A stretch of DNA of 64,000 nt from Erythrobacteraceae bacterium (GTDB taxonomy: Bacteria > Pseudomonadota > Alphaproteobacteria > Sphingomonadales > Sphingomonadaceae): NCBI GenBank assembly GCA_002706445.1, contig PALE01000034.1, positions 16,026-80,025 on the forward strand, read 5' to 3'. Shown here piece by piece: positions 1 to 64,000 of this stretch. The position numbers and the translations under genes were made by a program. A model generated the notes under the pieces. That model made no database searches. It was not told the DNA's origin and was given only the letters and a program-made list of their open reading frames with translations. The stretch's first letter is position 1; each line of letters starts with the position of its first letter.

Positions 1-1250
1 GCCTTTCGGGCGATATTCCGATCTCCGGGGCGAAGAACGCCGCGCTCACTCTTATTCCTTGCGCGCTGTTGACCGAGGAGCCGGTGACGCTGCGCAATTT
101 GCCGCGGCTTGCCGACATCGACGGGTTCCAGCACCTGATGAACCAGTTCGGCGTGATGACCGCGATCCAGGGCACAAGGCCGGAGGATTTCGGCCGCGTC
201 ATGACGATGGAGGCGACCCGCATTACCTCCAGCGTCGCGCCGTATGATCTGGTGCGCAAGATGCGCGCGTCGATTCTGGTGCTCGGCCCGATGCTGGCGC
301 GCATGGGTGAGGCGACCGTCTCGATGCCGGGCGGCTGTGCGATCGGCAACCGGCCTATCGATCTGCACCTGAAAGCGCTCGAAGCCTTCGGCGCGGAGAT
401 CGAACTGACGCAGGGCTACGTCAGAGCCATGGCACCCGACGGCGGCTTGCCGGGGGGCGATTTCGACTTCCCCGTCGTGTCTGTCGGCGCGACCGAGAAT
501 GCGCTGATGGCGGCGGTTCTCGCCAATGGCACAAGCCGTCTGTTCAACGCAGCGCGCGAGCCGGAAATCGTCGATCTGTGCAACCTCCTCGTTGCCATGG
601 GTGCAGAGATCGAAGGTATCGGTTCGAGCGATCTCACCATCCACGGCGCGAAGCGGCTCCACGGTGCGACTTATCGGGTCATGGCCGACCGTATCGAAGC
701 CGGCTCCTACGCTTGCGCTGCGGCGATTACCGGCGGCGAAGTGCGGCTTGTCGGCGCGAATGCGCACGATATGGCCTCGACCATCCACGCGCTGCAGAAG
801 ATCGGGCTCGATGTGACGCACGATGCCAAGAGCGTGACCGTCGCAGCCAACGGCCCGCTCAAGCCGACCGACCTCACCACGGCTCCGTTTCCGGGACTAG
901 CGACCGATATGCAGGCCCAGCTGATGAGCCTGCTGTGCAAGGCCGAGGGTACGAGCGTGCTCAAGGAAACGATTTTCGAAAACCGTTTCATGCACGTACC
1001 CGAACTCACTCGCATGGGGGCCGACATTTCGACCGAGGGCCGCACCGCCATCGTAAAGGGTCCTGTGCAGCTGACCGGCGCGGAAGTCATGGCGACCGAT
1101 CTGCGCGCATCGATGAGCCTGATCATCGCCGCGCTTGCTGCCGAGGGCGAGACGACGGTGCGGCGTATTTATCACCTCGACCGCGGCTACGAGCGGCTGG
1201 AGGAAAAGCTCCAGCTGGTCGGCGCCGATATCGAGCGGGTCGACGACTAG
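1..1250 (+). CDS. murA: UDP-N-acetylglucosamine 1-carboxyvinyltransferase, 5' partial
   Basis: This enzyme transfers enolpyruvate from PEP to UDP-GlcNAc, the first committed step of peptidoglycan precursor synthesis in the cytosol. The reading frame is open from base 3, so the N-terminus lies outside the window. By comparison with E. coli MurA, about a dozen residues are missing. The first visible residues contain the conserved SGAKNAA motif. The PEP-binding cysteine is in GGCAIG (Cys codon at 336-338), the position of E. coli Cys115, so the enzyme is not of the fosfomycin-resistant Asp type. About 415 residues are visible, close to the usual length. The gene stands alone and no terminator is visible after it. 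Confidence 0.96.
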
Positions 1251-1377
1251 CTTCGCCTTATGCTGGCCTGCAAATTGCGACGGTCCGACCTTCCGGTGCT
1301 CACGACCATCAAGGTCGCTGCGCGCCGGGTGCCGGCCCCTCACAATTTTCGGCGAAGCCTAAGCCAAAGCTGAATTA

Positions 1378-1602
1378 CTACCGGGCGACCAGCCACACCC
1401 GGATTGCGCTGGCGAGACCGGGCGGCGTTTCGGCCCTGATCCGCTCCGCATCGATCCGCGCGACCAGCGCGCTCACCGGCAGTTCCTCCTGCTCGGCAGC
1501 GGATTTGAGCATGTCCCAGAACAGCGGTTCGAGGCTGATCGAGGTCTTGTGCCCGTCGATCGCGATCGAGCGTTTGACCGGCGGGTGATAGGGCGGTGTC
1601 AT
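1378..1602 (-). CDS. Ribbon-helix-helix domain protein (RHH_4-like)
   Basis: This 74-residue protein has the pattern of the short alphaproteobacterial ribbon-helix-helix family: a basic beta strand (KRSIAIDGHKTSISLE), then helix WDMLKSAAEQEE and helix VSALVARIDAERI, ending in a conserved ASAIRVWLV segment. Such proteins usually dimerise and contact DNA through the strand. The target here is unknown. The gene is divergent from a LuxR-type regulator gene. The shared intergenic region holds three AAGTTGACA copies and a palindrome, which are plausible binding sites. No toxin-like partner is adjacent. The family call is fairly safe; the regulatory role is inference. Confidence 0.8.
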   Translation of the reverse strand: MTPPYHPPVKRSIAIDGHKTSISLEPLFWDMLKSAAEQEELPVSALVARIDAERIRAETPPGLASAIRVWLVAR

Positions 1603-1659
1603 AACGCCGATCTAGCAGGCGAGAGAGCCGGCTGCGCGGTGTTTTTGCAATTGCGAAGA

Positions 1660-1686
1660 AAGTTGACAAAGTTGACACGGTGTCAA
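1660..1686. promoter_or_regulatory. Tandem AAGTTGACA repeats overlapping a TTGACAC palindrome
   Basis: AAGTTGACA occurs twice in direct tandem (1660-1668 and 1669-1677). The second copy overlaps an inverted repeat, TTGACAC-G-GTGTCAA (1672-1686). A third copy lies at 1741-1749. The core TTGACA also matches a sigma-70 -35 box on both strands. The element sits in the 322-base gap (1603-1924) between the divergent RHH and LuxR/DUF4019 genes. An operator role is inferred from the repeats and position. Confidence 0.55.
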
Positions 1687-1743
1687 GCGCCCCTTTCGGC
1701 CTTAAGGCATTGATAAATAGGTGACAATGTATGAATATCGAAG

Positions 1744-1772
1744 TTGACACTTTGCCGTGCGAAAACAGTATG
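1744..1772 (+). promoter_or_regulatory. Possible promoter of the LuxR/DUF4019 gene
   Basis: A perfect TTGACA at 1744-1749, inside the third AAGTTGACA copy, is followed after 16-17 bases by CAGTAT/AGTATG, a weak -10 match. It lies about 150 bases upstream of the ATG at 1925. The rest of the 1603-1924 gap shows no further clear signal. The -10 match is poor, so this is tentative. Confidence 0.35.
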
Positions 1773-1924
1773 GGCATAGCGGCCGGGCAACCGAAAGCGA
1801 CGATGGGAAAGAGCAGACGGCACCCTATCGCGGGCCGGCCCTGTAGGAAAATCATGTGCTTCGCACCGCGCGCTACAAGAAATTTGGGGTGGCCGCAGGC
1901 GACCCAAAGCGCCAGATTGGGCGC

Positions 1925-2683
1925 ATGGATGCCGCGCTCGACACGCTGACCGACAAGGAAAAGGAAACGCTGCGGCTGATCGTGCGTGGGCACGATGCCA
2001 AGTCGGCGGCGAGCGCGCTCGACCTGTCGGTCCACACGATCAACGAACGCTTGCGATCTGCGCGCCGCAAGCTCGACGTGACGAGCAGCCGCGAAGCTGC
2101 CCGGCTCCTGCTCGAAAGCGAAGGCGCAGCCACCGACACAGACCCCGAAAATCTTGGGTACAAGCATTTGGGGGATGCCGAAACGCCCCCGAATGCCGAT
2201 CCTTCCTCCGTCACCGCACAGCCCGATCACCGTGCGGTATGGATAGGAGGAATTGCCATGATTACCGCACTTACCCTTGCTCTCGCCCTTGCTGCGCCGG
2301 GACCGTTCGGGGCTGTCGAACCCGACGACGATCAACGTGCCGCGGCGATTGCCGCAGCCGATGCCGAGCGCGAAGCCGCTGCGCGCCAATGGCTCGCGCT
2401 GGTGGACCGATCGGATTGGGAAGCCAGCCATGCTGCCACCGCAAGCAGTTTCCGCGCAGCCAATACCGTCGCGCTGTGGGAGGAGGCGTCGCAGCAGGTG
2501 CGCGCTCCGCTCGGCGCTGTGCTGTCGCGCCGACTGGTTTCGGTCCAGATCGTGCCGAGCGACGAAGGCTATGAAGCCGTGCGCTTCGAAACCGACTTCG
2601 AACATCGCAAAGGCGTGATCGAATCGCTCACATTGCGCCGCGAAGACGGTGTGCTCCGCGTGTCGGGATATTACATCGACTGA
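1925..2683 (+). CDS. Membrane-tethered LuxR-type HTH protein with DUF4019 domain
   Basis: The predicted protein has 252 residues. Residues 8-64 form a LuxR/FixJ-type HTH (TDKEKETLRLIVRGHDAKSA, then SVHTINERLRSARRKL). A variable linker follows, then one membrane segment at about 105-126, and a C-terminal DUF4019-like domain (about 139-252) that would lie outside the cytosol. There is no receiver domain. This looks like a one-component regulator whose DNA-binding head is anchored in the membrane. I chose ATG 1925 because the HTH begins right after it; a GTG at 1856 would add 23 residues that do not look conserved. The ligand and targets are unknown. AAGTTGACA repeats lie upstream. Confidence 0.85.
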   Translation: MDAALDTLTDKEKETLRLIVRGHDAKSAASALDLSVHTINERLRSARRKLDVTSSREAARLLLESEGAATDTDPENLGYKHLGDAETPPNADPSSVTAQPDHRAVWIGGIAMITALTLALALAAPGPFGAVEPDDDQRAAAIAAADAEREAAARQWLALVDRSDWEASHAATASSFRAANTVALWEEASQQVRAPLGAVLSRRLVSVQIVPSDEGYEAVRFETDFEHRKGVIESLTLRREDGVLRVSGYYID

Positions 2684-2737
2684 AAACGGGCGGGTTCGGG
2701 CCGCGCTTTTCGGGTGGGCCGCTTCAGCTCGCCCAGA

Positions 2738-3397
2738 TCAGGCGGCGCGAGCTTTTGCCAGCAGGCGGGCAAAGCCGTTCGAGCGGCCCCGACCATAGGG
2801 CTGGAGGTGCAGCGCGCACAGCGCCAGTTCCTCGGTGCTCAGCGGGTGCTGGAAGCGCAGGCCGTGGCGCCCACCTTCAGACCAGCGCACCTGCGCCAGC
2901 TGCGGCGGCAGGCCTTCGAGGTTGAAACCAAGCAGGCGGCTGGGCCCGTAGTCGGCCTGGCTGGCGATCTTCGCGCCTTCGCAGGAAATGTCGAGCAGCC
3001 GAACATCGGTGCGCTTGCGTCCCTCGTCGATGCGCACGGTCCCCGGGATCGAGAGGCGCAGCGGGCGCACCTGATGCGGCGATTGTTCGCGCAGGAAGGC
3101 ATCGACGGTAATCTCGCCGCCGAAACGGTATCCGGCCTGACGTTTGCCGGTCCATATCCGTTCGACCGGATAGGTGAGGTCATTGGCAAGCTGCAGCAGC
3201 GTGCGTGGCTCCGGCGGCACATCATGCATGAAGCCGAGGCCGACGCCCAGTTCGGACACGTCACGGATGAGGCATAGATATTCGCCCGTCTCGCACACCA
3301 GCTTGGCGCGCCGAAGCATCAGCGCGGCCGCGCGCGAATAGTGCGTTTCGGTCCCGCCCGGAGCGGCCCCTGCATTTGCTGTCTTGCGTGTGTCCAT
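2738..3397 (-). CDS. PilZ domain-containing protein
   Basis: This is a cytosolic protein of 219 residues with two PilZ-like halves. The first has an RRAKLVCETGEYLC strand followed by DVSELGVGLGF. The second has RPLRLSIPGTVRID and a LLDISCEGAKIAS segment, the usual D/N-x-S-x-x-G core. PilZ domains bind cyclic di-GMP or act as degenerate partners. The canonical RxxxR plus D/NxSxxG pair is only partly clear, so c-di-GMP binding is uncertain. The start at 3397 is supported by an upstream GGGAAG; an in-frame start 13 codons further out is less likely. No operon partner is evident. Confidence 0.75.
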   Translation of the reverse strand: MDTRKTANAGAAPGGTETHYSRAAALMLRRAKLVCETGEYLCLIRDVSELGVGLGFMHDVPPEPRTLLQLANDLTYPVERIWTGKRQAGYRFGGEITVDAFLREQSPHQVRPLRLSIPGTVRIDEGRKRTDVRLLDISCEGAKIASQADYGPSRLLGFNLEGLPPQLAQVRWSEGGRHGLRFQHPLSTEELALCALHLQPYGRGRSNGFARLLAKARAA

Positions 3398-3539
3398 TGC
3401 TCTTCCCGCCATCTCCCGAGGGAGTCCCTTAGGCAAAAATAACCTTTGCTAAGCGAAGGTAGCCGAGCGTGCTTAATTTTCGGTAAAACGCAGGCTAGGC
3501 CTGCCGCGCAGGGAGTGCGGCTCGGCGCAGGAAAGCAGC

Positions 3540-4445
3540 CTATTTCTCGCGGAATCCCGCCAGTGCGACCAGCGCCAGCATGACCACTGCGACCGACATC
3601 GACACCGCATAATTCACCACGATGCTGAGCGAGGGGAATTCGACATTGCGCACCGCGTAATGGATGAAGGGAGCAATCGTTCCCGCGGTTGCTATCAAGA
3701 CTCCGGCCAAAGCGTATTTGCGGCGCGATGCCTCGATCATGGGGATGCAGATGAGGAACATCACCCCTGCCAGAATGATGCCGAAGAACTGCATCGCCGA
3801 TGCCAGCGGTGTATAGCCTGCAAGCCTGAGCGTCTCGGCCCCGTCAGCCCATTCAACCGCCGCCACGCTGAACTTCACTGTTGCAAAAAGGCTGAGCAGC
3901 GTCAGCCCGGCAAGGGCGATGGCGCGCATCAGATCGAGTTTGCTCTGCGTCACCGAGCCTTCGACGTCGATCGCCAGCACCTTGGCGAGCCTTTCGACAT
4001 CGAAGGCCCAGCGTTCGTCGCTGATCGTGATGGCGTTACGATTGGCAAGATCGGCAAGACGCGGCGGCAATTCCTCGCGGCGCGGCATGGTCGCCCCGCC
4101 GATCAGGACAGGTACGACGACGATGCCGCCTGCAAGCGCCGCTTCGATTTCGCGCACGACATAATCGTTCTCGTCCGAAAGACGCGCATTGCCCTGATCA
4201 TCGACCGCGTTCAGCCAACCGCCGCCGATGACCACGATTACCGCGCAGGCCTGTTCGATGCGCTCGACGATGACCTGTTCGAAATCCGCGCCATAGTCGA
4301 TGCCGGTGACATCGCGGAAAACGCGCTCGCTGCCGAAATGGCGGGTCAGCGAATCCGCAAGCCGCCCCGCGAAGCCCTGCGCATCGCTGCGCCGGTAATT
4401 GACGAAGACCTTGTCTTTCGCCGTCTTGCGCCACGGCAATTGCAT
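3540..4445 (-). CDS. TIR domain protein with four C-terminal membrane segments
   Basis: The protein has 301 residues. Residues 12-155 are a bacterial TIR (TIR_2-type) domain: VFVNYRRSDAQGFAGRLAD at 13-31, VFRDV at 42-46, VIVVIGGGWL at 69-78 and DYVVREIEAAL at 94-104. Glu99 falls where the catalytic glutamate of NAD-cleaving TIR domains is found, so NADase activity is possible but unproven. Four hydrophobic segments follow at about 174-194, 216-236, 244-262 and 276-296. The gene lies just downstream of phaB on the same strand with 25 bases between. No nuclease, STING, Thoeris or other known defence partner is adjacent, so the role (defence, stress or signalling) is open. Confidence 0.85.
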   Translation of the reverse strand: MQLPWRKTAKDKVFVNYRRSDAQGFAGRLADSLTRHFGSERVFRDVTGIDYGADFEQVIVERIEQACAVIVVIGGGWLNAVDDQGNARLSDENDYVVREIEAALAGGIVVVPVLIGGATMPRREELPPRLADLANRNAITISDERWAFDVERLAKVLAIDVEGSVTQSKLDLMRAIALAGLTLLSLFATVKFSVAAVEWADGAETLRLAGYTPLASAMQFFGIILAGVMFLICIPMIEASRRKYALAGVLIATAGTIAPFIHYAVRNVEFPSLSIVVNYAVSMSVAVVMLALVALAGFREK

Positions 4446-4470
4446 CGTGAGCCCGCCCCCTCGCGCGCGA

Positions 4471-5193
4471 TCAGTACATGTGCTGGCCGCCGTTGATGCT
4501 CATGGTCGAGCCGGTCATGAATGCGCCGTTTTCGGACGTGAAGAAAGCGACACCGCGCGCGATTTCCTCGGCCTGTCCCAGACGGCCGACAGGGATTTTG
4601 GCTACGATCTTTTCGAGCACCGGCTCGGGCACGGCGGCGACCATGTCGGTGTCGATATAGCCCGGCGCGATGGCGTTCACGGTGATCCCGAATTTCGCGC
4701 CTTCTTGCGCCAGCGCTTTGGTAAAGCCGTGGATGCCTGATTTGGCGGCGGCGTAATTGACCTGCCCGTACTGGCCCGCCTGCCCGTTGATCGAGCCGAT
4801 ATTGACGATGCGGCCCCACCCGCGCTCGCGCATGCCGGGGAAGGTCGCTTTTGCCATGTTGAAGCACCCGCCGAGATTGATGCGCATGACGTCGTTCCAG
4901 TCGTCATAGGTCATCCGGTGGAGCGTGCCGTCGCGCGTGATCCCCGCGTTGTTGACGACGATGTCGATCGCGCCGTGCTTCTCGGCGACCATGGCGCAGC
5001 CTTCGATACAGGCTTCGTGATCGCCGACGTCCCATTTGTAGGAAGGGATGCCGGTTTTCTCGGTGAAGGCCTGTGCTGCGGCATCATTGCCGCCGTAATT
5101 GGCGATGACGGTATGGCCCTGACGCTGGAGGCGGTTGCAGATAGCCTCCCCGATCCCTCGCGTCCCTCCGGTGACGATGGCTACCCGGCTCAT
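4471..5193 (-). CDS. phaB: Acetoacetyl-CoA reductase (PhaB-type SDR)
   Basis: A 240-residue short-chain dehydrogenase that most likely reduces acetoacetyl-CoA to (R)-3-hydroxybutyryl-CoA with NADPH for polyhydroxybutyrate synthesis. It shows the cofactor loop TGGTRGIG near the N-terminus, NNAG, the catalytic Ser in NIGSING and the YAAAK active-site pair. The IAPGYIDTDM and TMSINGGQHMY segments are typical of PhaB; FabG is the main alternative. No phaA or phaC is adjacent, but a PHB depolymerase and two thiolases lie elsewhere in the window. The TIR gene follows 25 bases downstream and might be co-transcribed. Confidence 0.9.
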   Translation of the reverse strand: MSRVAIVTGGTRGIGEAICNRLQRQGHTVIANYGGNDAAAQAFTEKTGIPSYKWDVGDHEACIEGCAMVAEKHGAIDIVVNNAGITRDGTLHRMTYDDWNDVMRINLGGCFNMAKATFPGMRERGWGRIVNIGSINGQAGQYGQVNYAAAKSGIHGFTKALAQEGAKFGITVNAIAPGYIDTDMVAAVPEPVLEKIVAKIPVGRLGQAEEIARGVAFFTSENGAFMTGSTMSINGGQHMY

Positions 5194-5251
5194 GCTCGAC
5201 TCTCCCTCATTGCGTTTGAGTCGAGATTAGCGGGGGCTTGCCGTCTGGCAA

Positions 5252-5277
5252 CAAAAAACCCCGCCGGTGGGCGGGGT
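5252..5277 (-). terminator. Rho-independent terminator of the gene at 5316-6122
   Basis: On the minus strand, an ACCCCGCC...GGCGGGGT hairpin with a short loop is followed by a run of six T (plus-strand A-run at 5253-5258). It lies about 40 bases after the stop of the minus-strand gene at 5316 and separates that gene from phaB. Confidence 0.9.
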
Positions 5278-5315
5278 GCTGTCCAGCCCGCTGGAGGCTG
5301 GGGAGAATGTGGAGA

Positions 5316-6122
5316 TCAGAAGCGGATTTGCGTCCCGACATAGACAGCCTGGCTGTCCTGCACCGAATTGGTTAGCGGGTCGAGGCGGTCGCGCTCTTGC
5401 GACAGGCGCACACCGGCGGTCACGTCAAGATTGGGCGACAGGCGGAATGCGCCGCCAACGTCCACGGTCTGCGATCCCAGCGCGTCGAGCGTGTTGGGCG
5501 AACGGCCTGCGATGGCTTCGTCCTCAAGCTCGATCCGCGGTTGGAGGCGGCTCGGCTTGTCTTCGCGCGTCGGCTGAGCGGGCGCGAATTCGGCAAGGTC
5601 GGGCATCGAGATGTCGCGCAGATTGTCTGCGACGGCTGCGCGACCCGATGCGGGTGTGCTGGCCTGCAGTCGGGCGAAGCTCTGATAACCGCGGGCCGTG
5701 CCGAGGTTGAAGCGGCTGGCCTGCAATCCGGCGATGCCGGTTCCGGTGCCGGGTGCCATATCGCCGGCCTTGCGAACCGAAATGGCGCGAGCCGTGTTGC
5801 CATCGACGCGAACGGCGACGGTAATAGTGCGTTCGCTATCGGCGGCGCTTGCACCAACCGGCGTGAAGCGGATGCCACGTTCGCGCGACTTTTCGGCGAC
5901 ACGGGCAGCAAGGTCGGGGTCGACCGATGCGGGGGTGAACAATTCGAAAGCGCCAGCGCCGTTCGCGCTGCCAGCCCCGTTCTCCGAACCCAGTCCGACC
6001 ACGGCCAGACCGGCGGACGGCAGAGCGAGCATGAGCGCCGCACTTGCACCCAGCACGGGCGCGGCAAGCCGCGACAGCTTGCGCTGCCTTCCCGTAGTCT
6101 GAATGTCAGTCCGTGCCATCAT
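5316..6122 (-). CDS. Secreted protein of unknown function, possible outer-membrane strand at C-terminus
   Basis: I do not recognise this 268-residue protein. It has a basic start and a hydrophobic segment at about 18-43 that could be a signal peptide. A Gly/Ala/Ser-rich stretch follows, then a region with an ERTITVAVRVDG strand. The last 50 residues alternate polar and hydrophobic residues (GGAFRLSPNLDVTAGVRLS, then AVYVGTQIRF) and end in Phe, as many outer-membrane beta-strand proteins do. It is too short for a full porin. Two adjacent ATG codons start the frame. The gene has its own terminator, and a 436-base gap separates it from the next gene. Confidence 0.6.
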   Translation of the reverse strand: MMARTDIQTTGRQRKLSRLAAPVLGASAALMLALPSAGLAVVGLGSENGAGSANGAGAFELFTPASVDPDLAARVAEKSRERGIRFTPVGASAADSERTITVAVRVDGNTARAISVRKAGDMAPGTGTGIAGLQASRFNLGTARGYQSFARLQASTPASGRAAVADNLRDISMPDLAEFAPAQPTREDKPSRLQPRIELEDEAIAGRSPNTLDALGSQTVDVGGAFRLSPNLDVTAGVRLSQERDRLDPLTNSVQDSQAVYVGTQIRF

Positions 6123-6558
6123 CAGCCCTGCTTCTATCCCGGCGTCTTGCGACTCGCCCTATTCAAATACGGCCATAATGACCGTTTCTTGCCTGAACCT
6201 TGGCTGAGTATTTCCCCCAAGGCCAGCGACTCGGTGCTTTACCGGTTAAAAAGGATAGGTTTGTGACAGCGCCGATGGCAATCTTTTCCACAAGAGCGCA
6301 GTGGCTTAGCTGATCAACTGTTGCGTCCAGCACACAGCAGCCGATGCGAATCGACCGGAATTGGCGCATTGCTTGTCACAACGAAATTGCGGGCGGTGCA
6401 GCAAAAGGCGAAGGCGACAGCGAAGAACGGGCGCTGCCCGGACAGGTTCAGCCGCGATACAGCCGCCGGGTTGTTAGCAGGGCATGCCTCTGCTTCGGGC
6501 CTTGCCGCATGGGGCAGGCCCGTTATAGAGCAGCGCAAGAGCCAAACGAAGGACACAG
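6123..6558. other. Divergent intergenic region, 436 bases
   Basis: This gap separates the minus-strand secreted protein gene from the plus-strand DUF3576 lipoprotein gene, so it should hold both promoters. For the lipoprotein gene, TTGCCG (6502-6507) and TATAGA (6524-6529) with 16 bases between form a plausible promoter. A CCTTGG/CCAAGG inverted repeat lies at 6198-6222. No coding region with convincing features and no RNA gene is visible. Confidence 0.4.
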
Positions 6559-7017
6559 TTGTCAGTGACACGCGCAAAAACCGCCATTTCGCACTCAACC
6601 CGCATCATCGCTGCGCTCGGCGCGGTGGGCCTGCTGGCCGCATGCGGAGGCAATGACCGCCCGCGCACCGAGCTTGCAGCGGCGCAGGTCAACACGATCG
6701 GCGTCAACGCCTATCTCTGGCGCGGTGCGCTCGACACGCTCAGCTTTGCCCCGCTCGCATCGGCGGACAGCGCCGGCGGCGTGATCGTGACCGACTGGTA
6801 CACCAACCCTTCGAACCCCAATGAGCGGGTCAAGGTGATGGTGACGATCCTCGACCAGGACTTGCGCGCCGACGCGCTGCGCGTCTCGGCGAGCCGTCAG
6901 GTCGCACAGGGTGGCAGCTGGGTTGAAGCGCCGGTGCAGGCGGCAACGGTGCAGAAGCTCGAGGACATTATCCTCACCCGCGCCCGTGATCTGCGCCGCA
7001 AGGCCGTGCAGGGCTAA
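6559..7017 (+). CDS. DUF3576 family lipoprotein
   Basis: A 152-residue lipoprotein. The N-terminal signal ends in the lipobox LLAAC at about 25-29, followed by GGN, so the mature protein should be lipidated and sent to the outer membrane. The conserved [21 protein letters not shown] and [19 protein letters not shown] segments match DUF3576, an alphaproteobacterial family of unknown function. TTG at 6559 is chosen because AAGGA lies five bases upstream; GTG 6565 is the alternative. The leuS-lptE-holA group follows at once, so it may be the first gene of that operon. Position next to lptE hints at an envelope role, which is inference. Confidence 0.88.
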
Positions 7018-7076
7018 ACACCCCTTCTGCGCCAAAGTCCTTGCACAGTTGCGCAGGGGCATTAGCGAGCATTTCC

Positions 7077-9593
7077 ATGACCGATACAAGATTCGATCCG
7101 TCCTCCGCCGACGGGCGCTGGCAGCGCGCGTGGGAAGAGGCTGGCACTTTCACCGCTGATTCGTACAGCGAAAAGCCCAAGAGCTATGTGCTCGAGATGT
7201 TTCCCTATCCTTCGGGGCGCATCCACATGGGGCATGTGCGCAATTACACCATGGGTGACGTGCTCGCGCGCTACAAGAAGATGCGCGGCCATGAAGTGCT
7301 GCACCCGATGGGGTGGGACGCTTTCGGCATGCCGGCCGAAAACGCCGCGATGGAGAAGAAGGTCCATCCGGGGACATGGACCTATGCCAATATCGAGGCG
7401 ATGAAATCGCAGTTGAAGCGCATCGGCTTCGCGCTCGACTGGACCCGCGAATTCGCGACCTGCGACCCTGAATATTACGGCCACGAACAGGCGCTGTTCC
7501 TCGACATGTACGAAGGTGGCCTCGTCTATCGCCGCTCTTCGGAAGTGAACTGGGACCCGGTCGACATGACCGTGCTCGCCAATGAGCAGGTGATCGACGG
7601 CAAGGGCTGGCGCTCGGGCGCGGAAGTCGAAAAGCGCAAGCTCGACCAGTGGTTCCTCAAGATCACCGATTTCGCCGAGGACCTGCTCGACGGATTGGGC
7701 ACGCTCGACGACTGGCCCGAAAAGGTGAAGCTGATGCAGGAAAACTGGATCGGCAAATCGTCGGGTCTGGAATTCAGCTTCGGTCTCTCGAATGGTGAGA
7801 AACTGCCGGTTTACACCACGCGCCCCGACACGATCTTCGGCGCGAGTTTCTGCGCGATTGCAGCCGATCACCCGATTGCGCAGGGCCTGAAAGACGATCC
7901 CGAAGTCGCGGCCTTCATCGAGGAGTGCAAGAAGGGCGGCACCACCGCCGCCGCGCTCGAAACCGCTGAAAAGCTGGGTTACCGCACGGGGATTACGGCG
8001 AAGCACCCCTTCACGGGCGCTGACCTGCCGGTGTTCATCGCGAACTTCGTGCTGATGGATTACGGCACGGGCGCGGTGATGGGCGTGCCGGGTCACGACC
8101 AGCGCGACTTCGAATTTGCGACCAAATACGACCTGCCAATCGCGCGCGTGGTCGCCAAGGACGCGAGCCAAGCCGACGCGCCGATGGGCGATGAGGCCGA
8201 GAGCGGCGACGGGGTGATCGTCAACTCCGATTTCCTCGACGGGATGAGCGTCGAGGATGCCAAGGCCGAAGTTATTGCCCGCGCCGAAGACGGCGGCTGG
8301 GGCAAGGGCACGACCGTCTGGCGCCTGCGCGACTGGGGCATTTCGCGCCAGCGTTACTGGGGCACGCCGATCCCCTTCATCCACTGCGAGGCTTGCGGCA
8401 TCGTGCCGGTTCCCAAGGACCAGCTGCCGGTCACTCTGCCCGAGGATGTGGACTTCGAGACGCCGGGCAACCCGCTCGAACGCCACCCGACCTGGAAGCA
8501 TGTCGATTGTCCCTTGTGCGGCGCAAAAGCGCGGCGCGAGACCGATACGCTAGACACCTTCACCAACAGCTCGTGGTACTTCCTGCGCTTCGCCTCGCAG
8601 CCTGCGGACAAGCCGTTCGACGCGGACGAGATCGCCAAGTGGATGCCGGTGGAGCATTATATCGGCGGGATCGAACACGCGATCCTGCACTTGCTCTACG
8701 CCCGCTTCTGGACCCGCGCGCTTGCCTATCTGGGCAAGTTCGAGGTGAAGGAGCCCTTCGCCGCGCTGTTCACGCAAGGCATGGTGACGCACGAAACCTA
8801 TGGCCGCAGCGTGGACGAAAAGCCCGTGTGGTATTCACCCGAGGAAGTGGAGCGCACCTCTGACGGGGCGACATTGAAAGCCGATGGCGAGCCGGTGGAT
8901 ATCGGCCGCGTCATCAAGATGTCGAAGTCGAAGAAGAACACCGTCGCCCCCGACGCGATCATCGCCAATTACGGCGCCGACGCCGCGCGCTGGTTCATGC
9001 TGTCCGACAGCCCGCCCGAACGCGATCTGCCGTGGTCCGAAGCGGGCATTGAAGGTTGCTGGCGCTTCGTTCAGCGCCTGTGGCGACTGTTCGACCAGAT
9101 CGACGAGAGCGCGACCGGAGAAGACAAGGCGCTCGCTCGCAAGGCGCATCAGGCGATTGTCGCGGTGGCCGACGATATCGAGGCGTTGTCCTTCAACAAG
9201 GCCGTCGCCCGCATCTACGAACTCACCGGCGCTGCTGAGAAGGCCGCACCCAGCGAAGCCCGCAATTTCGCGATCCGAACCGTGCTGCACCTCATCGCGC
9301 CGATGATGCCGCACCTCGCCGAAGAGGCGAACGCCAAGCTCGGCAACACCGCCTTGATCGCCAATGCCGAATGGCCCTCACACGATCCGGCGATGCTGGT
9401 CGAGGACGAAGTGACCATCGCGGTGCAGCACATGGGCAAGCTGCGCGACACGCTCACCGCGCCCAAGGGAGCGTCGAAAGAAGACCTCGAAGCGCTTGCG
9501 CTGGCGAGCGAGAACGTCCAGCGTTCGATCAACGGAGCAGCAATCCGAAAGGTGATCGTGGTGCCCGACCGGCTGGTGAATATCGTAACCTGA
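7077..9593 (+). CDS. leuS: Leucine-tRNA ligase
   Basis: This class I synthetase charges tRNA-Leu. With ATG 7077 the protein has 838 residues, a normal bacterial length. HMGH (the HIGH motif) is at 50-53 and KMSKS at 614-618. The CP1 editing domain lies between them, with [20 protein letters not shown] and the [13 protein letters not shown] editing motif. A zinc-type knuckle (CEACG...CPLCG) is also present. An in-frame start at 7041 would add 12 unlikely residues. The stop overlaps the start of lptE (TGATG), which suggests coupled translation. Confidence 0.98.
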
Positions 9594-10108
9594 TGCGTAT
9601 GCGCGCCGCCTTGATGGCTGTCGCCCTCGTCGTGCCCCTTGCGGGGTGCGGGTTGCAGCCGATGTATGCGGGCGGTGCGTCGAGCTCGCTCGCACAGGGG
9701 CTGGCGGCGGTCGATGTTCCCGCGATCCCGGGCCGTGATGGCTGGCTGGTGCGCAATGCCTTGCAGGAACGGCTGGGCGTTGCGGGCGAGACGACGCCGC
9801 AATACCGGCTCGACGTGCGGCTCGACGATTCGCTCGAAGCGCTGGGCGTGCTCAACGACGACACGATCAGCCGCGAGCGTCGCATCCTGCGCGCGCGTTA
9901 CCAGCTGGTTGATCTGGCTACCGGCGAAATACTGCTCGACGCGACCTCGGGTTCGGATGCCGGTATCGACGTGGTTTCGTCCGAATATGCGACCATCGCC
10001 GCCGAACAGCGCGCGCTCGAAAATCTGGCCGAAGATGTTGCCGAGCGTATGACGCGCCGCATTGCCCTCGCATTGAGGGAAAACGGGCGCGGGCAGGGCA
10101 GCGAGTGA
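9593..10108 (+). CDS. lptE: LPS assembly lipoprotein LptE
   Basis: A 171-residue outer-membrane lipoprotein that would plug LptD and help insert LPS into the outer leaflet. The lipobox LAGC is at 16-19, followed by the family-typical GLQPMYAGG. The rest has the LptE-like strand and helix pattern (YRLDVRLDDSLEALGVLNDD, and ERRILRARYQLVDLATGEIL). The leuS-lptE-holA order is common in alphaproteobacteria and supports the call. The ATG overlaps the leuS stop; a second ATG lies two codons in. Confidence 0.9.
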   Translation: MRMRAALMAVALVVPLAGCGLQPMYAGGASSSLAQGLAAVDVPAIPGRDGWLVRNALQERLGVAGETTPQYRLDVRLDDSLEALGVLNDDTISRERRILRARYQLVDLATGEILLDATSGSDAGIDVVSSEYATIAAEQRALENLAEDVAERMTRRIALALRENGRGQGSE

Positions 10109-10129
10109 CGGCCCGATGAAGGCAATCCG

Positions 10130-11170
10130 ATGAAGGCAAAGGGTCAGGATTTTGCGCGCGGCCTGCCCAAATCGGTCACGCAGGCTTCAATCTTCTTCTT
10201 CTGCGGCCCCGATGAAGCGGGCGCCTCTGCCGCTGCCAACAAAATCGTCGAAGCGATGCCCGATGCAGGCGAGCGGGTCGAGCTGTCGGGAAGCGACCTC
10301 AAACGCGATCCAGCCATGCTCGGCGACGAAGCGCGCTCATCCTCGCTGTTCGGCGACAGCCGCCACATCTTCGTGCGTGCCAATGGCGACGAGGCGCATG
10401 ATGCATTGAAGGCGCTGATCGAAACCGGCGAGGTTGGCGGAGGCGATGCCGCGCCCGTGCTGGTGGTGGCGACTTCGGCGACCGACAAATCTCGCACCGC
10501 AAAGCTGCTCGAAAAGCGTCCCGATGCGCTGGTGGCGATGTTCTATCCGCCAGACCTGTCGAGCGTGGCCGTATCGGTGCGCGCTATGGCCGATGCGGCG
10601 GGGCTGCGATTGGGCGGCGATCTGGCCGAACGCATTGCCCGCGGGGCGAGCCTGGATGTGCGGCTGGCGCAGAGCGAGGTCGATAAGCTCGCGCTTTATC
10701 TCGACGCCTCCTCGCAATCGCCCAAGACCGCATCGATTGAGGATTACGCCGAAATTGGCGCGACCAATGAAGAAGACGGCTTCGGCCCCGTGGTCGGCGC
10801 GGTGCTGGGCGGAGAATTGGGCAAATTGCCTGCCGAATTGAAGCGCATGCGCGAGCTGGGACTGAACCCTGTCGGACTGTTGCTGGCAATCGAACGGCGG
10901 GCGGCCTTGCTGGCGCAGATCGCGGCAAGGATCGGCCCGCGCGGCTCGATCGACAATCTCGACCGCGGCGAAAAGGCGCGGCTCGGCATCTTCTGGAAGG
11001 AAGAGCGCGAGGTGCGCGGCCAGCTGGCGCGGTGGAACAGGGTTAAGCTCGACCGGCTGATTCCGCGCCTTGTTGCGCTGCACCAGAATCTGCTTTCAAA
11101 CAGCCAGACCGCCGAGTTGCTGCTGGCGCATGACCTGACCGAAATCGCGAGATTCGCCGCGAAACGGTAG
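10130..11170 (+). CDS. holA: DNA polymerase III subunit delta
   Basis: The 346-residue delta subunit of the clamp loader, which opens the beta clamp during replication. Typical features are the early IFFFCGPDEAGASAAANKI strand and P-loop-like region without a full Walker A, the LVVATSATDKSRTAKLLEK segment, and the C-terminal AELKRMRELGLNPVGLLLAI helix. GAAGG upstream supports ATG 10130. An earlier ATG (10115) meets a stop after five codons. A weak AATCGG/CCGATT hairpin follows the gene without a good T-tract. Confidence 0.93.
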   Translation: MKAKGQDFARGLPKSVTQASIFFFCGPDEAGASAAANKIVEAMPDAGERVELSGSDLKRDPAMLGDEARSSSLFGDSRHIFVRANGDEAHDALKALIETGEVGGGDAAPVLVVATSATDKSRTAKLLEKRPDALVAMFYPPDLSSVAVSVRAMADAAGLRLGGDLAERIARGASLDVRLAQSEVDKLALYLDASSQSPKTASIEDYAEIGATNEEDGFGPVVGAVLGGELGKLPAELKRMRELGLNPVGLLLAIERRAALLAQIAARIGPRGSIDNLDRGEKARLGIFWKEEREVRGQLARWNRVKLDRLIPRLVALHQNLLSNSQTAELLLAHDLTEIARFAAKR

Positions 11171-11296
11171 CATAATCGGACAGAAGCCGATTTCGCAGTC
11201 GCAAAAACTTATCATTTCCGTGTAACAGGGCTAAGAAGTCATAAGGGAAATTCCTTAAGGGGCTCCCCTGGGTGCTCTGAGGGGGGTGCGAAGCGA

Positions 11297-12700
11297 ATGA
11301 ACAAGCTGACAGGGCCGCTACTCAATGCGGCCCAGGCCAACAGGATAGACCATCCAGTCGCGCCGTCGCTCGAGCGTCGGCGGCTGCGCGCCTATGTGAT
11401 GATGATGCTGGCCGATGCGATCGTGCTGCATCTGGCCTTTGCCGGCGCGGGCCTCGTCTACGAAGGCGTCTGGTGGTATGCCCGCAACATGCTGGCGGTG
11501 CAGGTGTTGTTGCCGGTCTATTTCACCATCGCTCTCTACAACGAAACCTATGGCGGAAAGTCGCTCGATAGCTGGACTTTCGCCTCGAAGCGCGCGCTGA
11601 CCGCGCTGCTTATTTCGGTCGCGCTGCTCAACTTCCTGGCGTTCTACACCAAGTCCAACGCCGATTTCTCGCGTGTTTCGGTCACGCTGGGTCTCGCGGC
11701 CTCGGCGGTAGCGATTGTGCTTTTGCGGCGGTTCGCAGCGCTGGTGGTCGAGAAATTCTGGGGCGGACGCACCCGTAACCTGTTGGTCATCGACGATGGC
11801 GGTTCGCACTTCACGCTCGAAGATGCTGTGCATATCACCGCCAAAGACCATTCGCTCGATCCCACCAGCCACGATCCCTTTATGCTCGACCGGCTCGGCA
11901 AGCTTTTGCAGAATCAGGACAAGGTCGTGATTTCGACGCCCAAGGAGCGGCGCGAATATTGGGCGTTCTTGCTCAAATCGGCAGGCGTCTATGGCGAGAT
12001 CGTCAGCGAGCCCGCCAATTCGCTCGGTGCGATGGGGGTGCATCGCTACGAAGATCAGGACCGCACGACCCTGGTGGTGGCGACCGGACCGTTGGGGCTG
12101 CGTTCGCGTATTTCCAAGCGGCTGTTCGACGTGGTGGTCGCTGGCAGCGCGCTGGTCGCGCTCTCGCCGCTGCTGCTTTTCATTGCTCTGCGGATCAAGC
12201 TTGAGGACGGTGGTCCGGTTCTCTTCATCCAGCGCCGGCTCGGGCGCGGGAACCAGTTCTTCAACATGCTCAAATTCCGGTCGATGAAGGTCGAGCAGAA
12301 CGATGCCAATGGCGACCGTTCGACCGCGCGCGATGACGACCGGATTACGAAGACCGGCCACTTCATCCGTCGCACATCGATCGACGAGCTGCCGCAGTTG
12401 ATCAATGTGCTGCGCGGTGACATGTCGATTGTCGGCCCGCGTCCGCACGCGCTCGGCAGTCAGGCGGGGAACAAGTACTTCTGGGAAGTCGACGCGAAAT
12501 ACTGGCAGCGCCACTGCCTCAAACCGGGACTTACGGGTCTGGCCCAGGTGCGCGGTCATCGCGGCGCGACCGAAGAGGAAAAAGACCTCACCGACCGCCT
12601 GCAGTCGGACCTCGAATACATCTCCGGCTGGTCGCTGCGGCGCGATATCGAGATCGTGTTGCAGACGGTTCTCGTGCTGAAGCACGATAACGCGTTTTAG
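11297..12700 (+). CDS. Undecaprenyl-phosphate sugar phosphotransferase (exopolysaccharide initiation)
   Basis: A 467-residue polyprenyl glycosylphosphotransferase that would start surface polysaccharide synthesis by placing a sugar-1-phosphate on undecaprenyl phosphate at the inner membrane. Several N-terminal membrane segments (about 30-150) precede a CoA-binding-like domain. The C-terminal bacterial sugar transferase domain starts at about 270 with SKRLFDVVVAGSALVALSP and contains FIQRRLGRGNQFFNMLKFRS, DELPQLINVLRGDMSIVGPR and CLKPGLTGLAQVRG. The sugar cannot be read from sequence. No other glycan genes are adjacent; exosortase-A-associated genes lie at 25.8-28.8 kb. Confidence 0.92.
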   Translation: MNKLTGPLLNAAQANRIDHPVAPSLERRRLRAYVMMMLADAIVLHLAFAGAGLVYEGVWWYARNMLAVQVLLPVYFTIALYNETYGGKSLDSWTFASKRALTALLISVALLNFLAFYTKSNADFSRVSVTLGLAASAVAIVLLRRFAALVVEKFWGGRTRNLLVIDDGGSHFTLEDAVHITAKDHSLDPTSHDPFMLDRLGKLLQNQDKVVISTPKERREYWAFLLKSAGVYGEIVSEPANSLGAMGVHRYEDQDRTTLVVATGPLGLRSRISKRLFDVVVAGSALVALSPLLLFIALRIKLEDGGPVLFIQRRLGRGNQFFNMLKFRSMKVEQNDANGDRSTARDDDRITKTGHFIRRTSIDELPQLINVLRGDMSIVGPRPHALGSQAGNKYFWEVDAKYWQRHCLKPGLTGLAQVRGHRGATEEEKDLTDRLQSDLEYISGWSLRRDIEIVLQTVLVLKHDNAF

Positions 12701-12748
12701 CTTTTCGCGCGCTCAATCGGGCACCTGCGACTCGGCCGCGTGACCTCG

Positions 12749-12897
12749 CGGTCCGCTGGGCGCGGACCGAGCGACTTCAAGCCATCGATAGATTGATAAT
12801 TCGGCCTGCAAGGCCGCAAGCGCGACTGCGCGCCCGCAACGGGTCCGTAGCGAAGCGGAGGCCGTCTAGTGAGGACGAAGGCGCGGATGCGCCTTCG
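12749..12897. repeat. Intergenic hairpin-rich segment
   Basis: The gap between the convergent sugar transferase and lptA genes contains CGGTCCGC/GCGGACCG (12749-12769) and a perfect 9-bp hairpin CGAAGGCGC-GGAT-GCGCCTTCG (12876-12897). Neither is followed by a T-tract in the useful direction. The segment looks like the palindromic intergenic repeats frequent in sphingomonads, but family membership needs a genome search. Confidence 0.5.
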
Positions 12898-12900
12898 GAA

Positions 12901-12930
12901 CAAAAAAGAAAAGCAAGACGTTAGTCTTGC
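12901..12930 (-). terminator. Rho-independent terminator overlapping the lptA stop codon
   Basis: On the minus strand the stem GCAAGAC-TAAC-GTCTTGC (12930 down to 12913) is followed by TTTTCTTTTTTG. The TAA in the loop (12923-12921) is the lptA stop codon, so a ribosome finishing lptA would cover the hairpin. Transcription apparently ends right at the end of the gene. Confidence 0.88.
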
Positions 12931-13472
12931 GGCACGTTGAATGTGCCGCTGACCCGGCCCGTCGAGCCGTCGCTATTGGTCGCGCCGCCGCGGCCATCGA
13001 CTGTCGAGAGGCCGCTTGCGAGGTCAATCACCAGTCGGCCGCCGCGCAGCGTGTCGCTGCCGCGCTTCAATTCGACATTGCCCGACATGGTGATCACCCG
13101 CCGGTTGAAATCATAAACAGCGACATCGCCCGATGCGCGTTCGTTTCCGCGCGTGACTACAACCCCGCCATTTGCAGTGATCTGTTGCACTTCCAGCGAG
13201 CCGGCGTCGGTATAGTTCAGCAACATGCGGCTTGATCGCACGGTCAGCCCGGCCTGGTTCACCACCACGCCGCCGGTCAGCACCACGCGGTTGGCACGGT
13301 CGTCGAAATTGATGCTGCCTGCATCGAAAGAGACGGGTGCGCGGGTGTTGTGCGAGGCAAGGCCCTGCGCGTGCAGCGTCATTCCGCCCGCGAGCACCGC
13401 GCCCAGCGCGAGGCCGCCTGCCGCCCAACCCAGCGCAATCTTGCCCAATCCCGTCTTCATCGTCCTGTCCAT
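12921..13472 (-). CDS. lptA: LPS transport periplasmic protein LptA
   Basis: A 183-residue OstA-like protein that forms part of the periplasmic bridge carrying LPS from LptC to LptD/LptE. A signal peptide covers about residues 1-36. Beta-jellyroll repeats follow: DAGSINFDDRANRVVLTGGV, VQQITANGGVVVTRGNERAS and VITMSGNVELKRGSDTLRGG. It starts three bases after the lptC stop. The alternative start at 13460 (four codons in) has AGGA just upstream and is equally plausible. The stop codon sits inside a terminator hairpin, and no lptB follows, unlike many lptCA(B) loci. Confidence 0.9.
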   Translation of the reverse strand: MDRTMKTGLGKIALGWAAGGLALGAVLAGGMTLHAQGLASHNTRAPVSFDAGSINFDDRANRVVLTGGVVVNQAGLTVRSSRMLLNYTDAGSLEVQQITANGGVVVTRGNERASGDVAVYDFNRRVITMSGNVELKRGSDTLRGGRLVIDLASGLSTVDGRGGATNSDGSTGRVSGTFNVPQD

Positions 13473-13475
13473 CCT

Positions 13476-14141
13476 TTAGGGCATCCGCAACTGGCCCGGA
13501 ACCATCCGCAGCTTTGCATTGCCGTCCAGAGTAATCGTGCGCGCGTCGAGATCGCCGCGCATGCTGTTAGCGGAGAAAGTCCCCGCCGGAACCGCACCTT
13601 CGACCCCGCCTTCGCCGACCATCGTGCGGCTTTCGAGGTCGAAGGAGACCCCCTTGGCGGTCATCGCATAGCCATCGGCGGTGCGCACGCGCAGTTCGCC
13701 GTCGACCGTGACCAGTTCTTCGTCAATGTCGTAAATCCCGCCGTCGGCGGACAGCCGCGCAGGACCGTCTTCGAGCAGCAATTGCGCCATCAGCTCGGTC
13801 ATGCGCACCTTGCCCTCGGCGCTCGAGCGCTGGACTGCTTCGCCTGCGGTGATCGAGAAGGGGCGCCCGTCATTGTCGCGCCCGCGATACATGGCGTTGT
13901 CGACGCTCAAACGCTCGTCGATAACCGCGACCGAATTGCGATCGAGCAGAAAGCTGACCTCGCCGCGCGGGCTCAGGGGCGTAATGATCATCAGCGCCGC
14001 GACAACACCCACACCCATCGGCAGGGCACGCGCAAGGAAAGCGACCAGTTTGTCATGGCTGCCACCGGGCGCAGCGAAGTGCTGGCGCTTGCTCCTCAGC
14101 GCCTTGGCTTCCTGCGTTTCGATGCGGCGTTTGATCACCAT
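13476..14141 (-). CDS. lptC: LPS export periplasmic protein LptC
   Basis: A 221-residue bitopic inner-membrane protein with a basic cytosolic N-terminus, one membrane segment at about 37-56, and a periplasmic beta-jellyroll (SVDNAMYRGRDNDGRPFSIT, DIDEELVTVDGELRVRTADG and AKGVSFDLESRTMVGEGGV). It docks LptA onto the LptBFG transporter. It lies between rnd (27 bases upstream) and lptA (three bases downstream), a common alphaproteobacterial order that supports the call. Confidence 0.9.
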   Translation of the reverse strand: MVIKRRIETQEAKALRSKRQHFAAPGGSHDKLVAFLARALPMGVGVVAALMIITPLSPRGEVSFLLDRNSVAVIDERLSVDNAMYRGRDNDGRPFSITAGEAVQRSSAEGKVRMTELMAQLLLEDGPARLSADGGIYDIDEELVTVDGELRVRTADGYAMTAKGVSFDLESRTMVGEGGVEGAVPAGTFSANSMRGDLDARTITLDGNAKLRMVPGQLRMP

Positions 14142-14168
14142 GGCGAATACCCGGGGGCACGAGGCCCT

Positions 14169-14804
14169 TTAGGCGTAGTGCCCTTCGTTATGGCTGAAGA
14201 TATCGCGTCCGTCCCAACCGGCGATATCGAGCACGGCGCGGGTTGGCAGGAAGTCGAAGCACGCCTGTGCAATCTCCATCCGGCCTTCGCGTTCGAGCCG
14301 CACCACCAGCTCGTCGCGCAGACGGTGGAGGTAACGCACGTCGCTCGCGGCGTAATCGCGTTGCGCTTCGGACAGTTCGGGTCCGCCCCAGTCGCTCAGC
14401 TGCTGCTGCTTCGAAATGTTTTCGCCCAGCAGTTCTTCGGTGAGATTCTTCAGCCCGTGACGGTCGGTATAAGTGCGCACCAGCTTGCTCGCGATCTTGG
14501 TGCAAAACACAGGCGCGGCCACCACGCCGAGGTAGAACTGGATCGCGGCAAGGTCGAAGCGGGCAAAGTGATACAGCTTCACGCGGTTCTCGTCGGCGAG
14601 GATGGCCGAGAGATTGGGCGCGTCATAGCTGCTGCCCGGGTTGAAGCGCACCAGATGCTCGTCCCCGCTGCCGTCGCTGATCTGCACAACGCAGAGGCGG
14701 TCGCGGTGGGTGATGAGGCCCATGGTCTCGGTGTCGACGGCCAGCGCCGACGTGCCTTGCAGCACGCCGTCGGGCAGGTCTTCTTCGTGGAAATGCACTG
14801 TCAT
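14169..14804 (-). CDS. rnd: Ribonuclease D (short form)
   Basis: A 211-residue DEDDy 3'-5' exoribonuclease for tRNA and small RNA maturation. The acidic residues are visible as DTE at 24-26, Asp84 in YHFARFD and YxxxD at Tyr151/Asp155 (YAASDVRYL). The C-terminal HRDC domains of E. coli RNase D are absent, which is usual for the short alphaproteobacterial form. It appears to be the first gene of rnd-lptC-lptA. Confidence 0.93.
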   Translation of the reverse strand: MTVHFHEEDLPDGVLQGTSALAVDTETMGLITHRDRLCVVQISDGSGDEHLVRFNPGSSYDAPNLSAILADENRVKLYHFARFDLAAIQFYLGVVAAPVFCTKIASKLVRTYTDRHGLKNLTEELLGENISKQQQLSDWGGPELSEAQRDYAASDVRYLHRLRDELVVRLEREGRMEIAQACFDFLPTRAVLDIAGWDGRDIFSHNEGHYA

Positions 14805-14889
14805 ATCGCGTTCCGCTTACGCCAATGGGGGATAGAGGGGAAGGGGCCTCTCGCCTGCCTGGCGCGCAGCGGTGTAGCCCTGCCTTGTC

Positions 14890-15576
14890 ATGGCCGATGA
14901 TACGATCCCCGAAAGCTGGCGCGAAGCGCTCGAACCCGTGCTGCAAACGCCCGAGGCGCGCAAGCTGGGCGGCTGGCTGCGTGCCGAGGAAGAGGCGGGC
15001 AAGGTGATCTATCCGCCGCGCGGAAGCCGCCTTGCCGCGCTCGCTACAACCCCGCTTCCCGAAGTGCGCGTGGTGATATTGGGGCAAGACCCCTACCACG
15101 GCCCCGATCAGGCGCACGGCCTCAGCTTTTCGGTGCAGGACGAGGTGCGCGTGCCGCCGAGCCTGCGCAATATCTTCAAGGAACTGGAGAGCGATCTCGG
15201 CCTGCCGCGCCCCGAGACGGGCAATCTGACCCCGTGGGCTCAGCAGGGCGTGCTCCTGCTCAACAACACGCTGACGGTGGAGGCGGGCAAAGCGGGCAGT
15301 CACGCAGGGCGCGGCTGGGACGCGATCACCGATGCTGCGGTCGCTGCCGTGGCACAGCAGGGAAGCCCTTGCGTTTTCATCCTGTGGGGGAGCCACGCCA
15401 AGAAAAAGGCTGGCCGGGTAAAGGGGCTGGGCGCAGGCGCGCACCATCTGGTGCTGACATCGCCGCATCCTTCGCCGCTATCGGCACATTCGGGATTCTT
15501 CGGATCACGCCCCTTCAGTCAGGCCAACGCCTTTCTCGAGCGGCACGGGCGCGGAGCAATCGACTGGTCGCTCTAG
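14890..15576 (+). CDS. ung: Uracil-DNA glycosylase (family 1)
   Basis: A 228-residue base-excision repair enzyme that removes uracil from DNA. The catalytic water-activating loop GQDPYHG is at 65-71 (Asp67), and the DNA-intercalating HPSPLS loop with His193 is at 193-198. GVLLLNNTLTVE and the Leu-intercalation region are as expected. It is divergent from rnd with 85 bases between, and converges on the TadE-like gene with only 16 bases between stops and no visible terminator. Confidence 0.97.
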   Translation: MADDTIPESWREALEPVLQTPEARKLGGWLRAEEEAGKVIYPPRGSRLAALATTPLPEVRVVILGQDPYHGPDQAHGLSFSVQDEVRVPPSLRNIFKELESDLGLPRPETGNLTPWAQQGVLLLNNTLTVEAGKAGSHAGRGWDAITDAAVAAVAQQGSPCVFILWGSHAKKKAGRVKGLGAGAHHLVLTSPHPSPLSAHSGFFGSRPFSQANAFLERHGRGAIDWSL

Positions 15577-15592
15577 ACAGAGCGCGTGCCGC

Positions 15593-16033
15593 TTAGCCGA
15601 CGACGAACACCGGGCGTTCGTAGGTCACCGTACCGCCGGGCAGATCGGAAATCGGCAGGAAGCTGTCGATCGTGTATCGCAGCTCCACATCCATCTCCGT
15701 CGTACCGGTCACGCGGGTGGTGAGCTTGCGATCGATCGTCACAGTCAGATTGTCTGACTTGAGGAAATAAGGTGCCGTCGTCGCGCGGGCGAGGACAACG
15801 CGGCGGATCTGTTCGTCCGACAGCGAGTTGTCCTTCTGGTATTCGATGAGAATCTGGCGCGAGGCGTCGAGCGTGGCCGAGCGCACGGCGTTATAATTCT
15901 GCAACCAGACGCCCGCCTGAAGCACACCGAACAGCAGCAGCATGAAAACGGGTGCGAGCAGGGCGGTCTCGATCACCATCGAGCCGCGCTTGTCCTCGCG
16001 CAAGCGGCGGAAGTGTTCGCGAACAATCCTCAT
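15593..16033 (-). CDS. TadE family pilus-assembly/pseudopilin-like protein
   Basis: A 146-residue protein with a short basic N-terminus (RREDKRGSMVIETALLAP), where Gly-Ser-x-x-x-E resembles the TadE prepilin cleavage and Glu5 pattern, followed by a hydrophobic helix. The rest is extracytoplasmic. TadE-like minor pseudopilins work with Flp/Tad pilus machinery. ATG 16033 overlaps the stop of the upstream TadG-like gene (ATGA), so the two are translationally coupled. A longer frame exists upstream but lies inside that gene. Confidence 0.82.
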   Translation of the reverse strand: MRIVREHFRRLREDKRGSMVIETALLAPVFMLLLFGVLQAGVWLQNYNAVRSATLDASRQILIEYQKDNSLSDEQIRRVVLARATTAPYFLKSDNLTVTIDRKLTTRVTGTTEMDVELRYTIDSFLPISDLPGGTVTYERPVFVVG

Positions 16034-17316
16034 GCCACCAGCCTTACGATTGCGGTTGAACCACCGACATTGGTCGAATCGTCGATCGGGCACAGCGTTT
16101 CGAGCGAGGCCGTTCCGATGAAGCGCATGCGGTAGGACGTCACTTTCAAGCACTGCGCGGCGATGTCGGCGGTACCGTTGATCTTCAGATCGCCGTCGGA
16201 GAGATAGATCAGCCCTTCGATCAGTGATTCCGAATTGCCGTTCATCACGTGTTCTTGTGTCGCGTTGTTGTCGCGGTGTTCGAACACGAGGATTCCGGCA
16301 AGTTCGTCAGCCTGCGATTCATAGGGCGTGCCGATGAAGTCCGCCGCAGTCGGCGGCGTCAGGTTAAGCGCATTGCTGTTGCCGCTCCCGCCGAATTTCA
16401 TATGCGCGCCGTTCTTGAGCACGAACATGACACCATTGCCGGTGAGCGAGGAATTGGCCGTGAGGTCGAGCGTGCCGCCGTCGATCACATAGATTCCCGG
16501 CGCGAACACCGTGTCGCGGGCCGATACGATGCTCGAATAAGTGCCCGGCATAAGCGAAGCCTGCTTGTTGCGGCCTTTACCTGAGCAATTGTAGCTGCGT
16601 GCGGTGTCGTTGGTGGGCGGCTCGATGTGCGAATAGATATCGACCAGTCCGTCGACATTTTCGTGTCTGACGCTTTCCAATTCTTCATTGTCGCCGATGT
16701 CGATCGTGCCGCAGGCCGCGATACTGTCGGTTTCAACGGTTGCATTGCTATCAATGGTAATCGCGTCCTCGGAGCACGAAAGCGCGGCAAGGCCGCAGCG
16801 CGCGCTCACAATGGAGGTGCCGCCAATGTCGGTACCCGTACCCGCATCGGCCAGCGACACGAGGCAGGCATTGTAGTTTGCACCTTCTTGGAAGGTCGCC
16901 TGCGCGGACACCCGAATGGTGACTGCCGAGTTCGTGAAGAAGCTGGTGAAGGGCAGTTCGCGTGTTGCGCTCGAAACGACAACCACCGAATTGTCCTCGC
17001 CATCGCCGAAATCGGCGATCGAGATCGTCGGCTCGGTGTCGTAAGCAGTGACCTTTTCCATGTTGGCGTCGTATTCCTGACGCGCGCGGATGGCATAGTC
17101 GTCTTCGGATTCGGAATCGGCCCGCGCCCATGCACCGGCATAAGCGGCCTGATCGACCGCATGCTGCATTTCGCGTTCCCACATGTACCACTGCGCGGTG
17201 TCGACTGCGAAACCTGCACCCCCGATCAGCAGCGGCGCGCCGGCCGCGACGATGATCATCGCGTTGCCTCGCGTGTTACTGCGCAGTTTCGAAACGAATT
17301 TTCCGAAAGCAACCAT
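16030..17316 (-). CDS. TadG-like pilus-assembly protein
   Basis: A 428-residue protein with an N-terminal TadE/G-like segment (NTRGNAMIIVAAGAPLLIGG at 14-33, one membrane helix) and the typical VDTAQWYMWEREMQHAVDQA helix. A large extracytoplasmic part follows, with many cysteines and a run of short beta-rich repeats (GTLDLTANSSLTGNGVMFVL). It is likely anchored in the inner membrane with its bulk in the periplasm. The main tad genes (tadA, B, C, cpaB) are not nearby, so this is an orphan pair with the TadE-like gene. Confidence 0.82.
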   Translation of the reverse strand: MVAFGKFVSKLRSNTRGNAMIIVAAGAPLLIGGAGFAVDTAQWYMWEREMQHAVDQAAYAGAWARADSESEDDYAIRARQEYDANMEKVTAYDTEPTISIADFGDGEDNSVVVVSSATRELPFTSFFTNSAVTIRVSAQATFQEGANYNACLVSLADAGTGTDIGGTSIVSARCGLAALSCSEDAITIDSNATVETDSIAACGTIDIGDNEELESVRHENVDGLVDIYSHIEPPTNDTARSYNCSGKGRNKQASLMPGTYSSIVSARDTVFAPGIYVIDGGTLDLTANSSLTGNGVMFVLKNGAHMKFGGSGNSNALNLTPPTAADFIGTPYESQADELAGILVFEHRDNNATQEHVMNGNSESLIEGLIYLSDGDLKINGTADIAAQCLKVTSYRMRFIGTASLETLCPIDDSTNVGGSTAIVRLVA

Positions 17317-17434
17317 ATTGAAAGTGGGGGTATGCAGGGGCGTTTAAGCAAAAGTAACATGCGCCCGCCGCCGTTTACGAAATGGCGACGCGAAATCGCG
17401 TAATCGATTGCGTCTCAGGAGGATGACTTTGCCT

Positions 17435-18226
17435 ATGTCCAGCGACACTGTTCTGCTTGAAACCGCCGATGGCATCGCCACGGTCACGCTCAACCGCCCC
17501 GACGCGATGAATGCGATCAACCGCGAGTTGCGCGAACGACTTTACGAGGTGATGCAGGAGGTGGACGCTGACGAGAGCGTGCGCGTGGTCATCCTGACGG
17601 GCAGCGGCACGCGGGCTTTCACCGCCGGGCTGGATCTCAAGGAGCTGGGCAGCCAGGAAGGCGCGCTGGGTGCAGCGAACGACACCAACCCCGCGAACAA
17701 TCCTGTGAAGGCGATCGAAAGCTGCTCGAAGCCCGTGATCGGCGCGATCAACGGGGTGGCGATCACCGGCGGCTTCGAAGTCGCGCTGGCCTGCGATGTG
17801 CTGATCGCGGCATCAAACGCGCGCTTTGCTGATACCCATGCGCGGGTCGGGATCGTCCCCGGCTGGGGCCTGTCGCAAAAGCTTTCGCGCATGATCGGCA
17901 TCGGCCGGGCAAAGGAACTCGCCTTCACCGGCAATTTCCTCAACGCCGAAACCGCGCTCGAATGGGGGCTGGTCAATCACGTCGTCGCACCTGACGAGCT
18001 GCTGTTCCGTGCACGCACGCTGGCCGCCGATATGGCGAGCATCGACCCGGAGTTCCTGCTGCAATACAAGCGTCTGATCGACGATGGCTACGCGGTCGCT
18101 TTCGGCGAAGGCATGGCAATCGAGGCTGGCCGATCAAGCGCAGCGAACTCCGCCGTCAGCCCCGAAGAGGTCGAAGCGCGGCGCGAAGCCGTGCAGACCC
18201 GCGGACGCGCCCGCGGGCAGGGCTGA
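17435..18226 (+). CDS. Enoyl-CoA hydratase/isomerase family protein
   Basis: A 263-residue crotonase-fold protein. The oxyanion-hole segments are visible (RAFTAGLDLKELG and GAINGVAITGGFEVALACDV, with Glu where the first catalytic Glu of hydratases sits). The second catalytic Glu position, in FADTHARVGIVPGWG, carries His, so classic hydratase chemistry may be impaired or altered. The substrate is unknown. AGGAGG at 17417-17422 lies 12 bases before ATG 17435; a TTG at 17429 is better spaced. The gene converges on gltD with four bases between stops. Confidence 0.87.
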   Translation: MSSDTVLLETADGIATVTLNRPDAMNAINRELRERLYEVMQEVDADESVRVVILTGSGTRAFTAGLDLKELGSQEGALGAANDTNPANNPVKAIESCSKPVIGAINGVAITGGFEVALACDVLIAASNARFADTHARVGIVPGWGLSQKLSRMIGIGRAKELAFTGNFLNAETALEWGLVNHVVAPDELLFRARTLAADMASIDPEFLLQYKRLIDDGYAVAFGEGMAIEAGRSSAANSAVSPEEVEARREAVQTRGRARGQG

Positions 18227-18230
18227 TGCC

Positions 18231-19667
18231 TTAGCGCGGCAGTTCGCTCGTGCCCATCAGCGCCTCATCGACGCTGCGGGCACACTGGCGCCCTTCGCGG
18301 ATAGCCCACACGACAAGGCTCTGCCCGCGCCGCATGTCGCCGCAGGCGAACACGTTGTCGACGCTGGTACGATAGCTGTCGGTGTCCGCATCGACATTGC
18401 CGCGCCCGGTCAGTTCAACGCCCGATTGTTCGAGCAGCCCTGCCTTGAGCGGGCCGACAAAGCCCATGGCGAGCAGGATCAGATCGGCCTTCAGCGTGAA
18501 TTCGCTGCCGGCGATTTCCTGCATCTGGCCGTCCACCCACTCGACGCGGGCGCATTCGAGGCCGGTGATCTTCTCGCCGTCGCCGATCACGCGCTTGGTC
18601 AGCACGGCCCAGTCGCGCTCGACGCCTTCCTCATGGCTGGAAGAGGTGCGCAGCTTGAGCGGCCAGTCGGGCCAGGTCAGTGCCTTGTCTTCCTTTTCAG
18701 GCGGCTTGGGCATGATTTCGAGCTGGGTGACGCTGGCAGCGCCTTGACGGTTCGACGTGCCGACGCAGTCCGAGCCGGTGTCGCCGCCGCCGATCACGAC
18801 GACATGCTTGCCGGTCGCGGTCAGGCTGCCGCGCGGGGCTGCGCGCTGTTCGTCATCGCCCGCATTGCGCTTGTTCTGCTGGGTCAGGAATTCCATCGCG
18901 AGCCGCACGCCGGGCATTTCCGCACCGGGAATGGCGAGCGCACGCGCATCTTCCGCGCCGCCCGAAAGCACGACCGCATCGAAGTTTTCCTGCAACGACT
19001 TGAAGGAGATGTCGACGCCGACTTCCTTCGACGTTTTGAACGTCACACCTTCGGCTTCCATCTGCACGCAGCGGCGGTTGATGAGGTGCTTTTCCATCTT
19101 GAAGTCGGGAATGCCGTAACGCAGCAGCCCGCCGACGCGGTCGTTCTTTTCAAACAGCGTCACCGAATGGCCTGCGCGCGCGAGTTGCTGCGCTGCGGCC
19201 ATGCCTGCGGGGCCGGAACCGACCACAGCGACCGATTTGCCGGTCTTCTTTTCGGGAACCTGCGGCGTGATCCAGCCTTCTTCCCATCCGCGATCGACGA
19301 TGGCGCATTCGATCGATTTGATGGTGACGGGCTGGTCGACGATGTTGAGCGTGCAGCTTGCCTCGCACGGGGCGGGGCAGATGCGGCCGGTGAATTCGGG
19401 GAAATTGTTGGTCGAATGCAGCATGTCGAGCGCATTCTTCCAGTCGTTTTCATAGACGAGGTGGTTCCAGTCCGGGATCATGTTGTTCACCGGACAGCCG
19501 TTGTGACAATAGGGAATCCCGCAGTTCATGCAGCGCGAAGCCTGCGCGGCCAGCGTCGCATCGTCCGGCTGGACAACGAACTCGCGGTAATTGTTCAGCC
19601 GCTCTTTGGGATCGAGATAATCGCGCTCGCGACGATCCAGTTCGAGAAATCCGGTTTCCTTGCCCAT
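18231..19667 (-). CDS. gltD: Glutamate synthase (NADPH) small subunit
   Basis: The 478-residue beta subunit passes electrons from NADPH through FAD and Fe-S clusters to GltB for ammonia assimilation. N-terminal cysteines at 46, 49, 54 and 58 ([14 protein letters not shown]) and at 97, 101 and 105 form the cluster sites. The FAD fold shows [14 protein letters not shown] and the NADPH fold [13 protein letters not shown]. It follows gltB after 13 bases in one operon. Confidence 0.97.
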
Positions 19668-19680
19668 TATTCTGTAACCC

Positions 19681-24321
<4,641 letters not shown>

Positions 24322-24433
24322 GGCAAAGTCCGTCCTGTCAGATGCCCCTGCCAGAGAAGACCGGCGTATGCGGTTCGCGGCAACGGCGTGAATGTCGAGC
24401 GCATACGGCGAGCAGCCGCGACCGCGCTTCGGT

Positions 24434-24442
24434 TCACCTCCT
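24434..24442 (-). promoter_or_regulatory. Perfect Shine-Dalgarno-like AGGAGGTGA in the gltB leader
   Basis: The minus strand reads AGGAGGTGA at 24442-24434, fully complementary to the 16S rRNA tail, 113 bases before the gltB ATG. The only start-like codon is a GTG inside it, which is too close to be served by it. The frame from that GTG (24437) runs 74 codons and overlaps the start of gltB out of frame. It may be a leader peptide, a ribosome standby site, or chance. Confidence 0.3.
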
Positions 24443-24581
24443 ATTGCCGATGGAAAAGATATTTTGCAACCGCGAAGAGCGCAGGAAAATTACACCTACG
24501 CGAAGTTTGGCTTTATTTTGATTGCTCAAATAAGTTCGAACCGGTGCTTTTGCACGCTTTTGGGGGGATTCGGACAGATTG

Positions 24582-25727
24582 TCAGGCAGCGCCGCGCAGG
24601 GTCTGGAGTTTGGCCAGAGCATTGCGCAATTCGCGCTCGGTTTCGCTTAGCTGGCTGGCATTCGACTTTGCCTCGCCCGTGTCGAAACCCTGCTCGGTAA
24701 ACAGGGTCAGCGCTTTCAGCGCCTCGACCAGTGCTGCATCGCGGCCCACACCGCCGTCGGGACGGCGCGCGCGTTCGCTTTGCTGATGGTCGTGGAGAGC
24801 GCCGGCGAAGCGTTCGACCATTTCGACCATGCTGAGTTCGTCGGTGGGTTTCTGGCGCAGCTTTTCGAGTGCGTTGGCCGGAACCAAGGGGCGTACGGAT
24901 TTGGGTGCGGGGGCTTGCGTTGCGGGTTCGACCGCAGCAGCGGATTCTGCCTTGTGAGCGGGCGCTTCGTCTTCGACCCAAACGCCGTTGCGATTGGGCA
25001 GCTGGCCGAATTCCTCGAGATCGAGGACGCGCGGAGCCGCCGCCGCTGCTTCTGCATCGCTCGCTGACGAAGCCTCGCAACTTGCGCCTTCGCAGCTTTC
25101 GATCAGCGCGCTCTGGAAGTGGCGATGGGTAAAGGCGACCTCGTCCTTCGCTTTCTTCGCGGCTTTCTTCTGTTCCTTTTTCGAAAGGACCGCAGGCTCT
25201 TCGAGTTCCCAGTTGCGCTCTGCCAGCTCGCCCAGCGTGGGCTTGCGCGGCGCGTCTGCGGTTTCGTCGGTCAGTTCGAACACATCGTCATCTTCGACCT
25301 CGCCGCCGAACGGCATGCCTTCAAGCGGCGAATCGAGGCTGTCGCTGCCAAGGTCGTTGGCCGGATCGATCGGGCTGATGCGGCGTGCATTGACAACCGA
25401 GGTGATCGGGCGGCTGTTGTCTTCGCTCAGCGCCTTGCTGCGCCATGCGCCGCCGACGACAAAAGCAAACGCACCGCCGAGTAGAGCAGCAATCGCGGCA
25501 AAGACGAATCGCGCATTGGCGCCATCAATTGCCTCGTTCGAAAGCGCGATCATCCGGCCGATCATCTGTTCGGGCAGGACAATAACGGCCAGGCCGAGCA
25601 GCGCTGCACCCCAGAAGGTAAGGATCGGCAGAAACAGGCCATGCGTTGCGATAGAGGCCTTTTTGGACTTGGCCTTCCGCGCACGCTGCGGCTTGTGATC
25701 GCGTTCGATATACTGGCTCAGACGCAT
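24582..25727 (-). CDS. Two-TM protein of unknown function with long acidic cytosolic tail
   Basis: I do not recognise this 381-residue protein. It starts with a very basic stretch (HKPQRARKAKSKKAS at 11-25), then two membrane segments at about 31-51 and 72-92. A long soluble part is rich in Asp/Glu and Ala and has a lysine-rich KKEQKKAAKKAKDE patch at about 183. The last 70 residues (ALVEALKALTLFTEQGF, ETERELRNALAKLQTLRG) look helical and may be coiled coil. The gene stands alone between gltB and the glycosyltransferase gene. Confidence 0.7.
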   Translation of the reverse strand: MRLSQYIERDHKPQRARKAKSKKASIATHGLFLPILTFWGAALLGLAVIVLPEQMIGRMIALSNEAIDGANARFVFAAIAALLGGAFAFVVGGAWRSKALSEDNSRPITSVVNARRISPIDPANDLGSDSLDSPLEGMPFGGEVEDDDVFELTDETADAPRKPTLGELAERNWELEEPAVLSKKEQKKAAKKAKDEVAFTHRHFQSALIESCEGASCEASSASDAEAAAAAPRVLDLEEFGQLPNRNGVWVEDEAPAHKAESAAAVEPATQAPAPKSVRPLVPANALEKLRQKPTDELSMVEMVERFAGALHDHQQSERARRPDGGVGRDAALVEALKALTLFTEQGFDTGEAKSNASQLSETERELRNALAKLQTLRGAA

Positions 25728-25770
25728 GACGCCCCTTGCTCCGCTGAGGGCTGCAGGTCGCGGATCGACC

Positions 25771-27036
25771 CTAGGCCCTTAAACCCTGTTGCTGGCGATG
25801 CGCCGGAGAAGCGCCCGCCTCGTTAAGACCGGCTAGCAAGAGTTGGTAAACGTCTAGATAACGACGTGCATTGTTATGCCAATCGTGGCGGGTGCGAACA
25901 TGCTCGACGCCGCGCGCGCGGATCGCGTCCCATTCCGCCCGGCGTTCGAGCAATTCGGCGAGCGTTTCTGCCGCCGCAGCCGGATTGTCGGGTGCAAACA
26001 GGAAGCCCGTTTCGCCATGAGTGATAAGCTCGCGGTGTCCGCCGACATTGGAGGCTGCGACAATGCGGCGCTGCGCCATCGCTTCCAGCGGCTTTAGCGG
26101 CGTGACCAGATCGGTGAGGCGCGAAGCCTTGCGCGGGTAGGCGAGTACGTCGATCAGTGAATAGTAGCGCTCCACCTCGCTGTGCGGCACGCGGCCTGCG
26201 AAAATCACCGCCTCGGGCTCGGGCAGCGCGGCTGCCGCTGCGCGCCATTCGCCTTCCATCTCCCCCGCCCCGACCAGCAACAGACGTGCGTCAGGGTGCG
26301 AGCGGCGCAGGATGGGCATGGCAGCGATCAAATCGTCGATGCCCTCATAGTCATAGAAGCTGCCGATATAACCGATCACAGGAGCGCCGGTCGCAAGGCC
26401 AAGCTGCGCGGCGAGCGCATCGTCGCGTGGCGGCGGATCGCCGAACATGGTGAGGTCGACGCCATTGGGCATCACCCCGATCTTGCCGCCCGCAATGCCG
26501 CGCGCGATCAGATCGTCGCGCAGACCGTTGCAGATCGTGAACAGCGCATCGGCGCGGGATGCGACCTGCGTTTCGAGGCTGCGGGTCAGGCGATATTTGG
26601 CGGAGCCTTCGGTGCCCGTGCGATTGCCGACCGAGGCATCTTCCCAGAAAGCGCGGATCTCGTAGACGAAAGGCACACCCAGCGCCCGCGCCGCCCGCAG
26701 CGCTCCGACACCGTTGAGTGCGGGCGAGTGGGCATGGATGACGTCGGGACGCCATTCCTTCGCCAATTCGAGAATCTCCGAGTGGGTGGCCGACATCTCG
26801 CGCAATTCGCGCACCAGCATCGGTCCGTCCGACATCCCCGGCGTGCGGTGGAAGGTCAGCCCGTCGAACTGTTCGCAGGCGCTGTCCCATTCCGCTTCGG
26901 CATTGTGCCGCTGCGAGGTCAGCCCGCGCACTTCGAGCCCCAGCGCCTCCTGCGCCTTCAGAATGGCGCGGGTGCGGAAAGTGTAGCCGCTGTGGAGCGG
27001 CAGCGAATGGTCGAGGACGTGGAGCACGCGGGTCAT
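25771..27036 (-). CDS. Glycosyltransferase family 4, exosortase-A-associated type
   Basis: A GT-B retaining glycosyltransferase of 421 residues for surface polysaccharide assembly. The N-terminus (RVLHVLDHSLPLHSGYTFRT) is characteristic of the exosortase A system-associated glycosyltransferase family. The C-terminal domain has VIGYIGSFYDYEGIDDLI and the E-x7-E region, here APLKP-like (VTPLKPLEAMAQRRIVAASN). Sugar donor and acceptor are unknown. ATG 27036 is preferred; an in-frame start four codons upstream is possible. It is divergent from the small membrane protein and O-ligase genes. Confidence 0.88.
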   Translation of the reverse strand: MTRVLHVLDHSLPLHSGYTFRTRAILKAQEALGLEVRGLTSQRHNAEAEWDSACEQFDGLTFHRTPGMSDGPMLVRELREMSATHSEILELAKEWRPDVIHAHSPALNGVGALRAARALGVPFVYEIRAFWEDASVGNRTGTEGSAKYRLTRSLETQVASRADALFTICNGLRDDLIARGIAGGKIGVMPNGVDLTMFGDPPPRDDALAAQLGLATGAPVIGYIGSFYDYEGIDDLIAAMPILRRSHPDARLLLVGAGEMEGEWRAAAAALPEPEAVIFAGRVPHSEVERYYSLIDVLAYPRKASRLTDLVTPLKPLEAMAQRRIVAASNVGGHRELITHGETGFLFAPDNPAAAAETLAELLERRAEWDAIRARGVEHVRTRHDWHNNARRYLDVYQLLLAGLNEAGASPAHRQQQGLRA

Positions 27037-27102
27037 GGCGCTCGCCAATACAAGATTGTGCTTAACGGGCCGTCAACCGCCTGCCGCTAAAGCAAGCGTG
27101 AC

Positions 27103-27348
27103 ATGATCGACTATATCTCCCTTGCCATCGGCCACGGCCTGCTCGCGTTCGCGCTGTTCAAGCTGGTGATGCGCGAGGATCTCGACGTCGATCCGGCGAT
27201 CCAGACCTTGAAGGAGAAAGCCGAAGCCGAGCGCGAGGCGAGCAGCGTCGCAGGCCGCAACGCACGGCGTCGCGCACAGTCGAGCAAGGGTGAACAAGCC
27301 CCCGGCGCTCAGGCAGCGGGACGCAGTCGGCCAGAGGCCAACGGGTAG
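27103..27348 (+). CDS. Small membrane-anchored protein of unknown function
   Basis: An 81-residue protein with one N-terminal hydrophobic helix (YISLAIGHGLLAFALFKLVM at 4-23), then a charged helix (DPAIQTLKEKAEAEREA) and a basic, disordered tail. It ends nine bases before the O-ligase gene and lies divergent from the glycosyltransferase gene, so it may belong to the glycan locus. The function is unknown. Confidence 0.65.
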   Translation: MIDYISLAIGHGLLAFALFKLVMREDLDVDPAIQTLKEKAEAEREASSVAGRNARRRAQSSKGEQAPGAQAAGRSRPEANG

Positions 27349-27357
27349 CGCAGCCAG

Positions 27358-28788
27358 ATGCTCGATCTCGTCTTCATTGCCTTCATCGGCTACATCCTGC
27401 TGCTGGGGCTCAGGCGTCCGTTTCTCTGGGTGCTGCTCTATGTCTATATCGACATCCTTGCGCCGCAGCGGATCGGCTATTCGCTGATTACGCAGGTTCC
27501 CGTCTCGCTGATTGCCTTTGGTGCGGCCTTCTGCGGCTGGCTTTTGCTCGACCGCAAGGAGGGCGCGCGTTTCTCGCTGCGGCAAGGGCTGATGCTGGCA
27601 CTGCTGCTCTATTGCTGGTGGACGCTGCAAGGTGCGGTCTATGTCGAAGAGGCATCGACCAAATGGGATTGGGTGTGGAAGGCGTTTCTGTTCGCGATCT
27701 TCCTGCCGCTGACCGTCACCACCCGCGCGCGGATCGAGGCGCTCGCGCTGACGCTGGTGCTGTCGGTCGCGACGATCGTGATCGGCACAGGCATGAAGAC
27801 CGTGCTCGGCGGCGGCGGCTACGAGAACCTCAAATTCTTCGTCAACGACAACTCGGGCATTTATGAAAGCTCGACACTGGCGACGGTGGCGATTGCGCTG
27901 ATCCCGGTAATCTTGTGGTTCACCAGATACGGGACGATCTTCCGCCCCCACTGGATGGTGACGGCCTTTGCGTGCGCGCTGATCTTTGCCAGCCTTCTGA
28001 TCCCGGTCGGCACCGAGGCGCGCACGGGCCTGCTCTGTATCGCCGCGCTCGGCGTGCTGGCGCTGCGCTACACACAGCGGCGTATCCTGTTCATTGCGGG
28101 CGCCGGATTGCTCGGCCTCATCGCCCTGCCGTTCCTGCCGCAGAGCTATTACGACCGCATGGCCACCATCGCACAGCCGGGGGGCGACGAGAGCGCCTCG
28201 ACCCGGATGCAGGTATGGGAATGGACCATCGACTACGCCAGCGAGCATCCCTTCGGCGGCGGGTTCGACAGCTACCGCGCAAACTCCTTCACCTATGTCA
28301 TGCCGGTGCGCGAAGAAGCGGGGAACACCACCACGGTCGAATATCGCGAAGTCACCGACGAGGCGCGCGCTTTCCACTCGGCCATTTTCGAGCTGCTGGG
28401 CGAGCAGGGCTATCCCGGCCTTGTGATCTGGCTGCTCCTGCACGGTCTGGGCGTGTGGCAGATGGAGCGGCTCTACCGCCGTTGGCGTGGCCGGACCGAA
28501 GAGGGCGAGGCGTGGATTGCGCCGCTCGCTGGCGCGTTGCAGATCGCCAGCCTCATCTATCTTGTCGGCGCATGTTTTCAGGGGATCGCCTATCAGCCGG
28601 TGATGCTGATGATAGTCGGATTGCAGATCGGGCTTTACTCCTATGTGACAAGGCTCGAATCGGCGCGGCGTGAAATCGAGCAGGAGACGACACTCTCTCC
28701 GGGTGAAAAGCGCCGCCTTGCACTCGCTGCGAAAGCTGGCGGACAAACCGGCCCATCCGCGACAGACACCGATGCCGTAACGGCCTGA
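27358..28788 (+). CDS. O-antigen ligase-like protein, exosortase-A-associated (Wzy/WaaL family)
   Basis: A 476-residue inner-membrane protein with about ten hydrophobic segments. The start (LRRPFLWVLLYVYIDILAPQ) and the long periplasmic loop (about residues 280-350) with a conserved FGGGFDSY segment fit the putative O-glycosylation ligase of exosortase A loci. It would join undecaprenyl-linked glycans to an acceptor or polymerise them. Exosortase itself and PEP-CTERM proteins are not seen in this window. The C-terminal 45 residues are charged and likely cytosolic. Confidence 0.85.
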   Translation: MLDLVFIAFIGYILLLGLRRPFLWVLLYVYIDILAPQRIGYSLITQVPVSLIAFGAAFCGWLLLDRKEGARFSLRQGLMLALLLYCWWTLQGAVYVEEASTKWDWVWKAFLFAIFLPLTVTTRARIEALALTLVLSVATIVIGTGMKTVLGGGGYENLKFFVNDNSGIYESSTLATVAIALIPVILWFTRYGTIFRPHWMVTAFACALIFASLLIPVGTEARTGLLCIAALGVLALRYTQRRILFIAGAGLLGLIALPFLPQSYYDRMATIAQPGGDESASTRMQVWEWTIDYASEHPFGGGFDSYRANSFTYVMPVREEAGNTTTVEYREVTDEARAFHSAIFELLGEQGYPGLVIWLLLHGLGVWQMERLYRRWRGRTEEGEAWIAPLAGALQIASLIYLVGACFQGIAYQPVMLMIVGLQIGLYSYVTRLESARREIEQETTLSPGEKRRLALAAKAGGQTGPSATDTDAVTA

Positions 28789-28868
28789 CCCGCCCTGCCG
28801 AACCGCCGGACGTTTGCTGGCGGCTTTACCATTGCGTTTGCTTCCTGCCCCTGCCATGAGGGCCGCGA

Positions 28869-28886
28869 CTTAACGTAAACGTAAAG
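28869..28886. promoter_or_regulatory. Near-palindrome CTTAACGTAAACGTAAAG before the MaoC gene
   Basis: The 18-base site CTTAACGTAAACGTAAAG is a palindrome with one mismatch pair around an AA centre. It sits 47 bases before the MaoC ATG, a usual operator distance. The ACGTNNACGT core resembles sites of MerR-family regulators of acyl-CoA and branched-chain amino acid catabolism (LiuR type), as I recall them. The match to that family is inference. Confidence 0.5.
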
Positions 28887-28932
28887 CGGCTGGGCCGTAT
28901 TTCCGGTCAGCCCAAGGCAGAGGAGAACGCAT

Positions 28933-29382
<450 letters not shown>

Positions 29383-29391
29383 ACGCATTGA

Positions 29392-29419
29392 CGCCCCGGA
29401 GGTGATCCGGGGCGCTTTT
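29392..29419 (+). terminator. Rho-independent terminator after the MaoC gene
   Basis: A perfect 9-bp stem CGCCCCGGA-GGTGA-TCCGGGGCG (29392-29414) is followed by CTTTT. It begins nine bases after the MaoC stop. Confidence 0.88.
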
Positions 29420-29486
29420 GCACGCAAGACCAACCCTCTCCCGGCCCCGGACAATCCGGGGCGACGAACCATCAAAGGACCCCATT

Positions 29487-30668
29487 ATGTCACGTGACGC
29501 CGTAATCGTCTCCACCGCCCGCACCCCGATTGGCCGCGCCTACAAGGGCGGCTTCAACGCCACTCCGGGCGCGACTCTCGGTTCCTACTCCTTCGCTCCG
29601 GCAGTCGAGCGCGCCAAGATCGACCCCGCCGAAATCGACGATGTGGTGTGGGGCGCTGTGCTCACGCAGGGCACGCAGGCCGGCAATATCGGTCGTCAGG
29701 TCGCTCTTCGTGGCGGTGCGCCCGTCAGCGTCGCAGCCCAGACCATCGACCGCCAGTGCTCCTCGGGCCTGATGGCGATCGCAACCGCTGCCAAGCAGAT
29801 CATCGTCGACAATATGGACGTGGTGGTCGGCGGCGGTCAGGACTCGATCTCGATGGTCCAGACCCCCGAAATGCGCGTCGCTCCCGACAAGTCGCTGATC
29901 GCAATGCACAAGGACGTGTACATGCCGATGCTCGGCACCGCCGAAACGGTTGCCGCACGCTACAACATCAGCCGCGAAGCGCAGGACGAATACGCGCTGC
30001 AGTCGCAGATGCGCACCGCAGCCGCTCAGGAAGCCGGCAAGTTCGACGACGAAATCGTCCCCGTCACCACCACCATGGCGGTGAAGGACAAGGAAACCGG
30101 CGAAATCTCGATGGTCGAAGCCAACATCACCAAGGATGAAGGCAACCGCCCCTCGACCACGCTCGAAGGTCTGCAGTCGCTCCAGCCGGTCATGGGTCCG
30201 GGCAAGTGCATCACCGCCGGTAACGCCTCGCAGCTGTCGGACGGTTCCTCGGCCAGCGTGTTGATGGAAGCCAAGCTTGCCGAGCAGAAGGGCCTTGAGC
30301 CGCTCGGTCGCTATGTCGGCATGGCTGTCGCGGGCACCGAGCCTGACGAAATGGGCATCGGCCCGGTTTTCGCCATTCCCAAGCTTCTCAAGCAAACCGG
30401 CCTCAAGATGGACGACATCGGCCTGTGGGAACTGAACGAAGCCTTCGCCGTGCAGGTGCTTTACTGCCGCGACAAGCTCGGCATCGACAACGACATCCTC
30501 AACGTCAACGGCGGCTCGATCTCGATCGGCCACCCGTATGGCATGACCGGCGCACGCTGCACCGGCCACGCACTGATCGAAGGCAAGCGTCGCGGTGCGA
30601 AATATGTCGTCGTGACCATGTGCGTCGGCGGCGGCATGGGCGCAGCAGGCCTGTTCGAAGTCTTCTAA
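29487..30668 (+). CDS. Acetyl-CoA acetyltransferase (thiolase)
   Basis: A 393-residue thiolase II-type enzyme. The acyl-accepting Cys91 is in [11 protein letters not shown], His349 in GHPYGMTGA and the second catalytic Cys379 in [11 protein letters not shown]. It could make acetoacetyl-CoA for PHB (with PhaB) or cleave 3-ketoacyl-CoA. Sequence alone does not settle the direction or chain length. ATG 29487 follows AAAGGA; an upstream in-frame start at 29418 lies in the preceding terminator. It is flanked by terminators on both sides. Confidence 0.92.
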
Positions 30669-30707
30669 TTCGACCGCTTGATTGCCTTTCGGGGCACAAG
30701 GCATCAC

Positions 30708-30742
30708 ACTCCCGCTCATCGGCGACGATGGGCGGGAGTTTT
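30708..30742 (+). terminator. Strong rho-independent terminator after the thiolase gene
   Basis: Stem ACTCCCGC/GCGGGAGT (30708-30715 and 30732-30739) continues through a T.G wobble into CATCG/CGATG around a GCGA loop, giving about 14 paired positions. TTTT follows. It lies 40 bases after the thiolase stop and 13 bases before the DUF4126 ATG. Confidence 0.92.
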
Positions 30743-30754
30743 GCTTTGGGCATT

Positions 30755-31357
30755 ATGGAAATCATCGGGGTCGCGGGAAGCGTCAGCCTGCTGGCAGGCT
30801 GGCGGCTTTACCTGTGTATCTTTGCGACCGGCCTTGCGATGCGGTTCGATGCCTTTCCCGTGCCCGAGCATCTGGCGAGCCTCGCCGTGCTCGAAAATCC
30901 GTGGGTGATGGGCATTGCGGCGCTGGGCGCTCTGGCAGAATTCTTCGCCGACAAGGTGATGTGGCTCGATACGATCTGGGACACGGTGCACACCTTCATT
31001 CGTCCCGTCGGCGGCGCACTGCTGGCCCTGGCGATTGTCGACCCTTCCGATCCCGCGACGCAGGTCATTGCCTTCCTGCTGGGCGGGGGCGCGAGCCTGC
31101 TTGCACATGGCGGCAAGGCAGGAGCGCGCGCGGTGGTCAACACCTCGCCTGAACCTGTGAGCAATGCAGTGGTTTCGACCGGCGAGGATATTGCGACCGT
31201 TGGCCTCTTGTGGCTCGCCTATGAATATCCAGCCGTCGCCGCAGGAGTGGCGGTGTTCCTGCTGCTGGTCACTGTCGTGCTGATCTGGATCGCGTGGCGG
31301 ATATTGGGAAGCATACGCGCGGCGTTGAGAGGCAAACCGCAGAGCGAGCCCGGCTAG
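30755..31357 (+). CDS. DUF4126 family membrane protein
   Basis: A 200-residue multi-pass protein with the DUF4126 pattern: an N-terminal GVAGSVSLLAGWRLYLCIFATG helix region, NPWVMGIAALGALAEFFADK, DTIWDTVHTFIRPVGGALLA and GGGASLLAHGGKAGARAVVN. The function of the family is unknown. ATG 30755 lies just after the terminator of the thiolase gene, so its promoter must be very close or it depends on read-through. Longer upstream frames run through the thiolase gene and are not credible. Confidence 0.85.
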   Translation: MEIIGVAGSVSLLAGWRLYLCIFATGLAMRFDAFPVPEHLASLAVLENPWVMGIAALGALAEFFADKVMWLDTIWDTVHTFIRPVGGALLALAIVDPSDPATQVIAFLLGGGASLLAHGGKAGARAVVNTSPEPVSNAVVSTGEDIATVGLLWLAYEYPAVAAGVAVFLLLVTVVLIWIAWRILGSIRAALRGKPQSEPG

Positions 31358-31392
31358 TCGCTGGCCCAGACCCGCTGCGCCAGGCGAGCCGC

Positions 31393-31590
31393 CTACGGAG
31401 CAATTGCGAGGGAAATGACCGGCACCAGTAGTCCCGTCAGGATGAAAGTGGTGGCGATCAGGCCGAATTGGGGCACAGCCGTTTGCAGTCCGATCAGTCC
31501 GAGGCTTACCAGTGGCCAGACGGTCAGCCACGTGAGCAGCAGCCGTGTGAGCAATATTCTCGTTGCGGGAGATCGCAAAGCGCGTCTCAT
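31393..31590 (-). CDS. Small two-TM membrane protein
   Basis: A 65-residue protein with a basic N-terminus and two hydrophobic helices (about 14-35 and 41-62). It does not match a family I can name with confidence. Its ATG overlaps the stop of the MarR gene (ATGA), so it is the third gene of the ABM-MarR operon. Position suggests an accessory membrane role in that stress or efflux response. Confidence 0.65.
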   Translation of the reverse strand: MRRALRSPATRILLTRLLLTWLTVWPLVSLGLIGLQTAVPQFGLIATTFILTGLLVPVISLAIAP

Positions 31591-32024
31591 TTCGACCGTT
31601 CAATTTCGTCTGCCAGGATCGCGAAATAGTCGGGAAGCAGGCGCTTCAGCAGCGCGTGCGCCTTCGGCGTGAGCCTCACTTGTTTGGTACGGGCGTCATC
31701 CTCGTCTTTCTGACTGGTCACGTATCCGTCGGCTTCAAGCACGCGCAGAGTCCTTGCCACAACCGGACCGGCTACATCGAGCCGGTCTGTAATTTCACCG
31801 ACGGTAAGCCTGTCGCGATCCGGCTCCCGATCTATCACGATCAGAAAGAGGAAGCGCAGCTGCGACAGCCCGTGACTTGAGAAAAAGCTTTCGAGCCGCC
31901 GGATCATCTGACTCGCCCGGCGCATAAGCGTGAGCGCGTCGATAATCGTTTCGGCCGAAACGTTATGCGCGCCTGCATATCCTTCGACCATTCGGGCGGA
32001 CGGAAGTGTTTTCAGGAAAAACAT
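31587..32024 (-). CDS. MarR family transcriptional regulator
   Basis: A 145-residue winged-helix regulator. Visible are the N-terminal dimerisation helix, the recognition part (LTVGEITDRLDVAGPVVART), the wing with DEDDARTKQVRLTPKA, and the C-terminal helix. It is the second gene of a three-gene operon: its start overlaps the ABM stop by one base (TGATG), and its stop overlaps the next start. A 13-bp inverted repeat before the operon is its likely operator, which implies autoregulation. The inducer is unknown. Confidence 0.9.
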   Translation of the reverse strand: MFFLKTLPSARMVEGYAGAHNVSAETIIDALTLMRRASQMIRRLESFFSSHGLSQLRFLFLIVIDREPDRDRLTVGEITDRLDVAGPVVARTLRVLEADGYVTSQKDEDDARTKQVRLTPKAHALLKRLLPDYFAILADEIERSK

Positions 32025-32317
32025 CAGGCTACTTCCACAGCCTGCATGAAGGTGATCGCAACCGGTTCAGCCAGCCAATCTTCGTATTGGGCAAACACCT
32101 CTTTGGTGTAATCCTTTGCATAATGCGCATCGAGAGCCGGGCGATCGGCCCAGTTTTCGCTAAGATGCAGAGTTCCCTGATCCCGGTTTTCGAGAAGGTT
32201 GAACGCCAGGCAGCCCGTCTCGTCACGGGTGCGCTGGACGATGTTGCAGATCGCCGCGCGGGCATCATCAAAGTGCGCGGGCTTCGGCGTGATGGTTGCA
32301 AAGGCATGCAAGGTCAT
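32024..32317 (-). CDS. Antibiotic biosynthesis monooxygenase (ABM) domain protein
   Basis: A 97-residue ferredoxin-like alpha/beta protein. The typical sequence is HAFATITPKPAHFDDARAAI, then TRDETGCLAFNLLENRDQGT, HLSENWADRPALDAHYA and a final strand. Such proteins are cofactor-free oxygenases of quinone-like compounds or related enzymes. ATG 32317 is chosen because GGAGA lies five bases upstream; ATG 32329 overlaps the operator. It is the first gene of the ABM-MarR-membrane protein operon, a layout that suggests a response to a small reactive compound such as a quinone. Confidence 0.85.
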   Translation of the reverse strand: MTLHAFATITPKPAHFDDARAAICNIVQRTRDETGCLAFNLLENRDQGTLHLSENWADRPALDAHYAKDYTKEVFAQYEDWLAEPVAITFMQAVEVA

Positions 32318-32328
32318 AAAAATCTCCA

Positions 32329-32362
32329 TTTATATATCATGCTATCTATCATGATATATAAA
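32329..32362. promoter_or_regulatory. 13-bp perfect inverted repeat, likely MarR operator
   Basis: TTTATATATCATG (32329-32341) and CATGATATATAAA (32350-32362) form a perfect inverted repeat with an 8-base CTATCTAT spacer. It is strongly AT-rich against the GC-rich background. It abuts the RBS of the ABM gene and lies upstream of the coupled MarR gene. MarR dimers usually bind such palindromes over promoters. Confidence 0.8.
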
Positions 32363-32416
32363 ATGATCAAGAGAAAGTTCGGCGGTCCAACCTACCCCGC
32401 TCGTTCGGTTCTCGGA

Positions 32417-33652
32417 TTATCCGTGTTCGGCGATGAACTCTTCAACGACCGGCGCGACCTTGGTGCGCCATTTGCTGCCGTTGAAAATGCCGTAGTGGCC
32501 TGCGCCCTCTGCCATGTAATAGCGCTTTTTCTTTGCACCGAGTCCGGTGGCAAGTTTCAGGGCAGCCTTGGTCTGGCCGAGCCCTGAAATATCGTCGCGC
32601 TCGCCTTCGACGGCGAGCAGGGCGGTGTCCTTGATCTGGGTCAGATCGACCACTTCACCCTTGTGCTCGAAAGTGCCGTTGGGGATCGAGTGCTTCTGGA
32701 ACACTTCCTCGACCGTCTGGAGGTAGAATTCAGCAGTCATGTCGCAGACCGCGCGATATTCGTCGTAGAAATCCTTAGTCGCCTGCGCGCTCGCATCATC
32801 GCCTACGGTGAGGTGTTTGAACATCTCGTAGTGGCTCATCATGTGGTTCTGCAGGTTCATGCTCATGAACGCCGAAAGCTGCATGAAGCCGGGGTAAACC
32901 TGCCGGCCCGCACCGCGATATTGCATCGGCACGCGCGCGATCACCGATTGGCGGAACCATTCGATCGGGCGGTTCATGGCGTGGTCGTTGACCGAAGTCG
33001 GGCTTTCACGGGTGTCGATGGGGCCGCCCATCATGGTGAGCGTGAGCGGCGTCGCGGGCGATTTGTGCTGGTTCATCAGCGCGGTCGCGGCATAGGCGGG
33101 GACGGAAGGCTGGCACACCGCCATCATATGCGGACGCTTGCCGCCACCCTCGACGCGGATCTGCTCAAGGAACTCCATCAGGTAATCGATGTAGTCGTCG
33201 AGATCGAAGCGCCCTTCGTGCAGCGGAACGGTCTTCGCATCGGCCCAATCGGTAATGTAGACGATGCAGCTTTCCAGCATCCGTTCCACCGTGCCGCGCA
33301 GCAGCGTGGCGTAGTGGCCGCTCATCGGAGCGACGATCAGCAGGCGCGGAGCGGTTTCGGGCAGGCCGGTGTGGCGGAAACGCTTGAGATCGCCGAACGC
33401 GCGGTTGACGACAGTGGCTTCCTCGACCGGATGCTTGGTCCCGTCGACTTCGATTTCGGTGATGCCGAAAGCGGGCTTGCCGTAATAGGCGGTCGCATGC
33501 GCCATCACGTCGAAGGCATTGGCTGCGATTCCGCCGATTCCGAAGTGGCTCAGCGGATTGGCGGGGCTGTTGAGAAATTCCGAGCTCATCGATGCGAGCG
33601 AGCTGACCGAGTTCAGCCAGTTGCGCTGAATTTCATAGACTTGATAGAGCAT
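32417..33652 (-). CDS. phaZ: Intracellular polyhydroxybutyrate depolymerase
   Basis: A 411-residue alpha/beta hydrolase of the intracellular PhaZ family, which mobilises stored PHB in the cytosol. The nucleophile is Cys180 in the lipase-box-like MAVCQPS, as in the cysteine-type depolymerase of Cupriavidus. The start MLYQVYEIQRNWLNSVSSLA and the C-terminal AEGAGHYGIFNGSKWRTKVA (with the catalytic His) are family-typical. A TTGTGC-AAT-GCACAA palindrome of PhaR type lies about 100 bases upstream. phaB is at 4.5-5.2 kb; phaC and phasin genes are not in the window. Confidence 0.93.
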   Translation of the reverse strand: MLYQVYEIQRNWLNSVSSLASMSSEFLNSPANPLSHFGIGGIAANAFDVMAHATAYYGKPAFGITEIEVDGTKHPVEEATVVNRAFGDLKRFRHTGLPETAPRLLIVAPMSGHYATLLRGTVERMLESCIVYITDWADAKTVPLHEGRFDLDDYIDYLMEFLEQIRVEGGGKRPHMMAVCQPSVPAYAATALMNQHKSPATPLTLTMMGGPIDTRESPTSVNDHAMNRPIEWFRQSVIARVPMQYRGAGRQVYPGFMQLSAFMSMNLQNHMMSHYEMFKHLTVGDDASAQATKDFYDEYRAVCDMTAEFYLQTVEEVFQKHSIPNGTFEHKGEVVDLTQIKDTALLAVEGERDDISGLGQTKAALKLATGLGAKKKRYYMAEGAGHYGIFNGSKWRTKVAPVVEEFIAEHG

Positions 33653-33750
33653 GATGCGAATCCGCTTTCTTGTCGCGCGCGGTTGCCAGCTGGAAGTCCA
33701 GAGGCACTTCCGCGCACAGATATGCCGCGACTCATGCCGCTTTACGGCTT

Positions 33751-33767
33751 ATTGTGCAATGCACAAT
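33751..33767. promoter_or_regulatory. Palindrome ATTGTGC-AAT-GCACAAT, PhaR-like site
   Basis: The 7-bp arms ATTGTGC and GCACAAT flank AAT. The TGC-N3-GCA core resembles operators of PhaR, the repressor of PHB-granule genes in alphaproteobacteria. The site lies 99 bases before the phaZ start and 84 bases before the divergent ABC exporter start, so it could serve either or both. The link to PhaR is inference. Confidence 0.5.
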
Positions 33768-33850
33768 TGACGGAGCCCCCCGCAATAGCCGTAGGAGAAC
33801 GGCACTTTTGCAGGTGAAATTTGCAGGCGCGGTGGCTAGATCGTGTCGCT

Positions 33851-35698
33851 ATGAACGGCCAGACCAGCGAAATCAGCGTGATCGAAGCAGACGAAAACGA
33901 TCAGCACGACGAAAACGTGACCGAAGAAAGCGAAAAGGCAAAGCCTTCGCGCTCGCTCGCGCCGCTTCGCATGGTCTATCGCGAGGCGGCCAAATATCCG
34001 CGCCAGGCGATGTTCGCGGCGCTCGCTCTGATCATCACCGCGACCGCGACACTGGCGATTCCGTGGCGCTTCAAGGTTATCGTCGACGATGCTTTTAGCG
34101 GCAACGCCACGCCCGAAACCATCGCCCACGCTTTCCAGTATCTGCTGATGATCGTCGTCGTGCTGGGGATCGGCACGGCGATGCGGTTCTATTTCGTCAG
34201 CTGGATCGGTGAGCGCGTGGTCGCCGATATCCGTCTGCGCGTGCAGGAAAACCTTCTGCGGCTGTCCCCTGGATTCTACGAAGAGAACAGCCCCAAGGAA
34301 ATCTCGAGCCGGATGACCTCGGATACCGCGATCATCGAAACGGTCGTGGGGACCACGGTTTCGGTCGCGCTTCGCAACACGCTCACCGCCATCGGCGGGG
34401 TTGCGCTGCTGCTCTATCTTGCTCCGACGCTGACCATCGGCTTGCTCGTAGGGATACCGCTGGTGATTTTGCCGATCGTTTTCTTCGGCCGCAAAATCCG
34501 TGCTGTCTCGCGCACCAGTCAGGACCGTGTTGCCGATGTCGGCGCTTATGTGACCGAAGTGCTGGCCGCGATGAAAGTGGTGCAGAGCTTCGGGCAGGAG
34601 AAGCGGGAAGGCAGCCGCTTTGCCGGAGTGGTGGAGCGCACCTTCGATACGGCGCGCAAGCGCATCCTGCTGCGCGCGGCCATGACCCCGATCGTCATCC
34701 TGCTCGTGTTCGGCGGGATCACCATGGTGATGTGGCGCGGCGCGCTTGCTGTGTCCGAAGGCGCGATCACCGGCGGCACGATCACCGCATTCGTCTTCAC
34801 CGGCGGTCTGGTCGCCGGCTCGTTCGGCTCGCTGACCGAGGGTTATGGCGATCTTCTGCGCGGTGCAGGCGCGGCTTCGCGGCTTGCCGAACTGCTCGAA
34901 GCCAAGCCGCAGATCGCGGCGCCTGCGCGGCCCGAAGCGCTGCCCGTGCCCGCGCGCGGTTCGCTGTCGTTCCGCAATGTCACCTTCCGCTATCCCGCAC
35001 GGCCCGAAACGCCCGCGCTCAAGGACTTCAGTCTTGAGATCGAACCGGGCGAAACGGTGGCCATCGTCGGCCCGTCGGGCGCGGGCAAATCGACGCTGTT
35101 CCAACTGGTCGAGCGGTTTTACGATCCACAAGGCGGCACAATCCGGCTCGACGGCGTCCCGCTGACCAAGGCGGACCCCGCCGAAATCCGCGAACGCATC
35201 GCCTTTGTCCCGCAGGACGGCGTGCTGTTCAGCGCCAATGCCCGCGACAATTTGCGCTATGGCCGGTGGGATGCGAGTGACGAGCAAATCTGGGACGCGG
35301 CTCGCGCGGCCAATGCCGAGGCTTTCCTGAAGGCGCTGCCCGATGGGCTCGATACGTCCCTGGGCGAAAGCGGCACGCAATTGTCGGGCGGCCAGCGCCA
35401 GCGCGTCGCGATTGCCCGCGCGCTGCTGCGTGATGCGCCGATCCTGCTGCTCGACGAGGCGACCAGCGCATTGGATGCCGAGAGCGAGCAACTGGTGCAA
35501 CAAGCGCTCGACGAGCTGATGAAAGAGCGCACCACGCTCGTGATCGCGCACCGCCTCGCCACCGTGCGCGCGGCGGACCGTATCATCGTGCTCGACAATG
35601 GTGCGATTGCCGAACAGGGAACCCACGCTGAACTGAGTGCGGCCGGCGGCCTCTATGCAAGGCTCGCCTCGCTGCAATTTGCAGCCGAAGCGGCTTAG
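33851..35698 (+). CDS. ABC exporter, fused membrane and ATPase domains (MsbA/LapB-like)
   Basis: A 615-residue half-transporter for export across the inner membrane, acting as a dimer. A 35-residue charged N-terminus precedes six membrane segments (about 52-330). The ATPase domain has GPSGAGKST at 407-415, the Q-loop in FVPQDGVLFSANA, the signature LSGGQRQRVAIARAL, Walker B ILLLDEATSALD and the H-loop. The substrate could be a lipid, peptide or drug. ATG 33851 is preferred to an in-frame start ten codons upstream. A perfect terminator follows. Confidence 0.92.
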   Translation: MNGQTSEISVIEADENDQHDENVTEESEKAKPSRSLAPLRMVYREAAKYPRQAMFAALALIITATATLAIPWRFKVIVDDAFSGNATPETIAHAFQYLLMIVVVLGIGTAMRFYFVSWIGERVVADIRLRVQENLLRLSPGFYEENSPKEISSRMTSDTAIIETVVGTTVSVALRNTLTAIGGVALLLYLAPTLTIGLLVGIPLVILPIVFFGRKIRAVSRTSQDRVADVGAYVTEVLAAMKVVQSFGQEKREGSRFAGVVERTFDTARKRILLRAAMTPIVILLVFGGITMVMWRGALAVSEGAITGGTITAFVFTGGLVAGSFGSLTEGYGDLLRGAGAASRLAELLEAKPQIAAPARPEALPVPARGSLSFRNVTFRYPARPETPALKDFSLEIEPGETVAIVGPSGAGKSTLFQLVERFYDPQGGTIRLDGVPLTKADPAEIRERIAFVPQDGVLFSANARDNLRYGRWDASDEQIWDAARAANAEAFLKALPDGLDTSLGESGTQLSGGQRQRVAIARALLRDAPILLLDEATSALDAESEQLVQQALDELMKERTTLVIAHRLATVRAADRIIVLDNGAIAEQGTHAELSAAGGLYARLASLQFAAEAA

Positions 35699-35710
35699 TT
35701 TGTTGCGTGC

Positions 35711-35736
35711 GGGACGCGCATCCGCGCGTCCCTTTT
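35711..35736 (+). terminator. Rho-independent terminator after the ABC exporter gene
   Basis: A perfect 9-bp hairpin GGGACGCGC-ATCC-GCGCGTCCC (35711-35732) is followed by TTTT, 13 bases after the stop codon. Confidence 0.9.
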
Positions 35737-35816
35737 GCCAAGCCACCCTCTCCCCCGCCCTTCCGCCCTTGAGGGTACAATTCCGGGTGGAAGGGCGGGG
35801 GAAAGGGTGGCTTGGC
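35737..35816. repeat. Long inverted repeat, 28-bp arms
   Basis: The arms 35737-35764 and 35789-35816 are complementary over 28 bases with a single mismatch, separated by 24 bases. The arms run from GCCAAGCCACCC to CGCCCTTCC on the left. A related but perfect element lies at 51871-51948, and both share TCCGGGTGGAAGGG. This suggests a dispersed palindromic repeat family. Confidence 0.8.
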
Positions 35817-35956
35817 CCCCGAGCGTGAGCGAGCAAGAGCCCGCAAGATAATCGACAAAGCGCAGCGCCCGGGCGACCAGGGGCAACCTTGAAATCGGGG
35901 ATCGGCTAACCCACCCTCAAGGTAACAACAGTCGCAACATCAACGGGGACTCGCAT

Positions 35957-38134
35957 ATGATCCGCAAAGCCACATTCCTTCTCGCCAGCACCGCCGCGCT
36001 CGCGCTGGCTGGAGCCGCCCACGCGCAGAACGCGCAGGACCAGGTCCCTGCCGATATCGAACTGCTGCAAGAGCAGGATGACGCCGGAGCCGAAGCCTCC
36101 ACGCCGACGATGAGTTTCGGCACCTGGGGCGTCGATTCCGATCTGCTTTCGGACACGATCGAGCCGGGCGAGGACTTCTTCGGCTACGTCAATCAGGAAT
36201 GGCTCGACGCCAACCCGCTGCCTTCCGAATACAGCCGCTTCGGCGCGTTCAACCTGTTGCGCGAGAAATCGACCAATGATGTCGCCGCGCTGATGGACGA
36301 GCTGGTCGAAAAGCCGCACGACACGCTGAGCGATGACGAGCGCCGCATTGTCGACATGCACAATGCCTTCCTCGACACCGACGCTATCGATACCGCCGGC
36401 CTTGTTCCGGCCTATCCCTATCTGGGCGCGATTGCCGAGGCGACCAGCCTCGACAAGCTGGCAACGCTGTGGTCGACCTCCGGCTATCCCAGCCCGATCT
36501 CGGGCTATGTCAGCGTCGATGCCAAGCAGCCTGACCGCTATGTCGCCTATCTCGGCAGCGGCGGCCTCGGCATGCCCGACCGCGACTACTACCTCGACGA
36601 CAGCGAGAAGGGTCGGGAGATTCAGGCGAAGTATAAGGAATACCTCGCCATGCTGCTGGGCGAGGCAGGCTATGCCGATCCGGCAGCCGCCGCCGAAGCC
36701 GTCTATGCGATGGAAGACCGCATCGCGCGCACTATTGCATGGGATCGCACCGCGCGCCGCAACCGCGACCTCACCTACAACGCGCTGAGCATGGACGAGT
36801 TGAAGGCGATGTCGGGCGATTTCCCCGTCGCCAGCGCGCTTGCCACTATCGGCCTCGATGAATCGCCGATTTTCGTCGTGGGCAATATGCCGCCGACCGA
36901 CGAAGAGATCGAAGAGCTGGGCCTCACGCAAGAGCAGCTTGCCAATATCGGCAGCGGTATGCCGGGCATGATGCAGCTGCTGAACGATACGCCGGTTGCA
37001 ACGCTGCAGGCGTGGACGATCAAGGAATTCCTGTCCGATCATTCCGACGTCCTGCCGACGAAGTTCGACGAGGCGAATTTCGCCTTTTACGGCAAGCTGC
37101 TGCGCGGCCAGCCCGAACAGCGTCCGCGCTGGAAGCGTGCGATCGACCATGCCGAGGGCGGTCTGGGTGAACTGATCGGCGCATCCTATGTCGAGCGCTA
37201 CTTCCCGCCCGAAAACAAGGCGGCGATGGAAGAGCTGGTCGAAAACCTGCGCACCGCGCTCGGCCAGTCGATCGACGAGATCGCGTGGATGGGCGAGGAA
37301 ACCAAGGCGAAGGCGCATGAGAAGCTTTCGACCTTCGACCCCAAGATCGGCTATCGCGACAACCTCGAGACCTACGAAGGCCTCGAAGTGACCGCCGACA
37401 ACCCGCTTGCCAACAGCATTGCGGCAGGTACTTGGGCGCTGGAAGACAACGTCAGCAAGCTCGGCCAGCCGATCGACCGCACCGAGTGGTTCATGCTGCC
37501 GCAGACGGTCAACGCCTATTACAACTCGACCAAGAACGAGATCGTGTTTCCGGCTGCGATCCTGCAACAGCCGTTCTTTGCGCTGACCAATGATCCGGCG
37601 GTCAATTACGGCGCGATCGGCGGGGTTATCGGCCACGAAATGGGCCACGGCTTCGACGATCAGGGCTCCAAGTCCGACGCTTCGGGCGCGCTGCGCAATT
37701 GGTGGACCGACGAGGACCGCGCCAATTTCGACGCCCGCACCGATGCGCTGGTCGCCCAGTATGACGGTTTCTGCCCGCTCGACGACGGTGAAACCTGCGT
37801 CAACGGGCGCTTCACCCTTGGCGAGAACATCGGCGACCTCGGCGGGCTGAGTCTTGCCTATCGTGCCTACAAGATCGCAACCGAAGGGCAGGACGTGCCG
37901 GTGATCGACGGGCTGACAGGTGACCAGCGCTTCTTCATCGCCTGGGCGCAGGTGTGGCGTTCGCAGCAGCGCGAGGACAACTACCGCCAGCGTCTGCGCA
38001 CCGACCCGCACAGCCCCGAGGAATACCGCACCAACGGCGTCGTGCGGAACCTTGGCGAATGGTACGAAGCCTTCGGCATTACCGAGGACGATCCCATGTA
38101 TCTGCCGCCCGAAGAGCGCGTGCGTATCTGGTGA
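35957..38134 (+). CDS. M13 family metallopeptidase (PepO/neprilysin type)
   Basis: A 725-residue secreted zinc endopeptidase. A signal peptide ends near residue 23 (AAHA|Q), so it acts in the periplasm or outside. The zinc site is HEMGH at 560-564, and the third ligand region ENIGDLGG follows about 55 residues later. The conserved N-terminal DFFGYVNQEWLDANPLPSEY and the C-terminal HSPEEYRTNGVVRNLGEWYE are typical of M13. Length is normal. The gene stands alone between two palindromic intergenic regions. Confidence 0.95.
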   Translation: MIRKATFLLASTAALALAGAAHAQNAQDQVPADIELLQEQDDAGAEASTPTMSFGTWGVDSDLLSDTIEPGEDFFGYVNQEWLDANPLPSEYSRFGAFNLLREKSTNDVAALMDELVEKPHDTLSDDERRIVDMHNAFLDTDAIDTAGLVPAYPYLGAIAEATSLDKLATLWSTSGYPSPISGYVSVDAKQPDRYVAYLGSGGLGMPDRDYYLDDSEKGREIQAKYKEYLAMLLGEAGYADPAAAAEAVYAMEDRIARTIAWDRTARRNRDLTYNALSMDELKAMSGDFPVASALATIGLDESPIFVVGNMPPTDEEIEELGLTQEQLANIGSGMPGMMQLLNDTPVATLQAWTIKEFLSDHSDVLPTKFDEANFAFYGKLLRGQPEQRPRWKRAIDHAEGGLGELIGASYVERYFPPENKAAMEELVENLRTALGQSIDEIAWMGEETKAKAHEKLSTFDPKIGYRDNLETYEGLEVTADNPLANSIAAGTWALEDNVSKLGQPIDRTEWFMLPQTVNAYYNSTKNEIVFPAAILQQPFFALTNDPAVNYGAIGGVIGHEMGHGFDDQGSKSDASGALRNWWTDEDRANFDARTDALVAQYDGFCPLDDGETCVNGRFTLGENIGDLGGLSLAYRAYKIATEGQDVPVIDGLTGDQRFFIAWAQVWRSQQREDNYRQRLRTDPHSPEEYRTNGVVRNLGEWYEAFGITEDDPMYLPPEERVRIW

Positions 38135-38137
38135 TTT

Positions 38138-38270
38138 CGCAGCCCCATCCGGGGCTGCGTCCTCGCAAGACGCGCAGCAAAGCTGCGCCCGCTGCGGGCG
38201 GGCGGTCGCCCTTGCGGCCTCTGCGAGACCGTTCAGGCTCGGTCATCTCCCCTCCCGCTTGCGGGAGGGG
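38138..38270. repeat. Cluster of intergenic hairpins after the M13 gene
   Basis: Three perfect hairpins lie in a row: CGCAGCCCC-ATCC-GGGGCTGCG (38138-38159), GCGCAGC-AAA-GCTGCGC (38172-38188) and CCCCTCCCGC-TT-GCGGGAGGGG (38249-38270). A GACCG/CGGTC pair lies between. None has a T-tract. They probably mark 3' ends or are dispersed palindromic repeats. Confidence 0.7.
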
Positions 38271-38335
38271 GTAGGGGTGGGTAAAGCCTGTGTCGACGCC
38301 GATCATGGCGCATCGACAAGGCCGCCATTACCTCC

Positions 38336-39193
38336 ATGACATTTCTACAGCTGCTGATCATCGCGATCGTTCAGGGAATCACCGAGTTTCTGCCGATTTC
38401 ATCGTCAGGACATCTGATCCTCATTCCGACCTTCACCGATTTTACAGATCAGGGACCGCTGATCGATGTTGCGGTGCATGTCGGCTCGCTGCTCGCGATC
38501 ATCGTCTATTTCTTCAAGGATGTGGCAGTGCTCGCGCGGGGCGGCTTTGCGAGTATCGGAATCGGCGCCGACCGCCCCGAAGCGCCTGCCGAACGCCGGC
38601 TCTTGTGGTGGATCGTGCTCGGAACCATCCCCGCCGTCGCCTTCGGTCTCGCGATCAAGCTCGGTGCGTTCAATTCCATCGCTGAAACCTTTTTCAACAT
38701 CACGGTCGTCGATGACGATCTGATGGCGTCGATCCGCTTTACCGATCTGATTGCGACCAATCTGATCGTTTACGGCATATTGCTCGGCATCGCGGACTTC
38801 ATCGGCAAGAACGAAAAAGTGTTCGAGGACATGACTTGGCGTGACGGCCTGATCGTGGGTCTGGCGCAGGCGTTGGCGATCATTCCGGGCACATCGCGTT
38901 CGGGTGTCACGATGACGGCGGCACGCTTCCTCGGCTACAAGCGCGTGGAGGCCGCGCGCTTCTCCTTCCTTCTGTCGATACCGGCGGTGGCAGGGGCGGG
39001 CGTGCTGATCGTGCCCGAAATCTTCGAAGCGGGGGCAACGCTCGCATGGGATGCTTTGATTGCAGGCGTGCTGACTTTCATCGCTGCCTTTGCAACGATG
39101 GCGTTCCTGATGAACTTCCTGAAGCGCGCTTCAATGCTGGTTTTCGTCATCTACCGGGTGGCGATGGGCATCGCGCTGTTCTATTTCTTCTGA
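38336..39193 (+). CDS. uppP: Undecaprenyl-diphosphatase
   Basis: A 285-residue multi-pass inner-membrane phosphatase that recycles the undecaprenyl carrier needed for peptidoglycan and surface glycans and can give bacitracin resistance. Conserved active-site parts are visible: the Glu-rich QGITEFLPISSSGHL near the N-terminus, the VAVHVGSLLAIIVYF helix and PGTSRSGVTMTAARFLG. Start ATG 38336 gives a normal N-terminus. A small membrane protein gene follows after 15 bases. Confidence 0.96.
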   Translation: MTFLQLLIIAIVQGITEFLPISSSGHLILIPTFTDFTDQGPLIDVAVHVGSLLAIIVYFFKDVAVLARGGFASIGIGADRPEAPAERRLLWWIVLGTIPAVAFGLAIKLGAFNSIAETFFNITVVDDDLMASIRFTDLIATNLIVYGILLGIADFIGKNEKVFEDMTWRDGLIVGLAQALAIIPGTSRSGVTMTAARFLGYKRVEAARFSFLLSIPAVAGAGVLIVPEIFEAGATLAWDALIAGVLTFIAAFATMAFLMNFLKRASMLVFVIYRVAMGIALFYFF

Positions 39194-39208
39194 TCGAAGG
39201 AGCGACCC

Positions 39209-39466
39209 ATGGCGCTGATACTGCTGGTCATCATAGGCGTGCTTGCGGGCTGGTTCGGCTCGATCGTCACCCGCAATGAAGACAAATACGCGATCCGGCG
39301 GCTGATCCTCATTGCCCTCGCGGCAAGCCTCGTGGTGGGCCTGCTGGTCAATGGCGGGACATTCCTCGGCAGCCTCGACTGGATCGCGATGGGCGCAGCG
39401 GTGCTGGCCTGCGCGGTCGCGCTGGCGGGTTATCACTTCTACATGAAGCGCAAGGCCGAAGCCTAA
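39209..39466 (+). CDS. Small three-TM membrane protein
   Basis: An 85-residue protein with hydrophobic segments at about 2-18, 29-49 and 56-75. The GVLAGWFGSIVTR start recalls the GlsB/YeaQ/YmgE group, but the match is too weak to name it. GAAGGAG lies six bases before the ATG. It probably forms an operon with uppP. Its stop overlaps the convergent phhA stop by four bases. Confidence 0.7.
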   Translation: MALILLVIIGVLAGWFGSIVTRNEDKYAIRRLILIALAASLVVGLLVNGGTFLGSLDWIAMGAAVLACAVALAGYHFYMKRKAEA

Positions 39467-40401
39467 ACCGCTTTTGCGCCGGACCCCCGGCCGCCGCGCA
39501 GCCAATATTCCTGCGTCCCCCGGCTCACCACATTATCGACATCGATGATCGCCGAATTGGCGTAGGTGAAGCTCGGCGCGAGATTGCGGTAGAGGCGGTC
39601 GAAATCGCGCTCGACCGTCTGGCGGTAGAGATCATCGAAGCTTTCGATCACGAAATAGGTCGGTTGCAGGTCGCTGATCACATAGTCGGTGCGCATCACC
39701 CGGTCGACATTGAGCATGATGCGATTGGGGCTCTTCGCCTCGACCGCAAAGCGCGCCTCGGTCGGGCCTGACAGGATGCCCGCCCCGTAGGCCTTGATGC
39801 CGTCCGCTTCCTCGATCAGGCCGAATTCGACCGTATACCAGTAGAGCGCGCCCAGCGCCTTCAGCCGGTTGTAGCGCATCGCCTTCCAACCGGCGCGGCC
39901 ATATTCCTGCATGTAATCGGCATAGACCGGATCGGTCAGCATAGGCACGTGGCCGAAGACATCGTGGAAGACGTCCGGCTCCTGAATGTAGTCGAATGTC
40001 TCGCGCGTGCGGATGAAATTGCCTGCCGGGAAACGGCGGTTGACGAGGTGCCAGAAGAACACGTGATCGGGGATCAGCATCGGCACGGGCACGACGCTCC
40101 ATCCCGTCAGCTTGTCGAGCTCCTCGCTAAGCGTCTCGAATTCGGGAATGCCGCCACGCGAGAGATCGAGCTTGTCGAGCCCTGCCATAAAGGCGCTTGC
40201 CGCACGGCCGGGCAGCACGTCCATCTGGCGCGTGAACAGCTCGTCCCAGATTGCGTGATCGTCGGCAGAATAATTGGTCTGTTCGGGCTCGATCCAGTCC
40301 TCGCCCAGATGCGCAGGGCGCCGCAGGGGAGCGGTAAAGACAGCCTCGTCCATATCGGGTAGGCGAGAGTAATCGATGTCTTGATCAGAGATCGTGGCCA
40401 T
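39463..40401 (-). CDS. phhA: Phenylalanine 4-monooxygenase
   Basis: A 312-residue non-heme iron and pterin-dependent enzyme that converts phenylalanine to tyrosine. The iron ligands are His146 and His151 (HDVFGHVPML) and Glu192 (YWYTVEFGL). There is no regulatory ACT domain, as usual in bacteria, but about 40 N-terminal residues precede the core. No pterin dehydratase gene is adjacent. It is divergent from ppk2 and converges with a four-base overlap on the small membrane protein gene. Confidence 0.96.
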   Translation of the reverse strand: MATISDQDIDYSRLPDMDEAVFTAPLRRPAHLGEDWIEPEQTNYSADDHAIWDELFTRQMDVLPGRAASAFMAGLDKLDLSRGGIPEFETLSEELDKLTGWSVVPVPMLIPDHVFFWHLVNRRFPAGNFIRTRETFDYIQEPDVFHDVFGHVPMLTDPVYADYMQEYGRAGWKAMRYNRLKALGALYWYTVEFGLIEEADGIKAYGAGILSGPTEARFAVEAKSPNRIMLNVDRVMRTDYVISDLQPTYFVIESFDDLYRQTVERDFDRLYRNLAPSFTYANSAIIDVDNVVSRGTQEYWLRGGRGSGAKAV

Positions 40402-40461
40402 AATGTTTCAATTGATACTACCTCGCGGGCCGAACGACAACACTCAACCGGGATTTGACCT

Positions 40462-41241
40462 ATGGGCCTCAAAGGCAAGGATTACCGCAAGTTTCTGGAA
40501 CCGATGACCGAGGAACTGGTCGCGATGGCGCGCTGGGCCAAGGCATCGGGCGCGCGGATCGTGGTGATCTTCGAAGGGCGCGACACGGCGGGCAAGGGCG
40601 GCGCGATCAGGGCGGTGCGCGATCAGTTGAACCCGCGCCAGTGCCGCACCGTAGCCCTTTCGAAGCCGAGCGAGGAAGAGCAGACGCAATGGTATTTCCA
40701 GCGCTATGCCAAACACCTGCCCCATGCCGGAGAAATCGTGCTGTTCGATCGCAGCTGGTACAACCGTGCAGGGGTCGAGCGGGTGATGGGCTATTGCACC
40801 GAGGCGCAGGCAGAAGCGTTTCTGGAGGCCGCGCCAGTGTTTGAAAAGCAGCTGGTGGATGACGGGATACTGCTGTTCAAATACTGGCTGACCAGCGATC
40901 AGGACAAGCAGGAAGAGCGGCTCAAGGAACGGCTCGAAGACCCGCTCAAGCGTTGGAAACTCTCGCCCGTCGATCTCGCCGCACGCGAGAAATACGAAGC
41001 CTATACCGAGGCGCGCGAGGCGATGCTGCGCGCCACGCACACCGCCTATGCGCCGTGGACGCTGGTCGATTTCAACGACCAGAAGCGCGGAAGGCTGACG
41101 CTGGTGCGCGACCTGCTCGACCGCTTGCCCGACACCCATGTCGCGCCAGCGCCAATCGATTTTCCCGAACTCGGCCACGAACCGCACGCCGAAAGCTATG
41201 CAGTCATGGGTCCGATTTCGTCCTTCCCGGTCGAGGATTGA
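40462..41241 (+). CDS. ppk2: Polyphosphate kinase 2
   Basis: A 259-residue class I PPK2 that phosphorylates nucleoside diphosphates from polyphosphate, or runs in reverse. Walker A EGRDTAGKGG is at 38-47 and the Walker B/lid start FDRSWYNRAG at 95-104. The basic lid and the EERLKERLEDPLKRWKLSPV segment are as in the family. It may supply GTP or ATP from polyP; nucleotide preference cannot be read here. Confidence 0.95.
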   Translation: MGLKGKDYRKFLEPMTEELVAMARWAKASGARIVVIFEGRDTAGKGGAIRAVRDQLNPRQCRTVALSKPSEEEQTQWYFQRYAKHLPHAGEIVLFDRSWYNRAGVERVMGYCTEAQAEAFLEAAPVFEKQLVDDGILLFKYWLTSDQDKQEERLKERLEDPLKRWKLSPVDLAAREKYEAYTEAREAMLRATHTAYAPWTLVDFNDQKRGRLTLVRDLLDRLPDTHVAPAPIDFPELGHEPHAESYAVMGPISSFPVED

Positions 41242-41264
41242 CGCGAGCCTCGCTTCGATATAAA

Positions 41265-41276
41265 TATGATATCATA
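41265..41276. promoter_or_regulatory. Perfect palindrome TATGATATCATA before the SPFH gene
   Basis: A 12-base perfect palindrome sits in a very AT-rich stretch (about 41256-41284) just 24 bases before the SPFH ATG and directly before its GGAGGAGG ribosome site. The second gene of the operon encodes a ribbon-helix-helix protein, a class that binds short palindromes. Autoregulation through this site is a reasonable inference. Confidence 0.55.
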
Positions 41277-41300
41277 ATTATATTGGAGGAGGTTCTTTCG

Positions 41301-42218
41301 ATGTCGGTTTCTATCACGGTCGCAGACCCCAGCAGCGAAAGCGCGGGCTCTGCCTTCAACGGCTATGCGATGCTGGCGCTGATCGCCGCATTCCTCGCGG
41401 TGATCCTGATCACGGTGATCAGCGGTGCACCGCCCAGCGATGCTCCGGGGCTTGCGGTTCTCGCTTTTCTCGGTCCGCTTGCGATCTGCGGCGTGGGGAT
41501 CATCTTCGTCGCGTCGGGCTTTTTCATGATCCAACCCAATCAGGCGGTCGTCCTCACCCTGTTCGGCGAATATCGCGGCACGGTGCGCAAGGACGGCCTG
41601 CACTGGACCTGGCCGTGGATTTCCAAGCAGAAGATCAGCGTGCGCGCGCACAATATCCATTCGGAAAAGGTCAAGATCAACGACCTGCGCGGCAATCCGA
41701 TCGAGGTTGCCTGCAACGTCGTGTGGCGCGTGGCCGACACGGCGCAGGCGGTGTTCGATGTCGACGATTTCAAGGAATTCGTGAACATCCAGATCGAGGC
41801 TGGCCTGCGCACGGTGGGCGCGCGCCATCCCTATGACGATATGTCCGACGAAGACAAAACGACGCTGCGTGGTAGTGCCGATGTGATCGCCAAGGAACTG
41901 CGTGACGAACTGAACGAGCGGTTGGCTGTCTCTGGTGTGAAGGTGGACGAGGCGGGCCTCACCCACCTCGCCTATGCCCCCGAGATTGCAGGCGCGATGC
42001 TGCGCCGCCAGCAGGCCGATGCGGTGATCGCCGCGCGCAAGAAGGTGGTGATTGGCGCGGTCGGGATGGTCGAGGATGCGCTCGAAAAACTGTCGCGGGA
42101 TGGCATCGTCGAACTCGATGACGAGCGGCGCGCGGCCATGGTGTCGAATCTGATGGTCGTCCTGTGCGGTGACCGCGAGGCGCAGCCGGTGGTCAACGCC
42201 GGTACGCTTTACCAGTAA
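41301..42218 (+). CDS. SPFH (stomatin/prohibitin/Band 7) domain membrane protein
   Basis: A 305-residue protein with two N-terminal membrane segments (about 24-42 and 51-76), then an SPFH domain (about 80-240) that starts QPNQAVVLTLFGEYRGTVRKDG and includes NPIEVACNVVWRVADTAQAV. A C-terminal helical part follows. Such proteins form large membrane-bound cages or scaffolds. GGAGGAGG at 41285-41292 supports ATG 41301. It is followed 22 bases later by an RHH protein gene in an apparent two-gene operon. The role is unknown. Confidence 0.9.
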   Translation: MSVSITVADPSSESAGSAFNGYAMLALIAAFLAVILITVISGAPPSDAPGLAVLAFLGPLAICGVGIIFVASGFFMIQPNQAVVLTLFGEYRGTVRKDGLHWTWPWISKQKISVRAHNIHSEKVKINDLRGNPIEVACNVVWRVADTAQAVFDVDDFKEFVNIQIEAGLRTVGARHPYDDMSDEDKTTLRGSADVIAKELRDELNERLAVSGVKVDEAGLTHLAYAPEIAGAMLRRQQADAVIAARKKVVIGAVGMVEDALEKLSRDGIVELDDERRAAMVSNLMVVLCGDREAQPVVNAGTLYQ

Positions 42219-42240
42219 GACGACGTGCAAGGAGGCAGCT

Positions 42241-42444
42241 ATGGCTGCACCCCCTAAAAAGGCGTTTGCCTTGCGGCTCGACCCGGCGGTTCATGCCGCG
42301 GTCGAGCGGCTCGCGGGCGCGGAATTGCGATCGGCCAACGCCCAGATCGAAACCCTGCTGCGCGAGGCGCTCAAACAGCGCGGGATCGAGGTCGGACGCA
42401 CCAAGGCGCCGAGGCGCGGGCGGCCGCCAGCGAGCAGCGACTAA
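42241..42444 (+). CDS. Arc/HicB-like ribbon-helix-helix protein
   Basis: A 67-residue protein with strand KAFALRLDPAVHAAVERLAG, then LRSANAQIETLLREALKQRG, the pattern of Arc-type RHH regulators. The tail is basic (KAPRRGRPPASSD). It is often labelled HicB-type antitoxin, but there is no toxin gene here; the partner is the SPFH gene. AAGGAGG (42229-42235) lies five bases before the ATG. It probably represses its own operon via the upstream palindrome. Its stop overlaps the convergent MaoC/HTD2 stop by four bases. Confidence 0.85.
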   Translation: MAAPPKKAFALRLDPAVHAAVERLAGAELRSANAQIETLLREALKQRGIEVGRTKAPRRGRPPASSD

Positions 42445-43292
42445 ACCGAAGCGCTGGCCTTGGTGACTTGCCGTCCGTCTGATGCAAAGGCGCCTAGCTC
42501 GTATTCGCCATGCGCGCCGCGCATCACGAGGTTCAATTCCTCTCCGGCGATAGCGGGCGAAACCCCGCGAAACTCGAAGCGTTGCAGCACGTTCTCGCCC
42601 AGCTCGCTCGCAGCCAGCCGCAGCAGCAGCGTGGCGATAAGCGGGCCATGCACCACCAGCCCCCGATAGCGCTCGACAGCTGTCGCATAAGGCGCGTCAT
42701 AGTGGATGCGGTGGGTGTTGAAGGTCAGCGCCGAATAGCGGAACAACAGGCGCGGATCGGGCGTGATGGTGCGGTGAGTGCTCCATTCCGAACTGTCGAA
42801 ATGAGCGTCGCCCGGTGGAGGCGGGGTCAGCGGTGCCTCTGGATCGGCTGCGTCGCGATAGACCAGCGTTTGTGTCTCTCGAATGGCTTCCTTGCCGTCC
42901 GCCCATAGCGAATGGCTGATGTCGGTGAAGGCCAGCGTGCCGCTGCGCCCTTCCTTGACGTTGACCGAGGCGATTTCGCTCTCGCGTTCCACTGTATCGG
43001 GAAAATTGAGCGGGCGCAGAAATTCGATCGCGCTTCCCGCCCACATCCGGCGCGGAAGAGGGAAGGGCGGATAGATATTGTCGGGGTCATTGTCGCGGAG
43101 CGGATGACCATCCTCTCCCAGCGCGTCGCTGCGCGCTTCGGGCAGGCACAGGCAGAAGTGGTACCCCTGCGGCACGGGGTTCTCGAAAGAAGGCGGCAGG
43201 TCCAGCGTCGCATACCAACGCTGGAGGTGTTCTGCTGTCACCATGTTGGTCTGAGCGGTCTTGCGCCCTACCCAGGAATCCCACTCGCTCAT
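42441..43292 (-). CDS. MaoC/HTD2-type hydratase (mesaconyl-C4-CoA hydratase-like)
   Basis: A 283-residue double-hotdog protein. The N-terminal half starts WVGRKTAQTNMVTAEHLQRW, and the C-terminal half contains the dehydratase motif FRYSALTFNTHRIHYDAPYA (His in NTHRIHYD) and GLVVHGPLIATLLL. The family includes mesaconyl-C4-CoA hydratase and other acyl-CoA hydratases. It is the last gene of a six-gene operon with a thiolase, CoA transferase and acyl-CoA dehydrogenase, so it should hydrate the enoyl-CoA made there. Confidence 0.85.
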   Translation of the reverse strand: MSEWDSWVGRKTAQTNMVTAEHLQRWYATLDLPPSFENPVPQGYHFCLCLPEARSDALGEDGHPLRDNDPDNIYPPFPLPRRMWAGSAIEFLRPLNFPDTVERESEIASVNVKEGRSGTLAFTDISHSLWADGKEAIRETQTLVYRDAADPEAPLTPPPPGDAHFDSSEWSTHRTITPDPRLLFRYSALTFNTHRIHYDAPYATAVERYRGLVVHGPLIATLLLRLAASELGENVLQRFEFRGVSPAIAGEELNLVMRGAHGEYELGAFASDGRQVTKASASV

Positions 43293-43302
43293 CGCCGCCG
43301 AC

Positions 43303-44529
43303 TTACGCAGCGCGCTCGAACACGGCGGCGATACCCTGACCGCCGCCGATGCACATGGTTTCGAGGCCGTATTTCGCCCCGCGCCGGTGCATTTCGGCGG
43401 CCATATCGGCGAGGATCCGCCCGCCGGTCGCGCCGATGGGGTGGCCGAGCGAAATGCCCGAACCGTTGACGTTGAGGATATCGCGGCGGCTGTCGTCGGC
43501 GCTCCAGCCCCAGCCCTTGAGCACGGCGAGCACTTGCGGTGCGAAGGCTTCGTTCAGTTCGACAAGGTCGATGTCATCCCAGCTGTAGCCGCGCCGTTCG
43601 AACAGGCGCTGGGTTGCCGGGACCGGACCGATTCCCATGCGCGAGGGATCGCAGCCAGCAGCGGCCCAGCCGCCAAACCACAGGCTCGGCTCAAGGCCCA
43701 GTTCCTCAAGCTTGTCCTCGGCCACCACCAGACAGGCAGCGGCGGCATCGTTCTGCTGGCTGGCATTGCCTGCGGTCACGATGGCTTGCGGATCGCGCTT
43801 ACCGTCGATGGCGCGCAGCGCGCCGAGCGTCTCCATCGAGGCATCGGTACGATAGCCCTCGTCATGGTCGAAGATCACCGGATCGCCCTTGCGTTGCGGT
43901 ACCTCGACCTTGACCAGATGATCGTCGAACTTGCCCGCGGCCCATGCTGCGGCAGCGTTCTGGTGCGAGCGGACCGCATAGGCATCGGCCTCTTCGCGGG
44001 TGATTGCATAATCCTTGGCGAGATTGTCGGCGGTTTCGATCATGCCGGTGATGACCCCGAAACGCTCGATCGGCTGGCTCATGAGACGGCCTCGCGAAAG
44101 GCGATCATGCAGCGTCATATCGCCCATGCGCACACCGCTGCGCAGGTCGGTGGTGTAATGTTCGACCTGCGACATGCTCTCGCACCCGCCCGCAACGACG
44201 ACATCCGCCATGCCCGTTTCGACCATCATCGCCGCATTGGCGACCGCTTGCAGGCCCGAGCCGCAGCGGCGGTCCAGCTGGTAGCCGGGAACTTCGAGCG
44301 GTAGGCCTGCGGCGAGCCACGACCAGTGGCCGATAGCGGGCGCTTCGGCATTGCCGTAGCCCTGGCTGAAGACAACATCATCGACGCGTTCGGGGTCGAT
44401 GCCCGACCGTTCGACCAGCGCCTTGAGGATCACCGCGCCGAGCTGGCCAGCGTTGAGGCTCGACAGCCCGCCGAGAAACTTGCCGACGGGCGTGCGCAGG
44501 GGTGAAACGATGGCGGCTCTTCTGGTCAT
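43303..44529 (-). CDS. Acetyl-CoA acetyltransferase / 3-ketoacyl-CoA thiolase
   Basis: A 408-residue thiolase with Cys89 in DRRCGSGLQAV, His in LGHPIGATGGRI and the second Cys in METMCIGGGQGIAAVFER. In this operon it likely performs the final thiolytic cleavage of a 3-ketoacyl-CoA. It lies nine bases after the CoA transferase gene and ten before the MaoC/HTD2 gene. It is a different subgroup from the thiolase at 29.5 kb. Confidence 0.92.
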   Translation of the reverse strand: MTRRAAIVSPLRTPVGKFLGGLSSLNAGQLGAVILKALVERSGIDPERVDDVVFSQGYGNAEAPAIGHWSWLAAGLPLEVPGYQLDRRCGSGLQAVANAAMMVETGMADVVVAGGCESMSQVEHYTTDLRSGVRMGDMTLHDRLSRGRLMSQPIERFGVITGMIETADNLAKDYAITREEADAYAVRSHQNAAAAWAAGKFDDHLVKVEVPQRKGDPVIFDHDEGYRTDASMETLGALRAIDGKRDPQAIVTAGNASQQNDAAAACLVVAEDKLEELGLEPSLWFGGWAAAGCDPSRMGIGPVPATQRLFERRGYSWDDIDLVELNEAFAPQVLAVLKGWGWSADDSRRDILNVNGSGISLGHPIGATGGRILADMAAEMHRRGAKYGLETMCIGGGQGIAAVFERAA

Positions 44530-44538
44530 GATCGGGTC

Positions 44539-45792
44539 CTAACGATTGTAGTGCTTGCCTTCGTCGCTGAGCGCGACGGTTCCGGCATCGATGAGTTTGC
44601 CAATGGCGCCGCTCGACAGGCCGAGCCGCTCGGCGAGCACTTCCTCGGAATGCTGGCCGAGGAAGGGGGCGGGCGCAGGGTCGCCAACCTCGCGGCCCGG
44701 CACATTGGCGAAGCTGCGGGTGGCGGGATAGTCGAGGCCCGAGGGATTGGCGGGCGAGGGGCCGAACAAAGGATTGTCGGTTACAAGCTGCGGATCGCGC
44801 GCGGCTTCGTAGGCGGTGCGGTATTTTTCGAAAGTGCAGCCGTTTGCGGTCATGCGGCTCGAAAGATCGGACCAGTTGCGATCGCCTGCGATGGTCTGGA
44901 ACACTTCGAACAGCGCGTGGCGATGCTCGAAACGCGGGCGGTCGCCGTCCTCGAAGCGCACGCCCAGCCGCGATTCAAGCTCGCTGATCGGTGCTGCGGC
45001 GTCGAAGGCTTCGACCAGTCCGCCCCATTGTTTGGGCGTGAGCGCCGCAACCATGAAACGCACGCCGTCTTTGCTGCGGAAATCGCGCCCGAATGCCCCC
45101 CAGATCGCATTGCCCAGCCGCTCGCGGTCGGCTCCGCGATAGAGCATTTCGGCCATGGTCCCCGAATTGGCGAGCGTGCCGATAGCTACATCGCCCAGCG
45201 GCACGCGGAGTTCGCTGCCTTCGCCGGTCGCATCGCGGTGGCGCAGCGCGGCCAGCAGGGCAAAGGCGCAGTATGCTCCGGTGATGAAGTCCCACGCAGG
45301 CAGCACCTGATTGACCGGCGGCGCTGTCGCCATATCCCACTCTTCCGGCCCGCACATCAGCGGATAACCGGCAGCGGCGTTGACGGTGAAGTCCATCGCC
45401 TGCCGCCCGTCATGCCAGCCCATGATCCGCACCGAAGTCATGTCGGGCGCGCCTTCCGGCTGGGCCGCCTTCATCGCCGCATGGCTTAGGAAGCTCTTTT
45501 CGGGCAGGTTGGTGATCGCATTGCCAGTCTTGGCGGCCAGCGCCACACACAGCTCGCGCCCTTCGCCGCTGCGCAGGTCCAGCGCGACCGATTTCTTGGC
45601 GCGGTTGAGGTTCTCCCAGCTGAGCGAACGCCCCTCTCCTGTCAGCATGTAGCGGTCGTAATCGAGCCCGCCTGCCGTGTGGTCGACGCGGATCACCTCC
45701 GCGCCCATCTGCGCGCAATAGAGGCCCGCAGTGGGGGAGGCGACGAAGCTGGAGACTTCGACGATCGAGAGGTCGTTCAGCAGCTTATACAA
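44539..45792 (-). CDS. CoA transferase, CaiB/BaiF family (class III)
   Basis: A 417-residue class III CoA transferase. The start (SIVEVSSFVASPTAGLYCAQ), the GAEVIRVDH strand and the conserved NLNRAKKSVALDLRSGEGRE are typical. The catalytic Asp is expected in the following region. It should activate a carboxylic acid as its CoA thioester for the neighbouring acyl-CoA dehydrogenase. The substrate is not evident. Confidence 0.9.
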   Translation of the reverse strand: MYKLLNDLSIVEVSSFVASPTAGLYCAQMGAEVIRVDHTAGGLDYDRYMLTGEGRSLSWENLNRAKKSVALDLRSGEGRELCVALAAKTGNAITNLPEKSFLSHAAMKAAQPEGAPDMTSVRIMGWHDGRQAMDFTVNAAAGYPLMCGPEEWDMATAPPVNQVLPAWDFITGAYCAFALLAALRHRDATGEGSELRVPLGDVAIGTLANSGTMAEMLYRGADRERLGNAIWGAFGRDFRSKDGVRFMVAALTPKQWGGLVEAFDAAAPISELESRLGVRFEDGDRPRFEHRHALFEVFQTIAGDRNWSDLSSRMTANGCTFEKYRTAYEAARDPQLVTDNPLFGPSPANPSGLDYPATRSFANVPGREVGDPAPAPFLGQHSEEVLAERLGLSSGAIGKLIDAGTVALSDEGKHYNR

Positions 45793-45795
45793 GGC

Positions 45796-46989
45796 TCACC
45801 CGTGCTCCTTTTGCCATTCACGCAGCATGTGCTTGGCGATCTGGAGCTGGAGGATCTGCGTCGTTCCTTCGTAAATGCGGTAGATGCGCGCATCGCGATA
45901 GAACCGTTCGGCGTCATATTCGGCGAGGTAGCCCGCGCCGCCATAGACCTGCACCACGCGGTCAACCACGCGCCCGCACATTTCCGATGCGAAGACCTTG
46001 AACGCGGCGGCCTTGACGAGAATGTTCTCGCCGCGGTCGGCGCGGGCGGTGACGTCGCGCATCATCGCCTCGGCGGCGTAGATCTCGATTTCACTGTCGG
46101 CGAGCATGGACTGGATCAGCTGGAAATTCGCGATCGGTTCGCCGAAAGCCTTGCGCTCATTGGCATAGCGGATCGCGCTGTCGAGCGCGCGGCGGGCATA
46201 GCCGGCAGCGGTCGCGCCAACCGAAATGCGACCGTTGTCGAGGCTCTTCATCGCGAAGACGAAACCCTTGCCAGTCTCGCCGCCGAGCAGCGCATCGCCC
46301 GGCACTTTCACATCGTCGAGCATGATGTCCGAGATATGCGAGCCCGACTGGCCCATCTTATGATCGGGCGAGCCGGTCGAAACGCCCGGCGTGTCCATGG
46401 GCACGAGAAAGGCGCTGATATGCGCGTTCTTGGGCAGGGCTTCCTTGTTGGTTCGCGCCATGATCAGGGCGACATCGGCATGCGGCGCGTTGGTTATGTA
46501 GCGCTTGGTGCCGTTGAGTATCCATCCGTTCCCGTCAGGATCGGGCACAGCAGTGGTCGCAAGGCCTGCGCTGTCGCTGCCCGACCCCGGTTCGGTGAGG
46601 CCGAAACAGGCAATCTTGCCCTCGGCCACCTTGGGGAACCATTCTTCCTTTTGCGCCTCGGTCGCGCCGTTCTTGAGCGCGCTCGAAAACATGCCGACAT
46701 TGATCGAGAAGATCGAACGATAGGCGGGCGCGGCATAGGCTATGATATTGATAACCCGCGCATATTGGCTGATGTTCAGTCCTGCGCCGCCATATTCCTC
46801 GGGCACGGTCAGACCGAACAGGCCCATGTCGCGCATCTCGTCGATAATCTGGGGCGGGATCGCGTCATTGGCGATCACCTCGGCTTCTGCCGGGATCAGC
46901 CGTTCGCGCACATAGCGGGTCAGCTGCTCGGCGAATTGTTCGAAAACATCGGCATCCATGCCGGGATTGCCGCTCACTTCGTTACTCAT
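45796..46989 (-). CDS. Acyl-CoA dehydrogenase
   Basis: A 397-residue FAD enzyme that makes the 2,3-enoyl-CoA. Family segments are complete: ACFGLTEPGSGSDSAGL, WILNGTKRYITNAPHAD, RISVGATAAGYARRALDSAI and the C-terminal VYGGAGYLAEYDAERFYRDA, followed by YEGTTQILQL. The expected catalytic Glu is the E in YEGT. Its ATG overlaps the stop of a small lipoprotein gene (ATGA). Confidence 0.93.
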   Translation of the reverse strand: MSNEVSGNPGMDADVFEQFAEQLTRYVRERLIPAEAEVIANDAIPPQIIDEMRDMGLFGLTVPEEYGGAGLNISQYARVINIIAYAAPAYRSIFSINVGMFSSALKNGATEAQKEEWFPKVAEGKIACFGLTEPGSGSDSAGLATTAVPDPDGNGWILNGTKRYITNAPHADVALIMARTNKEALPKNAHISAFLVPMDTPGVSTGSPDHKMGQSGSHISDIMLDDVKVPGDALLGGETGKGFVFAMKSLDNGRISVGATAAGYARRALDSAIRYANERKAFGEPIANFQLIQSMLADSEIEIYAAEAMMRDVTARADRGENILVKAAAFKVFASEMCGRVVDRVVQVYGGAGYLAEYDAERFYRDARIYRIYEGTTQILQLQIAKHMLREWQKEHG

Positions 46990-47234
46990 TGTGCTGGTTC
47001 CGTCTGTTCGGTTTCGCCTTCCGCCGGCGCAGTTTCCGGTCCCGGAGAGGGCAGTACACCGTCCGGCAGCTGGCGCTCTTCGAGCATTTCGGCCGCTTCA
47101 TCGAGCGCACGCGCTTCGCCTTCGCTGACGCCGCCCGGCCCGCTGCTGCTGCCGGGGCCATCACCGCAGGCGGCGAGCAGGAATGCGGGCACGAGCAGGG
47201 CCGCGCCGAAAAGCGCCTTGCGCCGGATCGTCAT
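46986..47234 (-). CDS. Small acidic lipoprotein A of the acyl-CoA operon
   Basis: An 82-residue putative lipoprotein with lipobox LLAAC at 19-23, then a Gly/Ser-rich spacer and a Glu/Pro-rich tail. It lacks recognisable domains. It is tightly coupled to its neighbours: three bases after the upstream lipoprotein gene, and its stop overlaps the acyl-CoA dehydrogenase start. Confidence 0.7.
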   Translation of the reverse strand: MTIRRKALFGAALLVPAFLLAACGDGPGSSSGPGGVSEGEARALDEAAEMLEERQLPDGVLPSPGPETAPAEGETEQTEPAQ

Positions 47235-47237
47235 CGG

Positions 47238-47558
47238 TTACTCGACCTCGAGGTCGGCAGCAGCGGCAGCGGCTTCGGCAGCTTCTGCGGCAGCGGCGGC
47301 TTCGGCGGCTACGCTTTCAGCCGCATCGGCGGCTTCTTCGGCGGTCTGCATGCTGGGTGCACGCTCCGAAGCGTCCGCGGGCGGGCCGAGTGCCTCGCTA
47401 TCTTCGACAGGCTCTTCGGTGATCGGCTCAAGCGCTTCCTCGGCGGGCATTTCGACCGTGTCGGGCATGGCTTCGGTCGATGCGTCATCGCTGTTGCCGC
47501 ACGCGGCAAGGCCAAGCGCGAGGCTGCCGAGCATGGCACCTGCTACAAGCTTCTTCAT
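47238..47558 (-). CDS. Small acidic lipoprotein B, first gene of the acyl-CoA operon
   Basis: A 106-residue putative lipoprotein. ATG 47558 has GAGGAGA seven bases upstream. The lipobox GLAAC is at about 16-20. The mature part is Glu/Ala/Pro-rich and ends in a long Ala/Glu helix (about 72-106) that may be coiled coil. A longer frame to 47804 overlaps the divergent beta-helix gene and is rejected. The function is unknown. Confidence 0.72.
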   Translation of the reverse strand: MKKLVAGAMLGSLALGLAACGNSDDASTEAMPDTVEMPAEEALEPITEEPVEDSEALGPPADASERAPSMQTAEEAADAAESVAAEAAAAAEAAEAAAAAADLEVE

Positions 47559-47704
47559 GGGTACTCTCCTCGTTGATCCGGATATTTGCGGGCAGGGTGT
47601 AGCGAGGTAAGTCGGGTTAAGCCAAGCGCCTTTTGCTGCGCCGAAACGGCACAATCGAAAGAGAGGTACGCCGCAGCCTCGCGAATCGCGGTATACGTAG
47701 CGGC

Positions 47705-48727
47705 ATGGAAAAGACCTTTCGCGACATGCTCCCTTCGCTTCGACCCGGCCCGACCGCCGGACAGCGCCTCGCCGTCCGCATCGAGCTGCTGTTGGTGCTC
47801 GCAATCCTCGTGATCGGAGCCATCGGTCCGCTCAACACGGCGCGCGCGCAATCGTCGAGCCGTCCGTTCACCATTCTCGAAAACGGGCGCGCCTATGCGA
47901 CCTTGCAGGCGGCGGTCGATGTGATCGGCGACCAGCGCGGCACGATCGAGATTGCGCCGGGCACCTATCGCCAATGCGCCGTGCAGAGCGCGGGTGTGAT
48001 CATCTATGCCGCGAAGGAATTCGGCACGGTCACTTTCGATCGCACCACGTGCGAAGGCAAAGCCGCGCTGGTGTTGCGCGGGCTGGGTGCGGAAGTGCGC
48101 GGGATCACTTTTTCGAACATGGCGGTTGCCGACGGCAACGGTGCAGGGATCCGGCTCGAGCAGGGCGCGCTCAACATTGCCTATTCGCGCTTTCTCGACA
48201 GCCAGCAGGGCATCCTCACCGGCAATGACCCGCAGGGTCGCATCTACATCATGCGCTCGACCTTCAGCGGTCTGGGCACTTGCGAGAATTCGGCAGGCTG
48301 CGCCCATTCGATCTACATCGGAAATTATGGCGAGCTGACCGTGCGCGACAGCCGGTTCGAGCGCGGCAGCGGCGGACACTACGTCAAGGCGCGCGCCGCG
48401 ACGGTGCTGATCGAGAACAACAGCTTCGACGATTCCGCCGGCAAGGGCACGAATTACATGATCGACCTGCCCGCAGGCAGCCGCGGCGCGATCACCGGTA
48501 ATTGGTTCGTTCAGGGCCGCGACAAGGAGAATTACTCCGCCTTCATCGCGCTCGGCGCGGAGGAAGTGCTGCACCCGTCGGACGGGCTGCGCGTGACAGG
48601 CAATGAAGCGCGCTTCGTGCCCGGTTTGCAGCGTTCGAGCGTGTTTCTGGCCGACTGGACGGGGTCCAATGTGACCTTGACCAACAACAACCTTGCCAGC
48701 GGATTGGCCCGCTACGAGCGGCGTTAA
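47705..48727 (+). CDS. Right-handed parallel beta-helix repeat protein
   Basis: A 340-residue exported or membrane-anchored protein with an N-terminal hydrophobic segment at about 27-48 (ending ARA|QSS). The body shows beta-helix coils of about 22-25 residues: GTIEIAPGTYRQC, VTFDRTTCEGKAALVLRGLG, ITFSNMAVADGNGAGIRL and LTVRDSRFERGSGGHYVKAR. Such folds often bind or cleave polysaccharides. No catalytic triad can be assigned. ATG 47705 is preferred. Its stop overlaps the convergent Sel1 gene by four bases. Confidence 0.8.
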   Translation: MEKTFRDMLPSLRPGPTAGQRLAVRIELLLVLAILVIGAIGPLNTARAQSSSRPFTILENGRAYATLQAAVDVIGDQRGTIEIAPGTYRQCAVQSAGVIIYAAKEFGTVTFDRTTCEGKAALVLRGLGAEVRGITFSNMAVADGNGAGIRLEQGALNIAYSRFLDSQQGILTGNDPQGRIYIMRSTFSGLGTCENSAGCAHSIYIGNYGELTVRDSRFERGSGGHYVKARAATVLIENNSFDDSAGKGTNYMIDLPAGSRGAITGNWFVQGRDKENYSAFIALGAEEVLHPSDGLRVTGNEARFVPGLQRSSVFLADWTGSNVTLTNNNLASGLARYERR

Positions 48728-49401
48728 GTCTCCAGCCCGAGCTCTTCGGCAATTTCCATGGCTCGCGCGTCGATTGCATCGAAGTCGCTGTCGGGCACGG
48801 ATTCAGCGACATAGTAAAAGGACTGCTCGGCATCCTCATTGCCCATCGCGGCAGCGACGAGGAACCATGCCAGCGCCTCTTGCGAATCCTGTTGGACCGC
48901 TTGGCCAAGGTGGAACATCACGCCCACCCCGCGCACGCCGCCACTGTCTCCCAGACGCGCGGCGCGCATGTAGCTCGACAGCGCGGCCACATCGTCTTGC
49001 GCAGTGCCGCGTCCCGTCGCCTGCATGACGGCGAGGCTGACGATAGCATCGGTGTAATCTTCGGCAGCGGCGGCACGGAACATGGCGACTGCCTCTTCGA
49101 GCGACCCTTCGGCTGTGCCGGTATCGATCATCACGCCGAGTCGCCAGCGGGCGTAGTTGTTGCCCTCCTTTGACGCGACGCGATAGTGGTAGGCTGCGAC
49201 CCGCGGATCGGCGCTCACGCCTTCGCCTGCCTCGTAGAACCGTCCAAGCCACGCATGCGCCACCGGATCGCCGCGCTCTGCCTCGGCCTCGGCGATGCGC
49301 GCCGCTTCGGTAAACTGGCCTTTGTCCACCAGCGCGTCGATCTGCTGCGAGCCGTTGCCCAGCGAAAAGACGAGAGCCAGTGCAAGAAACAGATAGCGCA
49401 T
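48724..49401 (-). CDS. Sel1-repeat (TPR-like) protein with signal peptide
   Basis: A 225-residue protein with a signal-like N-terminus (LFLALALVFSLGN) and five or so Sel1-type repeats: DPVAHAWLGRFYEAGEGV, NYARWRLGVMIDTGTAEGS, YTDAIVSLAVMQATGRGTAQ and GVRGVGVMFHLGQAVQQDSQ. It probably scaffolds protein contacts in the periplasm. No partner is evident. Confidence 0.83.
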   Translation of the reverse strand: MRYLFLALALVFSLGNGSQQIDALVDKGQFTEAARIAEAEAERGDPVAHAWLGRFYEAGEGVSADPRVAAYHYRVASKEGNNYARWRLGVMIDTGTAEGSLEEAVAMFRAAAAEDYTDAIVSLAVMQATGRGTAQDDVAALSSYMRAARLGDSGGVRGVGVMFHLGQAVQQDSQEALAWFLVAAAMGNEDAEQSFYYVAESVPDSDFDAIDARAMEIAEELGLET

Positions 49402-49423
49402 GATAATCCCCCTTGGCCCCAGC

Positions 49424-49933
49424 CTAGCCGAAGGCGCGCGCGTATGTCACCTCGCCCGAAGGCAGGTCTCCGTCGAGCACCAGCGCCTGAAAATATTCGG
49501 GCGGCGGGCCGGGGAAGGTGACTTGCGGTTCGTGCGCAAAGCCGAAGCGGGCATAATAGTCGGGACTGCCGAGCAGCACCACGCCCTTGGCCCCTGTCTG
49601 GCGCAGGTCGGCGATGCCGCGCTTGATCAGCGCGCCGCCGATGTCCCGACCTTGCAGTTCGGGCCAGACCGACACCGGGCCGAGGCCGTACCAGTCCTGC
49701 GCTCCGTCGGAGATGGAAACGCGCGAGAAAGCGATGTGGCCGACAATCCGCTCCGCATCCTCGGCAACCAGCGAAAGTGCGAGATCGCCGTCTGCGCGCA
49801 GGCGCTCGACAAGGTGCTGCTCATCGCCATCGCTGAAAGGCATATTGGCAAATGCGGCCTCGGTGAGCGCGAAGATCGCGGATTCGTCGCCTGCGTCTTC
49901 GGGACGGATAGTAACGGGGACTGCGGGGCTCAT
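49424..49933 (-). CDS. GNAT family N-acetyltransferase
   Basis: A 169-residue GCN5-type acetyltransferase. The acetyl-CoA site is seen in VWPELQGRDIGGALIKRGIA (the Q/R-x-x-G-x-G/A motif), and the C-terminus LLGSPDYYARFGFAHEPQVT is typical of YhbS-like members. The substrate is unknown. Its start overlaps the ribA stop by four bases, so it belongs to the xth-ribA-GNAT operon. Confidence 0.88.
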   Translation of the reverse strand: MSPAVPVTIRPEDAGDESAIFALTEAAFANMPFSDGDEQHLVERLRADGDLALSLVAEDAERIVGHIAFSRVSISDGAQDWYGLGPVSVWPELQGRDIGGALIKRGIADLRQTGAKGVVLLGSPDYYARFGFAHEPQVTFPGPPPEYFQALVLDGDLPSGEVTYARAFG

Positions 49934-51003
49934 CCCAGCAAATGCCCGTGGCGGTCGCGCTTGGTGGCGAGATAGCGGGCGTTGTGCGGATTGTCGGGAA
50001 GCTGGTGCGGCACACGTTCGCTCACCGTAATGCCTGCCGCTTCGAGCGCCGCGACCTTGTTGGGATTGTTGGTCATCAGCCGGATGCTGCCCGCGCCGAG
50101 CAGATCGAGCATTCGCGCTGCTGTCGGAAAATCGCGCGCTTCATCGGGCAGGCCCAGCCGCGTATTGGCATCGACCGTGTCGAAACCTTGATCCTGCAAT
50201 CGATAGGCGCGCAGCTTGTTGATGAGCCCGATCCCGCGCCCTTCCTGCCGCAAATACAGAAGCGCGCCCCATCCGCCGCTTTCGCGCGCATGCTCGGCCA
50301 TGGCGTGCAGCGCCGCGTCGAGCTGCGGGCCGCAATCGCATTTGAGGCTACCCAGGATGTCGCCGGTCAGACACTCCGAATGGAGCCGCACCAGCGGTTC
50401 GCGGTCGCCCGACTGTTCGCCGATGATAAGCGCAACGTGCTCGCGCGTGTCTTCGGTGGAGCGGAAGGCGACGATCTGAGCATCACTGCTGGCGTTCACC
50501 GGCAGGCGCGCGCGGGTGACGATCCTGAGCGCGCCGCTGTCGGCATAGTCAGCCAGATCGCCGGCGGCGAGTGTGTGCGCTTCGCCCGCCCCTTCGGGAT
50601 TGACCAGAAAGGCCGGTAGGATGCCCGCAATCCGCGCCAGCTCCATTGCTGCGCGGGCGGCATCGTCCCACGCGAGCGCTTCGGCACGGAACGGTCCCTT
50701 GAACGGATTGCCGAGGTCGAGCGCGGGATCTGCAATCGGTCCGGCTTCGGCCAGCGTGAAATCCTCGCCGCCCCTGATGAGAACAGGAGAATGCGGCACG
50801 GCCGCCTCGCGCTGGTTGGCGAGCTTGAGCGTCGCCGCCCGCGCCGCCGAAATCAGCATTTGCGGCGCTGTCGCAGCGCTCGCAACGGCGGTTTCAACGG
50901 GTAGAAGTGTCGGCCCATCCTCGAATGCCAGCGGCCAGCCATGGCGCAGCGCGTCCACCGCCTGCGCCGCGCGCCGTGCAGGAGAAGGCGCTGGATGGCT
51001 CAA
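49930..51003 (-). CDS. ribA: GTP cyclohydrolase II with degenerate N-terminal RibB-like region
   Basis: A 357-residue protein. The C-terminal half (about 165-357) is a complete GTP cyclohydrolase II, which opens GTP for riboflavin synthesis: zinc cysteines in HSECLTGDILGSLKCDCG, GTP-binding LRQEGRGIGL, and NPNKVAALEAAGI. The first 160 residues resemble a DHBP synthase (RibB) fold (AVDALRHGWPLAFED, AAMELARIAGILPAFLVNPE) but lack the acidic DDExRENE active site, so that half looks inactive. TTG 51003 is the likely start because it overlaps the xth stop (TTGA); no ATG or GTG is available nearby. Confidence 0.88.
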   Translation of the reverse strand: MSHPAPSPARRAAQAVDALRHGWPLAFEDGPTLLPVETAVASAATAPQMLISAARAATLKLANQREAAVPHSPVLIRGGEDFTLAEAGPIADPALDLGNPFKGPFRAEALAWDDAARAAMELARIAGILPAFLVNPEGAGEAHTLAAGDLADYADSGALRIVTRARLPVNASSDAQIVAFRSTEDTREHVALIIGEQSGDREPLVRLHSECLTGDILGSLKCDCGPQLDAALHAMAEHARESGGWGALLYLRQEGRGIGLINKLRAYRLQDQGFDTVDANTRLGLPDEARDFPTAARMLDLLGAGSIRLMTNNPNKVAALEAAGITVSERVPHQLPDNPHNARYLATKRDRHGHLLG

Positions 51004-51788
51004 ATATCGAACTCGGTGATCAGCGGAACGTGGTCCGAGGGCTTTTCCCAGCTGCGCGCATCTTCGAGCACGCTGTGCGATTTTGCCTGTGCGGCCAGAT
51101 CGGGCGAGGCCCACATATGGTCAAGCCGCCGCCCGCGATCATTGGCGCGCCAATCCTTCGCGCGGTAGCTCCACCAGCTGAAATAGCGCTCCGGATCGCG
51201 GATAAATTCGCGCCCGATATCGACCCAGCCATGCGCATCCTTGAACCGCTGGAGCGTTTCGACCTCGAGCGGCGTGTGGCTGACGACCTTCAAGAGCTGC
51301 TTGTGGTTCCAGACATCGCTTTCGAGCGGGGCGATGTTGAAATCGCCGACGATCAAGGTGGGCTTGTCGAGCTTGTCTGCCCACAGCGTCATGCGTTCGA
51401 GGAAATCGAGCTTCTGCCCGAATTTCACGTTCACCTCGCGGTCGGGCTCATCGCCGCCTGCGGGAACATAGACATTGTCGACGATCATATCGCGCCCGAC
51501 CACTTCGACCGCGACATGGCGAGCCTCGCCATTGGCCTGCCAGTCGTGGCGGGCGACTTCGCGTATGGGCAAGCGGCTGACGGTGGCGACGCCGTGATAG
51601 CCCTTTTGCCCGCACACCGCCTGATGCTCGTAACCCAGCGCAGCGAGCGCTTCGGCAGGGAACTGGTGCTCCTGGCACTTGATCTCCTGCAGGCACAGCA
51701 CATCGGGTGCATGCTCGGTGAGGTATTTCTCGATAATCGGCAGGCGCAGGCGGGCCGAATTGATGTTCCAGGTAGCGACAGAAAGCAT
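51000..51788 (-). CDS. xth: Exodeoxyribonuclease III
   Basis: A 262-residue AP endonuclease/3'-5' exonuclease for base-excision repair. Conserved motifs are present: WNINSARLR near the start, CLQEIKCQEHQFP with the metal Glu, VYVPAGG, GDFNIAP, and the C-terminal RRLDHMWASP and SDHVPLI. It is the first gene of the xth-ribA-GNAT operon. ung, a partner of the same pathway, lies at 14.9 kb. Confidence 0.96.
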   Translation of the reverse strand: MLSVATWNINSARLRLPIIEKYLTEHAPDVLCLQEIKCQEHQFPAEALAALGYEHQAVCGQKGYHGVATVSRLPIREVARHDWQANGEARHVAVEVVGRDMIVDNVYVPAGGDEPDREVNVKFGQKLDFLERMTLWADKLDKPTLIVGDFNIAPLESDVWNHKQLLKVVSHTPLEVETLQRFKDAHGWVDIGREFIRDPERYFSWWSYRAKDWRANDRGRRLDHMWASPDLAAQAKSHSVLEDARSWEKPSDHVPLITEFDI

Positions 51789-51870
51789 GGCGGCGATTTA
51801 GGCAGCCCCGCACAAAAACGCCACCTTTTGGTTCAAGGCGTGTGCTCAGGCATGCGCCTAAGCTGGCCGA

Positions 51871-51948
51871 GCCACCCGCGCCCTCCACCCTTCCACCCGG
51901 ATGATATCCCGGTAGGCTCCGGGTGGAAGGGTGGAGGGCGCGGGTGGC
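51871..51948. repeat. Long perfect inverted repeat, 31-bp arms
   Basis: Arms 51871-51901 and 51918-51948 are perfect complements over 31 bases around a 16-base loop. A second small hairpin (TGGCATT/AATGCCA) follows at 51951-51972. The element lies between the divergent xth and phoA genes. It shares TCCGGGTGGAAGGG and overall layout with 35737-35816. Confidence 0.85.
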
Positions 51949-52033
51949 TGTGGCATTCTAAAGAAATGCCACCATTAGCTTTCGTGTCACAATCGAACGC
52001 GATACGAACGGGCATCATTTCCGGAGGAAACAC

Positions 52034-53479
52034 ATGACCCGCTCGCTCACCGTCCTGCTCGCTTCGACCACACTCGCGCTCGGCGCCTGCACTATGGACG
52101 AAGGCAACGCGCCACTGGCCAGCGCTTCGACCGCTGCTCCGGCAGAAGCCCCGCAGGCCGAAGCAAGGGCCAAGAACGTCATCCTGTTCATCGGCGACGG
52201 TATGGGCATCTCCACCATCACCGCCGCGCGTATCTATGCAGGGCAGAAGCAGGGTCAGACCGGCGAGGAATATGTCCTGCCGTTCGAGACTTTCGACAAT
52301 GTCGCGCTGGTCAAAACCTACAACACCAATGCGCAGGTCCCCGACAGCGCCGGAACCGCGACGGCGATGCATTCGGGCGAGAAGACCAATATCGGCGTGC
52401 TCGGCATCGCGGCTGCGGGCGGCCATGGCGATTGTGCCGCAGCGCTTGCCAACCCGCTGCCGCTGCTGGGCGAAGAGGCCAAGGAACGCGGTCTGGCGCT
52501 CGGCATCGTCTCGACCGCGCGGCTGACTCACGCGACCCCCGCCAGCGTCTATGCCCGCAGCGCCAATCGCGACTGGGAGGCCGATGCCTGGGTTCCCGAG
52601 GACCAGCGCGGGCTCGGCTGCAAGGATATCGCCATGCAACTGGTCGAAACCGATTGGGATGTCGCGCTGGGTGGCGGATCGGTGGTCATGTACGGCAGCG
52701 AGCACGGCGGACGACGCATGGAAGCGGACGCCGATCTGCCCGCCGAATGGACTGCGCGCACCGGCGGCACTTATGTGACCACGCAGGCCGAGCTTGAGGC
52801 GGCGCCTCTCGATGCGCCGGTGCTCGGCGTCTTCTCGCCCAGCCACATGACCTACATGGTCGATCGCAAGCCCGATTCGACCGAGCCGACGCTCACCGAC
52901 ATGACCGCACAGGCGCTCGGGCGGCTGGGGCAGGACACCGATGGCTATTATCTGATGGTAGAAAGCGGGCGCATCGATCACGGCCACCACGCAGGGCAGG
53001 CGGGCTATGCTCTCGAAGAGGCGGTCGAGTTCGCGCGGGCGATCCAGTACGCGATCGACAACACCGACCCCGAAGAGACGCTGATCATGGTCACCGCCGA
53101 TCACAGCCACGTTTTCACCATCGCAGGCTATCCGCGGCGCGGGAACGACATCCTCGGTCTCGTGGTCCCGCCCACGGGCGGCGATGAGGACCATTCGGGC
53201 GAAGATATAAGCGAAGGCGCGCCCTCGCTTGCTGCTGATGGCAAGCCTTACACGACGCTCGGTTATGGCAACGGCCCCGGCGCGGTTTCGGGCGAACGTC
53301 CAATTCCCGAAACGGGCGTTCAGGCGCACCAGCAATCGGTGGTTCCGACCGAAAGCGAAACCCACGGCGGCGAAGATGTGGCCCTGTTCGCCCAAGGTCC
53401 GGGAGCCGAAGGCGCGCACGGCGTGATCGAGCAGAACGTGATCTACGACATTATTCGGAAAGCGTACGGTTGGGAGTGA
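52034..53479 (+). CDS. phoA: Alkaline phosphatase (PhoA family lipoprotein)
   Basis: A 481-residue metal-dependent phosphomonoesterase. Lipobox LGAC is at 16-19, so it is anchored on the periplasmic or outer membrane. Asp55 in FIGDGMG and nucleophile Ser105 in VPDSAGTATAM are present, along with GRIDHGHHAG and MVTADHSHVF metal-ligand segments. It releases phosphate from organic esters. A GGAGGAAA ribosome site precedes ATG 52034. Only a single GTGTCAC half-site (51984-51990) is visible upstream, not a full Pho box. Confidence 0.94.
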   Translation: MTRSLTVLLASTTLALGACTMDEGNAPLASASTAAPAEAPQAEARAKNVILFIGDGMGISTITAARIYAGQKQGQTGEEYVLPFETFDNVALVKTYNTNAQVPDSAGTATAMHSGEKTNIGVLGIAAAGGHGDCAAALANPLPLLGEEAKERGLALGIVSTARLTHATPASVYARSANRDWEADAWVPEDQRGLGCKDIAMQLVETDWDVALGGGSVVMYGSEHGGRRMEADADLPAEWTARTGGTYVTTQAELEAAPLDAPVLGVFSPSHMTYMVDRKPDSTEPTLTDMTAQALGRLGQDTDGYYLMVESGRIDHGHHAGQAGYALEEAVEFARAIQYAIDNTDPEETLIMVTADHSHVFTIAGYPRRGNDILGLVVPPTGGDEDHSGEDISEGAPSLAADGKPYTTLGYGNGPGAVSGERPIPETGVQAHQQSVVPTESETHGGEDVALFAQGPGAEGAHGVIEQNVIYDIIRKAYGWE

Positions 53480-53491
53480 TAGCCAGCCAAC

Positions 53492-53527
53492 AAAAAACCC
53501 TCGACCCGGGGGCGATGGGTCGAGGGT
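53492..53527. terminator. Bidirectional terminator between phoA and lolA
   Basis: Perfect 10-bp stem CCCTCGACCC/GGGTCGAGGG (53498-53507 and 53517-53526). On the minus strand it is followed by TTTTTTG, a strong terminator for lolA transcripts. On the plus strand it ends phoA with only TT. It lies 18 bases after the phoA stop. Confidence 0.85.
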
Positions 53528-53702
53528 TCCATGTTAGCGTTCGTCACGCTTGCACAAAGCGGGGATTCTCGGGGAAGGGCAACAGGGGGGAAACCCTTCC
53601 TTCGTCCGCCTTGTTCAGAACAAATACCGTCAATCGGCTTTCCGCTATATGAACGCGCACCTAGTTTTGTCGCATTCATACAACTTATCGGGGCCGAGCC
53701 GT

Positions 53703-54371
53703 TCAGCCCGGGCGACGAGATGTGCGGCGCGGATCGCGGAAATTGAAGGTGCTGTCAGGAACCGAGATTCCATAACGGTGATTCGACAGCCGCACCGTGG
53801 TGCGGTGGTTCTGCGCATCGAGCGCAACCCAGTGCGTCAGCTGCAATCCGCCCGGTGCCGAGGCATTGCGCACGAAGATCAGATTGATCCGTCCGTACTC
53901 CGGCTTGTTCGGGTCGCGCACATCGACGCTTATGACGTCGGGGCTACCGGTCGGGACCAGTGTGCCGAACTGCTTCACATCGCGATTGGGGTCGAGCAGC
54001 GCGCCAAGCGGCGAGTTGCGGATCGGCCAGCGTTCGACCTGGTTGACCTCGTAATCGATCATGTAGAGCGAGCGCCCGTTCGACACCACGAGCAGGTCGG
54101 CATCGCTGCCATAATCGAACCGGATCTTGCCCGGCCGTTTCAGCGTCATCGTTCCGCGCGCGACATTGCCGGCGCGGTCTGTCTGCGAGAAATCCGCCTT
54201 CATCGTCGAAATCGCGCGCAGCGCGGCGACGGCGCGGTCGAGATCGGCGCTCGACGTCTGTGCGGTGGCGGGGGCGGCCAGCTCGCCCGTAGGCAGGCTG
54301 AGACCGAGAGCAAGCGTACCGGCGGCGGCAAGCGCGAGGCCGGTGCGGCGAAATAGAGCGAGTGTGTTCAT
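53703..54371 (-). CDS. lolA: LolA family outer-membrane lipoprotein carrier protein
   Basis: A 222-residue periplasmic protein with a signal peptide of about 37 residues (ending ATAQ). It carries lipoproteins from LolCDE to the outer membrane. The fold is seen in TMKADFSQTDRAGNVARGTM, LKRPGKIRFDY, LLVVSNGRSLYMIDYEVNQV and LTHWVALDAQNHRTTVRLSN. It fits the many lipoproteins in this window (lptE, DUF3576, phoA and the two operon lipoproteins). Confidence 0.9.
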   Translation of the reverse strand: MNTLALFRRTGLALAAAGTLALGLSLPTGELAAPATAQTSSADLDRAVAALRAISTMKADFSQTDRAGNVARGTMTLKRPGKIRFDYGSDADLLVVSNGRSLYMIDYEVNQVERWPIRNSPLGALLDPNRDVKQFGTLVPTGSPDVISVDVRDPNKPEYGRINLIFVRNASAPGGLQLTHWVALDAQNHRTTVRLSNHRYGISVPDSTFNFRDPRRTSRRPG

Positions 54372-54438
54372 AGCCGCGCAGCTACGCCTGGCGGATTGAA
54401 CTGTCGATGAATTAAATGCAGTGGGCCGTTCAGGCGCA

Positions 54439-54460
54439 CGAAGATCTTACTTGATCTTCG
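54439..54460 (-). other. Hairpin enclosing the rpmG stop codon
   Basis: CGAAGATC (54439-54446) and GATCTTCG (54453-54460) form a perfect 8-bp stem whose six-base loop contains the rpmG TAA (54449-54447). No T-tract follows on the minus strand, so it may protect the 3' end rather than terminate. It resembles the lptA arrangement. Confidence 0.6.
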
Positions 54461-54614
54461 CTTCCTTGAATTCGACGTGCTTCTTCACAACCGGGTCGTA
54501 CTTGCGGAACGACATCTTCTCGGTGATGTTGCGCGGGTTCTTCTTCGTGACGTAGAAAAAGCCGGTGCCTTCGCTCGAAACGAGGCGGATTTTGACGGTT
54601 GCTGGCTTCGCCAT
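54447..54614 (-). CDS. rpmG: 50S ribosomal protein L33
   Basis: A 55-residue ribosomal protein of the large subunit. The sequence [20 protein letters not shown], then [20 protein letters not shown] and a lysine-rich end, is the cysteine-free L33 form, which does not bind zinc. The length is exact for the family. The gene is monocistronic or follows arfB; 119 bases separate them. A hairpin spans its stop codon. Confidence 0.96.
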
Positions 54615-54733
54615 GGCGGGTTCCTAAGACTGTCTGGTGAGGCCAACTGGCCCAAAATACAAAGGGCGACGCATTCGGCGCCGCCGTTTCAGCGCGCGCC
54701 AATGGGCGATTCACGGGGTAAAGTCAAGAAGAG

Positions 54734-55162
54734 TCACCAATCCGACCGGCTGGGCTTGCCGCGATTGGCCTTCACCTCGCCGCGCGCTTTCTTCGCCTTC
54801 AATCGCTGAACCTTGCCGACGCGATTGATGCGGCTTTTAGCGCGCTTCTTGGGCTGGCGATGTGCTTTTTCGAGAATCTCGGCCAGCTTGGCGCGTGCAT
54901 GGGTGCGATTCGCTTCCTGTGTGCGGTGCAGCCTGGAGGTGATCAGCAGATCGCCCGCGGCGGTCAGCTTCGACCCCGCCAGTGTGCGCAGCCGTGAAAA
55001 CACCGGAGGCGGCAGGCGCAGCGCATAGACATTCACGCGCAGCTGCACCTCGGTCGCGACCTTGTTGGCGTTCTGGCCGCCCGGGCCGGAGCCTGCGAGG
55101 AAGCTTTCCTCGGCCAGCGCGTGGGCGCGGTTGATAGTGGCTTCAAGTAACGCCGGGTCCAT
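54734..55162 (-). CDS. arfB: Alternative ribosome-rescue peptidyl-tRNA hydrolase ArfB
   Basis: A 142-residue protein that frees stalled ribosomes by hydrolysing peptidyl-tRNA. The catalytic GGQ is at 28-30 in GSGPGGQNANK. The C-terminal tail is strongly basic (KKRAKSRINRVGKVQRLKAK), as needed to enter the empty mRNA channel. It overlaps the end of the pseudouridine synthase gene by 20 bases, so the two are likely co-translated. Confidence 0.93.
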   Translation of the reverse strand: MDPALLEATINRAHALAEESFLAGSGPGGQNANKVATEVQLRVNVYALRLPPPVFSRLRTLAGSKLTAAGDLLITSRLHRTQEANRTHARAKLAEILEKAHRQPKKRAKSRINRVGKVQRLKAKKARGEVKANRGKPSRSDW

Positions 55163-55856
55163 CGGGCATCTCTGGCGGCGGCGGCGCGGTCAGGCCGGCG
55201 CGCACGAAATCTTCGGGGAAGGGCGCATAGGCGGTGATCGCGGTCTTGCCCTCGCGTGCCACGGTCAGCGTTTCGGCGTGCAGCATGGTGCGCGGTGCGC
55301 CCTTGTTCTGCCCACGCACCGGCCCGTAAACCGGGTCGCCGAGCAATGGCGCACCCAGCCCTTGCAGCGCATGAACGCGCAGCTGGTGGGTGCGGCCCGT
55401 TTCGGGGCGGAAACGAATCAGCGAGCGGCGCTTGTCCCCCTCTCCGATGGTTTCGATCAGTTCCCAATGCGACACCGCAGGCTTGCCCTTTTTCGCCGCG
55501 ATCATGCGCCAGCCTTTTTCGGCCGAGCTGATCTTCGACAGCGACAATTCGATCGTGCCCGATCGTTCGCTCGGCTCGAAGTCGATGATCGCCAGATAGG
55601 TCTTGCCCACCAGACGATCCTCGAAGGCCTTGTTGAAACGCTTCAACGCTTTGGGATTGCGCGCCAGCAGCAGGCAGCCCGAAGTGTCGGTGTCGAGCCG
55701 GTGGACCGCGACCGGGGGGCGCTGGAAGCCGAGTTTCAGCTCCTCGATATGATCCCACAGGGCAGGGCCGCCGCGCTTGGGACGATCGACGGGAAGACCC
55801 GCGGGCTTGTCGATGACGAGCGCTTCGCCGTCTTCGTAGAGAATGGGAATAGTCAT
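55143..55856 (-). CDS. RluA family RNA pseudouridine synthase
   Basis: A 237-residue enzyme that isomerises uridine in rRNA or tRNA. The catalytic motif HRLDTDTSG is at 52-60 with Asp55, and the GRTHQLRVH segment is present. No S4 domain precedes the core. The substrate position is unknown. It overlaps arfB by 20 bases and follows pabBC by 41 bases. Confidence 0.93.
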   Translation of the reverse strand: MTIPILYEDGEALVIDKPAGLPVDRPKRGGPALWDHIEELKLGFQRPPVAVHRLDTDTSGCLLLARNPKALKRFNKAFEDRLVGKTYLAIIDFEPSERSGTIELSLSKISSAEKGWRMIAAKKGKPAVSHWELIETIGEGDKRRSLIRFRPETGRTHQLRVHALQGLGAPLLGDPVYGPVRGQNKGAPRTMLHAETLTVAREGKTAITAYAPFPEDFVRAGLTAPPPPEMPDGPGVT

Positions 55857-55897
55857 GAAATCTTTCTAAGCGTGCCGGAGCCACCCGGCGCTCTACA

Positions 55898-57727
55898 TCA
55901 AATCAGTCGCGCCGCGAACAGTCCGCGCACTGCGTTGCCGAGCTGGAACCCGTCGCCGAGATGGTCGAGGGTCAATTCGGCCTCGCGCGCCTCGCCCTTT
56001 TCGATCAGATATTCGCGCAGCACGCCGGGCAGCAGGCCGAGCCTTGCAGGTGGGGTCAGCAGCACGCCGTCCTCGCCGCGAACGAAAACATTGGTGAAGC
56101 TGCCCTCTGTCACCAGCCCGTCGTCGCGCACGAGAATGGCCTCGCCCGCACCCATGCTTTTGGCAGCATCGAGTGCGTCCTCGTAGAAGCCACGGTCGGT
56201 GGTCTTGTGGGCCATCCGCCAGTCCGACGGATCGAGCGGATTGGGCAGGGCGACCACTTCTACCTCTGCATCATAGGGGGCGGGCATCGGCTGCACTTCG
56301 AGCGCGCTTGCCCCACTGCGCGCGCTCATCAGCCGCAGCTTGGCGGGTGTGTCGAGCTCAAAGCACAGCGCCTGAATTTGGTTGCGAGCCGCGTGGCGAT
56401 CAAACTGGAAGCCGAGCGTTGCCGCGCTGCGCTTCATCCGCGCAAGATGCAATTCGAGCAGTGCAATGCCGATCTCGGGATCGAAAGCCATGGTCTCGAT
56501 CAGGTCGAAAGCAGGCGCGCTGTGATCGGGCGAGGATGCCCGCGCAAAGCCTGCCTTCACTTCGCATTCGCGCCGTTCGGCCAGTGGCTCGCTATCCGCG
56601 ACAATGGCCGAGCCCACGCCGAGCACCGCATGACCCTGACCGTTTTCGATCGGGGTCAGGCGCAAGGTGCGGATTGCGACGTTGAAGGCCGCCGCGCCAT
56701 CGGCACCGATCCGGCCAATCGCGCCGCAATACGCCCCGCGTGCATCGCGTTCGACCTGCTGGATCAGCTCCATCGCGCGAATTTTGGGTGCGCCGGTGAT
56801 CGAGCCGCATGGGAACAGGGCGCGGACCAGATCCATCGCTCCCCTGCCGTCGGCCAGCCGCGCGCGGACGCTGGTCACCATCTGGTGCACCGTCGGATAG
56901 CTCTCGACCGCAAAGGGTGCATCGACCCGCACCGTACCCGGTTCGGCCACGCGCGACAGATCGTTGCGCATCAGATCGACGATCATCAAATTCTCGGCCT
57001 TGTCTTTGACCGAAGTCGCCAGTTCCTCCGCGAGCGCGACGTCGGCGGCCGGATCGTCCGAGCGTGGGCGCGTGCCCTTCATCGGCTTGGCCTTGGCGCT
57101 TCCGTCGGCACCCAGCGACACAAACAGTTCGGGCGAGAAGCTGAGGAGATAGTGCGCACCATCGTGGATCACCCCGCCATAGCCCGCGCTCGCCGCGCCG
57201 CGCAGCGAGGCATAGAGTGCCAGCGGGTCGCCGCGATAGCTTCCGGCGAGCGGGTAGGTGAGGTTTGCCTGATAGATGTCGCCTGCATGGATCGCCTCGC
57301 GCAGCACTTCGAAAGCGGCGTCGTAGCCACCTGTCGAAAGCTGCGGTTCGAGCGGGCCGAGGCTGGCAGGGCCTTCTGCATGCGCGGCGAGCCATGCCGG
57401 CACATCGGCGGCGGGAATGCGTTCGGGCGTATCGAACAGGCCAAGCCAAACCAGCGGGCCGTGCGCGCCGCTACGCTCGGCGGCGAGCGGCTGTAGCCTT
57501 GGTTCGAGTGCGAGGCCTGCTTCGTAAGCAATGTAGCCCGCCAGTTCGCCGCCTTGGTCGCGGGCCGTTTCGGCAGCGGCGAGGGCTGTTTCGACATCTT
57601 CGGGGCGATAGGCGACAAACACCTCGCGCGGCTCTGTATAATAGAGCGCGTCCGCCGCAACGCCCGTCCCCGGCGCGCGCGCGTCATCCAGCAATACGAA
57701 AGACTGAGGCTTGGTGGTCTGACCCAT
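55898..57727 (-). CDS. pabBC: Fused aminodeoxychorismate synthase component I and aminodeoxychorismate lyase
   Basis: A protein of 609 residues that would carry two steps of p-aminobenzoate synthesis for folate. The chorismate-binding half (to about 375) shows KPMKGTRPR, NLMIVDLMRNDLSRVAEPGT and LFPCGSITGAPKIRAMELIQ. The second half is a PLP lyase with FDLIETMAFDPEIG, LELHLARMKRSA and EGSFTNVFV. Such fusions are known. The glutaminase PabA must come from elsewhere. ATG 57727 is adjacent to a GTG at 57730, which is also well spaced from AAGG. Confidence 0.92.
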   Translation of the reverse strand: MGQTTKPQSFVLLDDARAPGTGVAADALYYTEPREVFVAYRPEDVETALAAAETARDQGGELAGYIAYEAGLALEPRLQPLAAERSGAHGPLVWLGLFDTPERIPAADVPAWLAAHAEGPASLGPLEPQLSTGGYDAAFEVLREAIHAGDIYQANLTYPLAGSYRGDPLALYASLRGAASAGYGGVIHDGAHYLLSFSPELFVSLGADGSAKAKPMKGTRPRSDDPAADVALAEELATSVKDKAENLMIVDLMRNDLSRVAEPGTVRVDAPFAVESYPTVHQMVTSVRARLADGRGAMDLVRALFPCGSITGAPKIRAMELIQQVERDARGAYCGAIGRIGADGAAAFNVAIRTLRLTPIENGQGHAVLGVGSAIVADSEPLAERRECEVKAGFARASSPDHSAPAFDLIETMAFDPEIGIALLELHLARMKRSAATLGFQFDRHAARNQIQALCFELDTPAKLRLMSARSGASALEVQPMPAPYDAEVEVVALPNPLDPSDWRMAHKTTDRGFYEDALDAAKSMGAGEAILVRDDGLVTEGSFTNVFVRGEDGVLLTPPARLGLLPGVLREYLIEKGEAREAELTLDHLGDGFQLGNAVRGLFAARLI

Positions 57728-57832
57728 CACAACCGCCTTAGAGTCTGCTCCGCCCCAAGTCGATAGGTTGACCGCCCCGCTTCATCGCTCCAAACGCTGC
57801 GCAAAGGATTTTGCGAAGGGGTTCGGGCAGAA

Positions 57833-59359
57833 ATGGGTACAATTTTCCTTGGATTGGGCGGCAATGGCGAGAACCAGTACCTCGATCTCGGACTTGCCAA
57901 CCGTCACGGATTGATCGCGGGCGCAACCGGGACGGGTAAGACCGTCACGTTGCAGGGCCTTGCCGAAAGCTTCTCTGCCAATGGCGTGCCGGTGTTTGTC
58001 GCCGATGTGAAGGGCGATCTTTCGGGCATTGCCATGCCCGGTTCGCCGACTTTCAAACACGCCGACAAGCTGGAAGGCCGTGCCAAGGAACTGGGCATGG
58101 ATGACTATGCCTATTCGGACAATCCGGTGGTGTTCTGGGATCTTTACGGCAAGCAGGGCCATCCGATTCGCACCACGATCACCGAAATGGGCCCGCTGCT
58201 GCTCGCCCGCCTGCTCGATCTCAACGACACGCAGGAAGGCGTGCTGCAAATCGTCTTTCGCCATGCCGACGACAACGGCCTGCTGCTGCTCGATTTCGGC
58301 GATCTGCAGAACATGCTGCAATGGGCGAACGAGAACGCCAAGGAATTGTCGGGCGTTTACGGAAACGTCTCGAAAGCATCGGTCGGTGCAATCCAGCGCC
58401 AGCTTTTGAGCTTCGAAGCGCAGGGCGCAGACAATTTCTTCGGCGAGCCTGCGCTCGAGATCAACGACTTCATCCAATGCGACGAGCAAGGTCGCGGCCA
58501 CGTGAATGTCCTCGCCGCAGACCAGCTTATGCGCAGCCCGAAGCTTTATGCGACCTTCCTCTTGTGGCTGCTCGCCGAATTGTTCGAAAGCCTGCCCGAA
58601 GTGGGCGACCCCGAAAAGCCGAAGCTGGTGTTCTTCTTCGACGAGGCGCACCTGCTGTTCGACGATGCGCCCAAGGCGCTGCAGGAGAAGATCGAACAGG
58701 TTGTGCGCCTGATCCGTTCAAAGGGTGTCGGCGTCTATTTCTGCACGCAGAACCCGATCGACATTCCCGAGGAAGTGGCAGGGCAGCTCGGCAACCGCGT
58801 GCAGCACGCGCTGCGCGCGTTCACCCCGCGTGACCAGCGCGCGATCAAGGCGGCGGCGGAAACCTTCCGCATCAACCCTGATCTCGACGTCGAAGAGGCG
58901 ATTACCGAGTTGAAGGTGGGCGAGGCGCTGGTCTCGACGCTCGACGAGGATGGTGCGCCGACGATTGTCCAGCGCACGCTCATCAAGCCGCCGCGCTCGC
59001 GGCTCGGCCCGGTGACTGCGAAGGAGCGCATGATCATCCAGTCGATCAGCCCCTTTGACGGCAAGTATGACGAGGTGGTGGACCGCGAAAGCGCCGAGGA
59101 AGTGCTGGCGCAGAAGACCGCCGACGCCATCGAAACCGCCAAAGAGGTCGAGGAAAAAGGCGCAAAGGAAGTCGCCAAGCGCGCTCGCAAGACGCCTTCG
59201 CGATGGGAGAAGGCCGGTAAGAGCGCGCTCACCGCGGCGAGCGGTTCGATTGCCTCGATTGCGGTTGCAACCGTGCTCGGCAAGAAATCGAGCGCCGACC
59301 CGCTACGCACCGGAGCGACCGCGTTTGTGCGCAACATCCTTGGCAGCCTGATGCGTTAG
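57833..59359 (+). CDS. HerA/YjgR-like ATPase (DUF853)
   Basis: A 508-residue P-loop ATPase of the HerA-FtsK superfamily. Walker A GATGTGKT is at 30-37; [14 protein letters not shown] and the Walker B-like [16 protein letters not shown] follow, then the arginine-finger region [20 protein letters not shown]. The C-terminal 60 residues have a possible membrane-facing helix ([12 protein letters not shown]). The cellular role of YjgR proteins is not established. It is divergent from pabBC. Its stop overlaps the convergent histidine kinase by four bases. Confidence 0.9.
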
Positions 59360-60837
59360 AGCGGGAGCCTGATTTCCGCTCTCAGACCGCCTTTCTCGCG
59401 GTTTGTCAGCACCAGTTCGCCGCCATGCTGTTCGGCAATCGCGCGGGCGAGAGTGAGACCCAAACCTGCGCCGCCGGTTGCACGGTTGCGCGAGGCTTCG
59501 CCGCGGGTGAAGGGTTCGAGCATTTCGGCAATGCGGTCTTCGGGGATGCCCGGGCCGCGATCCTCGACCCTGAGCACGGCGGTGTTGCCGGTGATTTCGA
59601 CAGACAGATCGGCTGCCTCGCCATAGCGCAGCGCGTTGGAGACGAGGTTGCGCAGCGCGCGCTTGATCCATGTCACCTGCACCCGTGCCACCACGCGCGG
59701 CGGATTGCCGATGGTCACAGACTCGCCCAGATCCTCGAACTCTTCGGTCACGCCGATTGCCAGCATGCCGAGATCGACCGTTTCGATTTCGAGCCCGCCT
59801 GACCTGCCTACGCGGGCCAGCGCGAGGATATCGTCGAGCGTTGCGGTGATATCCTCGATACTGTGCGCCATCTTGTCGCGCTGGGCATCGTCGGGGACGC
59901 TCTCGATCCGCACGCGCAAGGCCGCGAGGGGTGTCTTGAGGTCATGCCCGATCGCGCCGAGCATCACGTCCTTCTCATCGAGCAGCGCGGCAATGCGCGT
60001 TTCCATCGTGTTGTAGGCAGCGATCAGGTGGCGCATGTCGGCCGGCCCCGTTTCGGCCAGCTTCATCGTCTGATCGGGATTGCGTGAAAAGGTGCTCACC
60101 CGCTCGGTCAATTGCGCCAATGGCCGCGTGATACGGCGCAGCACGAAGAACAGCACGATCATCAGCAGGGCAAAGGTGATCAGCGTCTGGAACACGATAC
60201 CGCGCAGCGCATCCCTGGGACGCGGAGGTTCGATGCTGCGGACGGTTTCCCACTCGCCGCCCTCGCTGCGCTGGATCGCGGCGACAAACATCTGGCGGTC
60301 GCGCCATTCGGTGTTGTTGCGGAAGCGCGGGCGGGAGGCGACGAAGGCGGCCAGCGCCGGATCATCGCCCGCGCGCACGGCGGTGATGACGGCGGCATGC
60401 GGGACCACCCCTTCCTGCGCGAGAATAGCGCGCAATCGCTCTTCGTGCTCGCCTTCGGTTGGAAGTACGGCCATCGGGGGTTCGGCCGAAACGGTGTAGC
60501 GCAGCTGTCGCGGCAGGTTCATGACCGGATCGCCCCCGCCCGGGCCGCCCCTACCCTGACCGCCGCGATCGTCGCGCCGCCCGCGGCGTCCTTCTCTGCG
60601 GTCGCCCCCCTCGCGCTCTTCCCGTTCGGCGCGCCATGCAGCGCGGCGCTCCGCGCGTTCGGCACGCTCGCCGCCATTGATCAGGCGATAGGCGGCGGCA
60701 GTGATAGCGGCGTTCTCGCGGCGCTCCTCGCCCGCGCGGTAGAGCAGCGTCACCGAAACCACCTGCGCGAAAAGCAGCACGAGCGCGACGCTCGCGAGCA
60801 CTTGCCCGAGCAGGCTTTGCGGGAGCAGCCGCTTCAT
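59356..60837 (-). CDS. Sensor histidine kinase
   Basis: A 493-residue membrane kinase. TM1 is at about 12-33 and TM2 at 213-234; between them is a periplasmic region of about 180 residues with an unusual Arg/Glu/Gly-rich stretch at 57-103. HAMP follows, then the HisKA box with His298 ([12 protein letters not shown]) and the HATPase domain ([23 protein letters not shown] and [13 protein letters not shown]). It is second in an operon; its ATG overlaps the response regulator stop (ATGA). The stimulus is unknown. Confidence 0.94.
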
Positions 60838-61580
60838 GAAGGTTCGGGGCCCGGCGGCGTGCGCTTGACGCTTGCGGCAAAGCGATAGCCGCCGCCGCGC
60901 ACGGTCAGGATCAGTTGCGGGTCGGCGGTATCGACCTCGATCTTGCGGCGCAGGCGGCTCACCTGGTTATCGACCGCGCGGTCGAACAGATGCGCCGTGC
61001 GGCCTTGCACCAGATCAAGCAGCAGGTCGCGGTCCATCACCTTGCGCGGATTGTCGAGCAGGGCGCGCAGCAGGCGGAACTCGGCAGTCGAGATCGGGAC
61101 GGTCACGCCCTCGGGATCGGTCAGCTTGCGCTTGAGCGGATCGAGCACCCAGCCTTCGAAGTGGTAGTGCCAGTCCTCCGCCTCTGCCTGCGGGCCGTTC
61201 CCGCGTCCCACGCGGCGCAGCACGGTGCGAATGCGCGCAACCAGTTCGCGCGGTTCGAAGGGTTTGACGATGTAGTCATCCGCCCCCAGTTCGAGCCCGA
61301 CGATGCGATCGGTCGGCTCTCCGCGGGCGGTAAGGAAAATTACCGGCAGCTGGCGGGTCTCGACCAGATGGCGGCACAGCGAAAGCCCGTCCTCGCCCGG
61401 CATCATGATGTCGAGCAGAACGATATCGGGGGTCGCTTCGGTAAGCGCCGAGCGCGCGGCGGCGGCGCTGTTTGCTTCGGTCACGGCGAAACCCTGACGC
61501 TCGAGATATTCGGCGAGCGGTTCGCGCAGGGTCGGTTCGTCATCGACCAGCAGGATCGTGGTAGGGGTCGCGGTTTCCAT
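60834..61580 (-). CDS. OmpR/PhoB family response regulator
   Basis: A 248-residue regulator with the receiver (Asp57 in DIVLLDIMMPGEDGL; acidic DDE at 13-15; Lys in VKPFEPRELVARI) and a winged-helix C-terminus (ISTAEFRLLRALLDN, AVDNQVSRLRRKIE). ATG 61580 is chosen because the receiver starts there; a longer frame to 61694 runs through a hairpin-rich leader. It precedes its kinase with a four-base overlap. The EF-hand gene lies 133 bases upstream on the same strand. Confidence 0.95.
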   Translation of the reverse strand: METATPTTILLVDDEPTLREPLAEYLERQGFAVTEANSAAAARSALTEATPDIVLLDIMMPGEDGLSLCRHLVETRQLPVIFLTARGEPTDRIVGLELGADDYIVKPFEPRELVARIRTVLRRVGRGNGPQAEAEDWHYHFEGWVLDPLKRKLTDPEGVTVPISTAEFRLLRALLDNPRKVMDRDLLLDLVQGRTAHLFDRAVDNQVSRLRRKIEVDTADPQLILTVRGGGYRFAASVKRTPPGPEPS

Positions 61581-61593
61581 CAGCTGTGTTCCA

Positions 61594-61668
61594 TGAAAGC
61601 TGGCGGCCCGGCGCGCAAGCCACGAAGGTGGCAGCGTGCCGGGCCGGCGCGGGGCGATGCGGCTTTCA
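61594..61668 (-). promoter_or_regulatory. Nested three-tier hairpin in the response regulator leader
   Basis: Three concentric stems: TGAAAGC/GCTTTCA (61594-61600 and 61662-61668), CGGCCCGGC/GCCGGGCCG (61604-61612 and 61638-61646) and GCCAC/GTGGC around a GAAG loop (61619-61632). The structure lies 14 bases before the regulator ATG and 45 bases after the EF-hand stop. It has no T-tract. It may act as an attenuator, a processing site or a brake on read-through. Confidence 0.55.
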
Positions 61669-61713
61669 GTCGGGGGAGGGGAGCGCCGCACCACCTCATT
61701 GGCTGTTCAGGCC

Positions 61714-62433
61714 TTACTGCGAGGCGCCCTGCTGGCGCGCAGCGCGGCGCTGTTCGCGGCGTTCCTGCATCGCTTCACGGGCTGCTTCGCGTTCTGCGGC
61801 AGTGATCGTGCCTGAACCGTCGGTATCGACCTTGGCGAAGCGGGCTTCGACAGCAGCGTCATATTCGGCTTTCGACACGGCATTGTCGCCATTGGTGTCG
61901 GCACGCCGCAGCATGGCCATGCCGCGCTCGCCGCGATGTCCGCCGCGTCGGCCACGGTGTTCACCGCGCTCGCCACGTCGACCTTGGCGTGCCTCGCCTC
62001 CACGTTCGGCGCGGCGTTCTGCCATGGCTTCACGGCCAGCGGCCATTTCCGCCTGCGAGAGGGCACCATTGCCGTCGGTGTCGAGTCGTTCGAACATGCG
62101 GGCCTGCCGTTCGGCGCGGCGCTCTGCGCGCTGTTCGTCGCGGGCTTCGCGGGCAGCGGTCATTTCGGCGGGAGTGATTTGACCGTCGCCATTGGCATCG
62201 GCCTTGGCAAAGCGTTCGGCTCCGCGCGCACCGCGGTCTGCGGCGTCGAGCTTGCCGTCGTCATTGGCGTCCATACGCTCGAAGCGTTCGTCGGCCTTGG
62301 CCTTAGCTTCGGCGAGCGAGACAACGCCATCGCCATTGGTGTCGGCATTGCGGTCGGCCTGGTTGGCATAGGCGATACCTGCGCCGCCAAGGGCAAGCGC
62401 GGTGGTCGAGAGAATGAGAGTCAGTTTACGCAT
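61714..62433 (-). CDS. Exported EF-hand protein with six calcium-binding loops
   Basis: A 239-residue protein with a signal peptide (about 1-23, ending AYA|N). Six EF-hand loops are visible, in order: DTNGDGVVSLAE, DANDDGKLDAAD, DANGDGQITPAE, DTDGNGALSQAE, DTNGDNAVSKAE and DTDGSGTITAAE. Most have the D-x-D/N-x-D/S-G pattern with the final acidic residue. Between loops 4 and 5 lies an Arg/Gly-rich segment (about 140-172). It is probably a periplasmic calcium-binding protein. The two-component genes follow downstream on the same strand. Confidence 0.9.
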   Translation of the reverse strand: MRKLTLILSTTALALGGAGIAYANQADRNADTNGDGVVSLAEAKAKADERFERMDANDDGKLDAADRGARGAERFAKADANGDGQITPAEMTAAREARDEQRAERRAERQARMFERLDTDGNGALSQAEMAAGREAMAERRAERGGEARQGRRGERGEHRGRRGGHRGERGMAMLRRADTNGDNAVSKAEYDAAVEARFAKVDTDGSGTITAAEREAAREAMQERREQRRAARQQGASQ

Positions 62434-62711
62434 CAGAAAATCCTTCCAGCATTGTTGTTATAGCTGGAGTTGCGGCAATGCGCCTCGGTGAAAGCGGCCC
62501 GGGAGGGGGGAGGGGCTGTTTCTCCCGTTGAATGGCCGCTTTGTCAGGGGGAGGAACCAATTGGCGCATCCACCGCAACTCACAATCGCTGTTCTAGCGC
62601 CGTGTTGTCGCAGGATTATCCCCGAAACCGCCAACATTGTCGCGGTTTGTATCGGTTTCGCAGGCGTGTTCACCTGAGCGCAAACTGTAGCTGTCTGACG
62701 GCATGATCCAC

Positions 62712-63107
62712 TCAACGCGGACGGTGCTGCGTTCCCTCGCCCGCAGTGATGAAAACCGCTGTTGCGCTCTCGGCCACGTCGGCCGTGTGCCACACGCCCG
62801 GCGGATTGACAGCATATTCACCCGCCGACAGCGCGACGGTTTCGGTCCGGCCATCAGGAAATTCCTGCGTCAGTACCATCGCCCCATGGGTGCAGATTAC
62901 CACTTCGGCACCCTTGGGGTGGACTTCCCAGCTGTCCCAGTCCTCGGTGAAGATGTATTGCGAGACAAGCCGCCCTTCGGCCCCGTCATCGCCGTGGCGC
63001 ATCCCGTAGCCTTCGTACCACTCCATCCCGGTGAACGGCGGTTGAGGCACCGCCGTCGCACCGGGACCGAGGTGCAGGAAGCTCTCGGAGAGCTTGCGCG
63101 CGCCCAT
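62712..63107 (-). CDS. Cupin domain protein
   Basis: A 131-residue small beta-barrel protein with cupin motifs: GRLVSQYIFTEDWDSWEVHP with HPKGAEVVICTHG (metal-binding His/Glu pattern partly present), and the second motif NPPGVWHTADV. The specific function is unknown. It follows the VOC protein gene with a one-base overlap, so the two form an operon. Confidence 0.87.
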   Translation of the reverse strand: MGARKLSESFLHLGPGATAVPQPPFTGMEWYEGYGMRHGDDGAEGRLVSQYIFTEDWDSWEVHPKGAEVVICTHGAMVLTQEFPDGRTETVALSAGEYAVNPPGVWHTADVAESATAVFITAGEGTQHRPR

Positions 63108-63493
63108 TACGAAGCGGGCGGAGTCATGCAGAAGACGTTGAGCTTGTTCCCGTCGAGATCGCGGAAGTAACCTGCGTAGAAGCCTTCGTCGCCGCGCGGT
63201 CCGGGCGCACCTTCATCGCTCGCGCCATTGGCGATGGCGACGTCATAGACCGCCTTGACCTTCTCCTCGCTATCGACCTGCAACGCGACCATCGTGCCGT
63301 TGCCGACCGTCGCTTCCTGCTCGTCGAAAGGCTTGGTTGCAGCAAGGCCAGCCGTGCCGTCTTCGAAATTGCCCCAGGCGATGAACTGGCCCTCTTCCAT
63401 CATCCGGCCATAGCCCATCGCGCCTGCCACAGCGTCGTAGAACGCCGCCGCGCGCGGCAAATCATTGGTACCCAGAGTAACGTAGCCGATCAT
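63107..63493 (-). CDS. VOC (glyoxalase/bleomycin-resistance fold) protein
   Basis: A 128-residue protein of the vicinal-oxygen-chelate fold: MIGYVTLGTNDLPRAAAFYD at the start, then MEEGQFIAWGNFEDGTAGLA and a C-terminal YAGYFRDLDGNKLNVFC strand typical of one module. The substrate is unknown. It overlaps the cupin gene by one base. Both may act in small-molecule detoxification. Confidence 0.88.
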   Translation of the reverse strand: MIGYVTLGTNDLPRAAAFYDAVAGAMGYGRMMEEGQFIAWGNFEDGTAGLAATKPFDEQEATVGNGTMVALQVDSEEKVKAVYDVAIANGASDEGAPGPRGDEGFYAGYFRDLDGNKLNVFCMTPPAS

Positions 63494-63631
63494 GGATATT
63501 CTCCCTCAAGCCGCGCCGCACATTGCGACTCGGAACATGAGAACATTACTAGAACATCCGATCTGGCGCAATTCCCGTGTGAGACGCCAGACCAACCGCG
63601 CCCTCGCTCCGCGAGCTTTGGCGCGCCGCGA

Positions 63632-64000
63632 TCAAAGCGGGGCCGTCTGGGCCTCCAGCCACGCCAGATCATCGCCTTCAAGCTGCGGCGCGACGATGTC
63701 GCGGACCTTGGCGTGATAGGCATCGAGCCATGCGATCTCCGTCTCTGTCAGGAGCGATTTTTCGATCAGGCGGCGGTCGATAGGCACAAAGGTGAGGCAA
63801 TCGAAGCCGAGATAACGCCCTTCTGCGCCGTCGATATCCTGTTCGACCGTGAGCACGAGGTTCTCGATCCGGATGCCGAAAGCGCCCGCCTTGTAATAGC
63901 CCGGCTCGTTCGAAAGGATCATGCCTGCGAACAGTTCCTGGCTCGTTCCGGCCTGCCCGCCGCCCGGCTTGGCGATACGCTGCGGGCCTTCGTGCACGCC
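63632..64000 (-). CDS. Aminopeptidase P family protein, 5' partial
   Basis: The C-terminal end of an M24 (Xaa-Pro) aminopeptidase; the frame is open to the window edge. The 122 visible residues include the G-x-HEG motif, then MILSNEPGYYKAGAFGIRIE with the metal-ligand Glu, and LTFVPIDRRLIEKSLLTETE, the C-terminal signature of aminopeptidase P1-like enzymes. It would remove N-terminal residues before proline. Upstream parts are outside the window. Confidence 0.93.
   Translation of the reverse strand, partial: GVHEGPQRIAKPGGGQAGTSQELFAGMILSNEPGYYKAGAFGIRIENLVLTVEQDIDGAEGRYLGFDCLTFVPIDRRLIEKSLLTETEIAWLDAYHAKVRDIVAPQLEGDDLAWLEAQTAPL

Follow-up and report, generated by a model that had tools for sequence, protein, structure and literature searches.

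Free PhaR acts as a repressor, and PHB granules bind it, which releases its targets. In Bradyrhizobium diazoefficiens, PhaR boxes lie at phaP1, phaP4, phaZ1 and phaZ3, and the Bradyrhizobium consensus, TGCRNYGCASMA, is based on DNase I footprinting and gel-shift experiments (PMC6201568). Two PhaR sites are found near the -35 of the phaP1 promoter, and a single one overlaps the -35 of phaP4 (PMC6201568). For AniA/PhaR of Sinorhizobium meliloti, the motif WNWD2NYGCRNYGCRNH2WNW was described at phaP1, phaP2 and phaZ, and EMSA showed PhaR binding to the phaZ promoter (PMC12542648). In vitro binding of PhaR to phaZ promoters was found in both species, loss of PhaR raises the transcription or promoter activity of phaZ there, and the phasin promoters under PhaR control have a pair of sites around the -35 (PMC6201568, PMC12542648). 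PhaR of Paracoccus denitrificans and Rhodobacter sphaeroides recognizes TGC-rich boxes, and that of R. sphaeroides was reported as a phaZ repressor, as both are cited in PMC10888616 and PMC6201568. In other alphaproteobacteria phaZ is already a known PhaR target. Our literature searches returned no description of PhaR control in sphingomonads, nor of the phaZ/exporter arrangement presented below.

The palindrome between phaZ and the exporter

The window, that is, the whole stretch of 64,000 nucleotides analysed here, contains a 198-bp gap between phaZ on the minus strand and a divergent ABC exporter gene on the plus strand, with a palindrome between the two:

32417..33652, minus strand: phaZ, intracellular PHA/PHB depolymerase, 411 aa (PF06850, E 5e-90; TIGR01849, 539 bits vs cut-off 301)
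33751..33767, no strand assigned: candidate PhaR-type operator ATTGTGCAATGCACAAT (sequence, second exact genomic site at phasin, family conservation)
33851..35698, plus strand: MsbA-related ABC exporter, 615 aa from ATG (PF00664 and PF00005; TIGR02204, 786 vs 780 bits)

The exporter start at 33851 is counted from the ATG; the frame also extends to a TTG further upstream, at 33821. The palindrome can be written as ATTGTGCA-A-TGCACAAT, a perfect inverted repeat with 8-bp arms and a 1-nt centre, and it contains TGC-N3-GCA. The Bradyrhizobium consensus could be fitted to it on both strands (TGCAATGCACAA on the plus and TGCATTGCACAA on the minus strand). Like B. diazoefficiens boxes, the window site has phaZ as its probable target, but the palindrome is longer and more regular, with its 8-bp arms, and phaZ is here divergent from an ABC exporter. 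With the motif of S. meliloti, a bacterium of a different order, it shares the YGCRNYGCR core and AT-rich outer arms. TGC-rich recognition is also common to PhaR of P. denitrificans and R. sphaeroides, as far as these are described in the papers citing them.

The exact form TTGTGC-N3-GCACAA is expected 0.0025 times per 64 kb and 0.087 times per 2.25-Mb genome, and a pattern search of the window's genome (2.25 Mb, ~70% complete) returned two sites. Looser matches with at most two mismatches were at chance level in the 64-kb window (2 found, 2.66 expected). Our scoring matrix gave other matches in the window at 11069, 8512, 3644 and 29895; the best of them, 11069, falls within a coding frame and was taken as a chance match.

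PhaR-type sites at PHB genes of the same genome

The only other exact copy in the window's genome (G000:C1:1024-1038, equivalent to L001:1024-1038) lies upstream of a phasin gene (profile matches PF09361 and TIGR01841), between it and the 3' end of the adjacent phaC, which encodes a class I PHA synthase. A near-copy, TTGTGCAGTGCAACA, is found 46 bp beyond it (L001:1070-1084), and both sites bracket a TTGACT-N16-TATTTT promoter. Phasin promoters of S. meliloti likewise have two sites, and the layouts at phaP1 and phaP4 of B. diazoefficiens are comparable with those of phasin and phaZ here. The same genome encodes phaR (PF07879 and PF05233; TIGR01848 equivalog, 152 vs cut-off 109 bits), with the DNA-binding domain PF07879 matched over its full length (1-61/61), and a weaker PhaR-type site (score 12.5) lies upstream of the likely phaR start.

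The initial annotation had described a palindrome with a TGC-N3-GCA core between phaZ and a divergent exporter, had proposed it as a PhaR-type site and had stated that the lack of a copy near other PHB genes would speak against it. The palindrome is confirmed at 33751-33767, and the proposal withstood that check because copies exist at the phasin/phaC locus of the window's genome, which also encodes phaR. The match to the published consensus, the phasin/phaC copies, the presence of phaR and the position of the site as the main conserved island upstream of phaZ across the family strongly support the assignment at the sequence level.

Other PhaR-type sites were also found in this genome. A site with score 24.5, TAGTGCAATGCACAA (L007:1501-1515; G000:C69:11703-11717), lies in the start region of an Asp/Glu racemase-family gene, which is possibly a further PhaR target. 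Another, TGGTGCAACGCACAA, with score 21.3 (L004:1501-1515; G000:C42:38136-38150), is found where a family III CoA-transferase gene and a divergent gene of the UDP-glucose dehydrogenase type start. Weaker sites near a dnaK-like gene, a glutamate dehydrogenase gene and a phage portal gene had low scores or an unconserved centre.

Conservation of the site in the family and order

Across 151 genomes of the family there are 68 occurrences of the exact motif TTGTGCANTGCACAA, as tallied from the listed places, and none of its reversed control. Among 29 exact-site loci from relatives, 22 are at PHB-related positions, with 16 at phasin/phaC and 6 at phaZ/exporter, and the remaining seven are at other or unrecognised genes. 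One exact PhaR-type site (L052:1501-1515, relative G117) belongs to a coenzyme A transferase gene (PF01144) and lies at or just before its start; this plausibly fits acetoacetate use after PHB breakdown.

A PhaR-type site with score >=10 was found in 94 of the 110 phaZ/exporter gaps of the family, and about 15% of these gaps, as well as some distant phaZ genes, have no recognisable site. The matrix was trained on adjacent phaZ/exporter gaps only, separated genes and other families being held out. In the named Erythrobacteraceae-type loci (records titled mostly Erythrobacter, Altererythrobacter, Qipengyuania and Porphyrobacter), the divergent exporter and the site were present in 80 out of 80, with exact TTGTGC..GCACAA arms in 71. 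When the window was aligned with its relatives, the palindrome appeared as the main kept block.

These data bear on whether the palindrome might have arisen by chance and have no function. Loose versions of the motif do occur in the window at the rate expected by chance. However, the expectation for the exact form is 0.09 per genome, the 68 real occurrences stand against none for the control in the 151 genomes, and the arms are retained across genera while the rest of the gap diverges. We consider the probability of a chance palindrome to be practically negligible and reject it as contradicted by both the conservation and the exact-motif counts.

Several genera (loci L023-L042, for example L024, L029 and L038) carry a pair of PhaR-type sites in front of phaZ, spaced by about 31-32 bp. 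The spacing corresponds to approximately three helical turns, and the paired arrangement resembles that of phasin promoters.

A different regulator with a similar recognition sequence, common to the phasin and phaZ promoters, could also be imagined as the binding protein, since the identification of PhaR is based on sequence and several regulators use short AT-flanked palindromes. Against this, the site matches footprinted PhaR sites and is placed at exactly those promoters known to be PhaR-controlled elsewhere. Moreover, phaR is nearly universal in the family (detected in 146 of 151 genomes), and two genomes without phaR and phaZ, G025 and G111, have neither the exact motif nor an above-threshold site at the exporter. 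We therefore regard another regulator as very unlikely.

Linkage of the site to phaZ

Alignment of the 94 site-bearing gaps on the palindrome centre revealed TTGCAC, a 17-nt spacer, a conserved CA (0.60/0.57) and a weaker T beyond it, from which the following phaZ promoter elements are predicted:

33754..33759, minus strand: predicted phaZ -35 (TTGCAC), inside the palindrome (column conservation, 94 sequences)
33731..33736, minus strand: predicted phaZ -10 (CATGAG), a weak assignment (C 0.60 and A 0.57 at +23/+24 from the palindrome centre, 94 sequences)

A strict sigma-70 scan of the phaZ upstream region found no promoter. The column conservation suggests an overlap of the palindrome with the phaZ -35, as published for phaP4 of Bradyrhizobium; in S. 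meliloti, the phaZ site is instead just downstream of the -35.

In the same 94 gaps, the distance from the site to the phaZ start has a median of 77 bp with a standard deviation of 18 bp, against 54 bp for the exporter side, and gap length follows the exporter-side distance (r 0.94), with no such relation to the phaZ-side distance (r 0.09). Thirteen genomes in which the two genes lie apart were also analysed, with both upstream regions taken (G037, G018, G120, G103, G040, G101, G007, G005, G058, G115, G032, G042 and G036). The site was found upstream of phaZ in 9 of the 13, a count that leaves out G018, in which the phaZ match overlaps the start region, and upstream of the exporter in none; exporter orthology was taken as the best match, and some of these genomes belong to the same genus, so that the separation events are not all independent. 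With 0/13 against 9/13 and no conserved distance, the site showed no sign of being kept with the exporter independently of phaZ, as would be expected if the exporter belonged to the PhaR regulon. In three further genomes (G087, G146 and G074) kilobase insertions lie between phaZ and the exporter, and the site is on the phaZ side.

Genomes lacking phaZ were also informative. In G025 and G111, the exporter is kept without the site, and both phaZ and phaR are absent according to our searches, suggesting that PHB metabolism was lost in this lineage; the two genomes (L092 and L093) belong to one genus. G091 has no phaZ and an exporter without the site. The exception is G026, with a site at the exporter and no phaZ detected, but there the exporter match begins 272 bp from the contig end and phaZ may have been cut off by it. 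Elsewhere in the order, the site is present at 11 of 16 phaZ genes from other families, and no exporter lies within 1.5 kb of any of these 16; scores of this level arise by chance at 28 per Mb. The four lines of comparison (distance, separation, loss and other families) agree in indicating, from sequence, that the site serves phaZ.

The exporter and its upstream element

The exporter side of the gap contains two conserved features:

33806..33821, plus strand: exporter-side conserved element TTTTGCAGGTGAAATT (>=12/16 positions matched in 59/80 named loci; shuffled 0)
33836..33841, plus strand: CTAGAT box, predicted exporter -10 with putative function (14 nt after the element, 9 nt before the ATG)

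The element, with the consensus TTTTGCAsGTGAAATT, is found just before the exporter in Erythrobacteraceae-type genomes, and the gap of exactly 14 nt between it and the CTA box is kept in 57 of the 59 element-bearing loci. A search for TTTTGCAsGTGAAATT as a regulon motif in same-genus genomes returned at most one copy per genome and no sign of a regulon. Because of this low copy number, the element together with the CTA box looks like the gene's own promoter or leader. Its start lies some 40 bp past the palindrome, and this speaks for separate control.

This bears on the possibility that PhaR regulates phaZ and the divergent exporter alike from a single shared palindrome, which would place the exporter in the PHB regulon. 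All 80 named loci and most of the family have the two genes side by side in divergent orientation, with one palindrome between them, and PhaR is described as a repressor or activator in other bacteria (PMC12849132). On the other hand, the distance is kept to phaZ and not to the exporter, none of the 13 separated exporters has the site, and phaZ carries sites in families in which the exporter is not its neighbour. Additionally, the palindrome centre lies ~89 bp upstream of the predicted transcription start of the exporter, no second site is found near this gene, and a conserved element and CTA box of its own precede it. A shared operator is accordingly an unlikely reading. The same doubt applies to any influence of PhaR on the exporter from the shared palindrome, for example by activation from about -89 or by interference between the divergent promoters, for which we see little chance. 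If it did exist, a conserved MsbA-related exporter would join the PHB regulon, and this could help to explain why the pair has stayed together.

Discussion

It is highly probable, on the comparative evidence, that the palindrome is the PhaR operator of phaZ and that the adjacent exporter has a separate promoter. Of the initial annotation, the reading as a PhaR site stood, whereas co-regulation of the exporter with PHB breakdown, the part called new, did not. We rejected the latter as unsupported in view of the distance conservation, the separated genes (13 genomes), the other families and the exporter's own element. Very probably, the site is a well-supported but ordinary control switch, the conservation of which follows phaZ and not the exporter.

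What is observed at this locus is the sequence of the site, its recurrence at phasin, its conservation, its linkage to phaZ and the presence of phaR. By analogy with the characterised systems, PhaR would bind here in the window's organism and would act on phaZ as a repressor, at a promoter placed as predicted above. In the absence of polymer, free PhaR would sit on the palindrome, masking the phaZ -35 element and keeping the depolymerase low. As PHB granules form, they would bind PhaR, and phaZ would then be released together with phasin, whose promoter is surrounded by two such sites.

For an operator lying between two divergent genes, comparing genomes in which both genes have separated offers a way to decide which of the two it serves. 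Here, strong comparative evidence maps a probable PhaR operator of the depolymerase gene in sphingomonads and relatives of Erythrobacter. The motif TTGTGCANTGCACAA and a target set comprising phasin and phaZ are thereby added for a group of organisms of interest in bioplastic production.
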